Below are positions 1-64,000 of a stretch of 64,000 bases of DNA, one piece after another. Position numbers and translations under genes: made by a program. The notes below the pieces were generated by a model, which did no database searches, was not told where the DNA came from, and was given only the letters and a program-made list of their open reading frames with translations. The DNA comes from Caldibacillus debilis DSM 16016 (lineage in GTDB: Bacteria > Bacillota > Bacilli > Bacillales > Caldibacillaceae). Every line of letters begins with the position of its first letter. Within the stretch, counting starts at the first letter, position 1. The DNA lies in the NCBI RefSeq assembly GCF_000383875.1, contig NZ_KB912914.1, forward strand, positions 21,363 through 85,362. The letters are read 5' to 3'.

Positions 1-885
1 GTTCATAGGCTTTCTTCAGCGTCTCCGACTTCTGGAGGTATCGGTTTAAATACCAGCGTTCCTTTGCGCTTAGTTCCTCCTTCTTTTTGTAAAAGATCCG
101 CCTCATCCGCTTGCATTTCTTCCGGTCATAATCACTCCAGGCGGCCTGCTCGTCCCTTCTCACCTGATCCAGCGCCCAATACACATACCGGCAATCATGA
201 AACCGGTCGGCGATGATCAGGGGGGCGACCCAGCGCCTCCCGCACGGCCAGCTTAAAGGAATGGCTCATATCCATAATGACCGTTTCCACCTGGGCCCCA
301 TACTTTTTTAGGTAACGGCTGATGGTTTTCTTCTTCCGATTGGGCAAAATCCTGCGGTTCCCCCGTTTGGCCGTCGGCGATGATCACCTGATACTTCCCG
401 GCGCGCATATCCCCTTTATATTCATCGATGGCGATAACTTTCGGCAATTGCGGATGTCCTTGTAATTCCTTCTTGGCCACCGCATCAAAACGCCGGATCA
501 CCGTCGAAACCGAGGCCCCGAACTGAAAAGCCAAGTCTTTGAACGTTTTGGCATGAATGCTTCGCACATTCACGGCCTGGTTCCACTCTTTGGAAAACCG
601 CTGATACCGCTCAACGAACGGATTTTCTTCCGCAAACCGTTTTCCGCATGTTTGGCAGGCATATCTTCTTTTTCTGTAAAAAAGAACCGTCGGGCGCTCA
701 AACCATTTGAAATGCCGGATCTTTTGAATGCGGTAGTCGTGGATTTTTCTCCCTTCCGTACCGCAGCGGGGGCAGCGGTGGGGCTTCACAGGCATTTCGA
801 CGTAAAGGTGAATCGAATGTTCACAGATTTCCACTTTATTGATTTTCACATCTTTCAAACCTGGGAGAAATATGTTACGATTCAA
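1..885 (-). pseudogene. ISL3-family transposase, frameshifted and cut by window edge
   Basis: The product begins like ISL3 transposases: an N-terminal zinc finger (CPRCG about residue 37, then CQTCGKRF), a helix-turn-helix, and the start of the DDE domain (VIAIDEYKGD). The reading frame breaks twice. Near position 350 two bases seem lost (frame continues as ILPNRKKKTISRYLKKYG). At the run of six G (220-225) one base seems gained; after it the frame reads IIADRFHDCRYVYWALDQ. No intact protein can be made. A TTG start at 885 is preferred over the upstream ATG at 948, because AAAGGAG lies a proper distance before it and homologues start at this point (MNRNIFLPGLKDV). Confidence 0.85.
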
Positions 886-998
886 TTGACACGTGGCTCC
901 TTTCTTTGTTGGTTGACCAAATCCAGTATAAAAGAAATCGGAGCCCACGTGTCTTATTTTTTGAATTGTTTCTAAACCCCAACAAATAGTATAGAGCC
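1..998 (-). mobile_element. ISL3-family insertion sequence, right part (continues beyond window)
   Basis: A decayed ISL3-type transposase fills positions 1-885. Just upstream of it, the sequence read on the minus strand from 998 begins GGCTCTATACTATTTGTTGG, which fits the terminal inverted repeats of ISL3-family elements (typically starting GGCTCT). I take 998 as the outer end. The other end lies outside the window, so the second repeat and the expected 8-bp target duplication cannot be checked. An open frame on the plus strand resumes exactly at 999, which suggests the element interrupted another gene. Confidence 0.75.
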
Positions 999-1088
999 GA
1001 AATTCTTAAGGCACTTGGGCTGGAAGATATCCCCGCATATGGGGTTAAAGATAAAAGGACGAAAACATATCTACATACCAAAAAATAA
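999..1088 (+). pseudogene. C-terminal fragment of an unidentified gene cut by the IS
   Basis: On the plus strand 29 codons followed by TAA start directly at the IS boundary (ILKALGLEDIPAYGVKDK is part of them). The fragment has no start codon and is followed at once by a strong terminator hairpin, as expected for the tail of a real gene. I do not recognise the family; another transposase is possible because of the tail's basic character. Its only partner sequence would lie left of the IS, outside the window. Confidence 0.4.
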
Positions 1089-1090
1089 AG

Positions 1091-1137
1091 AACTCCCCAA
1101 AAACGCGATCATGACGCTGTTTTCGGGGAGTTTTTGT
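1091..1137 (+). terminator. Bidirectional rho-independent terminator
   Basis: AACTCCCC (1091-1098) pairs with GGGGAGTT (1125-1132), extended inside by AAAAC/GTTTT. It is followed by TTTTTGTTT on the plus strand and by a T-rich run on the minus strand. It can end the plus-strand fragment at 999-1088 and also stop minus-strand transcription from the SDR gene. Confidence 0.8.
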
Positions 1138-1268
1138 TTCTGGAACTGTAAAAGTCGGGAAAAAGGGCATGAGTAAGGAAATGAGCCGACTCATGCCCAT
1201 GAATGCCCGTTAGGACGTTCATCTTCGCTGTTGACCCGTGAACGGGGATTGCCCTTTTTCGAAGACGC

Positions 1269-2018
1269 TCATTGGGCCGTATAGCCGCCGTCGACCAGGA
1301 GGCTTGCCCCCGTGATGAAGGAGGCATCATCGCTAGCCAAAAAGACGACCGGGCGGGCGACTTCCACGTCTTTCCCGAGGCGGCCGATCGGATGCAAGCC
1401 GATCAATTGTTTCTTCAATTCCGGGTCCAAATCGTTAAGGAGCGGCGTTTCAATATATCCCGGGCATACGCAGTTGACGCGGATCCCCTTTTTCGCGTAG
1501 GTGACCCCCAACGTCCTTGTCAGGTTCACGACGCCGCCTTTGGCCGCGGTATAGGAAGTCACCGAATCCTGGCCCACATGGCCGAGGATGGAGGCGTTAT
1601 TGATGATCGATCCGCCTTTCCCCGCTTCAAGCATTTGTTGGATGGCGTATTTATCCGTTAAAAATACGCCCGTTAAGTTGATGTCAATCAATCTTTGCCA
1701 GTTTTCCAAGGAAAGTTCGTGGGCGGGGGCAATGTCGCCGATGCCGGCGTTGGCGAAAACGATGTCCACCGGGCCGAACCATTCTTTCGTTTTCTCAAAC
1801 AGTTCCTTCACTTCCGCTTCTTTAGAAACATCGCATTTGAAAAAGCGTACCTGTTCGGGGCCTCCGATTTCCCTGGCCCTTTCCTGACCGGCATCGCTGT
1901 AATCGCTTAATACCACTTTAGCCCCCTCTTTGACGAATTCCTTGACCGTGGCCAAACCGATGCCGCTGGCCCCGCCGGTGACAACTGCGACTTTCCCTGC
2001 CAGTTTCATTTCCATCAC
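1269..2018 (-). CDS. Short-chain dehydrogenase/reductase (classical SDR)
   Basis: This 249-residue protein has the full classical SDR signature. The NAD(P)-binding motif TGGASGIG is at residues 14-21, NAG at 90-92, and the catalytic residues are Asn114, Ser143, Tyr156 and Lys160 (YTAAK). An acidic residue after the second strand (LSDY, Asp39) suggests a preference for NAD(H) over NADP(H). The substrate cannot be read from sequence; relatives act as glucose, 3-hydroxyacyl or acetoin-type dehydrogenases. It stands alone between spoVS and the IS remnant, where B. subtilis has tdh-kbl, so this side of the core block is not conserved. Confidence 0.85.
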   Translation of the reverse strand: MMEMKLAGKVAVVTGGASGIGLATVKEFVKEGAKVVLSDYSDAGQERAREIGGPEQVRFFKCDVSKEAEVKELFEKTKEWFGPVDIVFANAGIGDIAPAHELSLENWQRLIDINLTGVFLTDKYAIQQMLEAGKGGSIINNASILGHVGQDSVTSYTAAKGGVVNLTRTLGVTYAKKGIRVNCVCPGYIETPLLNDLDPELKKQLIGLHPIGRLGKDVEVARPVVFLASDDASFITGASLLVDGGYTAQ

Positions 2019-2094
2019 CCCATCAGAAAAGATTGGTCAAGTTTATTATAGCTTTCTGCCTATGCCTCCTACAATACCCTCCCGGGCGTGGGCG

Positions 2095-2200
2095 GGACAA
2101 AAAAGGCAATTTTAGGACATTTTTCACATTTTCCTTTCTTAAACGGCGGAAACGTCCTTCGGGCAAGACGCCCAATTTTCGGACATATTTCACATTTACC
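2095..2200. repeat. Direct repeats with GGACAT...TTTCACATTT core
   Basis: Two copies of about 24 bp lie 66 bp apart: TTTTAGGACATTTTTCACAT starting near 2110 and TTTTCGGACATATTTCACAT starting near 2176. A further GGGACA sits at 2094-2099, 20 bp before the first. The GGACATTTTT word resembles the units of the 21-bp array at 26846. No gene is visible here. Confidence 0.55.
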
Positions 2201-2232
2201 GATGGGGTCGGAAACCGCGGCGGGGATCATGC

Positions 2233-2267
2233 CAAATAAAAAAGCCTGAGCGTGAAAGCGTTCAGGC
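2233..2267 (-). terminator. Terminator of spoVS
   Basis: On the minus strand the stem GCCTGAACG/CGCTCAGGC (2267-2244, one G-T pair) is followed by TTTTTTATTT. It sits 30 bp after the spoVS stop codon. Confidence 0.85.
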
Positions 2268-2296
2268 AAGGAACGAGGAAAAGTTTTTCTGCCCTC

Positions 2297-2557
2297 TTAT
2301 CTCGGTTCAACGATCAGCTTAATGGCCGTCCGTTCTTCGCCGTCGATGAGAATGTCAGTAAAAGCAGGGATACAGATCAGATCCACTCCGCTCGGAGCTA
2401 CAAAACCTCTTGCAATCGCGACCGCTTTTACCGCTTGATTAAGCGCGCCTGCGCCAATGGCCTGGATTTCCGCTCCCCCGCGCTCCCTCAGAACGCCCGC
2501 AAGCGCACCGGCTACAGAGTTCGGATTCGATTTTGCTGAAACCTTTAATATTTCCAT
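2297..2557 (-). CDS. spoVS: Stage V sporulation protein S
   Basis: An 86-residue basic protein, nearly identical in length and sequence to SpoVS of Bacillus, with the conserved start MEILKVSAKSNPNSVAGALA and ending IKLIVEPR. It belongs to the Alba-like nucleic-acid-binding fold family. In B. subtilis it is made early in sporulation under sigma-H and is needed to pass stage V (coat and cortex assembly). It follows ymdB, as in B. subtilis. Its ribosome-binding site AAGGAGGAG lies inside one arm of a perfect 15-bp inverted repeat, described separately, which suggests translational control. Confidence 0.96.
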   Translation of the reverse strand: MEILKVSAKSNPNSVAGALAGVLRERGGAEIQAIGAGALNQAVKAVAIARGFVAPSGVDLICIPAFTDILIDGEERTAIKLIVEPR

Positions 2558-2563
2558 TTTTTG

Positions 2564-2642
2564 CTCCTCCTTGAATAATCGTGGCCATAAGGATGATGAT
2601 TGGTTTTTGTGGTTTCATTGCTACTATATTCAAGGAGGAGCG
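2564..2642 (-). promoter_or_regulatory. Inverted repeat sequestering the spoVS ribosome-binding site
   Basis: GCTCCTCCTTGAATA (2564-2578) and TATTCAAGGAGGAGC (2628-2642) are perfect 15-bp complements 49 bases apart. Read on the minus strand, the arm nearest the gene contains the spoVS Shine-Dalgarno sequence and the far arm is its exact complement. The far arm would lie within the first few nucleotides of a transcript from the sigma-H-like promoter at 2656-2680. The pairing is seen in sequence; the regulatory role is inference. Confidence 0.65.
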
Positions 2643-2655
2643 GCCCTATGACGGA

Positions 2656-2680
2656 TTCGGATAATTTTTAAAAAATCCTC
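2656..2680 (-). promoter_or_regulatory. Putative sigma-H promoter of spoVS
   Basis: On the minus strand AGGATTT (2680-2674) and GAAT (2659-2656) are 14 bases apart, matching the sigma-H pattern AGGAwWW ... GAAT. The site overlaps the end of ymdB, so spoVS can be transcribed alone. B. subtilis spoVS is a known sigma-H gene. Confidence 0.6.
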
Positions 2681-3476
2681 AGACCTCTTCCGGTTCCGCA
2701 TTTTTCACGGCGATGCGCTCGATCCTTTTCGCCGTTCCCGTCTTCTTGTCGACTTCGATGAGGACCGCGTTGAATTGCAAGATTCCCCGTTTCGGCACTT
2801 CGAAACGGACGGGAAGATTGGTTAAAAATTTTTTAATGACGGCCTCCTTCTCAACGCCGATGATGCCGTCCGCCACCCCCGTCATGCCGCAGTCGGTGAG
2901 ATAGGCGGTGCCGTTCGGCAAAAGGGTTTCATCGGCGGTTTGCACATGGGTATGGGTGCCGACGACGGCGGAAACTTTCCCGTCCAGATACCATCCCAGC
3001 GCCTGTTTTTCGCTCGTCGCCTCGGCGTGGAAGTCGACGAAGATGATATTCGTCCGTTTTTTCGCCTCGGCGATCAATTCATCCGCCTTTTTGAACGGGC
3101 AGTCGATGGCCGGCAAAAAGGTCCTTCCCTGCAAATTGATCACGGCGACTTCCAGGTCGTTGACTTTAATGAAAACCATCCCCGAACCGGGGGTTCCTTC
3201 AGGAAAGTTCGCCGGGCGCACCAAATATTTTTCGTCGCCGATGAATTCAAAAATTTCCTTGTTGTCCCAACAATGGTTTCCCATCGTTACGGCCTGGATC
3301 CCCATCTCCAAAAATTCCCGGTAAATTTTGTGGGTAATCCCTTTTCCTCCGGCCGCGTTTTCCCCGTTGACGATCGTTACCGTCGGATGGTACTTTTCCT
3401 TGATTTTCGGCAGGAAGGATTTCAATGATTTTCTTCCCGGAGCACCGACCACATCCCCGATGAATAAGATTTTCAT
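2679..3476 (-). CDS. ymdB: YmdB metallophosphoesterase (2',3'-cyclic nucleotide phosphodiesterase)
   Basis: This 265-residue protein matches the YmdB/TIGR00282 family over its whole length. Metal ligands are visible: Asp8 in FIGDVVG, Glu39-Asn40 in NGENAAGG, Asn67-His68 in GNHCWD, and the later FHAEA and GTHTHVQTAD histidines. In B. subtilis YmdB hydrolyses 2',3'-cyclic nucleotides and controls the switch between motility and biofilm cells. It lies downstream of rny, as in B. subtilis, and both touch RNA metabolism. A terminator after rny limits read-through, so a separate promoter in the 3477-3564 gap is possible. Confidence 0.93.
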   Translation of the reverse strand: MKILFIGDVVGAPGRKSLKSFLPKIKEKYHPTVTIVNGENAAGGKGITHKIYREFLEMGIQAVTMGNHCWDNKEIFEFIGDEKYLVRPANFPEGTPGSGMVFIKVNDLEVAVINLQGRTFLPAIDCPFKKADELIAEAKKRTNIIFVDFHAEATSEKQALGWYLDGKVSAVVGTHTHVQTADETLLPNGTAYLTDCGMTGVADGIIGVEKEAVIKKFLTNLPVRFEVPKRGILQFNAVLIEVDKKTGTAKRIERIAVKNAEPEEV

Positions 3477-3560
3477 AAGAATTCCTTTCTAAAAGTAAAA
3501 TTTAAGCTCTGCTTTCTTTCATTATATAACGATTTTTCCGATCGCGCGAGCGGCACGGAA

Positions 3561-3595
3561 AAACAAAGGGCGATGCCCGTTACGCATCGCCCTTT
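3561..3595 (-). terminator. Terminator of rny
   Basis: On the minus strand AAAGGGCGATGC (3595-3584) pairs with GCATCGCCCTTT (3576-3565), followed by GTTTTT. The stem starts directly at the rny stop codon. Confidence 0.85.
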
Positions 3596-5158
3596 TTATT
3601 TCGCGTATTCGACAGCTCGGGTTTCCCGGATGACGGTCACTTTGATCTGTCCGGGATAATCCAGTTCTTCTTCGATCTTTTTCCGGATGTCCCTCGCCAG
3701 GCGGTGGGCTTCCACATCGTCGATGATTTCCGGTTTCACCATGATGCGGATCTCCCGGCCAGCCTGAATGGCGTAAGATTTCTCAACCCCGGCAAAGGAT
3801 TCGGAAATTTCTTCTAATTTTTCCAGACGGCGGATGTAGTTTTCCAGCGTTTCGCTCCTCGCCCCCGGCCGGGCTGCCGAAAGGGCATCGGCGGCGGCGA
3901 CAAGGACGGAAATGATCGAGTTCGGTTCCGTATCGCCGTGATGGGAAGCGATGCTGTTGACGACGACGGGGTGTTCCTTGTATTTTGTCGCCAGTTCCAC
4001 CCCGATTTCCACATGGCTCCCCTCGATTTCATGGTCGACGGCTTTGCCGATGTCATGGAGCAGCCCGGCCCTTTTGGCCAGGACGATGTCCTCGCCCAAT
4101 TCGGCGGCCATCAGGCCGGCCAGATGGGCCACTTCGATCGAATGCTTCAGGACGTTCTGGCCGTAGCTGGTGCGGAATTTCAGCCGTCCCAAAATCTTGA
4201 TCAAATCGGGATGCAATCCGTGAACGCCGACTTCGAAGGTCGCCTGTTCGCCGACTTCGCGGATATATTCATCCACTTCCTTTCGCGCTTTGTCCACCAT
4301 TTCTTCGATGCGGGCGGGATGAATTCTCCCGTCCTGAACGAGTTTTTCCAGGGCCAGCCTGGCCGTTTCCCTGCGGATCGGATCAAAACCGGACAAGATG
4401 ACCGCCTCCGGAGTGTCGTCGATGATCAGATCGATGCCCGTCAGCGTTTCAAGGGTGCGGATATTCCGTCCTTCCCGGCCGATGATCCGTCCTTTCATCT
4501 CATCGTTCGGCAGGTTGACGACGGAAACCGTCGTCTCCGCCACATGGTCCGCGGCGCAGCGCTGAATCGCCAAGGCGATGATGTTCTTCGCTTTCTTCAT
4601 CGCTTCTTCCCTGCCGCGGTTTTCGTATTCTTTCACCATAACGGCGATATCATGGGAAAGCTCTTTTTCCACCCGTTCCAAAATGATGGCTTTCGCTTCC
4701 TCTTTCGTCAGGCCGGAAATCCGTTCCAGTTCGGCCAGCTCTTTTCGCACCATCTCTTCCACTTTGCTTTCCATCTCTTCAATTTGCTGTTGTCTTTGGT
4801 TTAAGGCTTCTTCCTTCTTTTCCAATGCCATTTCCCGTTTATCGAGAATTTCGCCTTTGCGGTCCAGATTTTCCTCCTTCTGCAGCAAGCGGTTCTCCTG
4901 TTTCTGGAGCTCGCTTCTTCGTTCCCGAAGTTCCCGTTCGGTTTCCGAGCGAAGTTTATAGATCTCCTCCTTCGCTTCTACCAAGGCTTCCTTTTTCAAG
5001 GATTCCGCTTCCCGCTTCGCATCCTCGAGAATTTGGTAAGCGGCGTTTTTGGCGCCCGCGATCTTCGCTTCCGTAACGGATTTACGAATGAAATAACCAG
5101 CAACAACACCGACGAGGGCAAGCAAAATGGAGATGATGATATGAAACAGGTTCATCAT
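3596..5158 (-). CDS. rny: Ribonuclease Y
   Basis: The 520-residue endoribonuclease begins mRNA decay and anchors the degradosome-like network at the membrane. One transmembrane helix covers residues about 5-25. A long charged coiled coil follows to about residue 200. A KH domain contains [15 protein letters not shown], and an HD phosphodiesterase domain contains [12 protein letters not shown] and the later histidines of ASHHGD. Length and domain order match B. subtilis Rny (YmdA). It has its own sigma-A-type promoter and a terminator, so it appears monocistronic. In B. subtilis pbpX separates it from recA; here exoA occupies that place. Confidence 0.97.
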
Positions 5159-5297
5159 TTCACCTCCCCTTGCTGTATGCTTTCTTCCGGTTTCATGTCG
5201 GCATTTAAGTTCTTCTGAACAGACGGCGATTCACTTTTTCCATCCAGTCAAAAGCTATTGACCAAACTTATAAAAAAATTGTAAAATATACAATCTC

Positions 5298-5326
5298 ATT
5301 GTAAAGGTGTGGAAAATGGTTGTCAA
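5298..5326 (-). promoter_or_regulatory. Sigma-A promoter of rny, overlapping an inverted repeat
   Basis: On the minus strand TTGACA (5326-5321), a 17-bp spacer, then TACAAT (5303-5298) give a near-consensus promoter with a leader of about 130 nt before the rny start. The -10 box is one arm of TACAAT-CTC-ATTGTA read on the plus strand (5289-5303). Confidence 0.75.
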
Positions 5327-5408
5327 GGATTATAGCATGATAGCCGCATCGCCGCCCTTCGCCGTTCCCGCCGCCGGACGGGATCTTCCCCGTTATGCAA
5401 AGCTTCTT

Positions 5409-6164
5409 TTATATATTCAATTCCAGCAAAACGGGACAGTGATCGCTGCCCATGACATGGGAATGGATTTCCGCTTTGACCAGCTCCCCCTTCAGCCGTT
5501 CCGACACGAGGAAATAATCGATGCGCCAGCCGATATTCCGTTCCCTGACTTTGTTCAGGTAGGACCACCAGGTGTAAGCGCCGGTTTTGTCCGGATAAAA
5601 ATAGCGGAAACTGTCGATAAAACCGGCGTCGAGGAGTTCCGTCATCTTTTCCCGTTCCTCGTCGGTGAATCCCGAATTGCCGACGTTGGATTTGGCGTTT
5701 TTCAAATCGATCTCCCGGTGGGCGACGTTCAAATCCCCGCAATAGACGACCGGTTTCCGCCGGTCCAATTCCACCAGATATTCCCGGATCCGGTCTTCCC
5801 ATTCGAGCCGGTAGGAAAGCCGCGACAGGTCCCTCCGGGAGTTGGGCGTATAGGCATTGACGAGATAAAATTTTTCAAATTCGAGGGTGATCAGCCGCCC
5901 TTCCCGGTCCGGCTCCTCCCGCGAAAACCCGAAACCGGCGGAAAGGGGCGCGAACTTCGTGAACACCGCCGTGCCGGAATAGCCCTTTCTTTCGGCATAA
6001 TTCCAATATTGCCGGTATCCTTCCAGCTCGAGCTCCATTTGGCCTTCCTGCAGTTTCGTTTCCTGGACGCAAAAAATATCCGCATCGACTTGGCGGAAAT
6101 ACTCCAAAAACCCTTTTTTGACACATGCCCTTAGGCCGTTCACATTCCAACTGACCAGCTTCAT
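5409..6164 (-). CDS. exoA: Exodeoxyribonuclease III / AP endonuclease
   Basis: A complete 251-residue member of the Xth/ExoA family, which cuts DNA 5' to abasic sites in base excision repair. Visible family motifs are the N-terminal WNVNGLRA, the metal-binding glutamate in CVQETKLQ (about residue 36), CGDLNVAH with the catalytic Asp, WRIDYFLVS, and the C-terminal GSDHCPV. Length and start fit the family. It sits between recA and rny, where B. subtilis has pbpX. A GC-rich spacer of over 500 bp lies upstream, so its promoter is unclear. Placement beside recA groups two DNA-repair genes. Confidence 0.95.
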   Translation of the reverse strand: MKLVSWNVNGLRACVKKGFLEYFRQVDADIFCVQETKLQEGQMELELEGYRQYWNYAERKGYSGTAVFTKFAPLSAGFGFSREEPDREGRLITLEFEKFYLVNAYTPNSRRDLSRLSYRLEWEDRIREYLVELDRRKPVVYCGDLNVAHREIDLKNAKSNVGNSGFTDEEREKMTELLDAGFIDSFRYFYPDKTGAYTWWSYLNKVRERNIGWRIDYFLVSERLKGELVKAEIHSHVMGSDHCPVLLELNI

Positions 6165-6683
6165 TTCTTCGATCCCCTCTTTCTCTCTTTAACCGGGGCG
6201 CTCCCCTTCCCGTGGCGCAAAACGCCCGGACGGACACGCCCTTCTCCCTTCCGCACGGCCCCTGTATACGGACCGCCTGCCGGATCGCGGATCCGGCGGA
6301 CATTAAAATTTCTTCCCTGCCCTTGGCAGACCCGCCGGCCCTGGCCGTACGAATACCGGCCACAGAATGGCGGCTGCCGGCATTCGTGATGGGTTTTTCC
6401 CCGGTCTTTTCTCGGAAAAGCGCCTGTTTGGATCGGCGCCCGCTTCCGTGTCCCCGCCGGGCGCACAAGAGAACCGGCCGGAGAGGTACCGGCCGGGCCC
6501 AAAGATTCCCGGCCGGGATTTCCGCCCGGCTCCCCTTTTGAATTTATAGCCGAAGCGGCCGGACGATGCAAGCCTGGGGCCGGGACGAAAAAAAGATCCC
6601 GTGGCCGAAAACCCTTTGAAAGCAAAAGCCGCCGGGTCGTTCAGCGCATGGAAGAGGCTGACCCGTTTCCGAAAACCTTTCGA
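6165..6683. other. GC-rich spacer without recognisable gene
   Basis: About 520 bp between recA and exoA are very rich in CCGG and CCCG words and carry several overlapping open frames with low-complexity Arg/Pro/Gly-rich products. None has a convincing ribosome-binding site or a recognisable domain. Two related words, AACCCTTTGAAAG and AACCTTTCGAAAG, occur near 6609 and 6673. I see no RNA gene. Confidence 0.5.
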
Positions 6684-6712
6684 AAGAAAAAGACCACCCG
6701 TAAAAAGTGGTC
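6684..6712 (-). terminator. Terminator of recA
   Basis: On the minus strand GACCAC (6712-6707) pairs with GTGGTC (6697-6692) and is followed by TTTTTCTTT. It lies 18 bp after the recA stop. Confidence 0.85.
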
Positions 6713-6729
6713 GAAAGGAAAGGACGTGC

Positions 6730-7758
6730 TCATTCCGGATTTTCCTGGCTTTCCTGGAGAGGCGCCTCGTTGGTGTCGAGGCCGTAATATTCGCGGATCT
6801 TCCCGATGATTTCCTTCTTGAGATCGGGGTTTTCCTTCAGGAACAGTTTCGCGTTTTCCCTTCCCTGGCCGAGCCTTTCGCCCTCATAGGAATACCAGGA
6901 ACCGCTCTTTTGGATGATGTCGATCTCCGAACCGATGTCGATGATTTCGCCTTCCAGGGAAATTCCTTCCCCGTACATGATATCCACTTCCGCCGATTTG
7001 AAGGGGGGAGCCACCTTGTTTTTCACCACTTTGATTTTCGTCCGGTTCCCCACCATTTCATTTCCCTGTTTCAGCTGTTCAGCGCGGCGCACCTCCAGGC
7101 GGATCGTCGAATAAAACTTCAAGGCGCGGCCCCCCGGCGTCGTTTCCGGGTTTCCGAACATCACCCCGACCTTTTCCCGGATTTGGTTGATAAAGATGGC
7201 GATCGCTTTCGATTTGTTGATGGCGCCGGACAATTTCCGCAGCGCTTGGGACATGAGGCGGGCCTGCAATCCGACATGGGCATCGCCCATTTCCCCTTCG
7301 ATTTCCGCCTTCGGCACGAGGGCGGCGACGGAGTCGATGACGATGATGTCTACGGCCCCGCTCCGGACGAGGGCTTCGGCAATCTCCAGCGCCTGTTCCC
7401 CGGTATCCGGCTGGGACAACAACAATTCATCAATATTTACCCCCAAGTTTTTCGCATATTGGGGATCCAGGGCGTGTTCGGCGTCAATGAACGCCGCGGT
7501 TCCGCCGGCGGCCTGCACCTCGGCGATGGCATGCAGGGCGACGGTCGTTTTCCCGGAACTTTCCGGTCCGTAGATTTCGATAATCCTTCCCCGCGGGTAG
7601 CCGCCGACGCCGAGGGCGATGTCCAAAGCCAAAGAACCGCTCGATACGGTGGAAATCTTCACATTCGCCTGCTCGCCCAGCTTCATGATGGAACCTTTTC
7701 CGAATTGCCTTTCAATCTGTTTTAACGCTTGTTCCAAAGCGGTTTGACGATCGCTCAC
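6730..7758 (-). CDS. recA: Recombinase RecA
   Basis: RecA binds single-stranded DNA, catalyses strand exchange and triggers LexA self-cleavage. The 342-residue protein carries the Walker A motif GPESSGKTT, Walker [11 protein letters not shown], the loop L1/L2 region ([21 protein letters not shown]), and the conserved [14 protein letters not shown]. The GTG at 7758 is preferred over the ATG at 7779, because AGAAGGAGGT stands 7-8 bp before it and the protein then begins [11 protein letters not shown], as in relatives. It lies downstream of cinA but has its own strong promoter with a LexA-type operator. Confidence 0.98.
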
Positions 7759-7821
7759 AAAAGTACCTCCTTCTCTCAAAGAACCGATGGGAATCTCTCC
7801 TCATTCAACGGCCTTACCCTT

Positions 7822-7850
7822 ACTATATCTTTTTTTGTCCTTTTTGCCAA
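7822..7850 (-). promoter_or_regulatory. Sigma-A promoter of recA
   Basis: On the minus strand TTGGCA (7850-7845), a 17-bp spacer and TATAGT (7827-7822) form a good vegetative promoter about 60 bp before the recA start. Confidence 0.75.
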
Positions 7851-7858
7851 GAATCAAA

Positions 7859-7872
7859 CGAACATTCATTCG
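7859..7872. promoter_or_regulatory. SOS (LexA/DinR) box of recA
   Basis: CGAACATTCATTCG resembles the Bacillus LexA operator CGAACRNRYGTTYC, with outer half-sites CGAAC and TTCG kept and two central mismatches. It lies 8 bp upstream of the -35 box of the recA promoter, so LexA control of recA is likely. Confidence 0.65.
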
Positions 7873-7980
7873 CTTTCTTTCCGCGGGCCTTTTGCGGAAA
7901 TTTCACCTTTTCTTCCCGGCAAATCTATGATTTTACGGTCCCGTTTCCGGCAAAAAAAAATTTTTCATTTTACGAGATTT

Positions 7981-9222
7981 TCAGCGTTCCGGGTCCGGCG
8001 CCGCCGCGCGAAAAACCGCCCACGCCCCGTGCTTTGCGGAACGCAAACGGACCGTATCCCGATTTCCGATCAGATGGACGGCGAAGACCTCCGTTTCCCT
8101 ACCCTTTACGGAAAGGCCGATGTATGCGAGGCCCGGATCCTTCCCTTCCAGCGGATCGGGACCGGCCACGCCGGTAAAGCTGATGCCGACGTCCGTCCGG
8201 AAAAGGCGGCGGACGTTTTCCGCCATTTCCTTGGCGCAAGGGCCGCTGACGACGCCGAACGTACTCACCGTTTCCCTTTTAACGTTCAAAACCTCCGTTT
8301 TTGTCTCCGTTTGGTAGGTGACGACGCCGCCCTTAAACCAGGCGCTGGCGCCGGGGACCGCCGAAACATGGGACTGAAACATGCCCCCCGTCAAGCTTTC
8401 CGCCGCCGCCAAGGTCCAGCCTTTCTTGCGGAGCCGTTCCCCCATTTCGCGGAAAATGGTCGTGCCGCCATACCCGTAAAAGAAGGGCCCGACCCGTTCC
8501 AATATCTTCTTTTCGGCCGAATCCAGCATTTTTTCCCGTTCCGCCTTCACCGCATGGCTGGCCGTCAGGCGGATGCTCACTTCCCCTTCGTCGGCGAGGG
8601 GGGCGATCGTCGGATTGGACTGCTTTTCGATGAGATCCTCCAATTTCTTTTCCAGTTCCGCTTCGCCGATGCCGAAAAAACGGAGAACCCGGGATTCGAT
8701 CCTCCCGTTTCGGCCGGCCAGCAAAGGCTTCCCGTAGCGGAGGAACATCGTCTCCATTTCCGCCGGGGGACCGGGAAGCAGCAAATAAGATTTGCCGCTT
8801 GCGGAAAGAAACATGCCCGGCGCCATCCCGGCGTCGTTCGGCAAAATTTCGGCCCCGCGCAAAACGAGGGCCTGCTTCCGGTTATTTTCCGCAAAGGGGC
8901 GGCCGGATCTCCGAAAATAGTCTTCAATCGCCTTCAACGACGCCTCATCGATAACAAGCGGCACCCCCAGATGGGAGGAAAGCACCTCCTTCGTCACGTC
9001 ATCCTTCGTCGGGCCCAATCCTCCCGTAAACACGATCAAATCGGACCTTTTTTCCGCGATCCCGATCGCCTGCAACAAACGTTCGGGATTGTCGCCGACG
9101 ACCGTATGAAAAAAGACGGAAATCCCTAATTCGGCGAGCTGTTCGGAAAGAAACCGGGCGTTCGTATTCACGATTTGCCCGAGCAGCAGCTCGGAACCGA
9201 CGGAGATAATCTCCCCTTTCAC
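7981..9222 (-). CDS. cinA: Competence/damage-inducible protein CinA
   Basis: A 413-residue CinA with both expected domains: an N-terminal molybdopterin-binding-like (MoCF) domain starting KGEIISVGSELLLGQ with FTGGLGPTKDD, and a C-terminal nicotinamide-nucleotide amidase-type domain with AAAESLTGG and FTGVAGPD. In other bacteria CinA recycles NMN or removes damaged nucleotides, and in B. subtilis it is co-induced with competence. The start is a GTG at 9222 after GGGGATTGCG. Order pgsA-cinA-recA is the standard Bacillus arrangement. Confidence 0.95.
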   Translation of the reverse strand: MKGEIISVGSELLLGQIVNTNARFLSEQLAELGISVFFHTVVGDNPERLLQAIGIAEKRSDLIVFTGGLGPTKDDVTKEVLSSHLGVPLVIDEASLKAIEDYFRRSGRPFAENNRKQALVLRGAEILPNDAGMAPGMFLSASGKSYLLLPGPPAEMETMFLRYGKPLLAGRNGRIESRVLRFFGIGEAELEKKLEDLIEKQSNPTIAPLADEGEVSIRLTASHAVKAEREKMLDSAEKKILERVGPFFYGYGGTTIFREMGERLRKKGWTLAAAESLTGGMFQSHVSAVPGASAWFKGGVVTYQTETKTEVLNVKRETVSTFGVVSGPCAKEMAENVRRLFRTDVGISFTGVAGPDPLEGKDPGLAYIGLSVKGRETEVFAVHLIGNRDTVRLRSAKHGAWAVFRAAAPDPER

Positions 9223-9245
9223 CGCAATCCCCGCTTTCCCCCGCC

Positions 9246-9821
9246 TTATCCTTGAAAGGCGTGCTTATTTTTAATGAAATAATCGAGACCGGACCATATC
9301 GTAAAGAAGGCGGCCACCCAGAGGGCGATATCCGCAAAGGGAATATGCCACAGGGCAAACGGCCAATTTTTCATCAGGAGGGCGGTCACGGCGATGATCT
9401 GGGTCCACGTTTTGATCTTGCCGAGCATATTGGCCGCCACCACTTCCCCTTCGTTCGCCAGGATGAGCCGGAGGCCGGTCACGGCAAATTCCCTGGACAG
9501 GATGATGATCACGATCCAGGAAGGCGCGGCCCCCAATCCGACGAGCACGACCAGGGCGGCGGTCACGAGCAGCTTATCGGCCAGGGGGTCGAGAAATTTC
9601 CCGAAATTGGTGACCAATTGATACTTCCGCGCATAATAGCCGTCGATCCAGTCGGTGGTGGATGCGACGACGAAAATGACGGCGGCGATCAGTTCCTCCA
9701 CCGGGATGGAAATCCCGTTTAACGAAACTTCCCCCCACGGAAAATCGACCACCATCAGGATGACGAATATCGGGATTAAAAGGACCCTGGAAATCGTTAT
9801 TTTGTTCGGGACGTTAAACAT
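9246..9821 (-). CDS. pgsA: CDP-diacylglycerol-glycerol-3-phosphate 3-phosphatidyltransferase
   Basis: PgsA makes phosphatidylglycerophosphate, the first step to phosphatidylglycerol, in the membrane. The 191-residue protein has four to five hydrophobic segments and the complete CDP-alcohol phosphatidyltransferase signature D-G-x2-A-R-x8-G-x3-D-x3-D in IDGYYARKYQLVTNFGKFLD followed by PLAD. It is followed by cinA (23 bp) and preceded by rodZ, whose stop overlaps a terminator-like hairpin. Confidence 0.96.
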   Translation of the reverse strand: MFNVPNKITISRVLLIPIFVILMVVDFPWGEVSLNGISIPVEELIAAVIFVVASTTDWIDGYYARKYQLVTNFGKFLDPLADKLLVTAALVVLVGLGAAPSWIVIIILSREFAVTGLRLILANEGEVVAANMLGKIKTWTQIIAVTALLMKNWPFALWHIPFADIALWVAAFFTIWSGLDYFIKNKHAFQG

Positions 9822-9851
9822 TCATTTTCCTCCCCGTTCCTTTGATCGTAA

Positions 9852-9884
9852 AAAACAGAATAGTCATCCGTGACGATGACTATT
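9852..9884 (-). terminator. Terminator between rodZ and pgsA
   Basis: On the minus strand AATAGTCATC (9884-9875) pairs with GATGACTATT (9868-9859), then CTGTTTTTT. The stem overlaps the last codons of rodZ. It should reduce read-through into pgsA. Confidence 0.75.
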
Positions 9885-10800
9885 GTTCGTTTTTCACATA
9901 GCGGATCTCGATATTTTGCGTGATCGTTTCATCCGGGGCCAAAGCGAAATCCACCTTTTCCCCGTTCACATACATTTCCGTTTGGTAGGCGCGGCCGATG
10001 ACGAGCTTCACCGCCGAATCATCGGTCAAATCGAATTCCTTGGCTGCGCCGTCTTTGAGCAGGCCTTCGAACAATACCGCTCCCGCTCCGTTTCTGACGC
10101 TGACCCAGGTTTCCCCGCCGGCGGACGCCTGGATTTTGAAAAGAAACCGGTCGGCGCCGGTCAGCTCATACACCGTCGAGTTTCCGGAAGTTTGCACCGC
10201 TTTGACCGATTGGGTTTCCGATTGTCCTTCTTCCCCTTCTTCCCCGCCGGTATTGCCGCCTTCTTCTTGGGTACTTCCGGATTTTTCCGTTCCGCCGGAC
10301 CCGTTTTCGCTTTCTTTGGAGGATTGATCCTCAGGCAGGCTGCCGGATTCTTCCATATTGAAGTTTCCGGTGGTTTGTTTCCCGTTTCCCGGCGGATTGC
10401 CGGTCATATAATTTTGCCAGATGAACCAGATGAAAACGGCAAAGGCGACCACAAATACGGCCGCGAGGATTTTGGGAAGCATATCCATCCATTTCGAACC
10501 CCGGTCGTTCAGCACCCTTCTCGACCGGGTCCGGGAAAGCTGTTCCGGAAGCTGGTCTTCATGAACGGAAGGGATTTCGTTCCGGTATTGTTCGAAAATT
10601 TCCTCCGGGTTTAAGCCCACCGCTTCCGCATATTGTTTGATGAAGGCGCGGACATAAAATTTTCCGGGGATCATCCGGTAGTTACCCTGTTCAATCCCCG
10701 CCAGATAACGCTTCTGGATTTTTGTCCTTTCTTCCAGATCGTCCAAAGACAGCCCTTTCTCCTCGCGGGCTTCCTTCAAACGTTTCCCGAGTTCCGACAC
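9880..10800 (-). CDS. rodZ: RodZ-like cell-shape protein (YmfM)
   Basis: RodZ links the MreB cytoskeleton to the membrane and helps set rod shape. Order seen in the 306-residue protein: an N-terminal helix-turn-helix of the Xre type (LGKRLKEAREEKGLSLDDLE), a linker with basic patch, one transmembrane helix (about residues 115-135, ILAAVFVVAFAVFIWFIW), an extracytoplasmic low-complexity Ser/Gly/Glu stretch, and a C-terminal DUF4115 domain. The GTG at 10800 is preferred because GGCAGGTG precedes it and homologues begin at SELGKRLKE; an upstream GTG at 10809 is also open. It stands between ymfK and pgsA as in B. subtilis. Confidence 0.9.
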   Translation of the reverse strand: MSELGKRLKEAREEKGLSLDDLEERTKIQKRYLAGIEQGNYRMIPGKFYVRAFIKQYAEAVGLNPEEIFEQYRNEIPSVHEDQLPEQLSRTRSRRVLNDRGSKWMDMLPKILAAVFVVAFAVFIWFIWQNYMTGNPPGNGKQTTGNFNMEESGSLPEDQSSKESENGSGGTEKSGSTQEEGGNTGGEEGEEGQSETQSVKAVQTSGNSTVYELTGADRFLFKIQASAGGETWVSVRNGAGAVLFEGLLKDGAAKEFDLTDDSAVKLVIGRAYQTEMYVNGEKVDFALAPDETITQNIEIRYVKNEQ

Positions 10801-10818
10801 GTTCAACACCTGCCAATA

Positions 10819-11610
10819 TCAAGTATCAAATCCGTAAAAATCCGATCCCAAAAGCAAATGATCCTCGAGCATCTGGTAGCTGATCTCCTCGTCCGGTTCA
10901 TTTCGCAATTCGATAATATAGTCGAAGGAATCCAGGCTGTATTCCGTGTATTTAATAAAAATATCGGGATGCTCGATGACTTTGACGGCCTGATTGGCCA
11001 TGATCTCGCGAATCAGCTGCCAATGCCGTTCATCGGCCCGCCTGGCGGAAACGATCCCGTCGATGACAAAAATATTGTTCTCGTTGTACTCATCGGCGAT
11101 CAATTGATGGCGGACCGTCTGTTTCAACAGGGTCGAAGACACGAAAATCCAGCGCGTGTTCGCCGATACGCTGGCCGCCACAATCGACTCCGTTTTCCCG
11201 ACGCGGGGCATGCCGCGGATCCCGATGAGTTTGTGGGTTTCCTCCTTGAACAGTTCGGTCAAAAAATCGACGAGCAGGCCGATTTCGCTTCGGACAAACT
11301 TAAAGATCTTCCGGTTGTTTTTGTCCCGTTCCAGATACCTTCCGTGCCGCAGCGCCAGCCGGTCGGTGACTTCCGGTTTCCGCAGTTTCAACACCCGGAT
11401 CGTTTCCATTGTATGTAAAATGGGTTCCACCCTTTTGATCTGATAATCGTCCCTGACCAATAAAAGCAGTCCCCGGCGGTCTTTATCCACACCGTTGATT
11501 TTGTCGATTTTTATCCGGAGCATTCCCAAAAGGGAGGATATGTCCCCCAAAAGGCCGGGGCGGTTGATGAGAATTTGGTATTCCAAGTACCATTCCTTTA
11601 CTTCGCTCAT
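10819..11610 (-). CDS. ymfK: DUF3388 protein YmfK
   Basis: A 263-residue protein of the YmfK family, conserved in Bacillaceae but without known biochemical function. The N-terminus (about residues 8-80, WYLEYQILINRPGLLGDISS) resembles an ACT-like regulatory fold. A middle segment has GIRGMPRVGKTESIV, which looks like a P-loop, so nucleotide binding is possible. It lies between ymfJ and rodZ. I cannot assign a reaction. Confidence 0.85.
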   Translation of the reverse strand: MSEVKEWYLEYQILINRPGLLGDISSLLGMLRIKIDKINGVDKDRRGLLLLVRDDYQIKRVEPILHTMETIRVLKLRKPEVTDRLALRHGRYLERDKNNRKIFKFVRSEIGLLVDFLTELFKEETHKLIGIRGMPRVGKTESIVAASVSANTRWIFVSSTLLKQTVRHQLIADEYNENNIFVIDGIVSARRADERHWQLIREIMANQAVKVIEHPDIFIKYTEYSLDSFDYIIELRNEPDEEISYQMLEDHLLLGSDFYGFDT

Positions 11611-11661
11611 CCCAGCACCTGCCCGTTTCCGGCCGGCTCCGGGCCGAAAACATTTTTTCTT

Positions 11662-11672
11662 GATTCTATCAT
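11662..11672 (-). promoter_or_regulatory. Possible extended -10 promoter of ymfK
   Basis: On the minus strand TATGATAGAATC contains TG-N-TAGAAT, an extended -10 element, about 50 bp before ymfK. No clear -35 box is seen. Confidence 0.35.
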
Positions 11673-11873
11673 AAATGATTTTTTCCCTTTAGAAAAGGAA
11701 AAACACCAAATAATTTTCACGTTCCGGCGAACTTCCTCCCCTCGTTTTTTCCGCCGGGAGCACCGATGGATGCCGGAAGGACCGACTTTTTTTAAAATGG
11801 AAAGAAAAATTTTACAAAAAAGAGGGAATCTGTACGGCCTGGAGGCCGACCTCGCCGCCGGGGAAAATTTGAC

Positions 11874-11898
11874 AAAAAAAGAGAGGAATCCTCCTCCC
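11874..11898 (-). terminator. Weak terminator of ymfJ
   Basis: Directly after the ymfJ stop the minus strand reads GGGAGGAGGATTCCTCTC followed by seven T. The hairpin is short and imperfect, but the T run is good. Confidence 0.4.
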
Positions 11899-12155
11899 TA
11901 TTTTTGGCTTTCTTCTTGGACCAGTTTGACCATCATATTGGCGATCGCCCGTTGCTCTTCCTCGTCGGCCACGGACCATAAATCGGAAAGCACCCGCTCC
12001 TGTTCGTTTTTCGGATCGACATGGTTCGCCAAATAGTCGCCGATCTGATAGGCCAAATTGGAAATCGTTTCTTGGCTCAACCCGTGTTCCCTCGCCTGGC
12101 TGAGCTTATCTCCCAAAAAGTCTTTCCATTGCTGCCAATTGTCCAATACACCCAT
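11898..12155 (-). CDS. ymfJ: DUF3243 protein YmfJ
   Basis: A small (85-residue) acidic helical protein of the YmfJ/DUF3243 family found throughout Bacillaceae; function unknown. Conserved features are VLDNWQQWKDFLGDKL near the start and LANHVDPKNEQERVL in the middle. Two ATG codons stand in tandem after AAGGAGG; the second (12155) has the better 7-nt spacing, while the first (12158) would add one methionine. It sits between ymfI and ymfK. Confidence 0.88.
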   Translation of the reverse strand: MGVLDNWQQWKDFLGDKLSQAREHGLSQETISNLAYQIGDYLANHVDPKNEQERVLSDLWSVADEEEQRAIANMMVKLVQEESQK

Positions 12156-12234
12156 CATTGAACCTCCTTCCGAAATGTTCAATGATAGTTTGGGTTACTC
12201 GGGAAAAAATATGCGCGTTTCAAAAAATCCCAGA

Positions 12235-12963
12235 TCATGTATACCATCCCCCGTTGACGCTCAACACCTGCCCGGTGATATAGGAAGCTTCGTCGGACAA
12301 TAAAAATTTGACGGCGCCGGCCACATCTTCGGGCCTTCCCGCCCGTCCCGCGGGGATCTCGGCCAAGATCCGCTCCCTGTCTTCCCCATTTATGGATCCG
12401 TTCATTTCCGTGTCGATAAAACCCGGGGCGATGGCGTTCACGCGGATGCCGCTCGGGGCGAGCTCCTTGGCGAGCGCCTTGGCGAAGGCGATCTGGGCGC
12501 CCTTGGCGGCGGAGTACACCGTCTCGCAGGCTGCGCCCGTCTGCCCCCAAATGGAGGAAATGAAGAGGATGCTCCCCCTTTTTTTGGCGATCAGTTTCGG
12601 CAGCAAGGATTTCGTGATCAAAATGGGGGCGGTCACGTGCAAAGCGATCGTTTTTTCCAGATCGGCGTCAGAAGTTTCCTGCAGCAAACGCACCAAATTC
12701 GTGCCGCTGTTATGGACGATGCCGTCCAATTGGAAAATGGAGCGGCACAGTTTCCGGCAGCCGTCCCTTTCGGTCAAGTCCGCCTGGATCGGGATATGCT
12801 CCAGGGAACCGTCGATTTCCTTCAATTGCTCCAGCAAGTTGCGAACGGCCGCATGCCCGCGGTTATAATGCAAATAGAGGGAATATCCGGCGCCCGCCAG
12901 CGCTTCGGCGACCGCCCGCCCGATGCCGCCGCTCGATCCGGTGATCAAAATGTAGCCTTTCAA
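12235..12963 (-). CDS. ymfI: SDR reductase YmfI (EF-P 5-aminopentanone reductase type)
   Basis: A 242-residue classical SDR with TGSSGGIG near residues 8-15, NSG (in HNSGTN), Ser in FISSIWG and Tyr/Lys in VYSAAKG. In B. subtilis YmfI reduces the 5-aminopentanone attached to Lys32 of elongation factor P, completing its modification and supporting swarming. The TTG at 12963 is chosen because GAGGAGG lies 8 nt before it and the protein then has the length of B. subtilis YmfI. Upstream in-frame codons lack a ribosome-binding site. Neighbours ymfH and ymfJ are those of B. subtilis. Confidence 0.9.
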   Translation of the reverse strand: MKGYILITGSSGGIGRAVAEALAGAGYSLYLHYNRGHAAVRNLLEQLKEIDGSLEHIPIQADLTERDGCRKLCRSIFQLDGIVHNSGTNLVRLLQETSDADLEKTIALHVTAPILITKSLLPKLIAKKRGSILFISSIWGQTGAACETVYSAAKGAQIAFAKALAKELAPSGIRVNAIAPGFIDTEMNGSINGEDRERILAEIPAGRAGRPEDVAGAVKFLLSDEASYITGQVLSVNGGWYT

Positions 12964-13130
12964 CTGCCAATCCTCCTCTCCCCAGCACCGTATTACGGGC
13001 AAGCCCCGGGGCCTCTGCCGCTGATTTCCGCCCCGGGGCCGCAAGCGCAAGACTCCCAAATGACATGACCTTTTTTTGCCCTGCATCAGCCGCCCCGTGA
13101 AAAGAGCCGGTTTTCTCCCGGAGCCGTTTC

Positions 13131-14420
13131 CTACCCTTTCGGGACGATTTGGAAGCAGGTGATGCGGTCCTCGCTGATCAAACGTTCCGCCGCGCGTATT
13201 ACGTCTTGGTATCCGATCGTTTCCAAAACGGGCAGCACGCGGAACAAATCGATGCCGTTGAAACGGTATTTGATGAACTGGTTGGCGATAAACTCCGGAG
13301 AATTGAAGGCGCGCAAGAATTCCCCGATCTTCTTTTTCTTGATCCGGACAAGCCCCGCTTCCTCCAGCCCGGTCCCCGCTTTCGCCCCGAACAAGATTTC
13401 CCGGATCCTTTCGTTGAGCCGGTCGGGATGTTTCGTGTCGCCCCCGATAACGGCGAAGGCAAACCCGGACTCCCGGGAATAATCGAAATAAAACCGGTCG
13501 GTGATCAAGTCTTCGTTATACAGGCCCTCGCGATGGGGGGAGCTTTTGCCGAAAAGCATTTCCAAAAGGAGCTCCACGGCCAACTCCTCCCGCAAAGCCT
13601 CATCCCCCGTTTTTCCTTCGTCCCGACCCTTGATGCCGACCATGCACTTCGGGGTCTGCACGTTCATTTCCATCTTCCGGAATTTTGTCGCGACCCCTTC
13701 CGGTTCATCGGGATCGATTCGCCGGATTTCCTCCGGCCGGGCAAAGGATTTCTTCCCCTGATTCTCCCGGATGAGCGCCAGGGTTTCCCCGGGATCGACC
13801 GGCCCATCGACAAAGACCGCCATGTTGGCCGGATGATAGAAGGTGCGGTAGCATTCATAAAGAAGTTCTTTCGTGATCCTGGTGATGGATTCTAAAGTCC
13901 CGGCGATGTCGATTTTCACCGGATGATGATGGTACATGTTTTCGATCGTTCCGAAATAGGCCCGCCAATCCGGCTGGTCGTTGTACATTTGGATTTCCTG
14001 GCCGATGATCCCCTTTTCCTTCTCCACCGATTGGTCGGTGAAATAGGGTTCCTGGACGAAATCCAGCAGCGTCCTCAAATTTTCTTTGACACGGTCGGCC
14101 GAGGAGAAAAGATAAGCCGTCCTCGTAAAGGTGGTGTAGGCGTTCGCCGAAGCTCCCCGACGGGTGAAGGCTTGCAGGACGTCTCCCGTCTTCTTTTCGA
14201 ACATCTTATGTTCCAAAAAGTGGGCGATGCCGTCCGGGACCCGGACCGGTTCCTCTTTCCCCAACGGGACGAAGTGATTGTCCACGGAACCGTACTTGGT
14301 GGCAAAAACGGCAAAGGTTTGGAAAAATTCCTTTTTCGGAAGGATATAGACGTCCAGTCCGTTATCCATTTTTTCAAAAAACAGGCGCTCGTTGAGCTGC
14401 TCAATTAAGACTTCCTTCAT
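13131..14420 (-). CDS. ymfH: M16 family zinc peptidase YmfH
   Basis: A 429-residue pitrilysin/insulinase-family protein. The zinc-binding HxxEH motif is intact in IAHFLEHKMFE (about residues 65-76), with the third ligand expected in EKGIIGQEIQMYND. It should be the catalytic partner of YmfF, since M16 peptidases often pair one active and one inactive subunit. Its start overlaps the end of ymfF by 20 bp, implying coupled translation. The substrate is unknown; relatives AlbE/AlbF process the bacteriocin subtilosin. Confidence 0.92.
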   Translation of the reverse strand: MKEVLIEQLNERLFFEKMDNGLDVYILPKKEFFQTFAVFATKYGSVDNHFVPLGKEEPVRVPDGIAHFLEHKMFEKKTGDVLQAFTRRGASANAYTTFTRTAYLFSSADRVKENLRTLLDFVQEPYFTDQSVEKEKGIIGQEIQMYNDQPDWRAYFGTIENMYHHHPVKIDIAGTLESITRITKELLYECYRTFYHPANMAVFVDGPVDPGETLALIRENQGKKSFARPEEIRRIDPDEPEGVATKFRKMEMNVQTPKCMVGIKGRDEGKTGDEALREELAVELLLEMLFGKSSPHREGLYNEDLITDRFYFDYSRESGFAFAVIGGDTKHPDRLNERIREILFGAKAGTGLEEAGLVRIKKKKIGEFLRAFNSPEFIANQFIKYRFNGIDLFRVLPVLETIGYQDVIRAAERLISEDRITCFQIVPKG

Positions 14421-15684
14421 CCTGACCCTCCATTCCGGTTAAAAAATAGACGGTATCCGGCGCGATTTTCCCGGCGGCCCGCATGACGTCTTCCTTCGTC
14501 ACCCCGTTGATCCGGTCCTGCCATTGTTCTTGGGTGATGCTTTTGCCGCTGATGACGTTATGGTAGAGCACTTCGATCAATCCCCTGGACGTGTCCAGCG
14601 TTTCCGACATTTGGTTTCGGATGGCCGCTTTTGTCTGCTCCAGCTCCTCTTCGGTGAAATCTCCCTTTTTTACCGCCTCCCACTGATCGACGATGATGTC
14701 GACGGTCTTCCGGTAATTTTTCGGATCGATCCCCGTCAAAACCATCAGCAAACCTTTGTGGCTTTCGAGCCGGCTGAAGGCGTAATAGGCGAGGCTTTCC
14801 TTTTCCCGGACGTTGCGGAACAATTTGGAATGGGGAAAGCCGCCGAAGAGGCCGTTAAAGACCTGCAGGGGGAAATATTCCCCGTCGCCGTAAAAAATGT
14901 TCGTCCGAAAACCGATGTTTAATTTTCCCTGGTTGACCGGCTGCCGTTCGGAAACTTCCCGGAAATTCCCTTTCACCGGCGCAGGCCGCGGCGCGAAATC
15001 GTTCCTTCGTCGTTCCGGGAAGGAAAACAGCCGGGAACAAAGATTTTCAACGGCCTGGACGTCGAAGTCGCCGACGCAGTAAAGATCCAGATCGTCTTCT
15101 TCCAGGCTTCGCTGAAAATACCGGTAGAGGCTTTCCCCGTCGATCCCGTCCACCGCATCCATATAACCGTTGACGGGAACGGCGTAGGGCTCCTCTTTGC
15201 ACATCTCTTCGACCAGCCGCAGGCTGGCGTAGCTCATCTTGTCGTCGTATACCGCCTGGATCCTTTGTTTCAGCGCCCGTTTCTCCCGTTCGACGATCTC
15301 CCGGTCGAAGCTTCCGTTTTCCGCCTTCGGCTCAAAAAGGACTTCGTGAAGGAAGCGGAGCCCTTTTTCCATTAACGGTTCCGAGCCTCTGAGAAATTTT
15401 TCGTTCGCCACTTCCAAGTGGAGGGAAATGATGTGATTTTCCCCCTTTTTTTGCAGCTCGGCGAAAAAATCCGCCCCGTAGAGTTCTTCCAGATAGGAAC
15501 GGAGTTCCGGCTGGCTCGGGCGGCGCTTCGTCCCGCTCTGCAAAACGTAGGGCAAAAGCGCCCGGATGGTGGCGCTTTCCTTGGCAAGCGGCGCCTTCAT
15601 TTTCAGGACGATCGTGTTTGTTTTAAATTTTTCCGTTCTTATAAAATGGAAAGTCACTCCCTGGCGGTGAACGATGGTCTCCAT
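14401..15684 (-). CDS. ymfF: M16 family peptidase-like protein YmfF (inactive subunit)
   Basis: A 427-residue M16-fold protein. Where active members have HxxEH it reads LPYVLQSGTKRRPSQPELRS, so the zinc site is missing and it is probably the non-catalytic partner of YmfH. The C-terminal M16 domain is well kept (FRNVREKESLAYYAFSRLES). The ATG at 15684 follows AGGAGGAAAGGA; the open frame extends further but lacks another ribosome-binding site. It heads the ymfF-ymfH unit, with 20 bp overlap. Confidence 0.9.
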   Translation of the reverse strand: METIVHRQGVTFHFIRTEKFKTNTIVLKMKAPLAKESATIRALLPYVLQSGTKRRPSQPELRSYLEELYGADFFAELQKKGENHIISLHLEVANEKFLRGSEPLMEKGLRFLHEVLFEPKAENGSFDREIVEREKRALKQRIQAVYDDKMSYASLRLVEEMCKEEPYAVPVNGYMDAVDGIDGESLYRYFQRSLEEDDLDLYCVGDFDVQAVENLCSRLFSFPERRRNDFAPRPAPVKGNFREVSERQPVNQGKLNIGFRTNIFYGDGEYFPLQVFNGLFGGFPHSKLFRNVREKESLAYYAFSRLESHKGLLMVLTGIDPKNYRKTVDIIVDQWEAVKKGDFTEEELEQTKAAIRNQMSETLDTSRGLIEVLYHNVISGKSITQEQWQDRINGVTKEDVMRAAGKIAPDTVYFLTGMEGQDEGSLN

Positions 15685-16024
15685 TTCCTTTCCTCCTGGT
15701 CTTCGTAATGGATTTCCGGGGCGGTCGTCCACACCTGCAACGCCCGCAGGAAAGGCTGACCGTCTTCGCCCCGGATGGCGCAGGCCTCAGCCGTCCCCGG
15801 ATGAAGGGGCCCCTTCCGTTTTCCCGAAAGCGGCCTCCCTCAGCCATATTACCTATTATATGACGGGCGGCGCCTTTTATATGGCCGCAATCGTTCCGCT
15901 CAGCCTTATTATCCCCAATAATTCCTTTATATGTAACCCGCCTTCCCATTTCGGCGCCGAAAGAAAAAGGGCGCGGACAGGGCCATCCCGCGCCTTTCCC
16001 GTGAATGATGGCCGGATGTAAGAA
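15685..16024. other. Intergenic region nupQ-ymfF
   Basis: No gene is visible in these 340 bp. On the minus strand CATATAATA (15862-15854) fits the -10 of a sporulation-type (sigma-E or sigma-K) promoter, with TATA-like sequence 15 bp upstream, but the call is weak. Palindromic GGAAGGGGCCCCTTC lies nearer the gene (about 15805-15820). Confidence 0.4.
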
Positions 16025-16050
16025 AGACTCTCATGTTCCGATGAGAGTCT
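16025..16050 (-). terminator. Terminator of the nup operon
   Basis: AGACTCTCAT (16025-16034) and ATGAGAGTCT (16041-16050) form a perfect 10-bp stem; on the minus strand it is followed by TTC TTAC. It lies 33 bp after nupQ. The T run is short. Confidence 0.7.
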
Positions 16051-16082
16051 TGAAAATTTTCCCTTTGTCCGATGAAAGGGCT

Positions 16083-17045
16083 TTATCGGTTTTCTTTTAC
16101 GTAAGGGATGTTCAAAGCTTTCGGGGCCACCGACTTGCCGATGAAGCCGGCGATGGCCAGGATCGTCAGGACATAGGGCAAGATGAACAGATAAACCTGC
16201 GGGATTTCCCTGATGACGGGGATATTGGAACCGATCGTGCTCAAGCTTTGGGCGAAACCGAAGAAAATGGCGGCGCCCATCATCCCGAGCGGGTTCCATT
16301 TCCCGAAGATCATCGCCGCAATGGCCATGAAGCCTTGCCCGCTGATGGTCGCATGGCTGTAGTCCAACGTGATCGACTGGGAGAAAATCGCCCCGCCGAT
16401 GCCGCCCAGCGCCCCGCTGATCATCACCCCGATGTAGCGCATCCGGTTGACCTTGATCCCCATCGTATCAGCGGCCGTCGGATGCTCCCCGACCGAGCGG
16501 AGGCGCAAACCGAAGGGGGTTTTGAAAAGGATGACCCATCCGATCACCGCGGCCAAAATCGCCAAATAGGAAGTCAGATAAACGTTTTGGAAAAAGATCG
16601 GTCCGATGACCGGAATATCCTTCAGGACCGGAATGTTAAAGCGGGTGATCGCCTCCTGCACCATCGGGGTTTGGCCCTTGCCGTCGAAAATCTTCTTCAC
16701 GAGAAACAGCGTGGCGCCCGACGCCAGCATGTTCAGGGCGGTACCGGCGATGATTTGGTCGGCGCGGAAGGTGATCGACGCGACGGCGAGCAGCAGGGAA
16801 AAGGCGCAGCCGGCAGCCATCGCCACCAGAATGGAAACCCAAACGGTCATGGAGCCGAAGATATGGGCCGTAAACAGATTAAAAATGATCCCGGTGAAGG
16901 CGCCGACTTGCATAACACCTTCCAAACCGATGTTGGTGACGCCCGAACGTTCCGTAAATACTGCGCCCAAACCGGTGAAGATGAGGGGAGCCGCGAAAAA
17001 CAGGGCGTTGTAAAAGATAAAGGCGACGATGTCCAAAAAGTCCAC
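16083..17045 (-). CDS. nupQ: Nucleoside ABC importer, permease NupQ
   Basis: A 320-residue hydrophobic protein with about eight to nine membrane helices, of the BPD_transp_2 family used by BMP/ribose-type importers. Family features are ERSGVTNIGLEGVMQVGAF near residue 31 and a cytoplasmic loop TPFGLRLRSVGEHPTAADTMG. With NupP it forms the membrane channel. It starts with GTG after AAAGGGGTGAAG and follows the nupP stop by one base, so translation is coupled. Confidence 0.93.
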   Translation of the reverse strand: MDFLDIVAFIFYNALFFAAPLIFTGLGAVFTERSGVTNIGLEGVMQVGAFTGIIFNLFTAHIFGSMTVWVSILVAMAAGCAFSLLLAVASITFRADQIIAGTALNMLASGATLFLVKKIFDGKGQTPMVQEAITRFNIPVLKDIPVIGPIFFQNVYLTSYLAILAAVIGWVILFKTPFGLRLRSVGEHPTAADTMGIKVNRMRYIGVMISGALGGIGGAIFSQSITLDYSHATISGQGFMAIAAMIFGKWNPLGMMGAAIFFGFAQSLSTIGSNIPVIREIPQVYLFILPYVLTILAIAGFIGKSVAPKALNIPYVKENR

Positions 17046-17046
17046 C

Positions 17047-18102
17047 CTACTTCACCCCTTTCTTTTTCAGGAACTTTTCATACAGCCAAAGGAACAAATA
17101 TCCGCTGGCGACGAAGAAAATGATGATCGCGATAATGATCGAGATCATTTCTTCCGGGATTTCGGCAGGGGGATTCGGCATGTTCAGGGAACCGTATTTC
17201 AACGCCCCGAACAAGGTTGCCCCGAAAATCACGCCGATCGGATGGTTCGCCCCGAGAATCGAAACCGCGATCCCGTCAAAACCGATGCCGGTCATGGCGC
17301 TTTTCGTCCCGACATATTCAAAGGTGCCGAGCCCTTCCATCGCTCCGGCCAGCCCGGCGAGAAATCCGGAGATGACCATGGCCGTCACGATATTTTTGGG
17401 GACGTTCATCCCCGCATATTGGGAAGCGTCCCGGTTAAAACCGACGGACTTCAATTCGAAACCCAACGTGGTCCTTTCCAAAATGAACCAGACGATAAAG
17501 ACGGCCAGAAGGGCGATAAAAATCCCGCCGTGCAGCCGGGAATAATCGGTGATCTGCTCGAAATAGGGGACCCGGAGAGAAGCGGTTTCGTGAATCCGTT
17601 CCGTCATATCCTTTCCGGCCACCTGACGGATCAGCGCATTGGTCACATGGAGGGCCACATAGTTCATCATGATCGTGACCACCACTTCGTTGACCCCCAA
17701 TTTTGCCTTTAATATCCCGGGGACGAAGGCCCAAAGGGCGCCGGCCAAACCGGCGGCCAAGAGGGCGAGCGGCAGATGGATGTAGGCGGGCAATTGGAAA
17801 GCGATCCCCACATACACGGCGGCAAACCAGCCGACGATCAGCTGCCCTTCCACCCCGATGTTGAAGAGGCCGGTGCGGAACGCGAAGGCGACGGCAAGAC
17901 CCGCCAACAGATAGGGGGTGATTTGCCGGATCGATTCCCCGATCACATACGGATCGCCGAAAATCCCTTGCCACAAGGCCTGATAGCCCATAACGGGGTC
18001 ATAGCCGCTGACCAGCATGATCAATGCGCCCACGAGCAGTCCCAAAATGACGGCAAGAACCGGAATGACGACCTTTGTCACACGTTTTGCCACGTTATTC
18101 AC
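17047..18102 (-). CDS. nupP: Nucleoside ABC importer, permease NupP
   Basis: A 351-residue membrane protein, second permease of the importer, with RTGLFNIGVEGQLIVGWF and the loop TLGFELKSVGFNRDASQYAGM typical of the family. Helices are predicted from residue 12 onward. The start overlaps the nupO stop by 8 bp if the GTG at 18102 is used; another GTG at 18093 follows AGGTGAATAAC and is equally possible. Neighbour order O-P-Q matches B. subtilis yufOPQ (nupOPQ), although in B. subtilis the operon lies elsewhere. Confidence 0.93.
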   Translation of the reverse strand: MNNVAKRVTKVVIPVLAVILGLLVGALIMLVSGYDPVMGYQALWQGIFGDPYVIGESIRQITPYLLAGLAVAFAFRTGLFNIGVEGQLIVGWFAAVYVGIAFQLPAYIHLPLALLAAGLAGALWAFVPGILKAKLGVNEVVVTIMMNYVALHVTNALIRQVAGKDMTERIHETASLRVPYFEQITDYSRLHGGIFIALLAVFIVWFILERTTLGFELKSVGFNRDASQYAGMNVPKNIVTAMVISGFLAGLAGAMEGLGTFEYVGTKSAMTGIGFDGIAVSILGANHPIGVIFGATLFGALKYGSLNMPNPPAEIPEEMISIIIAIIIFFVASGYLFLWLYEKFLKKKGVK

Positions 18103-19651
18103 CTACTTTCCCCGTCGTCCTGTCTTTTTCCCCGTCGCTTCCATCGGGTTTATGGCCGGCCATAAGCAAGCCGAGTTCTTCCTCGTTCGTTTCTTTCGGG
18201 TCGACGATATCCAGGATCCTTCCGTCAAAAATCACGGCGATCCGGTCGCTGACATTCATGACTTCATCCAATTCAAAAGAAACTAAAAGAACCGCTTTTC
18301 CGCTGTCCCTCATTTCGATCAGCCGTCTGTGGATGTACTCGATGGCGCCGACATCCAGCCCCCGCGTCGGCTGGGAGGCGATGAGCAAATCGGGGTCCCG
18401 TTCCATCTCCCTGCCGATGATCACCTTTTGCTGGTTTCCGCCTGACAGGGAACGGGCGGGCTCGTATTCGCTCTGGGTCCGGACATCATATTTTTCGATG
18501 ATTTCCCGCGCCTTCCGGTAAATTTCCTTATGCTTCAAAAAACCGCGGCGGGAAAAAGGCGGTTTATAATAAGTTTGCAGGGCGATGTTCTCGCCGACCG
18601 AAAAGCTCAGGACAAGCCCGTGTTTTTGCCGGTCCTGCGGAATATGGCCCAAACCGGTTTCGGTAATTTTCCGCGGCGGCAAATTCGTAATGTCCTTTCC
18701 GTTGAGATAGATTTTCCCCGACTCGACAGGCCGGAGGCCGGTGATCGCTTCGATCAGCTCCGTCTGCCCGTTTCCGTCGACGCCGGCGATTCCGAGGATT
18801 TCTCCCCGGCGGACGGCCAAATCGAGCCCCTTAACCTTTTCGACCCCGCGATAATCTTTCACGACGAGGTTTTCGATCTTCAACACTTCTTCCTTCGGTT
18901 CCGCCGGCTTCTTTTCCGTCGTGAAAATCACGTCCCGGCCGACCATCAGACTGGCCAGCTCCGACGGGTTCGTTTCCGAAACGTTCAAGGTTTTCAGCGC
19001 TTTCCCCCGGCGGATGACGGTAACCCGGTCGGCCACTTCCATAATCTCTTTCAGCTTATGGGTGATGAGGATAATCGATTTTCCTTCGCCGATCAATTTT
19101 TTCATGATTTCCATCAGTTCGGCGATTTCCTGGGGCGTCAAAACCGCCGTCGGTTCGTCGAAAATCAAAATATCGGCACCCCGGTACAGGGTTTTCAAAA
19201 TCTCGACCCGCTGCTGCATGCCGACGGAAATGTCCGCGATCTTGGCATCGGGATCGACTTCCAGCCCGTACAGTTTGGAAAGGCGCAAAATCTCCTCCCT
19301 GGCGGATTTGATGTCGATCGTTCCGCTATGCACCGGCTCTTTTCCCAGGACGATATTTTCCGTCACCGTAAAGGTGTCGACAAGCATGAAGTGCTGATGG
19401 ACCATCCCGATCCCCAAATCGTTGGCCACGTTCGGATCGGTGATTTTGACCGGCTTTCCGTGAACCCGTATCTCGCCCCCGTCCGGCTGGTATAAACCGA
19501 ACAAAACGTTCATCAGGGTGGATTTCCCCGCGCCGTTTTCGCCCAGCAGGGCGTGGATTTCCCCCTTTTTCAGCTGGAAGGTGATATCATCATTGGCGAC
19601 CAAATTCCCGAAAACTTTCCGGATATTCAACATTTCAATCGCATATTCCAC
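18095..19651 (-). CDS. nupO: Nucleoside ABC importer, double ATPase NupO
   Basis: A 518-residue protein with two ATP-binding cassettes in tandem, as in ribose/nucleoside importers. The first has Walker A GENGAGKST and a signature variant ISVGMQQRVEI. The second has an altered Walker A GVDGNGQTE, which is normal for this family, and the signature LSGGNQQKVIIGR. The GTG at 19651 is chosen because AGGGGGACTC precedes it and the protein starts just before MLNIRKVFG. Three hairpins separate it from nupN. Confidence 0.93.
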   Translation of the reverse strand: MEYAIEMLNIRKVFGNLVANDDITFQLKKGEIHALLGENGAGKSTLMNVLFGLYQPDGGEIRVHGKPVKITDPNVANDLGIGMVHQHFMLVDTFTVTENIVLGKEPVHSGTIDIKSAREEILRLSKLYGLEVDPDAKIADISVGMQQRVEILKTLYRGADILIFDEPTAVLTPQEIAELMEIMKKLIGEGKSIILITHKLKEIMEVADRVTVIRRGKALKTLNVSETNPSELASLMVGRDVIFTTEKKPAEPKEEVLKIENLVVKDYRGVEKVKGLDLAVRRGEILGIAGVDGNGQTELIEAITGLRPVESGKIYLNGKDITNLPPRKITETGLGHIPQDRQKHGLVLSFSVGENIALQTYYKPPFSRRGFLKHKEIYRKAREIIEKYDVRTQSEYEPARSLSGGNQQKVIIGREMERDPDLLIASQPTRGLDVGAIEYIHRRLIEMRDSGKAVLLVSFELDEVMNVSDRIAVIFDGRILDIVDPKETNEEELGLLMAGHKPDGSDGEKDRTTGKVGE

Positions 19652-19706
19652 AAAGAGTCCCCCTAGCGCTTCTGCTAATTTGAATGAAAGATGAACGATT
19701 CCATTT

Positions 19707-19737
19707 AAAAAAAAGCAATTGGTTTTCGCCAATTGCT
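19707..19737 (-). terminator. Attenuating terminator between nupN and nupO
   Basis: On the minus strand AGCAATTGG (19737-19729) pairs with CCAATTGCT (19722-19714), followed by eight T. It lies about 55 bp before the nupO start. A full terminator here implies partial termination that keeps the ATPase and permeases less abundant than the binding protein. Confidence 0.7.
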
Positions 19738-19835
19738 TAACTCCCGCTGCCGCACCCTTGCGTCCGCTTCGGGCGGAGAAAGGGGGTCAGGGGATCGGCA
19801 AAACTCGTTAGCGCATTGCAAAGATGGCACAAAAG

Positions 19836-19891
19836 GCATACATAAAAAGTTTTAATCGGACGATCGCCAATTAAAGCCTTTTATGTATCGC
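19836..19891 (-). repeat. Large imperfect hairpin in nupN-nupO spacer
   Basis: GCATACATAAAAAGTTTTAAT (first 20 bases quoted as GCATACATAAAAAGTTTTAA) pairs imperfectly with the segment 19870-19891 around a 13-base loop. There is no T run after it. It may stabilise or shape the processed nup transcript. Confidence 0.5.
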
Positions 19892-19915
19892 TTTTGGCGG
19901 ACCCTTTTTATGGGA

Positions 19916-19947
19916 GGGAATGCGGCGGCCCGTACCGCCGCATTCCC
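19916..19947 (-). repeat. Perfect 13-bp GC-rich hairpin directly after nupN
   Basis: GGGAATGCGGCGG (19916-19928) and CCGCCGCATTCCC (19935-19947) are perfect complements with a 6-base loop, 10 bp after the nupN stop codon. The T run is poor, so it may act as a 3' barrier to exonucleases rather than as a terminator. Confidence 0.7.
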
Positions 19948-19957
19948 GGTTTGTCCA

Positions 19958-21073
19958 TTAAGGTTTTACCCCGAGATCGCTCAGGAATTTTTCCATTTCC
20001 TCTTGGGTGCCGGGAGGCGTGATTTCCCCGTTGATGATCTTGTTTTTGTAATCTTCCACGGCCTTCAGCGTTTCAGCGGAGAGATGGTTTCCGGTTTTCG
20101 CCAATTCCACGCCGTTGTCCTTCAGCCCGTAGGTGATGGTCTGCCCTCCCGGGAATTGCCCGTTTTTCGCCTTTTCGGCCACGTCATAGACGCCCACGTC
20201 GACCCGTTTCATGGCGGACGTCAGGGTCACGTTATATTCCTTGCCGTCCACTTTTACCGTACCTTCGTCATATTGGTCGCTGTCGACGCCGATCACCCAG
20301 ATATTGGCATTCGGATCCTGTTGTTTTCTCTCTTTCGCTTCGGAAAACACCCCGTTGCCCGTGGCGCCGGCCGCATGGAAGACGATGTCCGCGCCGTTGG
20401 AGTACATTTGGTTGGCGGCGGATTTGCCGAGATCGGGTTTGTCGAAAGCGCCGGTGTAATTGATCAAGACCTTGATCTTCGGATCGACGGAAGCGACGCC
20501 TGCCCGGAATCCGGCTTCGAAACGTTTGATGACGTCACTTTCCATTCCGCCGACAAAACCGACAACCTTCGTCTTCGTTTCCATCGCCGCGGCCACGCCG
20601 GCCAAGAAAGACACTTCCTGTTCCTTGAACATAATGCTCGCCACATTCGGCTGATCAACGACCATGTCAACAATGGCAAAATGGTTGTCCGGCCGTTGCT
20701 TCGCGATCTCTTCGATCGGCTTCGCCAACATGAACCCGATTCCGAAGATCAGATCAAAATTGCGGCGGGCGAGGGTGTTCAAGTTCGGGACATAGTCGGC
20801 ATCGGATTTGGACTGCAGATAATCATAGCCCCCGTTGCCCTTTTTCAGCCCGTTGTCCTTCCCGAACTTTTGCAGGCCTTCCCAGGCCGATTGGTTGAAG
20901 GACTTGTCGTCTACGCCGCCGACGTCGGTGACCATCGCCACCGAAAATTTGTCTTCGGAACCGCTTTCACCGCTATCCTTGCCCCCTTCCTCCTTCGAGC
21001 TTCCGCAGGCGCTTAACGTCATGGAAAGGACGAGAAGCGCGGCCAAAAGCATACTGAATTTTTTCAGTTTCAA
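19958..21073 (-). CDS. nupN: BMP-family nucleoside-binding lipoprotein NupN
   Basis: A 371-residue surface lipoprotein that captures nucleosides for the NupOPQ importer. The signal peptide (KLKKFSMLLAALLVLSMTL) ends in the lipobox LSAC, with the lipidated Cys at about residue 23, followed by a flexible acidic linker. The BMP domain is recognisable (VTDVGGVDDKSFNQSAWEGL, FHAAGATGNGVF, VIGVDSDQYD). The TTG at 21073 is selected since AAGGGGG lies 7 nt upstream. It is the promoter-proximal gene of nupNOPQ; the promoter carries a palindrome. Confidence 0.94.
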   Translation of the reverse strand: MKLKKFSMLLAALLVLSMTLSACGSSKEEGGKDSGESGSEDKFSVAMVTDVGGVDDKSFNQSAWEGLQKFGKDNGLKKGNGGYDYLQSKSDADYVPNLNTLARRNFDLIFGIGFMLAKPIEEIAKQRPDNHFAIVDMVVDQPNVASIMFKEQEVSFLAGVAAAMETKTKVVGFVGGMESDVIKRFEAGFRAGVASVDPKIKVLINYTGAFDKPDLGKSAANQMYSNGADIVFHAAGATGNGVFSEAKERKQQDPNANIWVIGVDSDQYDEGTVKVDGKEYNVTLTSAMKRVDVGVYDVAEKAKNGQFPGGQTITYGLKDNGVELAKTGNHLSAETLKAVEDYKNKIINGEITPPGTQEEMEKFLSDLGVKP

Positions 21074-21143
21074 GAGAGAAACCCCCTTCAAATTTTTTAG
21101 CAGAACCCCCGGCAGCCCGAACTGTGGCGGCCAAAGTGAATTC

Positions 21144-21159
21144 TACTTTAACTAAAGTA
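21144..21159. promoter_or_regulatory. Palindromic operator candidate at the nup promoter
   Basis: TACTTTA-AC-TAAAGTA is a 7-bp-arm palindrome placed immediately downstream of the predicted -10 box, so it would cover the transcription start. That is a typical repressor position. The binding protein is unknown; no regulator gene lies next to the operon here. Confidence 0.55.
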
Positions 21160-21188
21160 AATATATCATGTCTTACTGAAGAAAGGAA
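21160..21188 (-). promoter_or_regulatory. Putative promoter of nupNOPQ
   Basis: On the minus strand TTCCTT (21188-21183), a 17-bp spacer and TATATT (21165-21160) give an acceptable sigma-A promoter about 80 bp before nupN. The -35 box is weak, which would suit a regulated promoter. Confidence 0.5.
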
Positions 21189-21319
21189 CATTCTGATTGA
21201 AATTTCCTGCAAAAAATTCGGGATAACATGAATTTTATTTTACAAAATATTTACAATATACGTATTAAGATTCGAAACACGAACAAATTCATCGGCTTGG
21301 GTTGCTAACTAGGGGAAAA

Positions 21320-23635
21320 TCACGAACTTTTCAGATCGTCCTCGGAAGGCTTGGGAATGAGCACCGCCCGCGGTTTGCTGCCTTCATAAGGACCGACGAT
21401 CCCCCTCCTTTCCATTTCGTCGATCAGCCGGGCCGCCCGGGTATAGCCGATCCGGAACCGCCGCTGGAGCATCGATACGGATGCGGTCTGCATTTCGGCG
21501 ACGAGCTGGACGGCCTGTTCATACAGTTCGTCATCCACTTCCTCCCCGTCTTCCGCCGGATCGTCCGGAATCATTTCTTCCTGGTACCGGGCCCGCTGCT
21601 GGGAAATGACGAACCGGACGACTTCCTCCACTTCTTCATCGGAAACAAAGGCCCCTTGAACCCGGATCGGTTTCGACGCGCCGACGGGGAAAAAGAGCAT
21701 GTCTCCCCGCCCGAGCAGCTTTTCCGCGCCGCCCATGTCCAAAATGGTGCGGGAATCGGCGTGGCTGGAAACGGCAAAAGCGATGCGGGACGGGATATTG
21801 GCCTTGATGACCCCGGTAATGACGTCGACGGAAGGCCGCTGGGTGGCGAGGATCAAATGGATGCCGCTCGCACGCGCCATTTGGGCAAGCCTCGTGATCG
21901 CTTCTTCCACGTCCGAGGAGGCGACCATCATCAAGTCGGCAAGCTCGTCCACGATGACGATAATATAGGGCAGGAGGGGCTCTTGTTCGCCGTTTTCCAA
22001 ATTCTTTCGGCGGATGTATTCATTGTATCCTTCGATATTCCTCGTCCCGGTATGGGAAAACAATTCGTAGCGCCTTTCCATCTCGTTGACGACTTTTTGC
22101 AGGGCCTGGGCCGCCTTTTTCGGGTTGGTGACGACGGGCGCCAGCAGATGGGGGATGCCGTTGTACACATTCAATTCCACCATTTTCGGATCGATCAGCA
22201 TCATCTTGACTTCATGGGGTTTGGCCCGCATCAAGATGCTCGTGATGATCCCGTTGATGCAGACGCTTTTCCCCGAACCGGTGGCCCCCGCCACCAGCAG
22301 GTGGGGCATCTTGTTCAATTCGGCAAAAACCGCCTCACCGGTAATGTCCCTGCCCAGGGCGATCAACAGCTTGGAGTCGGATTGGTCGAGGCTTTCCTCC
22401 AGCACTTCCCGCAGGCTGACCGTGGCCACCTCCGAATTCGGCACCTCGATGCCGATGGCCGACTTTCCGGGGATCGGAGCCTCGATGCGGATATCCTTCG
22501 CCGCCAGGGCGAGGGCCAGGTCGTCCGTCAGGCTGACGATCCGGCTGACTTTCACCCCCACATCGGGATGGACCTCGTATTTGGTGACGGCGGGCCCGAT
22601 ATGGACCTGGGTGACGCGGGCCTTGACGCCGAAGCTTTGAAAGGTGCGTTCCAATTTGGCCGCGTTGGCGTGGACCAATTCATATTCGCTGCTTTGATCC
22701 ACGGGCCTGGGCGGCTTTAACAAATGGATCGGGGGCAATTGATAGTCCTCGTTCTCCACTTCGGCCACATTCAGCGGCTCCCCGGAAAGGTCGTCGGAAG
22801 GATGGCCGCCGTCTTCATCCGCCGTTTCCGGAATGCGGGCGATGGTCGGCGGAGATTCCCGGAAAGATTCTTCTTCCCGGTTGGTCCGCTCCAAAAAGTT
22901 GGATATGATCGGTTCGGAAACCCGCTCTTCCCCTTCCGGTTCCGTTTCCTTTTCCGCAGGCGGCAGCGCCTTCTTCCTCTCCGTTTTTGACCGGTTTTTC
23001 TTCAGGCGGGAAAGATCCTTCCTCGCCTCGGTGTACGTGTTTTTGAAAAAGCGGGCGATCCAGCCGAATACCTTTTGCAGGTCTTCGCTCAACGAGCGCC
23101 CCGTCAAGAGAATGGCCCCGACGAGGATGGAGAACCAGGCGATGATCCGGGTTCCGGCCGAGTCGAATAAAAAATGGAACAGGGAAAAGAGCACGGCGCC
23201 CGCCATTCCTCCGCCCAGTTCATAGCCGGAAGTCTCCCCCTTTAATTCCGCGAAAAACAGGTCCCATGTATTGAGAATGACGCTCGTTTTCCGGTAGGCC
23301 CCGTCCTCCGCCATTTTTTCAAACAGCCCGACATGGCTTAAAAGGAGCACCGCCCCCGTCATGAAATAAACCCCGATCAGCTGGCGCCGGAAAAAGTCCG
23401 GCCAGCTCCTCCGGAAGACGAGGGAGATGCTCAAAACCGCCGCTCCCAAGGGGATGAGGATGTACCATTCGCCGAACAAAAAGCGGCAAAAAAGCTTCAA
23501 GGCCGCCCCCACCTTTCCGAGGGAGGCGATGGTGATGACGGAAAGGGCGAGGGTCAATAATCCGAACGCCTCAAACTGCAGCGTTTCCTTCCAAAGCTTC
23601 TTTTTCGTTCTTCTTCTCCGTTTTCGTTTTGCCAT
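21320..23635 (-). CDS. spoIIIE: DNA translocase SpoIIIE (FtsK family)
   Basis: This 771-residue motor pumps the chromosome into the forespore during sporulation and clears DNA from division septa. About four N-terminal transmembrane helices (residues 18-165) precede a charged linker. The motor has Walker A GATGSGKS and Walker [12 protein letters not shown]-type strands plus [15 protein letters not shown]-terminal winged-helix gamma domain ([20 protein letters not shown]-like) reads orientation sequences. The ATG at 23635 follows GGTGA; an earlier in-frame ATG at 23644 is less well placed. Position after ylzJ matches relatives. Confidence 0.96.
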
Positions 23636-23707
23636 TATGATCACCGTTCGTTTTGGATGAAAATGAAAAGAAAAGCAGCCGGGTTCTGGGCTGCTGGATT
23701 CATTATA

Positions 23708-23947
23708 TCATATTTCATCCAAGGATACGGAAGTTTTTTCCCGAAAGGCCACATATGCCCCCGGCTTCACTTCATCGGACAAATAATGATAAGGATTCGT
23801 ACTTACGATGCGGGAAATTTTCCAGCGGTCGTCCGTTTCCCGCCGGACGGCGACGGGTATTCCTTTGCAGCGGACGACCATCTCCATCTGCCCTTTTTCC
23901 TCCCCACGGAAAACCAGCTCATGGGGCAGCGGGGTGTACAAAATCAT
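23708..23947 (-). CDS. ylzJ: YlzJ-like protein
   Basis: A 79-residue protein of the YlzJ family, conserved in Bacillaceae directly after tepA; function unknown. It opens [13 protein letters not shown] and contains [14 protein letters not shown]. Its ATG overlaps the tepA stop by 4 bp, so both are co-translated. It has no membrane segment or catalytic motif that I can see. Confidence 0.88.
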
Positions 23948-24672
23948 TGGACGATCCCTTCCTTTCTTTTTTTGGCAAGTTCGATCAGTTCATTCAGTTT
24001 GCTCATCGCTTCGCCGATGCCGCCCACTTCGTCGATCAGGCCGTGGCGGACCGCCTCTTTTCCGATGACGTTCGTGCCGATGTCCCGCGTCAAATTCCCC
24101 TGGGCGAACATTAATTCTTTAAACTTTTCTTCGCTGATTTTCGAGTGCTTGATGATAAAATTGATCACCCGGTCCTGCATCTTGTCCAAATATTCAAAGG
24201 TTTGCGGGACCCCGATGACCAGCCCGGACAAACGGATCGGATGGATGGTCATCGTCGCCGTTTCCGCGATGAAAGAATAATCGCAGCTGACGGCGATCGG
24301 AACCCCGATGGAATGCCCGCCGCCGAGGACGATGGAAACGGTGGGCTTGGAGAGGGAGGCGAGCATTTCGGCGATCGCCAGCCCCGCTTCCACATCCCCG
24401 CCGATCGTGTTCAACACGACGAGCAGCCCTTCGATCCGCGGATTTTGTTCGATGGCCACAATCTGGGGGATGATATGTTCGTACTTCGTCGTTTTGTTGT
24501 GGGGCGGCAGCTGCAAATGCCCCTCCACCTGGCCGATGATCGTCAAACAATGGATGTTGGAGTCCTGGAGCTGGGGCACGGCGGTTTGGCCGAGCTCCCG
24601 GATTTTTTCCAACAGGCCGGGCGATTTTTGTTCCTCGTTTTGTCCTGACTCATCCATATGGAATGCATTCAT
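23944..24672 (-). CDS. tepA: Translocation-enhancing protein TepA (ClpP-like protease)
   Basis: A 242-residue ClpP/crotonase-fold peptidase. In B. subtilis TepA is a cytoplasmic protein linked to protein export and later to degradation of small acid-soluble spore proteins on germination. Visible are [14 protein letters not shown], the probable nucleophile in [12 protein letters not shown] and the histidine of [10 protein letters not shown]. The ATG at 24672 follows GAAGGGGAT; the open frame continues 59 codons upstream without ribosome-binding signals, through a terminator, so the longer form is rejected. Confidence 0.92.
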
Positions 24673-24787
24673 CGGAATATCCCCTTCCGTTTCTTTCCCC
24701 ATAGTATTCCCGATTTTTCCCCGGCCATGAGAAATTAACGTCCGGCAGCCGGAATGACCCACCCCGCGGGATTTCCCCAGGCAAAAA

Positions 24788-24826
24788 TAAAAAATCCGGG
24801 AATCCCGCGTTTGCAGGATTTCCGGA
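24788..24826 (-). terminator. Terminator of rnjB
   Basis: On the minus strand TCCGGAAATCCTGC (24826-24813) pairs with GCGGGATTCCCGGA (24808-24795), followed by TTTTTTATTTTT. It starts 20 bp after the rnjB stop. Confidence 0.85.
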
Positions 24827-24845
24827 CTTTTCCGGGGAATCAGGG

Positions 24846-26513
24846 TCATATTTCCATAACGATCGGAATGATCATCGGTCGGCGTTTCGTTTCATCAAAC
24901 AGAAAGGCGCTGAGCTGATCGCGGATTTCCTGCTTCACGTTCGTCCAGTCGAAGGCCGGCCGGCGGAATCCCTTTTCCGCGATCTCCCGGACCATCTTCG
25001 TCGATTTTTCGATCAGTTTTTCCGACTCCCGGACGTAAACGAAGCCCCGCGAGATGATCTCCGGACCGGAGACGATCCTCCGCTCGTTCCGGCTAATGGT
25101 CATCACGACGATGAAAATCCCGTCCTGGGACAAAAGTTTCCTATCCCTAAGCACGATATTTCCCACATCGCCGACGCCGATGCCGTCGATCAAAACGTGG
25201 CCGGCGGCGACGCGGCCGTTGAGGGAGATTTTGTCCCGCCTGATCTCGACCACGTCCCCTTTATCGGCGATGACGATGTTTTCCTCCGGAACGCCCATGC
25301 TCATGGCGATTTTTTTATGGGCGTTCAGCATCCGGTATTCGCCGTGGATGGGGATGAAAAATTTCGGCTTCATGAGATTGAGCATGAACTTCAGCTCTTC
25401 TTCCCTGCCGTGGCCGCTGACGTGGTACCTCCCCTGGTTGGTAATGACGTTCGCGCCGGCGCGGAAGAGCATGTCGATCGTTTTGATCAAAAACAATTCG
25501 CCGCCCCGGTGGGGAGATGCGGCGATCAAAACCGTATCGCCCTTTTGGATATGGAGCTGTTTGTGGGCCCGCTTCGCCATTTGCTGCAAGGCCTCCAGCG
25601 GTTCCCCTTGGTTCCCCGTCATCAGGATGACAAGCTCCTCGTCAGGGATTTTGGAAACGGAGGAAAAGGGGACGACGACCGACTGGTCCAGGTGCAAATA
25701 GCCGAGTTTGTGCGCGATGGAATAGACGTTATGGAGTTCCCTCCCGGCGATGGCCACCTTCCGTCCCGACTTGGCCGCCGCATCAAAGACCCGCTGAATG
25801 GCGTTCAGGCTCGAGGCATAGCAGGCGAAAATGATCCTTCCCGGAGAATTGAGGAAGATGCTCTCCAGCTCCCGGCTGACGGAAACTTCGGGGGTGGTGT
25901 ACCCCGGCTTTTCCGCCTCCGTGCTGTCGGAGAGAAGGCATAACACCCCCCGGTCACCGATATCGGCCATCTTGCTGATATTGGCCCGGTAAAGGGGATG
26001 GGTGCTTTGGTCGAATTTAAAATCCCCGGTGTAGACGATGGCGCCGATGTCCGTATGCATGCAAATCCCGACGGCATCGGGAATGCTGTGATTGACTTTA
26101 AAAAAGGTGACGCTGCAATGGGGAAACTCCAAGACGGTATCTTCATCGACGATTTCAAAGGAAACCTTCTGCTTGAACCCGTTTTCCCGCATTTTCGCTT
26201 CCGTTAAGGAAACGGTCAGGCGGGTTCCGTAAACCGGGGCATCCACTTCCCGCAATAAATAGGGCAGCGCTCCCGTATGGTCCTCGTGTCCGTGGGACAG
26301 GAAAATGCCTTTGACCCGGTTTTTGTTTTCGATCAAATAGGTGAAATCGGGGATGACGATATCGATGCCGAACATTTCCTCTTCGGGAAACATGAGGCCG
26401 GCATCGATCACGTACAGGTTTTTCTGGATCTCGATGACGTACATGTTTTTCCCTAATTCCCCTACGCCGCCCAAAGGAATGATTTTCACGGACTGATGTT
26501 TGTTTTTAGCCAA
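24846..26513 (-). CDS. rnjB: Ribonuclease J (RnjB type)
   Basis: A 555-residue metallo-beta-lactamase/beta-CASP ribonuclease with 5'-exonuclease and endonuclease activity in mRNA decay and rRNA maturation. The zinc motif is [12 protein letters not shown], with YTGDFKFD and the C-terminal [10 protein letters not shown] supplying further ligands. RnjB rather than RnjA is inferred from its place between dapA and tepA, as in B. subtilis ymfA. The TTG at 26513 gives a start that lines up with B. subtilis RnjB (nine residues before VKII); two further TTG codons upstream (26519, 26522) are also open. Confidence 0.93.
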
Positions 26514-26671
26514 TTTCAACAATCCTCGCTTCTGCTTTCTTTTTTTTCGGCGGAAAGCCGTTTTTCCTGCGGCAGAGAACGGGAGGCATCCCCCGCCGCT
26601 CCTCCGGAAAACGGGCGGGCCTCCCGGGACTTTCCCGAAAGAAAAGACACCCCAGGCATCGGCTTTTAAAA

Positions 26672-26701
26672 ATTATCCTATATTTTTCCCCGAAAAATCA
26701 A
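26672..26701 (-). promoter_or_regulatory. Putative promoter of rnjB
   Basis: On the minus strand TTGATT (26701-26696), an 18-bp spacer and GATAAT (26677-26672). The leader to rnjB would be about 150 nt and GC-rich. The 21-bp repeat array begins 145 bp upstream of this promoter. Confidence 0.5.
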
Positions 26702-26845
26702 GGTGTCCGACAAGCGGAATGCGAAAGACCCGCAAAGAACACGCGAAGGCCGGTCCCGGCCCTTCCTCCGGATCCGTCCGCCTTTATGGTCTATTGTACC
26801 ACAATTTCCCGGTTTCCCACACGGGACCCGCGGAGCGATCCTCCA

Positions 26846-27136
26846 TTGGACAAAACTGAACCGATCATCGACAAAAGTGCCTTGATTTTAGACAAACCGC
26901 ACCATATGTTGGACACCGGAACCGATGATGGACATTTTTGTTGCGATGATGGACATTTTTTCGGCGATGATGGCTATTTTTTCTTTCATGTTGGACATAT
27001 TTTTTCCCATGTTGAACATTATTTTTAAAATAATGGACAAACCATTGAAAATGTTGGACAGTCAACCGCGGAATTGGACAATTTTTTATCGATATTGAAC
27101 GATTCCGCCGCCATTTTGGACATTCCGGCGGAAGTC
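26846..27136. repeat. Array of 14 degenerate repeats with 21-bp period
   Basis: The word WTGGACA (variants TCGACA, TTAGACA, TTGAACA) recurs with its last base at 26852, 26873, 26894, 26915, 26934, 26955, 26976, 26997, 27018, 27039, 27060, 27080, 27101 and 27122. Steps are 21 bp except one of 19 and one of 20. Consensus is roughly WTGGACATTTTT-N6-GATG. The 19- and 20-bp steps break any heptad-repeat reading frame, so a DNA-level role (protein binding every two helical turns) is more likely than a protein. It lies between dapA and rnjB. Confidence 0.85.
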
Positions 27137-27807
27137 CTCAAAGGAATGTCGGCCAATTCTTTCATCATATCGTTTCCCACACGAAACCCATTTTTCGGCT
27201 GCTTATCCCAATCTTGCGAGGCCGCCGCCTTCCCCGGCCGGGAACATCCCTTTTCGGCATGGCCTGTGAACGCCGAATCCGGCCAAAGTGCGGGACGGCC
27301 GCCAGGCGAACCCCGCTTTTCGTCCGATGCCCATGGGAGCATCCGCCCCTTTTGGCCGAGGCGGCCGGTTGCGGGTTCAAAAATCCCGCCCGCGCGATCA
27401 TTCCTTTTCCTCGCTTGCGGGTGACGAGTCGTATTTTCTCCGTCGGTTTTCGCCGCACGGGTCATTTTTTCTTATACGGACACGACATTCCCCATCGGAA
27501 AAAGTCACCCGCGATTTCGGTTTTTGGGAACGGCAGGATCTTCTGCGCCGGAACGGGAAAGGGGGGAAACCCGCCGGAAGAAGTTTCTCTCGCCTTGAAA
27601 TTCGCCGCGTTTTCCGTCCGTCGGATTTTGAAAGCCAAACGGAAGTCGCTCACCCTGCCCGCAGTTTTTCCGTTTGCGGGAGTTTGTCCGTCTTTGCCGC
27701 AAGTTTCACCGTCTCTTTCCGGGTTTCGAGTTTGCCGCCCGGCTTCACCATAGGCGTAACCAGCAATCCCGAAGGATACCGGCCTTCGATCGGAAAGCCC
27801 GAATCCT
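27137..27807. other. GC-rich spacer without recognisable gene
   Basis: About 670 bp between the two repeat arrays. Several open frames overlap on both strands, but their products are compositionally odd (Arg/Pro/Ser-rich) and resemble no family that I know. No promoter, RNA gene or terminator is evident. Confidence 0.45.
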
Positions 27808-27890
27808 GCGGTCAGGGGGCGGTCTCAGACCCGAACGAACGGCTGTAAGACTCTCCCCCGAAATATCTGCTTATTCCGCGGTCAGGGGGC
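27808..27890. repeat. Pair of direct repeats GCGGTCAGGGGGC, 70 bp apart
   Basis: The 13-bp word is exact at 27808-27820 and 27878-27890, and both copies are followed by similar GGTYTCRGACCC sequence that can fold (GGTCTCAGACC). The 70-bp offset is close to the spacing of the palindromic elements starting at 28014. Confidence 0.6.
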
Positions 27891-28013
27891 CGGTTTCGGA
27901 CCCTTCCCGAAACGGTGCGGCCGATCAAGTTTTTCGGACAGGGCGCCTTTTCCCACCGGAAAATCGCGGCGCTTCTCCCGGATCCGTTGAGCGGGGGGAT
28001 TTCCCGGCTCTAA

Positions 28014-28312
28014 GGATGGGCATTCGCGAAATATCGACCGCCCGGAAACGAATTTGGGATCGTCCAAACCCTTAAGGAGCATTTCCGTAAAATTCGGGCT
28101 GCGCTCCATCCTGCGTTCGGAGGAGATTTTCTGTTCCAAGTAAGAAGTGCTTTCCCTAAAAATCGGACTGCTTTGGGAACGAATTTGTGATCGTCCGTAT
28201 CCGGCGTGAAGAGCATTCCCGGTAAATTCCGGACGCTCCCCATCCGGCCATCGGAGGAGATTTCCCGCCCAAAGGAAGGGGAGCATTCCCGAAACATTCG
28301 GGCTGCTCCCTG
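28014..28312. repeat. Five palindromic elements in tandem units of about 130 bp
   Basis: Elements of about 30 bp near 28014, 28074, 28144, 28209 and 28279 share the pattern GGAGCATTCCCG-N5-CGGGCTGCTCC and can each form a hairpin; the last (28279-28310) is almost perfect. Odd and even elements alternate, giving a larger unit of 129-134 bp that also repeats CGAATTTG-GATCGTCC and CGGAGGAGATTT. The array begins about 40 bp after dapA in its direction of transcription. A long minus-strand open frame through it only mirrors the repeats. Confidence 0.7.
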
Positions 28313-28354
28313 AAGATACGAAGGTACTCCTTTTCCGGCCGGATGGGAAATCCA

Positions 28355-29236
28355 TCAGATTTTGCCGACTTCTTTCAACAAATCCATGAGCCTGTTTCTT
28401 TCTTCCGCCGTCAGCGGAACTAAAGGCAATCGGACGCTTCCCACGTCCAGGCCGGTCAGCTGCAGGGCCGTTTTCACGGGAGCGGGGCTCGGGGCCATGA
28501 ACAGCCCTTTCATCAGGGGAAGCAATGTATGATGCCATTTCTGGGCCGTCCGATAGTCTCCGGCGAAAAAGGCCTTGATCATTTTTTGCATCTCGTCTCC
28601 GACCACGTGGGAGGCCACGCTGACGACCCCTTCCCCGCCGATGGAAAGAACCGGAAGGGTCAGGCTGTCATCCCCGCTGTACAGGGCAAAATCATCCGGG
28701 GTGTTGGCGATGATTTCCGACATTTGGTTCAGATCTCCACCCGCCTCCTTCACGGCGCGCACATTGGGGATTTCCGCCAGACGGATGACGGTTTCGGGGA
28801 GCATATTGACGCCGGACCTGCCGGGGATATTGTAAAGCATGACGGGGAGGGACGTGGCTTCGGCAATGGCGCGGAAGTGTTGGTAAATCCCTTCCTGGTT
28901 CGGCTTGTTGTAATAGGGAACGACGAGGAGAATCCCGTCCACGCCGATTTCCTCCGCCTTTTTCGTAAGCTCCACCGATTCCTTCGTATTGTTGCTCCCC
29001 GTGCCGGCGATGACCGGGACCCTGCCGTTTACGACTTTCACCACATGCTTAAAGAGGGCGATCTTTTCTTCCTTCGTCAGCGTCGGAGATTCCCCCGTCG
29101 TGCCGGCGACGACAAGGGAGTCGCTCCCGTGCTGGATCAGGTATTCCACCAGGTAGGTCGTTTTTTGGAAATCGATATACCCTTTGGCGTCAAAGGGGGT
29201 GACCATCGCAGTGGAAATGCGTCCAAAGATCGACAT
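28355..29236 (-). CDS. dapA: 4-hydroxy-tetrahydrodipicolinate synthase
   Basis: DapA condenses pyruvate with aspartate semialdehyde, the entry to diaminopimelate, lysine and spore dipicolinate. The 293-residue TIM barrel shows the pyruvate-binding motif AGTTGESPTLT, Tyr in YNIPGRSGVNM and the Schiff-base lysine in RAVKEAGGD (about residue 161). It follows dapG by 4 bp with AAGGAGTGAG as ribosome-binding site, as the last gene of spoVFA-spoVFB-asd-dapG-dapA. No ordinary terminator follows; the palindromic array begins just beyond. Confidence 0.97.
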   Translation of the reverse strand: MSIFGRISTAMVTPFDAKGYIDFQKTTYLVEYLIQHGSDSLVVAGTTGESPTLTKEEKIALFKHVVKVVNGRVPVIAGTGSNNTKESVELTKKAEEIGVDGILLVVPYYNKPNQEGIYQHFRAIAEATSLPVMLYNIPGRSGVNMLPETVIRLAEIPNVRAVKEAGGDLNQMSEIIANTPDDFALYSGDDSLTLPVLSIGGEGVVSVASHVVGDEMQKMIKAFFAGDYRTAQKWHHTLLPLMKGLFMAPSPAPVKTALQLTGLDVGSVRLPLVPLTAEERNRLMDLLKEVGKI

Positions 29237-29240
29237 AGGC

Positions 29241-30515
29241 TCACTCCTTCATCTTTTTACTGAGGATGCTGATCTCATCAATGGCCTCCCGCTCCCACTG
29301 TTCTTCATCGAGGCGGAAAGCGTCGTGAAGGGCGTTGACCGCTTTCGCCAAATCCTTTTGTTTGACGAGCACCCAGATCGTCGTGTAGCTGTCCGCCGAC
29401 TGCAGGATGCGGATTCCCTGTTCGGAAAGGGCGGTTACGATTTTTGATGCGACCCCGGGAACTCCCGTGATCCCCGCGCCGACGACGGAGACTTTGGCAC
29501 AATGGTTTTCAATGACCGGATCGTAACCGAGGGATTCCAGAACGGCACGGGCTTTTTCCGCCAGATGATCCTGGACCGTGTAACAAACATGGTTGGGGGA
29601 AATGTTGATGAAGTCGACGGAGATTTGTTCCTTGGCCATCGCCTTGAAGACATCGACTTCCAGGTTGTACTGATCCTTTTTGGCGTAAACCTTGATTTGG
29701 CTGATGTTGCTGACGTAGGCGATCCCCGTCACCAGCCGTTCACGGATCTCCCCGCCCCGGTTTTTCTTCGCCAGTTTCGTGACCAGCGTCCCCGGGCTGT
29801 CGGAATAGGTGGAACGGATGCGGATCGGTACGTCGGCATGCATGGCGATCTCCACGGCCCGCGGATGGATGACCTTCGCCCCCTGGTAAGCCAGATTGCT
29901 GATTTCGTTGTAGGTCACGACGGAAAGTTTGCGGGCTTTGTCGGTGATCCGCGGGTCCGCGGTCATCACCCCGTCCACATCGGTGAAAATATCGATCCAT
30001 TCCGCCTGGAGGGCGGCCCCCAATGCGGCCGCCGTCGTATCGCTTCCGCCCCTGCCGATCGTCGTCACTTCCCCGTCTTCCGTTTCCCCCTGGAAGCCGG
30101 CCACGACGACGGCGTCATGGGATTCCAGTTCCTTCAGGAGCCTTTGGCAGTTGACCTCGATGATTTTGGCATCGGTAAACTCGCCGTTCGTCCGGAATCC
30201 CGCCTGCGCCCCGGTGAGGGCCGTCGCGCGGATGCCGTTTTTCAGCAACAGATTGCTGAAGACAACGGCGGAGATGATCTCGCCGCAGGAGAGCAGCAGA
30301 TCCATTTCCCGTTTAGAAACCCGGGCGTCGTTTCCGCCGACGAGGGACAACAACGTGTCCGTGGCGTACGGATCGCCCATGCGCCCCATGGCGGAGACGA
30401 CGATGACGGGCTTATATCCTTCATCCAAAGCCTTGCGGACGTGTTTGAGGGCCTGTTTGCGGTTTTCTTCGGTTCGGACGGACGTACCGCCGAATTTTTG
30501 TACGATGATTTTCAT
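29241..30515 (-). CDS. dapG: Aspartate kinase I
   Basis: DapG phosphorylates aspartate at the head of the lysine/diaminopimelate branch. The 424-residue protein has the kinase start IIVQKFGGTSV, a GRGGSDTTAAALGAAL substrate loop and FTDVDGVMTADPR, then two ACT domains (KVSVVGAGITGVPGVASKI in the second). B. subtilis DapG is inhibited by diaminopimelate and serves spore and wall synthesis; the same is likely here given its operon with asd, dapA and the dipicolinate synthase genes. It starts 13 bp after asd. Confidence 0.96.
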   Translation of the reverse strand: MKIIVQKFGGTSVRTEENRKQALKHVRKALDEGYKPVIVVSAMGRMGDPYATDTLLSLVGGNDARVSKREMDLLLSCGEIISAVVFSNLLLKNGIRATALTGAQAGFRTNGEFTDAKIIEVNCQRLLKELESHDAVVVAGFQGETEDGEVTTIGRGGSDTTAAALGAALQAEWIDIFTDVDGVMTADPRITDKARKLSVVTYNEISNLAYQGAKVIHPRAVEIAMHADVPIRIRSTYSDSPGTLVTKLAKKNRGGEIRERLVTGIAYVSNISQIKVYAKKDQYNLEVDVFKAMAKEQISVDFINISPNHVCYTVQDHLAEKARAVLESLGYDPVIENHCAKVSVVGAGITGVPGVASKIVTALSEQGIRILQSADSYTTIWVLVKQKDLAKAVNALHDAFRLDEEQWEREAIDEISILSKKMKE

Positions 30516-30528
30516 GTCAACACCTCGG

Positions 30529-31572
30529 TTACAGCCATTGGTTGCGGATAAGGCTTTCGGCGATTTGGATGGAATTCAGCGCGGCGCCTTTCAGCAGATT
30601 ATCCGATACGATCCACATATGGAAGCCGTTGGCCACATCCAGATCACGCCGGATTCTTCCGACGAAAACCTCGTCTTTTCCGGACGCAAAATAGGGCATC
30701 GGATAAATTTGCCCGGCGCGGTCGTCCTGCAAAAGGACCCCGGGGGATCCGGCGAGGACGCTGCGGATTTCCGCTTCGGTCGCGCGATCCGATTCCACCT
30801 CGAAATATACCGATTCCGAATGGCCCCGTTCCGCCGGAATGCGGACGCAGGTGGCTGCGATTTTTAATTCGGGGAAATGCATGATTTTTCTCGTTTCATT
30901 GATCATTTTCATCTCTTCAAAAGTGAACCCGTTATCCTGAAAAACGTCGATTTGCGGAATGGCGTTAAAAGCGATCGGGTAATGTTTTTCCGCGCTCCTT
31001 ACCGGCAAAATTTCCGCCTGCGGGCGTTCGCCGGCAAGTACCGCCTTCGTTTGTTCGACCATTTCCCGGACGGCCTGCGCCCCCGCGCCGCTGACCGCCT
31101 GATAGGTGGAGACGATCACCCGCTTGAGGCCGAAGGCTTTCCGGATCGGCTGAAGGGCGACGACAAGCTGGATTGTCGAACAATTCGGGTTTGCGATAAT
31201 TCCTTTATGATCCTTTAAGTCCTCTTCGTTCACTTCGGGAACAACGAGAGGCACGTCGGGGTCCATGCGGAAGGCGCTCGTGTTGTCGATCACCACCGCC
31301 CCCCGTTTCACCGCCTCGCCGGCCAAGGTTTTGGAAATGGCGCCGCCCGCGGAAAACAGGGCGATGTCCACGCCGGAAAAACTTTCCGGTTTGGCTTCCT
31401 CCACGATGATCTTCTCGCCTTTAAAAACCATTTCCTTCCCTTTGGACCGGCTGGAGGCGAGCAGGGTGAGTTTTTTCACGGGGAAATTCCGTTCTTCCAA
31501 TTTTTTTACCATTTGCTGGCCGACGGCGCCCGTAGCCCCGACGACTGCCACATGATATCCTTGATTGCCCAT
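30529..31572 (-). CDS. asd: Aspartate-semialdehyde dehydrogenase
   Basis: Asd reduces aspartyl phosphate to aspartate semialdehyde with NADPH. The 347-residue protein has the Rossmann motif [12 protein letters not shown], the catalytic cysteine in [11 protein letters not shown] (about residue 130) and the catalytic histidine in [11 protein letters not shown]. Its ATG follows AAGGAGC. A 129-bp gap separates it from spoVFB and holds a possible vegetative promoter, so asd-dapG-dapA can be made in growing cells apart from the sporulation transcript. Confidence 0.96.
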
Positions 31573-31634
31573 GAAAATCTGCTCCTTCCTGGGTGAAACC
31601 GTTCATGTTCGCGATGTTTTCTCGCTTATTCCTA

Positions 31635-31643
31635 ATTTTAGCA
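31635..31643 (-). promoter_or_regulatory. Possible extended -10 promoter of asd-dapG-dapA
   Basis: On the minus strand TGCTAAAAT (31643-31635) fits TG-N-TATAAT with one mismatch, about 60 bp before asd. A -35 box is not clear. Confidence 0.4.
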
Positions 31644-31701
31644 CAATCCGCCGGGAAAGGAATCCGTTTGTTTTTCCCATCTCAATGGTTTCCCATTTCC
31701 G

Positions 31702-32298
31702 TCATTTTTTTCGGAACCGTTCGATGATCATCGGCTGGTATTGTTTTCCGGCGAGGGCGTGCTTGACCGTGTCGGCGAGCAGCGTCATGTCGGCGACCAT
31801 GGAATTCGGCTTGTTTGCCGGATCATCCTGGCCGAAGGGGATGAAATAGATGTTTTTGGCCGAAATCAGGCGCATCAAATTGATGCCGTTCAGGCCGAGG
31901 GCGTCGTTCGTCGAAATGCCCAAAACGACCGGGCGCTGGTTTCGCATCGTGGCCTTTGCCGCCATCAGCACCGGGGAATCGGTGAGGGCGTTGGCCAGCT
32001 TGCTCAAGGAGTTCCCCGTCAGGGGGGCGATGACCATGCAGTCGAGGGGGGATTTGGGGCCTAAAGGTTCCGCCTCCACAATGGAATCGATCGCCTTTTT
32101 TCCGGTCACTTCCTCGATCTTTCCGATCCATTCCTCCCCCGAACCGAACCGGGTGGTGGTGTTCTTGACGGTGAAGGAGACGACGGGGACGACTTCCGCC
32201 CCTTCCTCCACCAGCTTTTCGATCTCCGGATACACGGCATCATAGGTGCAATGGGAACCGGTCAATCCGAATCCGATCCGTTTTCCTCGCAATTCCAT
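31702..32298 (-). CDS. spoVFB: Dipicolinate synthase subunit B
   Basis: SpoVFB is the flavoprotein-like subunit (198 residues) of dipicolinate synthase, which oxidises dihydrodipicolinate to dipicolinic acid in the mother cell. The protein begins MELRGKRIGFGLTGSHCTYD and has the flavoprotein-type segments IAPLTGNSLSKLANALTD and RPVVLGISTNDALG. The ATG at 32298 follows AAAGGAGAAG; an open frame extending upstream is only the shadow of spoVFA. It overlaps spoVFA by 37 bp, so the two are coupled. Confidence 0.96.
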   Translation of the reverse strand: MELRGKRIGFGLTGSHCTYDAVYPEIEKLVEEGAEVVPVVSFTVKNTTTRFGSGEEWIGKIEEVTGKKAIDSIVEAEPLGPKSPLDCMVIAPLTGNSLSKLANALTDSPVLMAAKATMRNQRPVVLGISTNDALGLNGINLMRLISAKNIYFIPFGQDDPANKPNSMVADMTLLADTVKHALAGKQYQPMIIERFRKK

Positions 32299-33206
32299 AG
32301 GTTCAACTTCTCCTTTCTTATTAAAAGATCGGTCAATAATTCGACAAGGGCGCCGGCCAGGATCTTTCCGGCCGTTTTCGGCGCGACGATGCCGGGAAGG
32401 CTGGGGGCGAGAAAGGCTTTGATCCCCCGCTTTTCCGCGTAACGGAAGTCCGTTCCTCCAGGTTTGGAAGCAAGATCGATGATAAAGGTGCGGGACGGCA
32501 TTTTGGAAAGGACACCGGCGGTAAGAACGAGAGCCGGGACGGTGTTGATGCAAATGTCCGCATCTTGGACCGCCTCGCCGATTTCCGCGAGGGGAACGGG
32601 CTCCAGGGACATTTCCGCAATTCTTGCCAGATCTTCCTTTTTCCCCGAGACGACTTTCACCTTCGCCCCGAGGGCGGAAAAGGCCCTTGCCGCCGTCATC
32701 CCGACCCGCCCGAAGCCGACGATCACCGTTTTCGAACCGTGAATCGTAATATCCGTATTTTGTATGGCCAACAGCAGGGCTCCCTCCACCGTCGGAACGG
32801 AGTTGCAGATGGCCACATCATCCCTTTCCAGGACAGGTTCCACTTTCCGTCCGGTTTTCTTCTCCAGCTCTTTTAAATATTCATTTTTGATGCCGGAAAA
32901 CAGGACGCAGTATTCGGGGGTTTGCCCGATCAATTCTTCCGCGAGGAAAATCGGTTCCTTGGCGAACAGGGACTCGACCTCCCCCTTCCCGTTCGTTCCG
33001 CCGGCCGGCAAAATGATGGCGTCGATCTCCCGAAAACGGACATCGTCCATTTTTTCCTTTGCCGCGTTTAAAAAAGGGTTTTCCAGCAATTCAAAACCGA
33101 TTAACGTCAATTTGGCATCCAATTCGATCAGCCGATGGATGATTTCCAGCTGGCGCGCATCTCCTCCAATGACTGCCACATTCAGTCCGGTCAACAAGGG
33201 ATTCAC
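32262..33206 (-). CDS. spoVFA: Dipicolinate synthase subunit A
   Basis: SpoVFA (314 residues) is the NAD(P)-binding subunit of dipicolinate synthase. The N-terminal catalytic part begins NVAVIGGDARQLEIIHRL; the Rossmann domain has VIVGFGRVGMTAARAFSALG. The last 15 or so residues beyond the family's usual end come from the overlap with spoVFB. It heads the spoVFA-spoVFB-asd-dapG-dapA operon and has a sigma-K-like promoter, matching mother-cell expression in B. subtilis. Confidence 0.95.
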   Translation of the reverse strand: MNPLLTGLNVAVIGGDARQLEIIHRLIELDAKLTLIGFELLENPFLNAAKEKMDDVRFREIDAIILPAGGTNGKGEVESLFAKEPIFLAEELIGQTPEYCVLFSGIKNEYLKELEKKTGRKVEPVLERDDVAICNSVPTVEGALLLAIQNTDITIHGSKTVIVGFGRVGMTAARAFSALGAKVKVVSGKKEDLARIAEMSLEPVPLAEIGEAVQDADICINTVPALVLTAGVLSKMPSRTFIIDLASKPGGTDFRYAEKRGIKAFLAPSLPGIVAPKTAGKILAGALVELLTDLLIRKEKLNLWNCEENGSDSD

Positions 33207-33244
33207 CTTCTTTTTTCGGGGAAAGAAAAAATTCAGTTCAAAAA

Positions 33245-33272
33245 CATATTATGTTTTGCGCCCGCGGGTGTG
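33245..33272 (-). promoter_or_regulatory. Putative sigma-K promoter of spoVF operon
   Basis: On the minus strand an AC (33271-33270) is followed 16 bp later by CATAATATG (33253-33245), resembling sigma-K sites (AC, 16-17 bp, CATANNNTA) with the final base differing. It lies about 40 bp before spoVFA, a known sigma-K target in B. subtilis. Confidence 0.5.
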
Positions 33273-33733
33273 AAATGTCGGGACGGGGATTGGCAAGAAA
33301 ATGATGCCGCCAGGGGAAGCGGTCCGTTTGCGCCTTGGGGGTCGTCCGTATGGGGAAACACGCGGAATCTTCACAGGGATGCGAGCAGGCCTTCGCCGCA
33401 TGCCGTCGGCCGGGCAACAAAGCCCGGCACAAAGGGCCTGGCCGTTCGCGCCGGGCCGTTTTCTGGGGGGATGCCTTTCCTGGGTCTTGGCTTTCTTCTA
33501 TGGAAACCGTTTCCTGCCGTGCCGCTTCAGCGCCTTTCCCCTTCGTCCCCCGGCCGGTTTGCGGGATCCGGGGATCGGCGCCTGTTTCTTCAAGAAGAAA
33601 CGGCCGCCCCATACCGGTCCCGAAATGCGGGTAGGCCGCACCTTCCCGCCGGGCCAGTGCCGAAAATAGGCGCGGAAGGCTTGGAAAACCCGAACCGGAT
33701 AGGGGCAGCCGGCTATCCTTTTGATAAAAAAAG
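33273..33733. other. GC-rich spacer without recognisable gene
   Basis: About 460 bp between ylmC and spoVFA. Open frames on both strands overlap and give low-complexity basic products without ribosome-binding sites. I see no RNA gene or repeat. Confidence 0.45.
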
Positions 33734-33756
33734 GCCCCAAGCCTGCCGCTTGGAGC
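33726..33756 (-). terminator. Terminator of ylmC
   Basis: On the minus strand GCTCCAAGC (33756-33748) pairs with GCTTGGGGC (33742-33734), then a run of seven T. It lies 5 bp after the ylmC stop. Confidence 0.8.
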
Positions 33757-33761
33757 ACTTT

Positions 33762-34016
33762 TTACGCATCCTCGTATTCACTTTCCGGAAAATCGATGAT
33801 GATCATATCGGTTCCGATCTTTTTAATGTATTTCCAAGGAACGCGGATCTCGCCGCCCGATTTCCTCAGCTGGTACCATTTGCCCGTCGGAATGATCAGG
33901 GCTTGAATCTGCCCCGTCTGTTCGTTGATTTCCAAATCGGTCTGTCCCAGGATGCCCAGCCGTTCCGCCTTTTTCACGTCGACGATCTCTTTTCCGCTCA
34001 GTTCGCTCAGCCGCAA
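33762..34016 (-). CDS. ylmC: PRC-barrel sporulation protein, YlmC/YmxH family
   Basis: An 84-residue PRC-barrel protein with the family opening LRLSELSGKEIVDVKKAERLG and ending in an acidic tail. Family members are sporulation-linked in annotation, but the role is unknown. The TTG at 34016 gives the usual length; an ATG at 34052 would add 12 basic residues whose codons form the purine-rich ribosome-binding region (AGGAGAGGAAGGG), so it is less likely. B. subtilis has ymxH at the same place after mlpA. Confidence 0.88.
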   Translation of the reverse strand: MRLSELSGKEIVDVKKAERLGILGQTDLEINEQTGQIQALIIPTGKWYQLRKSGGEIRVPWKYIKKIGTDMIIIDFPESEYEDA

Positions 34017-34084
34017 AGCCGCATCATCCCTTCCTCTCCTTCTTATACTCATTCTATTGGGAAAGGAGGGATTTTAGAAGAAAA

Positions 34085-35323
34085 TTATTGAACGGCTTTC
34101 GGCAGTTGGCCGTCCGGGCTGATTAAGGCGACGGCGTAGGGTTCCGAAAAGATCTCCCGGCACACGTCGTCCATTTCTTCCTTCGTCACTTCATCGATCA
34201 GGGCGATCATTTCATCCAGGGAGCGGTGTTTCCCCAACAGCAGCTCGTTTTTCCCGTTGCGGCTCATCCGGCTGTTGGTGCTTTCCAGGCTGAGCATTAA
34301 ATTGCCCTTCAATTGTTCCTTGCTGTTTTGCAATTCCTTTTCGGTAATCCCCTTGTCCATCAGCTGGTGCAGGGTTTCCTGGATCGTGTCGAAGAGCACG
34401 TCCAGCTGCTCCGGGCCGGTGCCGCCGTAAATGGTGATCATGCCGCAGTCCTCGTAGGCGGTATGGTAGGAATAGATGGAATAGGCGAGGCCCCGCTGTT
34501 CGCGGACTTCCTGGAACAGCCTGCTGCTCATGCTGCCGCCCAATATGTTGTTGAGAAGAATCAGGGGATAGATCCGTTCATGCCCGAAGGAATACCCTTC
34601 AAAACCGAGGCAAATATGGGCCTGTTCCGTGTCCTTTTTCTTCGTAATGAAATTTTTTTGGAACACCGGCTTGTCCTCTTCGATTTTGCGGCTGGAACCC
34701 TGATAATGGCCGAAGTAGCTTTCAATCTTTTTTACGATCGCCTCGGAGACGTTGCCCGCCACGGAAATGACCACGTTTTCCGGCGTGTACCGTTCCTTCA
34801 TGTAGGAATGGAGCGTCTCCCGGGTGAAGGTCTCCAACGTTTTTTCCGTGCCCAAAATGGGAAAGCCGAGGGGATGGTTTCCGTAAACCGCCTTGCCCAG
34901 CAAGTCGTGCACGAGATCGTCCGGGGTATCTTCATACATTTTGATCTCTTCATAAACCACGTTCTTCTCTTTGATTAATTCTTCCCGGTCGAAGACGGAA
35001 TTGAAAAACATATCCGCCAAGAGGGACAAGGCGTAATCGGCGTGATTATCCAGCACCTTCGCGTAAAAGCAGGTATATTCCTTCGATGTGAAGGCGTTGA
35101 CCTGGCCGCCGATGCTGTCGAAGGATTCGGCGATGTCCCTCGCCGAACGGGTTTTTGTCCCTTTAAAAAACATATGTTCCAAAAAATGGGAGATCCCATT
35201 CAGCTTCGGCGTTTCATTCCTTGATCCGGTCTTGACCCAGATGCCGATGGAAACCGAACGGACCGTGGGAATTTCTTCGAGCACGATGCGAACGCCGTTC
35301 GAGCAGGTAAATTTCTTGATCAT
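34085..35323 (-). CDS. mlpA: M16 family zinc peptidase MlpA (YmxG)
   Basis: A 412-residue processing-peptidase-like M16 protein. The zinc motif is complete: HFLEH in GISHFLEHMFFKG with the third ligand in VVYEEIKMYEDTPDD. The C-terminal half has EVREQRGLAYSIYS. In B. subtilis MlpA influences extracellular protease production (aprE). The ATG at 35323 follows AGGAGG; the ORF's earlier ATG at 35371 lies inside ylxY. It starts 10 bp after ylxY. Confidence 0.94.
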   Translation of the reverse strand: MIKKFTCSNGVRIVLEEIPTVRSVSIGIWVKTGSRNETPKLNGISHFLEHMFFKGTKTRSARDIAESFDSIGGQVNAFTSKEYTCFYAKVLDNHADYALSLLADMFFNSVFDREELIKEKNVVYEEIKMYEDTPDDLVHDLLGKAVYGNHPLGFPILGTEKTLETFTRETLHSYMKERYTPENVVISVAGNVSEAIVKKIESYFGHYQGSSRKIEEDKPVFQKNFITKKKDTEQAHICLGFEGYSFGHERIYPLILLNNILGGSMSSRLFQEVREQRGLAYSIYSYHTAYEDCGMITIYGGTGPEQLDVLFDTIQETLHQLMDKGITEKELQNSKEQLKGNLMLSLESTNSRMSRNGKNELLLGKHRSLDEMIALIDEVTKEEMDDVCREIFSEPYAVALISPDGQLPKAVQ

Positions 35324-35333
35324 GTCATTCCTC

Positions 35334-36359
35334 CTAATGGCTGAGTGTACGGGTGATGATTCGTTTTTCATCGAGCAATTCGGTGACCGATCCGATTTTG
35401 TAGCCTTCTTCCTTCAGAACGGAAATCATCGGTTCCAGCGCCTCGGCGGTGGAGGCCGTGGGATGCATTAAAATGATCGCGCCGTTGTGGGCCTGCTTCC
35501 GGACCCGGTCGACGATCGTGTTCGGAGAAGGTTTTTGCCAATCGATCGTGTCGACCGACCACAGGATCGTTTCCATGTTCATTTTTGCGGCGAGCGCCAC
35601 CGTCCGGTCATTGAAGCTGCCGCTCGGCGGGGCGAACCATTTGGGCGCGATGCCGACCGTCGCCCGAAGGATGTCGTTCGTCTTTTTGAGTTCCGCCTCC
35701 GCCTCATCTTCCGAAATTTTCGCCATATCGGGATGGGAATAGGAATGGCTGCCGATTTCATGACCCCCTTCATGGATCATCTTCACCGCTTCGGCATGGC
35801 CTTTCGCCCATCTTCCTTCGAGGAAAAAGGTGGCGGAAATATGGTGTTTTTTCAATATTTCAAGGATCGTTGAGAGATATTCTTCCCCCCAGGCCACGTT
35901 GAAGGTGAAAGCGACCATGGGCTTGTCGGGATGGCCCCTGTAGATCGGGCTCGGCGGCAATTGCTCCAGATGGACCTGCGGAGGGATTTGCCGGAAGACG
36001 AGTTTATCCTCCAAAAATTTTTTGTAAGGCTTCATTTTCCGGTAGGACGCTTCCACATCCACCTTCAGGCCGTTATAGCCGGGCATCTTCTTCCATACTT
36101 TATCAATCTTAGCATTTTGGGCCGGTTTTTCATAGTTTTTTGCCTTATGTAAAATTTCCCCATACAGCGGATCCTTGCCGCCCGAGGCGGGAAGTGCCTC
36201 CGTTTTCAACGTATTGACATAAATTTCAGAAAAAGGATTATGTACCAATAAATAAGAAAACAATACGATCATCGATAAGGCCCATATTTTTTGCAAGAAC
36301 GGTTTCCTCATGTTCCCCGCACGGAAAATCCGCGCCGCACCCCGCTTTCCCTCGTCCAT
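35334..36359 (-). CDS. ylxY: Polysaccharide deacetylase-like sporulation protein YlxY
   Basis: A 341-residue NodB-homology protein with one N-terminal membrane anchor (IWALSMIVLFSYLLVH), so it acts outside the membrane. In active deacetylases the first motif is TFDDG; here it is TFNVAWG, so the catalytic/metal aspartate is Asn. Metal histidines remain in HSYSHPDM and other motifs (PPSGSFND, WSVDTIDW) are partly kept. This is typical for the YlxY subgroup. The start is uncertain: ATG at 36359 follows AGGATCACGA, but ATG 36311 would place the anchor right at the N-terminus. Confidence 0.9.
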   Translation of the reverse strand: MDEGKRGAARIFRAGNMRKPFLQKIWALSMIVLFSYLLVHNPFSEIYVNTLKTEALPASGGKDPLYGEILHKAKNYEKPAQNAKIDKVWKKMPGYNGLKVDVEASYRKMKPYKKFLEDKLVFRQIPPQVHLEQLPPSPIYRGHPDKPMVAFTFNVAWGEEYLSTILEILKKHHISATFFLEGRWAKGHAEAVKMIHEGGHEIGSHSYSHPDMAKISEDEAEAELKKTNDILRATVGIAPKWFAPPSGSFNDRTVALAAKMNMETILWSVDTIDWQKPSPNTIVDRVRKQAHNGAIILMHPTASTAEALEPMISVLKEEGYKIGSVTELLDEKRIITRTLSH

Positions 36360-36523
36360 TCGTGATCCTGCCTATATAAAACCTATGAAACCTTCGGACA
36401 GGGTAGAACATAAGGATAAAAAACCGTTCTTGGCTCGCGTATAAAAATGGACCTGCTCTTGGAAGAGAAAGTCCTTTGGTCCGGTCAATTTTCCGAACGT
36501 TGATATTAGATAAAGAAAGGAAG

Positions 36524-36557
36524 CAAGTCAAACCTTACGGAACATAAGGCTTACTTG
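36524..36557 (-). terminator. Probable terminator of pnp
   Basis: On the minus strand CAAGTAAGCCTTA (36557-36545) pairs imperfectly with TAAGGTTTGACTTG (36537-36524), followed by CTTCCTTTCTTT. It lies 16 bp after the pnp stop. The stem has internal mismatches. Confidence 0.5.
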
Positions 36558-36572
36558 ACATCCTTCATCCTT

Positions 36573-38690
36573 TTATCTTTTCGCTCTTTGTTTTCTCCTT
36601 TGATCCCTGAGAACCGCTTTCCGGGAGAGATTGATCCGGCCGTGTTTGTCGATGTCCGTGATCTTGACGAGGATTTCGTCGCCGACGGAAACCACGTCTT
36701 CCACCCGGCCGACCCTGCCTTCCGCCAGTTCGGAGATGTGGACGAGGCCGTCTTTTCCTTGGAGGATCTCCACGAAAGCGCCGAACTTTTCGATCCGTTT
36801 TACTTTCCCGAGATAAACCTGGCCGACTTCCACGTCCCTGACGATGCTTTCAATGATCTGCATCGCCTTTTTGTTCATTTCCTCATCCGGGGAGGTAATG
36901 TAGATGGTGCCGTCCTGTTCGATGTCGATCTTCACGCCCGTTTCGTCGATGATCCGCTTCACTTGTTTTCCGCCCGGGCCGATGACATCCCCGATCTTTT
37001 CCGGATTGATGTGCATCGTCAAGATCTTCGGCGCGTACACGGACAGGGATTTCCGCGGCTCGGAAATGGTCTTCAGCATCGACTCAAGGATCTGCAGCCT
37101 GCCCTTTCTGGCTTGCTCCAAAGCTTCCTTCAAGATCTCGTAGGTGAGCCCGGAGATTTTAATGTCCATCTGCAGCGCGGTGACCCCCTTCTTCGTACCG
37201 GCCACCTTGAAATCCATGTCGCCCAAATGGTCTTCGATTCCTTGGATGTCGGTCAAAATGGTGTAATGGTCGCCGGATTTTACCAAGCCCATCGCGATCC
37301 CGGCAACGGGCGCTTTAATCGGAACACCCGCATCCATCATGGCCAATGTGCTCGCGCAGATGCTGGCCTGGGAAGTGGAACCGTTCGATTCCAACACTTC
37401 GGATACGAGGCGGATCGTGTAAGGGAATTCCTTCTCCGAAGGAATGACGGGTTCCAACGCCCGTTCCCCGAGGGCCCCGTGTCCGATTTCCCGCCTTCCC
37501 GGTCCCCGGATCGGTCCGGTTTCGCCGACGGAATAGGGCGGAAAATTGTAGTGGTGCATGAATCTTTTTTCTTCTTCGATCCCCAGTCCGTCCAAAATTT
37601 GCACATCCCCGAGGGCACCCAACGTACAAACGCTCAGCGCCTGGGTTTGTCCCCTGGTGAACAGCCCGGAACCGTGGGTTCTCGGCAGGATCCCGACTTC
37701 CGATGACAGCGGGCGGATTTCATCCACTTTTCTTCCGTCCGGACGGATTTTTTCCACGGTAATCAGGCGGCGGAATTCTTCCTTTTCGATTTTGTCCAGG
37801 ATGTAGTTCACCTGTTTCAGCTTCTCTTCGTCCTCATCTTCCCCGGCGAAATGTTCCACGACCCGGTCTTTCACTTCCTGGATCGCCGCTTCCCGGGCAA
37901 GTTTTTCCTTCACTTGAATCGCTTCGACCATCTCTTTTTGGCACATTTCCCGGATCTCGTTTTCCAGTTCGGGATCGACCTCAAACAGGGTGACTTCCAC
38001 CTTTTCTTTGCCGATTTCCTTGGCGATCTCTTCCTGGAAGGCGACGAGGCGCTTGATTTCTTCGTGGCCGAACATGATCGCATCGAGCATCGTCTCTTCC
38101 GGCACTTCCTTCGCGCCGGCTTCCACCATGTTGACCGCATCCTTCGTTCCGGCCACCGACAGATGCATTTCGCTCTTTTCCATCTGTTCCACGGTCGGAT
38201 TGATGACGAATTGGCCGTCGATCAAGCCGACCACCACGCCGGCCACCGGTCCGTTGAACGGGATGTCGGAGATCGACAGCGCCAGGGAGGAACCGAGCAA
38301 TGCGGCCATTTCCGTGGAGCAATCCTGGTCGACGCTCAACACCGTGCTGATGATCTGCACCTCATTCCGGAATCCTTCCGGAAACAGGGGGCGGAGCGGG
38401 CGGTCAATCAGCCGGCTGGCGAGGATGGCGGATTCGCTCGGCCGTCCTTCCCGTTTGATGAATCCCCCCGGTATTTTCCCGACCGCGTAAAGGCGCTCCT
38501 CATAATTGACGGTCAGCGGAAAAAAATCGACATCTTTTGCTTCCTTGGACATCGTCGCCGTGGATAAGACGACGCTGTCTCCATAGCGGACGAGGACCGC
38601 GCCGTTCGCCTGTTTGGCCAATTGGCCGATCTCCACTTGCAGCGGCCGCCCGGCCAGATCTATGGAATAGACGCGTTTTTCACTTTCCAT
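36573..38690 (-). CDS. pnp: Polynucleotide phosphorylase
   Basis: PNPase degrades RNA from the 3' end with phosphate and is the main decay exonuclease of Bacillus, partnering RNase Y. The 705 residues show two RNase PH domains ([39 protein letters not shown]), the helical linker, a KH domain ([17 protein letters not shown]) and a C-terminal S1 domain ([20 protein letters not shown]). Length and order are standard. It follows rpsO, which has a terminator. A perfect 20-bp palindrome lies 48 bp before the start. Confidence 0.98.
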
Positions 38691-38737
38691 AAATGAACCC
38701 CTTTCTTCATTGCAGACTTCCCTGTCTTCATTCGTTT

Positions 38738-38757
38738 TTTACAATATATATTGTAAA
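38738..38757. promoter_or_regulatory. Perfect 20-bp palindrome upstream of pnp
   Basis: TTTACAATATATATTGTAAA is fully self-complementary. It contains TACAAT and TATATT, either of which could serve as -10, so it may overlap the pnp promoter. The outer half-sites TACAAT/ATTGTA also occur at the rny promoter with a 3-bp instead of 4-bp centre. Confidence 0.55.
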
Positions 38758-38819
38758 CCATCGGAACGGGTTCGAAAACGAAAGAGTTAAGTTTTTCTGC
38801 AACGGAAAAATGTCCTATA

Positions 38820-38843
38820 CAAAAAAGCGGGAAAAATCCCGCT
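38820..38843 (-). terminator. Terminator of rpsO
   Basis: On the minus strand AGCGGGA (38843-38837) pairs with TCCCGCT (38832-38826), then TTTTTTGT. It starts 4 bp after the rpsO stop. Confidence 0.85.
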
Positions 38844-38847
38844 TTGC

Positions 38848-39117
38848 CTATCGGCGCAAACCAAGTTTGTCGATCAATTTCCGGTAGCGCTGGACGTCCG
38901 TTTCGCGCAAATAATTCAAAAGGTTGCGGCGTTTCCCTACCATTTTCATCAATCCGCGTCTGGAATGGTAATCCTTCTTATGGACCCGCAAATGCTCGTT
39001 CAAATTGTTGATTTGTTCCGTCAGGATAGCGATTTGCACTTCCGGAGAACCGGTGTCGGTTTCATGGATCCGGAATTCCTTGATGATTTCCTGTTTGCGC
39101 TCTTGCGTCAAAGCCAT
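38848..39117 (-). CDS. rpsO: 30S ribosomal protein S15
   Basis: The 89-residue protein binds the central domain of 16S rRNA early in 30S assembly. It is complete, starting [15 protein letters not shown] and carrying [18 protein letters not shown] and [14 protein letters not shown]. The ATG at 39117 follows GGAGGTGAAAAGG. It has its own promoter and a structured leader, suggesting autoregulation, and lies between ribF and pnp as in B. subtilis. Confidence 0.98.
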
Positions 39118-39206
39118 CCTTTTCACCTCCATTTTTCTCATCGATCCCCGATTACTGAGAAAACGCCGGAGAAAGCGTCTTTCCAAGTAACGGTTCATCA
39201 AATACG
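39118..39206 (-). promoter_or_regulatory. Probable S15-binding leader of rpsO
   Basis: Between the promoter and the rpsO start the minus strand can form GACGC/GCGTT and TTTCTCA/TGAGAAA hairpins, the second enclosing ATCG-GGG-ATCGAT-like sequence, next to the Shine-Dalgarno. Geobacillus and Bacillus rpsO leaders bind S15 to repress their own translation; I infer the same here without having tested the fold. Confidence 0.45.
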
Positions 39207-39212
39207 TAAAAT

Positions 39213-39241
39213 AGAATACAACTTTTTCGCCGTCTTTGCAA
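39213..39241 (-). promoter_or_regulatory. Sigma-A promoter of rpsO
   Basis: On the minus strand TTGCAA (39241-39236), a 17-bp spacer and TATTCT (39218-39213). It lies between ribF and rpsO and gives a leader of about 90 nt. Confidence 0.6.
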
Positions 39242-39268
39242 GCAGGAAATGGACTTTTTTCCGGACGT

Positions 39269-40216
39269 TCATCCGCTTTCTTTTCCGGAAAAGTAATCGA
39301 CGGCCGTCTGCAGGTCCCGGCGCATTTGGGCGACCAGCGCATCGACGGACGGAAATTTCTCTTCATCCCGCACCCGCTTGAGCCATTCCAATTTGACCCT
39401 TTCCCCGTAGATCGTCTCATGAAAATCGAGCAGATGCACCTCGATGGTGAGCCGGTGATCCCCCTGGAAGGTCGGACGGCGGCCGATGTTGCAGATCCCG
39501 TTTACCCAGCGGTTATGTATGTACATGCGCACGAGGTAAACCCCGGTTTTCGGGAGGACGTATTTTTCCCATACGTCGATGTTCGCCGTCGGAAAACCGA
39601 TCGTCCGTCCCCTTTTCTCCCCGTGGACGACCGTTCCTTCCATCGTGAAATGTCTCCCCAAAAAAACGGGGACCTGTTCCACTTCCCCCGCCTCGATCAT
39701 GCGGCGGATCGTCGTGGAACTGATCTTTTCCCCGCCGATCGCGATCTTTTCCACGGTCGTTTGCGTGAAGCGGCCGCGGGCGTGCTCCTTCATGGACTCC
39801 ATCGTTCCCTTGCCGAACTTGCCGTAGGTGAAATCAAAGCCGGCAACCACATGTTTGGCGTTGAGCGCAACCAAGTATTCGTCGACAAATTGTTCGGGCA
39901 AAACCTGGGCGAATTCCCGTGTAAAGGAAACGAGGAACAAATAATCGACGCCCAGCTTTCCGATCTCCTCCATCTTTTCGTCGACGGTCGTGATATACCG
40001 CACCTCTTCCGGCCGGTTCCCGAGAACCTCCTTCGGCGAAGGGTGGAACGTCATGACGGCGCTTTTGCACTTCCGCCTTTCCGCTTCTTCGACCGCCGCC
40101 GATATGACCGCCCGATGGCCGATGTGGACGCCGTCAAAAAATCCGAGGGCGATCGACAATGGCGGGAAAGGGCGGTTTTCCCCGTGTTCCCCATGATTGA
40201 TACGGATGATTTCCAC
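39269..40216 (-). CDS. ribF: Bifunctional riboflavin kinase / FAD synthetase
   Basis: RibF (RibC in B. subtilis) makes FMN from riboflavin and then FAD. The 315-residue protein has the N-terminal adenylyltransferase motif [26 protein letters not shown] in the middle, and the C-terminal kinase motif [11 protein letters not shown]. The GTG at 40216 is preferred; the frame is open to 40228, and a TTG one codon before it is also possible. It begins 14 bp after truB in the nusA-infB operon. Confidence 0.95.
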
Positions 40217-40230
40217 CAATGGACACACCT

Positions 40231-41157
40231 TTACCTGTTAAAAATTTCATCAAAAGCGAAAACCCTTTCCGGTTTTAACATCCCCGGTCTGCCGGAATGC
40301 TTCCGGTAAACGGCGACGATCCGGCCGCGCCACCAAACGGCGACGGGGCCTTCTTCCCCCTGCAGATGTTCCGGCGTTGCCAACAGCGCGCCGTTTTTGA
40401 CCCTATTAGCTAATGTATCATGAATTTGATATTTCGGCAATTCGGAAAGGACGTCCTCGACCGGGAGCAGAATCTTTTCCGCCCGGCCTTCCTCGACCGC
40501 CGCTTCGATTTCTTCGAAGGTGAAGCAGGCGTCCCGATGAATTCCCGCGGCTGAGATCCGGGTCAAAGCGGACATGTGGGCGGGGTAACCGAGCTTCTCG
40601 CCGATGGATACGGCCAGCGTGCGGATGTAGGTCCCTTTTCCGCAGGCCACCCGGATGGAAAAGGACAAGGGGTTCCCGGAAAATTCCTCCCGGTCGTCCA
40701 AAAGGGTCAATTCATGGATGACGACCTTCCGGGAGGGGCGTTCGACCGGGATTCCTTCCCGGGCGTATTCGTAAAGCCTTTTTCCGTTCACTTTGACGGC
40801 GGAATACATCGGGGGGGTTTGGACGATCTCGCCGGTATGCGCCCGTAAAACCTCCAGCAGCTCCCCGCGGGAGATCGTCCGTTCCACCTTCTTTTCTTCC
40901 ACGACTTCGCCCTCGGCATCTTCCGTCGTCGTGGACACCCCCAGGGTCACCGTCGCCACATAGGTTTTCCCCGAATCCTGGAGGTAGCGGACGATTTTCG
41001 TCGCCTCGCCGATGCAGACGGGCAGAACCCCGCTGACGTTCGGATCCAGCGTCCCGGTATGGCCCGCCTTTTTTATTTTTAACAGCCGGCGGATCTTCAG
41101 GACGCAAGCATGGGAGGTCATCCCCTCGGGTTTCCACAACGGAATGATCCCGTGCAC
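40231..41157 (-). CDS. truB: tRNA pseudouridine(55) synthase
   Basis: TruB makes pseudouridine at position 55 in the T-loop of tRNAs. The 308-residue protein has the start GIIPLWKPEGMTSHACV, the catalytic Asp in HTGTLDPNVSGVLP (about residue 39), and a C-terminal PUA domain. It starts with GTG after AAAGGGGAGAATGCG. It lies between rbfA and ribF as in most Firmicutes. Confidence 0.97.
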   Translation of the reverse strand: MHGIIPLWKPEGMTSHACVLKIRRLLKIKKAGHTGTLDPNVSGVLPVCIGEATKIVRYLQDSGKTYVATVTLGVSTTTEDAEGEVVEEKKVERTISRGELLEVLRAHTGEIVQTPPMYSAVKVNGKRLYEYAREGIPVERPSRKVVIHELTLLDDREEFSGNPLSFSIRVACGKGTYIRTLAVSIGEKLGYPAHMSALTRISAAGIHRDACFTFEEIEAAVEEGRAEKILLPVEDVLSELPKYQIHDTLANRVKNGALLATPEHLQGEEGPVAVWWRGRIVAVYRKHSGRPGMLKPERVFAFDEIFNR

Positions 41158-41199
41158 CGCATTCTCCCCTTTCCTGAAAAACGGCTGACCTTCTGGAAG

Positions 41200-41565
41200 T
41201 CAGCCGTTTCCGTCATCTTTTTTTTCTTCTTCTTTGATATGTTTGATCAGCGTTTCGATCCTGTTCCCGTACTCCAACGATTCATCGAGCTCAAAAATTA
41301 AATCGGGGGTCTTCCTCAAGCGGATGCGCCTGCCGATTTCCGAGCGGATGAAACCCTTCGCTTTCGCCAGTCCGGCGAGGGTGTTTTCCTTGTCCTCCTC
41401 GCTGCCGAACACGCTCAAAAAGACTTTGGCGATCTGGAGATCCCCGGTGACTTCCACGTCCGTTACGGTAACGAATCCGATGCGGGGATCCTTCAACTTG
41501 CGGCCGATGATGTCGCTCAATTCCTTTTTCATCTGTTCCGCTATCCGGTTTGCGCGCAAATTCAT
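41200..41565 (-). CDS. rbfA: 30S ribosome-binding factor A
   Basis: RbfA (121 residues) is a KH-fold assembly factor that helps 16S 5'-end maturation and cold adaptation. Conserved segments are [33 protein letters not shown] and [20 protein letters not shown]. The ATG at 41565 follows GGGGTGATAGAG; an upstream open ATG at 41589 lies within ylxP and is rejected. It ends in an acidic/basic tail ([10 protein letters not shown]). Confidence 0.96.
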
Positions 41566-41579
41566 CTCTATCACCCCAC

Positions 41580-41854
41580 TCACAGCCATTCCAAATTGGT
41601 AACCGTCCGCTCCAGTTCGGGAAAGGAATCGATGATTTGCAAAACCCTTTGCATCTCCTGTTCGGCCGGCTTTTTCGCCGATGCTACGAGGGCGATGCCG
41701 ATCTTCGTCCGCTGCCAGGCGTCCTGGTATTCGATTTCCGAGACGGAGACGTTGAATTTTTGCCGCAGGCGGGCGATCATCCTTTGGAGGAGCGCCCGCT
41801 TATCCTTCAGTGAGCGGCAATGGTAGAACAGGCATTCCACCGAGGCGAAAAGGA

Positions 41855-41858
<4 letters not shown>
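41580..41858 (-). CDS. ylxP: DUF503 protein YlxP
   Basis: A 92-residue ferredoxin-like-fold protein of the DUF503 family, always beside infB/rbfA in Firmicutes; a ribosome-related role is assumed from context only. It has the family motif [20 protein letters not shown]. Its ATG overlaps the infB stop by 4 bp. Confidence 0.92.
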
Positions 41859-44122
<2,264 letters not shown>

Positions 44123-44126
44123 ACAT

Positions 44127-44444
44127 TCACCCCCGTAAATTTTCGTCGATCAACGACAGCAAACCCTTGGCAAAACCTTCATCCTTCACGGCGATGCACA
44201 CCCTGGCGGCCTTTCCGATGGCCCCTCCGAGCTGGTGCCGGTCTTTGAATATCCGATACGGAATATGATAATAATTGCATTTTTCTGCGATTCGGTTTCG
44301 CGTATTTTCAGAAGCGTCTTCGGATACGATGACAAGCTTGGCCCGCCGCCGCCTGATCTCGTTCAATACCGCCTCTTCCCCGGAAGCGATCTTTCCCGCC
44401 CGGTAAGCAAGCCCCAGCAAGGAAAACCATTTTTCTCCGGTCAT
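44127..44444 (-). CDS. ylxQ: L7Ae-family ribosomal protein YlxQ
   Basis: A 105-residue L7Ae/L30e-fold protein thought to bind kink-turn RNA. Conserved parts are [29 protein letters not shown] and the C-terminal hydrophobic strand. It overlaps rnpM by 4 bp and precedes infB. Function in the cell is not settled; association with ribosomes is inferred from the operon. Confidence 0.93.
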
Positions 44445-44725
44445 CGGCCGGCCTGATTCTCCTTTTCCACCAGTTCCAGCAGCTCATCGTAAATCGATTC
44501 GTCCACCGGGACTTGCAGGTGGTGGGAAAGGACGTTTTTCTTTTTGGCCAGAAGGATGGCCTCCTTGTTTTTGGAAAGATAGGCGCCCCGGCCGGATTTT
44601 TTCCCCGTCGGGTCGATGGAAACCTCCCCTTCTTTGGAGCGGACGACGCGGATCATCTCTTTCTTCGGCTTCATTTCACCCGTCGCCACGCATTTTCTCA
44701 TCGGTATTTTTTTCTGCTTGACCAT
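44441..44725 (-). CDS. rnpM: RNase P modulator RnpM (YlxR)
   Basis: A 94-residue YlxR-family protein with the hallmark RKCVATGEMKPKKEMIRVV and GKKSGRGAYLSK. In B. subtilis YlxR binds the RNase P RNA and lowers its activity, and it also influences gene expression with glucose. It lies between nusA and ylxQ, overlapping ylxQ by 4 bp. Confidence 0.94.
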   Translation of the reverse strand: MVKQKKIPMRKCVATGEMKPKKEMIRVVRSKEGEVSIDPTGKKSGRGAYLSKNKEAILLAKKKNVLSHHLQVPVDESIYDELLELVEKENQAGR

Positions 44726-44738
44726 TCCGTCTCACCCC

Positions 44739-45884
44739 TCACTCCTCCAAAATTTCGGAAGAATCGCCCTGCGTCGGGTCATGGGGCCCGATGTCCGACA
44801 GGTCCAGATCTTTGGAGAAGAGCGGTTCCTCCACCGGGTAGATCCCCAGCTTGCGGGCATCCGATTCGCTTTTAATATCAATCTTCCAGCCTGTCAATTT
44901 CGCAGCCAGACGGGCGTTTTGCCCCCGCTTGCCGATGGCGAGGGAGAGCTGGTAATCCGGGACGATGACGGTGCTGGATTTCTCCTCCTCATTGAGGATC
45001 ACATCGAGCACTTTGGCGGGGCTTAAGGCATTGGCGATAAATTCCACCGGATCCTTCGACCATTTGACGATGTCGATTTTTTCCCCCTTCAGCTCATTGA
45101 CGACCGCCTGCACCCGGATCCCCTTCGGCCCCACGCAGGATCCGACGGGATCGATGTCCGGGTTGTCGGAATGGACGGAGATCTTCGAACGGTCGCCCGC
45201 TTCCCTGGCCACCGATTTAATCTCCACAAGCCCGTCGAAAATTTCCGGCACTTCCAGTTCAAATAACCGTTTCAGCAGATTCGGGTGGGTGCGGGACACA
45301 AAGATCTGCGGCCCCTTCGTCGTCTTTTCCACCTTGGTGATATAAACCTTCAGCCTTTCGTTGTGGACGTATTGTTCGTTCGGCATCTGCTCGCTGGCCG
45401 GAAGGAGCCCCTCCGCCCGGCCCAGGTTCACGTAGACGAAACGGGCGTCCTTTCTCTGGACGATCCCGGTCATAATATCATCTTCCCGGTCGACGAATTC
45501 GTTGTAAATGATCCCTCTTTCCGCCTCCCGGACCCGCTGGGTGACGACCTGCTTCGCCGTCTGCGCGGCGATGCGGCCGAAATTTCTCGGCGTCACTTCC
45601 ACTTCCACGATATCCCCCAGCTCGTAGTTGGGATCGATCTTCCTCGCTTCTTCCAGCGAGATTTCGAAGCGGTCATCCTTGACCTCTTCCACCACTTCTT
45701 TTCTTGCGTAGACATGCATCGTGCCCGTTTCCACATTGAAGTTGGTCCGGACGTTTTGCGCCTGGTTAAAATTTCTTTTATAGGCCGAAACCAAGGCGGC
45801 TTCGATCGCCTCGATCAAAATCTCCCGCGAGATTCCCTTTTCCTCTTCCAATCGGGCGATGGCATTCAGTATTTCGCTGCTCAT
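44739..45884 (-). CDS. nusA: Transcription termination/antitermination factor NusA
   Basis: NusA binds elongating RNA polymerase and affects pausing, intrinsic termination and rRNA antitermination. The 381-residue protein has the N-terminal polymerase-binding domain, an S1 domain ([20 protein letters not shown]), then KH domains ([40 protein letters not shown]). The C-terminal acidic repeats of proteobacteria are absent, as normal in Firmicutes. It starts 25 bp after rimP, with AAGGGGGATG as ribosome-binding site. Confidence 0.98.
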
Positions 45885-45909
45885 TCCTGGGCATCCCCCT
45901 TACTCTTTT

Positions 45910-46377
45910 TTAAAATATGACCGCAAGCCTTCCGGATGCGATTTTATCATACGGGATTTGAACCGTTTTGGTTTTCCCGTTTTCCCGGATTTCCACCGTC
46001 AAAATGCGGTCGGAAAAACCGGTCAATCTTCCTTCGAAAACCCTTCCTCCCCCGATCGGTTCGTAGGTCTTGATCCAAACGTTTTTTCCGACCGCCCGTT
46101 CATAATCCCTTTCTTTTTTTAACGGCCGTTCCGCGCCCGGAGAAGAAACTTCCAAATAATAATGATGGGGAATCGGATCCGCCTCGTCGAGCTTTTGGCT
46201 CAATTTTTCGCTCACGATGGAACATTCTTCGATGTCGACGCCGTCTTCCTTGTCGATATATATCCGCAAAAACCAATTTTTTCCTTCTTTCACATACTCG
46301 ATGTCCACAAGCTCCAAGCCCATTTCCTCCGCGATCGGCTCGGCGAGCCCGCGGACGATTTCCTTCACTTTGCTCAT
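45910..46377 (-). CDS. rimP: Ribosome maturation factor RimP
   Basis: RimP (155 residues; YlxS in B. subtilis) assists 30S subunit assembly. Features: [22 protein letters not shown] at the start, [40 protein letters not shown] and the C-terminal SH3-like domain. The ATG at 46377 follows GGAGGG; the ATG at 46422 lies before a hairpin and lacks a ribosome-binding site. It is first in the nusA-infB operon. Confidence 0.96.
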
Positions 46378-46423
46378 ATCATCCCTCCAACTTTTTCCCC
46401 TTTTCCCGCTGTTTACAAACACG

Positions 46424-46449
46424 AAAGAGTGGGCGGCAACCCACTCTTT
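46424..46449 (-). promoter_or_regulatory. Perfect leader hairpin of the rimP-nusA operon
   Basis: AAAGAGTGGG (46424-46433) and CCCACTCTTT (46440-46449) are perfect 10-bp complements around a 6-base loop, between the promoter and rimP. On the minus strand only a weak T-rich stretch (CGTGTTTG) follows, so full termination is doubtful; attenuation or transcript stabilisation are options. Confidence 0.6.
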
Positions 46450-46481
46450 TCCATCGAGTAAATGTTAGTATTTCCATTTAG

Positions 46482-46510
46482 AATATACCATAATCACGGA
46501 AGGTTTGCAA
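46482..46510 (-). promoter_or_regulatory. Sigma-A promoter of the rimP-nusA-infB operon
   Basis: On the minus strand TTGCAA (46510-46505), a 17-bp spacer and TATATT (46487-46482), about 105 bp before rimP. Confidence 0.7.
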
Positions 46511-46838
46511 ACCGGAATCTTTTTTGGCCGGCGGAAGGGGCCTGCCCGGGGAAGAATTTGCGCATCCGGCTCCGCCCGTTTCGCGGCGGGAAAAGGTTTC
46601 GGGACGGGGCCCGTTTCTCCGAAAGGCATTGCCCGCCGCCCGTTTTTTGAAAAAGACCGGGACCGTCGGTTCGTGCCGCGGACGACCGGACCATTGCTTG
46701 CCGGCCCATGAAGGCCCTTCTCCTGTCCGGGAGCAGTTTACATAATATTATTACGGTCAAAATCACGGGAGCGGGACCGGGAAGACCGGCCGGCCCTCTC
46801 CATTCTCCGTTGCAGCCCGATGCGGGGAAAGCGCGGAC
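46511..46838. other. GC-rich spacer between polC and rimP
   Basis: About 330 bp without a credible gene. A short AT-rich island (TTTACATAATATTATTACGG near 46737) could hold another promoter reading toward rimP. No clear polC terminator was found. Confidence 0.45.
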
Positions 46839-49800
46839 CTAAAACAGCGAAAGCTGGTTGTGCTCCGGCAAGGACTGGAGGCAGCCGTGTTTCTCCAAAT
46901 AATCCAAAATCGTCTTGGACACCTTCCCCCGCTGCTGCAAATCCTCCTTCGACAAAAAGGGGCCTTCTTTCCGCGCCCGGACGATGTTCATCGCGGCGCT
47001 CGACCCGAGCCCGGGGATGGCGGTGAAGGGCGCGAGGAGGCTGTTGCCGTCAATGAGAAATTTGGTCGCGTCGGAACGGTAGATGTCGACCATTTGGAAG
47101 GAATAGCCCCGTTCGCACATCTCCAGCGACACTTCCAAAACGGTCAGCAGATTTTTTTCCTTTTGCGAGGCGTCCGGGCCCTTCTGATTGATCTCTTTGA
47201 TTTTCGCCCGGATGGCGTTGGAGCCGCGGACGACCGTATCCAAATCGATGTCTTCCGCCCGGACGGAAAAGTAGGTGGCGTAGAAAAGGAGCGGATGATG
47301 GACTTTGAAATAGGCAATCCGGACGGCCATCAGCACGTAAGCGGTGGCGTGGGCCTTCGGGAACATGTATTTGATCTTTTTGCAGGAATCGATATACCAG
47401 TCCGGAACCCCGTTCTTTTTCATCTCTTCTTCCATCTCCGCGGTCAGCCCTTTGCCTTTGCGCACCGACTCCATGATCTTGAAGGCGAGGGAAGGTTCCA
47501 GCCCCTTGTAAATCAGATAGACCATGATGTCGTCACGGCAGCCGATGACGTCCTTCAACGTGCAGATCCCTTTTTGAATGAGCTCCTGGGCGTTGCCGAG
47601 CCAGACGTCCGTCCCGTGGGAGAGGCCGGAAATCTGCACGAGTTCGGAAAAGGTGGTGGGCTTCGTTTCCTCCAGCATCTGCCGGACGAAGCGGGTGCCG
47701 AACTCGGGGATCCCGAGGGTGCCGGTTTTGCACATGATCTGCTCCTCCGTAACCCCCAAAGGTTCGGGGCTGCTGAATATCTTCATCACTTCCGGGTCAT
47801 CCGTCGGGATCGTTTTCGGGTCGATGCCGCTTAAATCTTGCAACATGCGGATGACCGTCGGATCGTCGTGGCCGAGAATATCCAATTTCAGCAAATTGTC
47901 GTGGATGGAATGGAAATCAAAATGGGTCGTTTTCCATTCCGACTCCTGGTCGTCGGCCGGGTATTGGATCGGCGTGAAATCGTAAATTTCCATGTCGTTG
48001 GGAACGACGATGATCCCTCCCGGGTGCTGGCCCGTCGTCCGCTTGACGCCCGTCAGCCCTTGGGAAAGCCGGTCGATCTCCGCCTGGCGGAAATGCAAAC
48101 CGCTGTCCTCGGCATACCCTTTGACAAAGCCGTAGGCGGTTTTGTCGGCGATGGTGCCGATCGTCCCCGCCCGGTACACCTTGTCCTCCCCGAACAGCTC
48201 CTTTGTGTAATTGTGGGCCTTCGCCTGATATTCGCCGGAAAAATTCAAATCGATATCCGGCACCTTGTCCCCTTTGAATCCCAAAAAGGTTTCAAAGGGA
48301 ATGTCATGGCCGTCCTTTTTGTAGGGCGTTCCGCATTTCGGGCAGTTTTTGTCCGGCAGGTCGAACCCGCTTCCCACCGAACCGTCGTTGAAAAATTCCG
48401 AATGGGTGCAGTTCGGGCAGACATAATGGGGCGGAAGGGGGTTCACCTCGGTGATCTCCGTCATCGTCGCCACAAAGGACGAGCCGACGGAGCCCCGGGA
48501 ACCGACCAGATAGCCGTCGTCCAGCGATTTTTTGACAAGCTTGTGGGAGATCAGGTAGATGACGGCGAACCCGTGGGTGATGATACTGTTCAGTTCCTTT
48601 TCCAGCCGGGCTTCCACGATTTCCGGAAGGGGGTCGCCGTAAATCTGTTTCGCCCGCTCGTAGCTCATCCGGCGGATTTCCTCCTCGGCCCCGGGGATCT
48701 TCGGGGTATAGAGGGCATCCTTGATCGGCTTGATCTCCTCAATCCGGTCGGCGATATCGTTCGGATTTTTGACGACGATCTCCTTCGCCTTCTCCTCGCC
48801 GAGGAAGGAAAAAGCATCCAGCATCTCGTCGGTGGTGCGGAAGTGCACATCGGGCAGTTCCTGCTTGTTCAACGGATTCCCGCTTTGCGAGGCGATGAGA
48901 ATCTTCCGGTAAATTTTATCTTCGGGATTCAAATAATGGACATTGCCCGTCGCCGCCACGGGGATATTCAGTTTTTCCCCCAGCCGGACGATTTTCTTGA
49001 TGATTTCTTCCAATTGTTTTTCGTTTTCGATTTGCTCCGTATCCAGCAAAGGGCGATAAACTTCCTTCGGGTGCACCTCCAGGTAGTCGTAAAATTTTGC
49101 GATCTCTTCCAGCTCTTCCAGCGGCTTCTGCATGGCGGCTTCAAACAATTCCCCTTTGTCGCAGCCGGAACCGACCAGGATCCCTTCCCGGTGCTCTTGC
49201 AGGACGGAACGGGGGATGCGGGGGACGCGGTAAAAATAATCCACATGGCTGAAGGAGACGAGCTTAAACAGGTTCTTCAGGCCGGTTTCGTTTTGCGCCA
49301 AAAGCGTGCAGTGAAAGGGCCGCGAGCGCTTGTAGCTCTGTTTGTCCTTCGCGATCTCGTTCAGCTCGTCGTGGAAACGGACCCCCTTGGCAAAGACATC
49401 TTTCAGCATGAGCAGAAGCAAATGGCCGGTCGCTTCCGCGTCGTAGATCGCCCGGTGATGCCGGGTCAGTTCCACGTTAAATTTCTTGGCCAGGGTGTTG
49501 AGCCGGTGGTTTTTCAGATCGGGATACAAAAAGCGCGCCAGCTCCAGGGTGTCGATGACCGGGTTGTCCACTTTGCCGCAGCCCAATTTTTTCATGCCGG
49601 CGTTCAAAAAGCCGATGTCAAAGGAAGCGTTGTGGGCGACGAGGACGGCATCCTTCGCCCATTGGGAAAACCGCTCCAGCACCGTCTCCGGATCGGGGGC
49701 GTCTTTCACCATCTCATCGGTGATGCCGGTCAGCTCGATCGTCGTCGGTGACAGGGGGTGTTTCGGGTTGGCGAAGGATTCAAACCGGTCAACGATCTCC

Positions 49801-51146
49801 CCGTTGGCGATTTTGACCGCCGCCAGTTCGATGATCGTATGGTACACGGCGGACAATCCGGTCGTCTCCACGTCAAACACGACATATTCCGCATTTTGCA
49901 GATCCAAATGTTTCGGATTGTAGGCGACGGGGACCCCGTCGTCGACGAGGTTGGCCTCCAGGCCGTACAGGATTTTGATCCCGTGTTTCTTCCCGGCCTG
50001 ATAGGCTTCCGGGAAGGATTGGACGACGGAATGATCGGTGATGGCGATCGCTTTATGCCCCCATTTCTTCGCCTGCCGGACGAGGGATTCGACCGGGGAA
50101 ACGGCGTCCATTTGGCTCATCGGGGTATGCAGGTGCAGCTCGACCCGTTTTTCCCCTTCCGCTCCGCCATCGGTTCTTTCCGGGGCTTTTATTTCCTGGA
50201 GATCGCTTGCGATCATGACCAGATCCCTGGAAAAGGCGTCGTTTTGGATGTTTCCCCGGGCCCTGACCCACATCCCTTTTTTCATCCGCCGGAACTTTTC
50301 CGCCTCTTCGTTGTCCCTGGAAAACATCTTGACCAGCAGGGAATCGGTGTAGTCGGTCATTTTCAGCTCCAGCAAAGTCCTCCCGGTCTTCAGCGCTTTT
50401 GTCTCGCAGGCGAAGACATAGCCTTCCACGGTGACCCGGCGTTCTTCCTCGGCGATTTCGTGCATCGATTTGATTTCCCCGTCCTGGATCGGATAGCCGA
50501 TGACAAGGGGTCCGACATCCTCCCCTTCCTCCCTTTTTTCATTCCGGTTCATGGCTACCAATACGGCCTGTTTTACCCGCTCCTCGTCTTCCTTCCGCTT
50601 TTCTTCCAAAAATTTTTTGTATTCCTCGCTTTCTTCCGTAAACTGGTTGGAAACCTTGATGGTAAAAGGGGGAAATCCGTAAGATTGATAGTTTTCAACG
50701 ATCAGCGGGACGTATTTTTTGAGCAGGGTGTTCGCTTCGGTATCGTTTCTGGCCCCGAGGACCAATTTCCCCCCTTCCATTTTCGGGGTTTGTTCGGACA
50801 GGAGCGAAAAAAGGGCCGGGGATATCCCGTCCAATTGCCGGACGCAGTGCATCCAGTAGGAGTTGAACAAAGGCAGGTCCCAGTCCCCCTTTTTCGCATG
50901 GACGGAAAAACTTACGTCGGCGATATGCTGAAAGGTTTCTTTCAGTCTGAAAAACAATTTTTCATAGGCGGGGAAGGGCAATATATGATCAAAGGAGAAA
51001 AGGAATTTCCATTTCCTCGTTTTTTTCTCCACGATCAACCGCTCGATCTCTCCGTTTTGCAAATGAGGGAAATCTTCGTCGTCCGCGAGCCGAAGCTGCT
51101 CCAACAACGTGCGGAACCGTTCGTTTTTCTCCATCCGTTTCTCCAA
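46839..51146 (-). CDS. polC: DNA polymerase III alpha subunit, PolC type
   Basis: PolC is the main replicative polymerase of low-GC Gram-positives. In 1435 residues: N-terminal domain, an OB fold ([20 protein letters not shown]), a split PHP domain ([15 protein letters not shown]), an inserted proofreading exonuclease ([18 protein letters not shown], with HNASFDIGF and [11 protein letters not shown]), a zinc-binding segment ([10 protein letters not shown]...CPKCG) and the polymerase palm with [12 protein letters not shown]. It ends with a clamp-binding tail (QLSLF). TTG at 51146 follows GGAGGG with 7-nt spacing. It follows proS, but has its own promoter. Confidence 0.98.
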
Positions 51147-51186
51147 CTGCAATCCCTCCAGCAGATAACCTTTTCCTTAAGTTATC

Positions 51187-51195
51187 ATTATACCA
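51187..51195 (-). promoter_or_regulatory. Extended -10 promoter of polC
   Basis: On the minus strand TATGGTATAATG has a consensus TATAAT (51192-51187) preceded by TG one base away. No -35 box is evident. It lies about 40 bp before polC. Confidence 0.55.
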
Positions 51196-51408
51196 TAAAG
51201 AGAACCGGCCGGGCGTTTCTTCCGCGGAAGGATGGGAAGAAAGCCGTAAAAAGCGCCGGAGAAGGGCCGGGGCTGAAAGCCGGGCACGGGAGGGGGAGAG
51301 CCAAAGGGGCGCGGGCCGGCGGACGGGCCGAAGGCGAACCGGGAGGGCGACCGCCGGCGATCGCCGTCCGGCCGGAAAAGTTCCGGGGAAATTTTCGCAA
51401 AAGGAAAA
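51193..51408. other. GC-rich, purine-skewed spacer between proS and polC
   Basis: About 215 bp whose plus strand is strongly purine-rich (GGGAGGGGGAGAGCC near 51290), opposite to the skew of the flanking minus-strand genes. No gene is recognised. Confidence 0.4.
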
Positions 51409-51425
51409 GACCTCCGATGGAGGTC
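51405..51425 (-). terminator. Terminator of proS
   Basis: On the minus strand GACCTCC (51425-51419) pairs with GGAGGTC (51415-51409), then TTTTCCTTTT. The stem begins in the proS stop codon. Confidence 0.8.
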
Positions 51426-53137
51426 TAAATCCGTTCGAAGATCTCTTTCAATTGCGCAAAGACCCGGCTTCTTTCCGTTTCCCACATCTCGCCGCTTTTC
51501 CTCAGCTTGATTTCCACCAGGTCTTCCGCCGCCTTATTTCCGACCGTCAGGCGGACGGGGATGCCGATCAGATCGCTGTCGGCAAATTTCACGCCGGGCC
51601 GTTCTTTCCGGTCGTCATACAGCACCTCGAAGCCTTCGCGGCGGAGAAAATCGTAGAGTTCTTCCGCCATCTGTTTCTGTTTTTCGTCCCTTTCGTTGAT
51701 CAGGATCAAATGGATATCGAAGGGGGCGACGGATTTCGGCCAAACGAGCCCCTTTTCGTCGCTCGTTTGTTCGGCGATGGCGCTGACCAGCCGGGAGATG
51801 CCGATCCCGTAGCAGCCCATGATCATCGGCCGTTCTTTTCCGTTTTCATCCAAAAAGACGGCCTTCATGGCGTCGCTGTAACGGGTGCCGAGCTTGAAAA
51901 TATGCCCCACTTCCATCCCTTTCGTGAAGCGGATCGTCCCTTTTCCGTCCGGAGAAGGATCCCCCTCCTTGATAAACCGGATATCCGCATATTCCACGCC
52001 TTGGAAATCCCGCTCCGGATTGACGTTCACGAAATGGTAGCCTTCCTCGTTCGCTCCCGTGCATCCGTTGACGATATATTTGACGGCATGGTCGGCCACC
52101 ACCTTCACCGGCTGTTCGTTTTTCATGGCCACCGGCCCCAGATTCCCGACGGGGCATTTCAATACTTCCTTTACCGCCTGTTCGCCGGCCAATTCCACCA
52201 CTTGGGCGTCAAAGAAGTTTTTCAGCTTCACGTCGTTGACTTCATGGTCGCCGCGGACGAGCGCCAGGACGTAATGCCCGTCGACGGTGAACAAAAGGGA
52301 TTTGATGCAGCGTTCGGGGGAAACTTGCAAAAATGCCGCGACCTCTTCAATCGTTTTCCGGTCGCCGGTAAATCTTTTTTCCAGCGGCCGTTCTTCCTCG
52401 TCCGGCTTCTCGTATGCCGCCGCCGCTTCCGCCATTTCAATGTTCGCCGCGTAATCGGAACCGTCGGAATAAGCGATCGTATCCTCGCCGACTTCCGACA
52501 AGACCATGAATTCGTGGGTGCCCTTTCCGCCGATGGCCCCCGAGTCGGCGATGACGGCCCGGAAATTCAATCCCAGGCGGGTGAAGATCCGGGTATAGGC
52601 CTCATACATTTTATCGTATACTTCATCGAGGCTTTCCCTGTCCGCATGGAAGGAATAAGCGTCCTTCATGACGAACTCCCTGCCGCGGAGCAGCCCGAAC
52701 CGCGGCCGCTTCTCATCCCGGAATTTCGTCTGAATCTGGTAAAGGATGAGGGGGAGCTTTTTATAGCTTTTTACCTCGTCCCGGACGAGCTTGGTAATCA
52801 CTTCTTCGTGGGTGGGTCCCAAGAGGAAATCCCGCTCATGCCGGTCTTTCAGCCTCATCAGATCGGGGCCGTACGTCTCCCACCGGCCCGATTCCTGCCA
52901 GAGTTCGGCGGGATTGAGGGCCGGCATCAGCAATTCCACGGCGCCGATCCGGTCCATCTCTTCGCGGACGATCTTCTCGATCTTCTGCAGCACCCGGATG
53001 CCGAGGGGGAGGAAAGTGTAGATCCCGCTGGCCAACTGACGGATATAACCGGCCCTGAGCAGCAGCTGGTGGCTCTTAATCTCCGCGTCCTGGGGCGTTT
53101 CCCTGAGGGTAGGGATAAAACTTGCACTTTGCCGCAT
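51425..53137 (-). CDS. proS: Proline-tRNA ligase
   Basis: ProRS charges tRNA-Pro. The 570-residue protein is the bacterial form: class II motif 1 near [17 protein letters not shown], motif 2 [20 protein letters not shown], a YbaK-type editing insertion (about residues 240-390), motif 3 [17 protein letters not shown], and the C-terminal anticodon-binding domain. The ATG at 53137 follows GAGGTGAAGC. It comes 31 bp after rasP, as in B. subtilis. Confidence 0.97.
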
Positions 53138-53167
53138 ATGCTTCACCTCGTACACCTTCGGTATTTA

Positions 53168-54436
53168 TCAAAGGAAAAATCGCTGGATGTCATTCCAGGT
53201 CACCATCAGCATGAGAAGCATCAGGAGCGCCAATCCGATAAAATGGACCAGGCCTTCCTTCTGCTTGTCGATCGGTTTTCCCCGGATCAGTTCGATGGCG
53301 AAAAACAGCAGCCTTCCCCCGTCCAGCGCGGGAAAGGGAAGAAGGTTCACGATCCCCAAATTGATGCTCAAAAGCGCCGTCCAACGCAGCAGATAATAGA
53401 ATCCGGCCTTCGCCACTTCCTCCGTCGAAGCGTAGATGCCGACGGGACCGGAAAGCATGTCGAAGGAGAAATGGCCAAAGATCAAATCTCCCAATATGAC
53501 GAAGATCTGCTTGATCCAGAAATAGGTTTCCGCAAGCCCGTAAGTAAAGGCTTTGACCGGCGATTTTTCAACGGGATTGTAAACGCCGATCAGCCCGTAC
53601 GTTTCCCCGTTTTCCTCATGCTTTTCCGGGACGACCGGAACGGTCAGCTCTTTTCCGTCGCGCACGATTTGAAATTCCAGGGTTTTTTCCGGATTGGCCC
53701 GGATCTTTTCAACCACGTCCCGCCAGGTGGAAACCTCTTCCCCGTCGATGGATAAAACCAGGTCTCCCTCCTTCAGGCCGGCCTTAAGGGCCGCCCCGTC
53801 TTCCGTCACTTTCCCCAGCACCGGGTCGTTGGAAGGCACCCCCTGCAGCAGCCCGATCAGCATAAACACGAGGAAGGCCAGAAGAAAGTTGAACAAAGGC
53901 CCGGCAAAAATGGTCAACGCCCGTTTGCCGAGGCTTTTCGAGGAGAACTGGCGGTCGAGGGGTGCGATTTGGATCTCCTGCCCGTAATCTACGACGACCG
54001 CCTCACGGTCGACTTCATAGGTTTTCAACCGGTCGTCATCTTCGCTTTCATAGCCGCGGATAAACAGCTCGCGTTCAATATCCGCCTCCGCGATTTCCAG
54101 CAGCCGGGCACCGGGGTATTTGTCCTTGCCGCTGACGATGATCTTTTTTACCTTCTCCTCCCCGTTGAACAACAAACCGACTCTCAAACCCGGTTTCAAT
54201 TCGATGACTTCCGGGTCCTCCCCGGCCATCCGCACGTACCCGCCGATGGGAAGCAGGCGGATCGTATAGAGGGTTTCCCCTTTTTTCACGGCGAAGATCT
54301 TCGGGCCGAAACCGATGGCAAACTCCCGGCAAAGAATGCCGGCCCTTTTCGCGAAGAGGAAATGGCCGAATTCATGAAAAAACACAAGGACGCCAAATAC
54401 AGCAAGAAATTGGAGGATCGTGCTCAACGTTTCCAT
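53168..54436 (-). CDS. rasP: Site-2 zinc metalloprotease RasP/RseP
   Basis: RasP cuts transmembrane segments of anti-sigma factors such as RsiW, FtsL and remnant signal peptides. The 422-residue membrane protein has the zinc motif HEFGH (residues 20-24, [12 protein letters not shown]), one PDZ domain ([20 protein letters not shown]) and the second active-site motif [13 protein letters not shown] near the C-terminus, with four predicted helices. It lies between dxr (20 bp) and proS, the standard order. Confidence 0.97.
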
Positions 54437-54455
54437 GTGAACCCACCTTTTCCGT

Positions 54456-55610
54456 TCAATTCTTTAAGAAGCTCCGGACCAGGGCCCGGGTTTCTTTATC
54501 CGCTTCCAGCACCGCTTCCAGGGTGGGGTCAGGAATCGGTTCATGCTGTTCCATCGCCCTTTCCACCCATTCTTCAATCGCCAAAAAGGGAATTTTCCCT
54601 TCGAGGAAACTTTGAACCGCCTCCTCGTTGGCCGCATTAAGCACGGCCGGCATCGTGCCCCCCGTCCTTCCCGCCTCATAGGCCATCCTTAAACAGCGAA
54701 ACCGGTCGAAGTCCATCTCGGAAAAATGCAGTACGCCGAGCTTTGCCAGGTCGAGCCGTTCCGCCTGCAGGGGCAGGCGGTCGGGATAGGTCAAGGCGTA
54801 CTGGATCGGAATGCGCATATCCGGGGTCCCCAGCTGGGCGATGATGGAACCGTCATGGAACTGCACCATCGAATGCACCGTGCTTTCGCGGTGGAGCAAC
54901 ACGGCAATTTTGTCGTACGGGAGGTCAAAAAGCCAACGGGCTTCAATGACCTCCATCCCTTTGTTCATCATCGTGGCGGAGTCGACGGTGATCTTCGCGC
55001 CCATCGACCAATTGGGGTGCTTGAGCGCGTCTTCGACGGTAACATCGGCCAGTTCCTCCCTTTTTTTGTCCCGGAAACTTCCGCCGGATGCTGTTAAAAT
55101 GATCTTTTCGATATTTTTCCGCCTTTCGCCTTGCAGCGCCTGGAAAATGGCCGAATGTTCGCTGTCCACCGGAATGATCGGGACCCGGCGTTCCTCCGCC
55201 TTTTTCATCACGATATGTCCCGCGGTCACCAACGTTTCTTTATTCGCCAGGGCGACGCGTTTTCCTGCTTCAATGGCCCGGATCGTCGGAACGATGCCGA
55301 CGGCGCCCGATATCCCGTTGAGGAAGATCTCCCCCTCGGAAAACGCGGCCACCTCCGCCAATCCTTCTTCGCCGTAGTAGAATTTGATCCGATGGCCGTA
55401 TTCGCTTTTCAATCGCTCGCAATCCTCTTTTCTTTGCACCGACACGACCTTCGGTTGGCAAGCATCGATGATCTTCCTGGCCAAGGGGATATTTTTCCCA
55501 ACGGACATGGCCGAAAGCCGGAAATGCCCGGGATGGGCTTGTATGACCTCGATCGCCTGCCTGCCGACCGATCCCGTCGCTCCCAACAGATTGATCCCTG
55601 TCACGTCCAC
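54456..55610 (-). CDS. dxr: 1-deoxy-D-xylulose 5-phosphate reductoisomerase
   Basis: Dxr commits carbon to the MEP isoprenoid pathway, which feeds undecaprenyl carrier synthesis by UppS. The 384-residue protein has the NADPH motif [16 protein letters not shown], the metal and substrate motif [23 protein letters not shown] and [19 protein letters not shown]. It lies 17 bp after cdsA and before rasP. All expected motifs are present. Confidence 0.97.
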
Positions 55611-55627
55611 TCAACTCCCAACCATAT

Positions 55628-56416
55628 TCACCAAATCAGAAAAAAATGCAGAAAAGGCATCACGAACAACCAGCTGTCCACCCGGTCCAAGATGCCCCCG
55701 TGGCCGGGCAGAATATTCCCCGAATCCTTCACATGATATGCCCTTTTCAAAGCGGACTCGACCAGATCGCCGATTTGGCCGATGACCGACAAAAGGAAGG
55801 CGGTCAAGACGGTTTGGAAGAACCCCATGTCCCATCCGGGAAAAAAATAAAAGGCGGCGCCGACGAGAAGCGCGCATAGGGTCCCTCCGGCGGATCCTTC
55901 CACCGTCTTTTTCGGGCTGACTTCCGGCCAAAGCTTCCTTTTCCCGAAGGAGCGGCCGAAAAAATAGGCACCGCTATCCGTCGCCCAGATGACAAAAAGG
56001 GCATAGAGGAAAAGATCCAGTCCCGCCGCGCGGATTTCCATCATGTAATAAAAACCGATGCCCAAATAAAATACGGTCAGAAGGCAGAAGCCGATCGTTT
56101 CGTAGGGCACTTCGTTTTTCGTCGCCACGGTTATCATCAGCAAAACGAAGATCAGGGCAAACAAATATTCCTCCTTCGCCAATCCCGCGGAGGCGAAGAA
56201 ACGGCCGTATTCGGAAGGGATTAAAAAAAGCCATAAAATCATTACGGATAAAAGGGCCTGACGGGATAAGGCCGGTACTTTTTTCATCCTCATGATCTCA
56301 AAAAAGGCGATGGTCGCCATCAAATAGATGAGCAGGACGAACGGAAGCCCCCCGATGAGGACGAGGGGAAGAAAGAGCAGCGCGGCGACCAGGCCGGTAA
56401 CGATTCTTTGCTTCAT
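55628..56416 (-). CDS. cdsA: Phosphatidate cytidylyltransferase
   Basis: CdsA makes CDP-diacylglycerol for all phospholipids. The 262-residue integral membrane protein has about seven helices and the C-terminal signature ATDSGAYFFGRSFGKRKLWP followed by SPKKTVEGSAGG. It is 15 bp after uppS. Its product is used by PgsA, encoded further along the window. Confidence 0.96.
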   Translation of the reverse strand: MKQRIVTGLVAALLFLPLVLIGGLPFVLLIYLMATIAFFEIMRMKKVPALSRQALLSVMILWLFLIPSEYGRFFASAGLAKEEYLFALIFVLLMITVATKNEVPYETIGFCLLTVFYLGIGFYYMMEIRAAGLDLFLYALFVIWATDSGAYFFGRSFGKRKLWPEVSPKKTVEGSAGGTLCALLVGAAFYFFPGWDMGFFQTVLTAFLLSVIGQIGDLVESALKRAYHVKDSGNILPGHGGILDRVDSWLFVMPFLHFFLIW

Positions 56417-56431
56417 TCACCATTCCTCGCT

Positions 56432-57205
56432 TCATATTCCACCGAATCGTCTGGAACGTTTTTGGTATTCCTCCAGCGCGTCCAAAAAACAATGTTCATC
56501 AAAATCCGGCCAATAGGCGTCCGTAAACCAAAATTCGGTATAGGCCATCTGCCAGAGCATGAAATTGCTCAGGCGGAGCTCCCCGCTCGTGCGGATGAGC
56601 AAATCCGGATCCCCCAATTGGCGGGTCATCAGATAGGACGAAAACCTTTCCTCGTCCAGCTGATCGAGGGACAATTTCCCGAGATTCACATCCCGGACGA
56701 TCCCCTTGACGGCGGAGAGGATTTCCGATCTCCCGCCGTAATTGAGGGCGAAATTCAAAATCATCCCGTCGTTGTCTTTCGTGTCCTCCATCGCCTTTCT
56801 CACGGCGCGTTGGGTATGGGGCGGAAGGCTGTCAAAGTCCCCGATCATCTGAACCCGCACGTTTTTCTCCACCAGTTCGGGCAAATAGGTCCCGAGAAAT
56901 TCTTCCGGGAGCTTCATCAAATATTCCACTTCTTTTTTCGGCCTCTTCCAATTTTCCGTGGAAAAGGCATATAATGTCAACACTTTGATGTTCAATTTGT
57001 CGGCGATGATCGTGATTTTCCGGACGACCTTCATCCCCTCGTGGTGCCCGGCCACCCGCGGAAGGGAACGTTTTTTCGCCCATCGGCCGTTCCCGTCCAT
57101 AATGATGGCCACATGGGCCGGGACGTTCTCTTTTTTTATCTTTTCGATCCGTTCCTCAAGGGAAGGGACCGCAGGATGATTGCGGAAAAAAAACGGTTTT
57201 ACCAT
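56432..57205 (-). CDS. uppS: Undecaprenyl diphosphate synthase
   Basis: UppS is the cis-prenyltransferase that makes the C55 lipid carrier for peptidoglycan and teichoic acid. The 257-residue protein has VAIIMDGNGRWAKKRSLPRV with the catalytic Asp, GHHEGMKVVR, LYAFSTENWKRP, and the C-terminal DLLIRTSGELRLSNFMLWQ. It heads uppS-cdsA-dxr-rasP-proS. The 200-bp gap after frr contains a terminator and a possible promoter (GTGCAA, 17 bp, TATTTT on the minus strand). Confidence 0.97.
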   Translation of the reverse strand: MVKPFFFRNHPAVPSLEERIEKIKKENVPAHVAIIMDGNGRWAKKRSLPRVAGHHEGMKVVRKITIIADKLNIKVLTLYAFSTENWKRPKKEVEYLMKLPEEFLGTYLPELVEKNVRVQMIGDFDSLPPHTQRAVRKAMEDTKDNDGMILNFALNYGGRSEILSAVKGIVRDVNLGKLSLDQLDEERFSSYLMTRQLGDPDLLIRTSGELRLSNFMLWQMAYTEFWFTDAYWPDFDEHCFLDALEEYQKRSRRFGGI

Positions 57206-57378
57206 GGTCCATCCTCCAGTGACTGATGTGAACAGCCAGGGATAAGATCCTTGCCTCCAATTTTATTGCTTATAAGTTAAAAAATAGCACAAATGAAGGC
57301 GGATTGCACATGTTTTTGTGAAAAACCCGGGGGAAAATTCCGGAAAGAAAGCAAGGGACGCCTTGGCGGAAAATAAGG

Positions 57379-57401
57379 AAAAACCCTCCGTTGCCGGAGG
57401 G
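57379..57401 (-). terminator. Terminator of frr
   Basis: On the minus strand CCCTCCG (57401-57395) pairs with CGGAGGG (57390-57384), then TTTTTCCTT. It lies 8 bp after the frr stop. Confidence 0.8.
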
Positions 57402-57408
57402 GGGAAAG

Positions 57409-57966
57409 CTAAACTTCGATGATTTCCTTTTCCTTTTCTTTTGTAAGATTGTCGATTTTTTTAATGTATTCGTCCGTCAGCTCCTGAATTTCGTCGATGA
57501 ATCCGTGCAGCTCGTCTTCGGTGATTTCGCCCTGTTTTTCCAACTTCTTCAATTCGTCATTGGCATCCCGGCGGATGTTGCGGATCGCCACCTTCGCTTC
57601 TTCCGATTCCTTTTTTACAATTTTTACCAATTCACGGCGTCTTTCTTCCGTCAAAGGCGGGATGACGATGCGGATTACGCTGCCGTCGCTGGTCGGCGTA
57701 ACGCCGAGATCGGATTTTAAGATCGCCTTTTCCATGTCGCTGACGACCGATTTGTCATAGGGTTGGACAACGAGCAGGCGCGGCTCGGGAACGGAGATGG
57801 ACGCCAATTGATTGATCGGCGTGGGAACGCCGTAATAGTCGACCGTCACTTTGTCGAGCAACGCGCTGTTTGCCCGGCCGGCACGGATCGTAGCCAATTC
57901 CTTCGTGAAGACCTGAACGGCCTTCGACATCTTTTCCTTTGCCGTGGCAATGACCTGTTTACCCAT
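57409..57966 (-). CDS. frr: Ribosome recycling factor
   Basis: RRF splits the post-termination ribosome with EF-G. The 185-residue protein has the standard length and motifs [21 protein letters not shown] and VVQPYDKS, ending in the conserved helix around [20 protein letters not shown]. It starts one base after the pyrH stop, implying coupled translation. Confidence 0.98.
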
Positions 57967-57967
57967 A

Positions 57968-58690
57968 TCATTTCCCCCTAACGATTGTTCCTATTTTTTC
58001 GCCCATAACAGCCCGTTTAATGTTCCCTTCTTCCGTAATGGAAAAAACGATGAGCGGAATGTCGTTGTCCATGCACAGGGAAGAAGCGGTGGAATCCATC
58101 ACCTGCAAACCGTCTTTGATCAAATCCAAGTAGGATAATTCCTGCAATTTTTTGGCGTTTTTATCCACCTTCGGATCCGCCGTGTAGACCCCGTCCACGT
58201 TATTCTTCGCCATCAGAATGACTTCCGCTTCGATTTCGGCCGCCCGCAAAGCGGCGGTCGTGTCCGTGGAAAAATAGGGATTGCCTGTCCCGCCGGCGAA
58301 GATGACGACCCGTTTCTTTTCCAAATGGCGGATCGCCCGGCGGCGGATGTAAGGTTCTGCCACCTGGCGCATCTCGATGGAGGTTTGCACCCGGGTTTCG
58401 ATGCCGAACTGCTCCAGGCTGTCCTGCAAAGCCAGGGAATTCATCACCGTCGCCAGCATGCCCATGTAATCTGCGGTCGCCCGGTCCATGCCCATTTCGC
58501 TGCCGGTCTTTCCCCGCCAAATGTTGCCGCCGCCGACGACGACCGCGACTTCCACGCCGAGCTCGGCGACTTCCTTAATCTGCCTGGCGATCGATTTGAT
58601 AACGGCGGGGTTGATGCCGAACCCTTCATCCCCCGCCAGCGCTTCTCCGCTCAGCTTCAGTACGATTCGTTTATACTTTGGACTCGTCAT
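57968..58690 (-). CDS. pyrH: UMP kinase
   Basis: PyrH phosphorylates UMP to UDP and is a hexamer of the amino-acid-kinase fold, activated by GTP and inhibited by UTP. In 240 residues: [49 protein letters not shown] and [10 protein letters not shown]. It lies in the standard place after tsf; a long hairpin fills most of the gap from tsf. Confidence 0.98.
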
Positions 58691-58740
58691 GATTACCCCC
58701 GTGTCGTGTAAAGGTTAGAAACGCAGCTGCAAAGAAGGTG

Positions 58741-58817
58741 AAAAAGAGGTTGACAGAGACGAAGACCTCTTCACTCATTTATCAGATTAACGGGTCATCG
58801 ATTATCGTGTCAACCTC
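58741..58817 (-). terminator. Long hairpin between tsf and pyrH (probable terminator)
   Basis: On the minus strand GAGGTTGACA (58817-58808) pairs with TGTCAACCTC (58755-58746), followed by TTTTT. The 52-base interior contains a second small hairpin (GAAGAGGTCTTC). It should lower transcription of pyrH-frr relative to tsf, or serve as a regulated site. Confidence 0.6.
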
Positions 58818-58832
58818 CATTCAAATCAGCCT

Positions 58833-59717
58833 TTATTTATTTTTCAACTGATTCATGACTTCTTCGGCAAAATTGTCCGACCGTTTTTCCAATCCTTCGC
58901 CGACCTCGAAGCGGACAAAGTCTTTGATCGTCGCCTGATGGGATTTGAGGAATTGTTCCACCGTTTGGTCGGGATTTTTGACGAAGGCTTGTTCCAACAG
59001 GCAGATGTCTTCAAAAAACTTGTTCAAGCGGCCTTCCACGATCCTCTCCACGATCTTTTCCGGTTTGCCTTCGTTCAACGCCTGTTGGGTGAGCACTTCC
59101 CTTTCCCGGTCGATTTCTTCTTTGGTGACCATGTCCCGGGAGATATACTTCGGGTTCAATGCGGCGATGTGCATGGCGACATCCTTCGCCACCGATTCAT
59201 CCTTCGTTCCTTCCAATACGGTCAATACCCCGATTTTGCTTCCCAGATGCAAGTAGGCGCCGAAGGCGTCATTGTCGCCTTTGCTGCGGATGGCAAAACG
59301 GCGGAGGGTGATTTTTTCGCCGATCTTGGCGACGGCGGAATGGATGTATTCGGAGACGGTTTGTCCGTTATCCATTTTCAATTCCAGCGCTTCTTCCACC
59401 GTTGCCGGTTTTTGCGCAAGCAAAACCGCCGCCAATTCTTCCACCAGTCGCTTGAACGTTTCGTTTTTCGCCACGAAGTCGGTTTCCGAGTTCACTTCCA
59501 AAATGACCGCATCGTTGCCGTCCGTCAAAATATGGGCGACCCCTTCCGCGGCGATTCGGTCCGCCTTCTTCTGGGCCTTGGCAATGCCCTTTTCCCGCAG
59601 GTAATCGATCGCTTTCTCCATATCGCCCCCGGTTTCCTGCAGCGCTTTTTTGCAATCCATCATTCCCGCGCCGGTCTTTTCCCGGAGTTCTTTCACCATT
59701 TGAGCAGTAATTGCCAT
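58833..59717 (-). CDS. tsf: Elongation factor Ts
   Basis: EF-Ts exchanges GDP for GTP on EF-Tu. The 294-residue protein has the N-terminal UBA-like domain ([21 protein letters not shown]) and the contact motif [17 protein letters not shown]. It follows rpsB by 101 bp, with a terminator-like hairpin between. Confidence 0.98.
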
Positions 59718-59769
59718 CTTAAAATCCTCCTTAATGACGAAATAAAAAAACTTGCAGCGCCGGAAGTTC

Positions 59770-59808
59770 TTAAAAAAAGGTGATAAGGATTTCTCCGCTT
59801 ATCACCTT
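59770..59808 (-). terminator. Attenuating terminator between rpsB and tsf
   Basis: On the minus strand AAGGTGATAAG (59808-59798) pairs with CTTATCACCTT (59787-59777), followed by a run of T. It starts 11 bp after rpsB. Partial termination would set a higher S2 than EF-Ts message level. Confidence 0.8.
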
Positions 59809-59818
59809 CAATCTGGCC

Positions 59819-60577
59819 TTATTCCGCAACCGTGTCGGCAGCCGGTTCGCTCACGGCTTCAGCCGGGACAGGCGCTTCTCCATCCGAAGTTTGTTCGCCC
59901 TGCTTGCCTTCAATGACCGCGTCGGCAATTTTGGAAGTCAAAAGCTTTACCGCACGGATGGCGTCATCGTTGCCCGGAATCACATAGTCGATTTCATCCG
60001 GGTCGCAGTTCGTATCCACGATCGCGACGATCGGAATATTTAATTTGCGGGCTTCCTGAACGGCGATCCGTTCCTTCCTCGGATCGACGACATACAAGCA
60101 GTCGGGAAGTTCGTTCATTTCCTTGATTCCGCCCAGGAACTTTTCTAAACGTTCCTTTTCTTTACGAAGTTTTCCCACTTCTTTTTTCGGCAATACGTCA
60201 AAGGTGCCGTCTTCTTCCATCTTTTCGATTTCTTTTAAGCGTTGGATCCGTTTTTGGATCGTTTGGAAATTCGTCAGCGTTCCGCCGAGCCAGCGGTGGT
60301 TCACATAAAACATGCCCGCCCGTTCGGCTTCATCCTTGATCGATTCCTGGGCCTGCTTTTTGGTGCCGACGAACAAGATTTTGCCCCCGTCGGCGGCCAG
60401 TTGGCGGACGAATTGGTAGGCCTCTTCGAATTTCTTCACCGTCTTTTGCAAATCGATGATATAGATGCCGTTGCGTTCGGTGAAAATGTATTTTTTCATT
60501 TTCGGATTCCAACGGCGGGTTTGGTGTCCGAAATGAACACCGGCTTCAAGAAGCTGCTTCATGGAAATAACTGACAT
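59819..60577 (-). CDS. rpsB: 30S ribosomal protein S2
   Basis: S2 (252 residues) is a late-assembling 30S protein. It begins [23 protein letters not shown] and has [18 protein letters not shown] and [20 protein letters not shown]. The C-terminal 25 residues are an acidic Ala/Glu/Pro-rich tail. It heads rpsB-tsf-pyrH-frr and has its own promoter. Confidence 0.98.
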
Positions 60578-60689
60578 GCCTTCTCCTCCTCAATGGTTTT
60601 TTCCTCCGTCCGCTTCATCTTTAGGCAGGACTCCCGGCGGGAAGCACCGCTGCGTAAATCCGCGGACGTGTGTATTCACACCAAAAATT

Positions 60690-60719
60690 ACTATAGCATA
60701 ACCGGCATTGACATTTCAA
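60690..60719 (-). promoter_or_regulatory. Sigma-A promoter of rpsB
   Basis: On the minus strand TTGAAA (60719-60714), an 18-bp spacer and TATAGT (60695-60690). The leader to rpsB is about 105 nt. Confidence 0.65.
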
Positions 60720-61319
60720 GAAGCAAAAATCATGATCGCCGTTGCGCTTCCGCGGACCGGAAAAGGAAGATTGCGGCAGGACCGGAACGGGCAGCCGCTC
60801 CCGCTCCGGGAAAGGGGGGGCGCTTTTGGCGGCAAGCGGACCGAAGGCCCGGCCGGAACAAAAAAAACCGGCGGCGGGCCGGGCAAACGGCGCCGGTCAA
60901 ATCACCGGCAAAAAGACGGAAATGGGACGGACCCCGCCCTGATTGCCGCAAAAAAGCAGCGAATGGAAGCGGACGGGACCGTTCAAAAAGGAACGGAAAG
61001 CGTCCCGCAAATCCGGGGCCGCCCTTTTCGCCGGGGCGCAGGAAGGCGGGGACGCGCAAGCGGATGGGAAAAGCGGAAGCGAAACGTCCTGTCCCCGTCC
61101 TCCCTTAAGAACGGGGAGCGTCCGGAACGGAAACGGTACCTTGAACCGGAGCGGCGCCGCATGATCCGGCAAGGACAAACGGCGGCGTTGGCAAAGAGGG
61201 AACGCCCGGGCGAAAGCCCGTCCCCGGCGGTTGGGGCGGTCCGTAAGGAACGGGGGCTGAAGAAGGTCCGCGGAGGCGTGGATCCGGCCGGTCCTGGACG
61301 CCGGAAGAAAGGCAAAAAA
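60720..61319. other. GC-rich, purine-skewed spacer between swrB and rpsB
   Basis: About 600 bp. The plus strand is rich in GGAA, GGAC and GGGG words, opposite in skew to the minus-strand genes. Overlapping plus-strand frames of up to 220 codons encode Arg/Gly/Lys-rich low-complexity sequence unlike any protein I know. No repeat unit, RNA gene or clear swrB terminator is seen. Confidence 0.45.
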
Positions 61320-61916
61320 TTACTCGGCCCCACCCGGCGGAGACCCGGGCGGCCGATTCAAATAAAACTTTGAAAGGAGCTCCACTTCCGTCTTTCCCCG
61401 CTGCAGGCTCCGGGCGATTTCCTCGACGGAAAGCCCCTTTTTCTGCAAAACCTGAATTTTTTTCAGCAGGTCATCCTTGCGTTCCGGCGCGCCTTCCCCG
61501 GCGGGATCCCCTTCCGCGGGCGGTTTTCCCTTCCCCTGTCCCGCCGATGATTCGGGAGCCCTTGTCTTTCCGCTTCCGGCGGCCTTCCCCGCATGATAGG
61601 CCTTTTCCGCCATCCGGTAAGAGACGGAGGGAGAGCCCGCAACCGACGGGAGTCCGTTTTTGTTCCCGGCCGGCGGCGGACCGCTTTTCTCTTCCCTCTC
61701 CCCCTTGTTCCGCAATTCTTCGTACTTGGCTAAAAACCGTTCGTTTTCCTCTTTGATTTCCAGCAAAAAGCCGGCAATCAAATCCTCCATTTCCTTCTCC
61801 ATCTGCCGATAGCGGTTTTCCAGTTCCCGGAAGCGGTTCTGCCTGAGATATAAAAGGATGATGGCAAAAAAACCGATCAGGATGAGGATGAACTGAAAAA
61901 AGAGAAAAAATTCCAT
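61320..61916 (-). CDS. swrB: SwrB-like swarming motility protein (YlxL)
   Basis: A 198-residue protein with one N-terminal membrane helix (MEFFLFFQFILILIGFFAIILL in part), a coiled coil (residues about 27-75), a long Gly/Pro/Ser-rich linker and a C-terminal helical motif KKIQVLQKKGLSVEEIARSL with KGKTEVELL-type ending. This architecture and the position between sigD and rpsB match B. subtilis SwrB, which activates flagellar export and sigma-D. The ATG at 61916 follows AAGGAG. Confidence 0.8.
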   Translation of the reverse strand: MEFFLFFQFILILIGFFAIILLYLRQNRFRELENRYRQMEKEMEDLIAGFLLEIKEENERFLAKYEELRNKGEREEKSGPPPAGNKNGLPSVAGSPSVSYRMAEKAYHAGKAAGSGKTRAPESSAGQGKGKPPAEGDPAGEGAPERKDDLLKKIQVLQKKGLSVEEIARSLQRGKTEVELLSKFYLNRPPGSPPGGAE

Positions 61917-61951
61917 GGCGATCTCCTTCACTCGACGTTCTCTTTCCAGCC

Positions 61952-62263
61952 TTACCCGGAAATGTCGATAAACTTTCCTTTATAAGGGTGGGCGGCTTGT
62001 CCGCCCTTCGTTTTCTTCCTCTTCCCCTCTTCTTTTTGAAAGGGCCGCCCGTCCCTTCCCCTTCCGGGATTCCTTTCGTTTTTTACCGCGGCGGACTGTT
62101 CCTGCTGCAAAACCTTCGAGCGGTTGATTTCCTCCTGTTTTTCCGCTTGGTAAGCCGCCAGGTTTTGCATGGCGGCCGCCCGCTCCTGCTGTTCCGCCTG
62201 CATCTTCCCCGCATCCACCGTACGGGGGATCGCCACTTGCAATTCCACCGATTCTAAACCCAT
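61952..62263 (-). CDS. Small unnamed protein of the fla/che operon
   Basis: A 103-residue hydrophilic protein, not recognised. The first half is helical and Gln/Ala/Glu-rich (AEQQERAAAMQNLAAYQAEK), the second basic, and it ends HPYKGKFIDISG. It lies 30 bp after sigD and 35 bp before swrB, so it is co-transcribed with motility genes. Similar short genes with an HPYKG-IDI ending stand beside sigD in other flagellated Firmicutes as far as I recall. No membrane segment or catalytic motif is visible. Confidence 0.7.
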   Translation of the reverse strand: MGLESVELQVAIPRTVDAGKMQAEQQERAAAMQNLAAYQAEKQEEINRSKVLQQEQSAAVKNERNPGRGRDGRPFQKEEGKRKKTKGGQAAHPYKGKFIDISG

Positions 62264-62293
62264 CGCAAACGCCCCTTCCCATCTGCGGGTCGA

Positions 62294-63061
62294 TTAATAG
62301 CTGGCCATGTACCTGTTCATCATGTTGCGCAGCTGAAACAGCGCCTTGGAATGGATCTGGGAAATCCTCGATGTGGACAGGTTCAGGATTTGCCCGATTT
62401 CGGTAAATGTCAATTCCTCTTTGTAAAATAAGCTTAACACAAGCTGTTCCTTTTCGGAAAGGAGGGAAATCGCTTTTGCCATCTGTTCAATCGTTTCCTG
62501 GTAAACCAGCTCTTCTTCCGGACTCTTGCTCCGTTCGTCCTTGATGGCGAACGACTGGCCTTCTTTTTCCCCGTTTTCCGTGATCTGTTCGTCCGTGGAC
62601 AGGACGTTGGCGAAAAAGCTTTCGTTTAAAGTCGTATAAACGTCATCCGGGGAAATGTTCAATTCCGCGGCAATCTCCTCGGCCGTGACGCTGCGCAAAT
62701 ATTTTTGCTCCAGCCGGGCGATGGCCGCCTCCATTTTTTTGGCCTTTTCCCGGGTTTTGCGGGGAAGCCAGTCCTCTTTGCGGAGCCCGTCCAAAATGGA
62801 GCCGCGAATCCGGAAGGAAGCGTAAGTTTCAAACTTCAAATCCCTGTTTGCGTCGTATTTTTCCAAAGCTTCATATAAACCCATCATGCCCAGGCTGAGC
62901 AGCTCTTCCTTCGGGATCGATTTGGGCACGGTCTGGCCGATGCGGTCGGCGATATAATGGACGAGGGGCATGTATTTATGGATCAATTTGTTGCCGGCAT
63001 CGTCATCCCGGCCGTCCTTCCATCTTTCCCACAGCATTTGCTCCTTGCTTGCGTAAGGCAT
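62294..63061 (-). CDS. sigD: Flagellar/motility sigma factor SigD
   Basis: Sigma-D (FliA/WhiG class, 255 residues) directs transcription of late flagellar, chemotaxis and autolysin genes. Region 2 is clear (LIHKYMPLVHYIADRIGQ, DANRDLKFETYASFRIRGSI), then region 3 and region 4 with a helix-turn-helix (EELTFTEIGQILNLSTSRIS). The order cheC-cheD-sigD-swrB follows B. subtilis. The gene begins 23 bp after cheD. Confidence 0.97.
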   Translation of the reverse strand: MPYASKEQMLWERWKDGRDDDAGNKLIHKYMPLVHYIADRIGQTVPKSIPKEELLSLGMMGLYEALEKYDANRDLKFETYASFRIRGSILDGLRKEDWLPRKTREKAKKMEAAIARLEQKYLRSVTAEEIAAELNISPDDVYTTLNESFFANVLSTDEQITENGEKEGQSFAIKDERSKSPEEELVYQETIEQMAKAISLLSEKEQLVLSLFYKEELTFTEIGQILNLSTSRISQIHSKALFQLRNMMNRYMASY

Positions 63062-63084
63062 TTTCTTCCCTCCCTTTCGCCCGT

Positions 63085-63582
63085 TCAGATTTCCCGAATT
63101 CCTTTATTGACGGTCCGCACCGTTAAAATGCCGGTCTGGGGATCGAATTCGATCGTCCTTCCGCTCGATCCTCCCACGTCCTTGGCAACGACCGGAATGT
63201 TCAGCTTGGCCAGCTCATTTTCGACGGCTTCCACATTTCTCGGCCCAATCCGCATCAAATCGGATTTTAATGTGGTTTTGAACATTTGCGATCCCCCGGC
63301 AAGCTTGGCTTTCAAATTTTTGCTCCGCGCTCCGTTTTGGATCAATAATTGGAATAAAGCGGGAATCGCCGTATCGGCGAATTTTGCCGGATTGAACGCC
63401 TTGGTTCTCGCCAGCGAGCTGTCGGGAAGCATCACGTGAACCATCCCCGCCAGCTGCTGGGGGAGATCATAGATGATGACGCCGACGCAGGAACCCAGTC
63501 CGGAGGTGCGGATGACGGACGGCGACCGGACGATGTTCATTTCGGCAATTCCCACCTGGATAATCGACGGGGAGCTTTTCAT
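63085..63582 (-). CDS. cheD: Chemoreceptor glutamine deamidase CheD
   Basis: CheD deamidates receptor glutamines and forms a feedback complex with CheC. The 165-residue protein has the catalytic Cys in [12 protein letters not shown], His in [10 protein letters not shown] and the Thr near [13 protein letters not shown]-type sequence. Its start overlaps the cheC stop by 4 bp. It belongs to the end of the fla/che operon. Confidence 0.96.
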
Positions 63583-64000
63583 TCACTACCAACCCCAAGG
63601 GCATCGAAGAGCACCCGGAAGCTGCCGGGGTCCGGCAATAAGAAGATATGCCCTTTTATGGAACCGGAATTGACCGCGGTGTCGATGATTTCCGTGTCAA
63701 TGACGATGGCCTGGTCGCTCTCCCGGGAAATTTCCAGCAGGCCGTAGCTGATGATCGCGCCGAACAAATCGATGACCGCTTCGGGAACGGAAGGCGTAAT
63801 CGGAAGCCGGATAAAATCGGACAAGGCGTTTAAGTAGGAACTTGCCAGGATGTTTCCCGCTTCCTGGAAGGCGGACAGGGCGATTTCCGGGTACGGGGGC
63901 CGGTCGAAGGAAAAATCGTCGATCCCGGTCATTTGCCGGACAAACAACGTCGCCTGATCCACCGGGAGGACGAAGAAGATGCTGCCGGTCACCTTCCCGT
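63579..64000 (-). CDS. cheC: CheY-P phosphatase CheC, C-terminal part
   Basis: The gene runs off the right edge; about 140 C-terminal residues are present. One active-site helix of the CheC family is visible ([18 protein letters not shown], with the Ser/Glu-Asn pattern); the other would lie outside the window. CheC removes phosphate from CheY-P slowly and is stimulated by CheD, whose gene overlaps it by 4 bp. A GTG at 63992 in-frame is not the true start, since the frame continues upstream. Confidence 0.93.

Follow-up and report, generated by a model that had tools for sequence, protein, structure and literature searches.

A single-locus tandem repeat behind dapA in Caldibacillus debilis DSM 16016 that is probably a diverged minisatellite with mostly vestigial hairpins

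Five related elements lie behind dapA in Caldibacillus debilis DSM 16016, and they form a tandem repeat whose units, of about 65 bp each, are repeated once more as pairs. The array is probably a bacterial minisatellite confined to this locus, in which the copies have drifted apart, most of the hairpins have become vestigial, and the unit nearest to dapA (U1) would mark or protect the 3' end of the dap mRNA. A literature search on the subject, judged by titles and the beginnings of abstracts, found no paper on such an array.

We studied the array in a window of 64,000 nucleotides (the whole stretch of DNA that was analysed, to which positions refer unless a contig or locus is given) from a draft genome of 3.06 Mb in 40 contigs. 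The genes around the array are arranged on the minus strand in the order asd, aspartate kinase gene, dapA, RNase J gene, and a ClpP-like gene, the last of which was named from hits below curated cut-offs. The two genes that flank the array are as follows.

28355..29236, minus strand: dapA (4-hydroxy-tetrahydrodipicolinate synthase), NCBIfam TIGR00674 equivalog above cut-off, the last gene ahead of the array
24846..26522, minus strand: RNase J gene, TIGR00649 above cut-off, the next gene in the same direction

The gap between these genes is 1833 bp long in this genome. Most related loci have less than 500 bp there, although some reach as much as 3.9 kb, and in the five of the six family loci where the gap was measurable it was 355, 546, 562, 576, and 629 bp. 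The relatives searched comprised 60 genomes, seven of the same family and none of the same genus. The gap is GC-rich and has other strong hairpins (fold energies of 36-nt windows: -21.7 at position 26566, -16.8 at position 27772); outside the array it also contains two 18-bp direct repeats, 70 bp apart, around GCGGTCAGGGGGC (27803-27890).

Read in the sense of dapA, which is the minus strand, the array is composed of the units and higher-order copies listed below. The energies and z scores were obtained by folding each unit alone as dap-sense RNA and comparing it with shuffles.

28280..28309, minus strand: U1, the strongest hairpin, starting 44-45 nt after dapA, with the tail CCTTCCTTT
28210..28239, minus strand: U2, the second strong hairpin, without a U-tract (-16.2 kcal/mol, z -3.3)
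28145..28175, minus strand: U3, a homologous unit placed by alignment, hairpin lost (-5.2 kcal/mol, z -0.4)
28076..28107, minus strand: U4, a weakened hairpin (-11.2 kcal/mol, z -2.3)
28018..28043, minus strand: U5, a weak, shortened hairpin (-11.6 kcal/mol, z -1.8)
28177..28311, minus strand: higher-order copy A (U1 and U2 with linkers), from self-alignment against shuffles
28044..28176, minus strand: higher-order copy B (U3 and U4 with linkers), identical to copy A at 95 of 131 aligned positions
27956..28017, minus strand: candidate worn continuation of the array, which may belong to a third higher-order copy and hold a sixth unit, from a lenient Tandem Repeats Finder search

The 3' ends of the five units are 70, 65, 69, and 58 bp apart. 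The initial annotation had described five palindromic elements directly after dapA at intervals of about 59-70 bp; they were located correctly and are related, but the array is less regular than claimed and U3 is no longer palindromic. The homologous unit of about 65 bp consists of a hairpin and a linker, and the mean column identity over the five units is 73%. Together, the units make up a duplication in tandem with a period of 131-134 bp. When the two halves of the array were aligned with each other, the score was 52, versus a maximum of 15 in 300 dinucleotide-preserving shuffles, and the higher-order repeat that had been noticed earlier, flanking words included, was borne out by 87-nt copies that lie 134 bp apart and are 74% identical. 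The copies thus follow one another head to tail beyond chance, as in a tandem repeat. The lenient search gave one row (27956-28309, period 134, 2.7 copies), and a worn sixth unit may exist downstream of U5. A shorter period was also detected: the match at lags 21 and 22 was reached by 0 of 1000 shuffles for the whole array and by 32 of 1000 for a single 135-bp copy, a setting free of inflation by the large duplication. The array thus likely has a finer structure of 21-22 bp.

All five elements had been described as hairpin-forming. Folding supported this for U1 (-22.1 kcal/mol, z -5.0; -16.2 even at 55 C) and for U2, both of which are strong, whereas the hairpins of U4 and U5 are weak and U3 has none. 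In four of the five units, all but U4, the fold is better on the dap-sense strand than on the opposite one. Among U1 to U5, stability is greatest beside dapA. Some features run against reading the array as a minisatellite: U1 and U2 exceed shuffles by far in hairpin strength, the folds mostly favour the dap-sense strand, and the fall in stability away from dapA is not smooth, a possible sixth stretch (27936-27990) reaching -19.5 kcal/mol over 55 nt in a fold that had no shuffle control. However, copies A and B are identical at 42 of 59 hairpin positions and at 53 of 72 linker positions, so that no additional conservation of the hairpins, taken together, is seen. In the five-row alignment, 78.7% of the pair cells were standard, a value reached by 120 of 500 shuffles; the covariation score of the stem pairs was reached by 43 of 500, and the RNAalifold covariation term was unfavourable. 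Four of the ten stem pairs had changed on both sides (reached by 24 of 500 shuffles), which hints at some constraint on the hairpins. The Rfam 15 covariance models gave no match at gathering score in the whole window. A coding origin, in which the array would encode protein repeats (IFRES/IFREC), was rejected: the differences between copies A and B are distributed 14/8/14 over the codon positions, that is, with no codon signal, and the copies are mutually out of frame. The open reading frames over the array matched no family in NCBIfam or Pfam.

The initial annotation had suggested that the elements might be a family of palindromic repeats spreading in this genome, and had proposed a genome search as a check. 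A BLAST search of the genome with the array as query returned only the array itself, with the best other match at 30 bits. A 68-position covariance model of the 65-bp unit scored the five units at 54-80 bits and gave no other match better than 18 bits among the 150 scored out of 1001 first-look candidates; when 400 kb of the genome were sampled, there were 28 matches at E <=5, the best of which had E 0.05 and 18 bits. A 30-position model of the hairpin only also found the five units (150 of 1511 first-look candidates scored), with U5 at E 0.23 and the next matches from E 0.27; because U5 stood barely above them, very worn single copies could be missed by this model. Since BLAST and both covariance models found this one locus, with the next matches at chance level, the idea of a spreading family fails within the candidates scored, and we take the array to be a single-locus feature. 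The dapA units do resemble REP elements, and the clusters known as BIMEs, in their size, their palindromic form, and their intergenic position, several to a cluster, behind an operon; U1 and U2, and more weakly U4 and U5, are extragenic, palindromic, and short. Unlike REP units, they were not found elsewhere in the genome and are not highly similar. REP elements are described as highly similar units with a common consensus, which does not agree with the column identity found here or with a unit that has no hairpin. A REP-like family is very improbable.

Beyond this genome, model R1 gave six non-self matches at E <=0.1 in 40 other genomes, the best at 0.0086 (up to 125 candidates per genome scored, with stricter filters). 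In 86 related loci, it gave three matches, all at E 1.4 or worse, and model R2 gave eight, all at E 0.7 or worse; one of these eight (L067, E 8.6, opposite strand) lay inside the gap between dapA and the RNase J gene and the other seven outside. The array had no match in plasmid or phage records, and an origin from either was rejected. A CRISPR array was also considered, as the units are about 30 bp long, partly palindromic, and about 30-40 bp apart; it was rejected, for what would be the spacers recur every 131-134 bp, and what would be the repeats diverge strongly from one another. The array agrees with minisatellites (VNTR) in its head-to-tail copies, its higher-order duplication, its intergenic position, and its single locus, and differs from them in the strong divergence between the higher-order copies, from which the array is probably old.

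The same hairpins might instead be serial terminators or a staged 3' protector, in which a row of hairpins would stop the polymerase stepwise or block 3' exonucleases and so shield the RNase J gene from read-through. U1 begins 44 nt past the dapA stop codon and has -21.1 kcal/mol in the gene-end test. By our rule (hairpin of -7 kcal/mol or lower, 6 or more T among the 9 bases that follow, start within 120 nt), a terminator is found behind dapA in 70 of 84 related loci; these are the loci with enough sequence among the 86, and two contigs are present twice (L020 = L104, L040 = L106). In the gap, a pattern scan of the minus strand gave a single further site that resembles a terminator (26660-26646); it lies about 1.7 kb downstream and adjoins the RNase J gene. 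These points fit a terminator function at this position. The scan found three sites in total versus 4.4 in shuffles, which is fewer than expected. U1 resembles an intrinsic (Rho-independent) terminator as a GC-rich hairpin right after the last gene of the dap cluster, but its U-tract is poor, with 5 T in the 9 bases after the hairpin and C as the first base (tail CTTCCTTTG in the terminator test), and the corresponding counts for U2, U3, U4, and U5 are 1, 4, 4, and 3. None of the five units thus combines a GC-rich hairpin with an immediate U-tract. Since U2 to U5 have no U-tract and the hairpins are conserved no better than the linkers, serial termination, which the initial annotation had proposed, was not supported.

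Nor does the locus appear to need a substitute for a clean terminator. Fourteen of the 84 related loci fail the rule, although at least one of them (L043) has a clear terminator by eye. Four of the six family loci pass (L101, L103, L104, and L106); by eye, L105 has a long-looped terminator and none is visible in L102. Among the gene ends in the window, 10 of 26 have at least 6 T in 9 under a related rule and 16 fail, dapA included. As such failures are common, the missing terminator behind dapA is not special. We consider the serial-terminator reading unlikely. The part of it that stood concerns U1, which fails the 6-T rule yet is the best terminator candidate behind dapA in the window; from its position and its tail, U1 may act as a weak terminator or a 3' exonuclease barrier, and we think of U2 to U5 as leftovers. 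We also considered descent of U1 from an ancestral dapA terminator and rejected it: inspection by eye showed no clear sequence that the hairpins in relatives from the family share with it or even with one another.

The short sub-period raises another alternative, namely that the array is a worn member of the 21-bp-periodic intergenic arrays of the family, such as the TTTCGGGAACTTCC arrays of another member of the family (G004). Contig C5 of that genome carries long 21-bp arrays with the unit TTTCGGGAACTTCCCC... (loci L141, L145-L147, L149-L160, L210, and L211), with higher orders of 42, 63, 84, 105, and 126. Two of them (L141 and L146) end near the 3' end of a gene, as judged from stop-to-stop frames. 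These arrays are probably non-coding because several frames are open simultaneously. Three of the six non-self matches of model R1 fall in the G004 arrays (E 0.009, 0.045, and 0.056), and the dapA array, like them, has a period near 21 bp (a sub-period of 21-22 bp) and higher orders, and repeats the word TTTCGGGAA with variants. With a 21-position matrix made from 120 G004 units, the sum of the top five sites in the dapA array was reached by 2 of 750 segments of the window, but its best site was reached by 52 of 750; the segments were taken from both strands, overlapped, and in some cases covered the array itself. Furthermore, the G004 arrays supply very many sites, which favours chance matches, they are longer and cleaner and lie at many places in one genome, and BLAST of a G004 array against the present genome gave no match (6 of 20 candidates scored). 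We regard kinship between the two as possible, and we give the membership of the dapA array in such a group a low probability.

A different 21-bp-periodic sequence was found in the same gap. Positions 26879-27158 of the window are part of a dispersed element with an inner period of 21 bp (TTGGACA every 21 bp or so), which occurs at at least 13 places in the genome (the query copy and ten others, plus two more; 11 of 65 first-look candidates scored). The copies (loci L161 and L164-L173, also L018 and L019) are 74-93% identical to the query, the copy in the window being 93% identical. They have a common long-range order with few gaps, and so look like an element rather than a simple repeat. In the 60 relatives, one short match was found in each of two genomes, and there was no match to Rfam. 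A gene for a NERD (nuclease-related) domain protein (L015 2181-3119) lies between two copies in the same orientation (L161 and L165; G000 C1:95600-97724). This dispersed element is a more curious object than the dapA array.

Tandem arrays of unrelated sequence also occur in other genomes at the same place. Strong tandem repeats were found in the gap between dapA and the RNase J gene in 3 of 86 related loci: in Mesobacillus selenatarsenatis (L026) and Bacillus sp. J33 (L037), the units are 52 bp long, and in Bacillus canaveralius (L028), they are about 20-21 bp long with higher orders of 40 and 62. L072 has a weaker row in the gap (score 52), and in the gap of L090 there are 10-15-bp units, scoring up to 143, which lie inside a long reading frame and are coding-like. 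Elsewhere in the present genome, a second local array of three units of about 49 bp was observed (C1:39624-39772, which is L175 19624-19772); it came from a lenient search that had no shuffle control, appears by eye to follow a gene and the terminator of that gene, and has a unit that does not repeat elsewhere in the genome besides a 30-bp match.

We surveyed 140 loci for arrays, 80 of them dapA loci and the other 60 stretches of 12 genomes (2.04 Mb altogether). There were 26 clusters with scores of at least 100. The unit length was 52-54 bp in nine of them, from five genomes (one genome contributed three, and two others contributed two each), and 20-21 bp or multiples in seven, a count that is biased by a G004 stretch (L210, two arrays) picked for its known arrays. 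The remaining ten had other lengths, and four of these sit in reading frames of more than 300 codons. Intergenic arrays with units of 52-54 bp and unrelated sequences were seen in L026, L037, L053, L069, L206, and L242, from five genomes; some of these units contain an inverted repeat, in folds made without a shuffle control. Tandem copies of about 122-123 bp, with no frame open across them, were seen in two other Bacillales genomes (L062 7862-8100 and L241 4785-5174), and the L062 unit has a strong fold. One might read the dapA array as a worn example of a tendency in the Bacillaceae to form intergenic arrays near helical-turn periods (20-21 and 52-54 bp), with unrelated sequences; such arrays would in some cases lie behind gene ends and in some cases have one hairpin per unit. 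We hold this wider reading to be quite improbable, and the spacing of 58-70 bp in the dapA array fits a helical-turn period only through the sub-period of 21-22 bp.

Returning to the minisatellite that we prefer, we suppose that it began as a short segment behind dapA with one hairpin, apparently built of sub-repeats of about 21-22 bp. The segment would have been duplicated to give a pair of 65-bp units, and the pair would have been duplicated again at about 131-134 bp, through slippage or unequal recombination. The copies would then have drifted apart. U1 would probably mark the 3' end of the dap mRNA or protect it, acting as a weak intrinsic terminator or an exonuclease barrier, and the downstream units would have become mostly vestigial, perhaps since transcription seldom extends that far. 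Most likely the array is neutral, except perhaps for its first hairpin.

As a lone array, this one is of little weight. It gains some weight from the other tandem arrays that the same gap carries in other genera and from the preferred unit lengths that the small survey suggests; if the wider tendency were true, it would point to a shared process that sets the period, such as a DNA-bound protein or a step of replication or repair. For functional readings, the array is a warning that hairpins in a row after an operon can be the product of local duplication and not of selection for many terminators.
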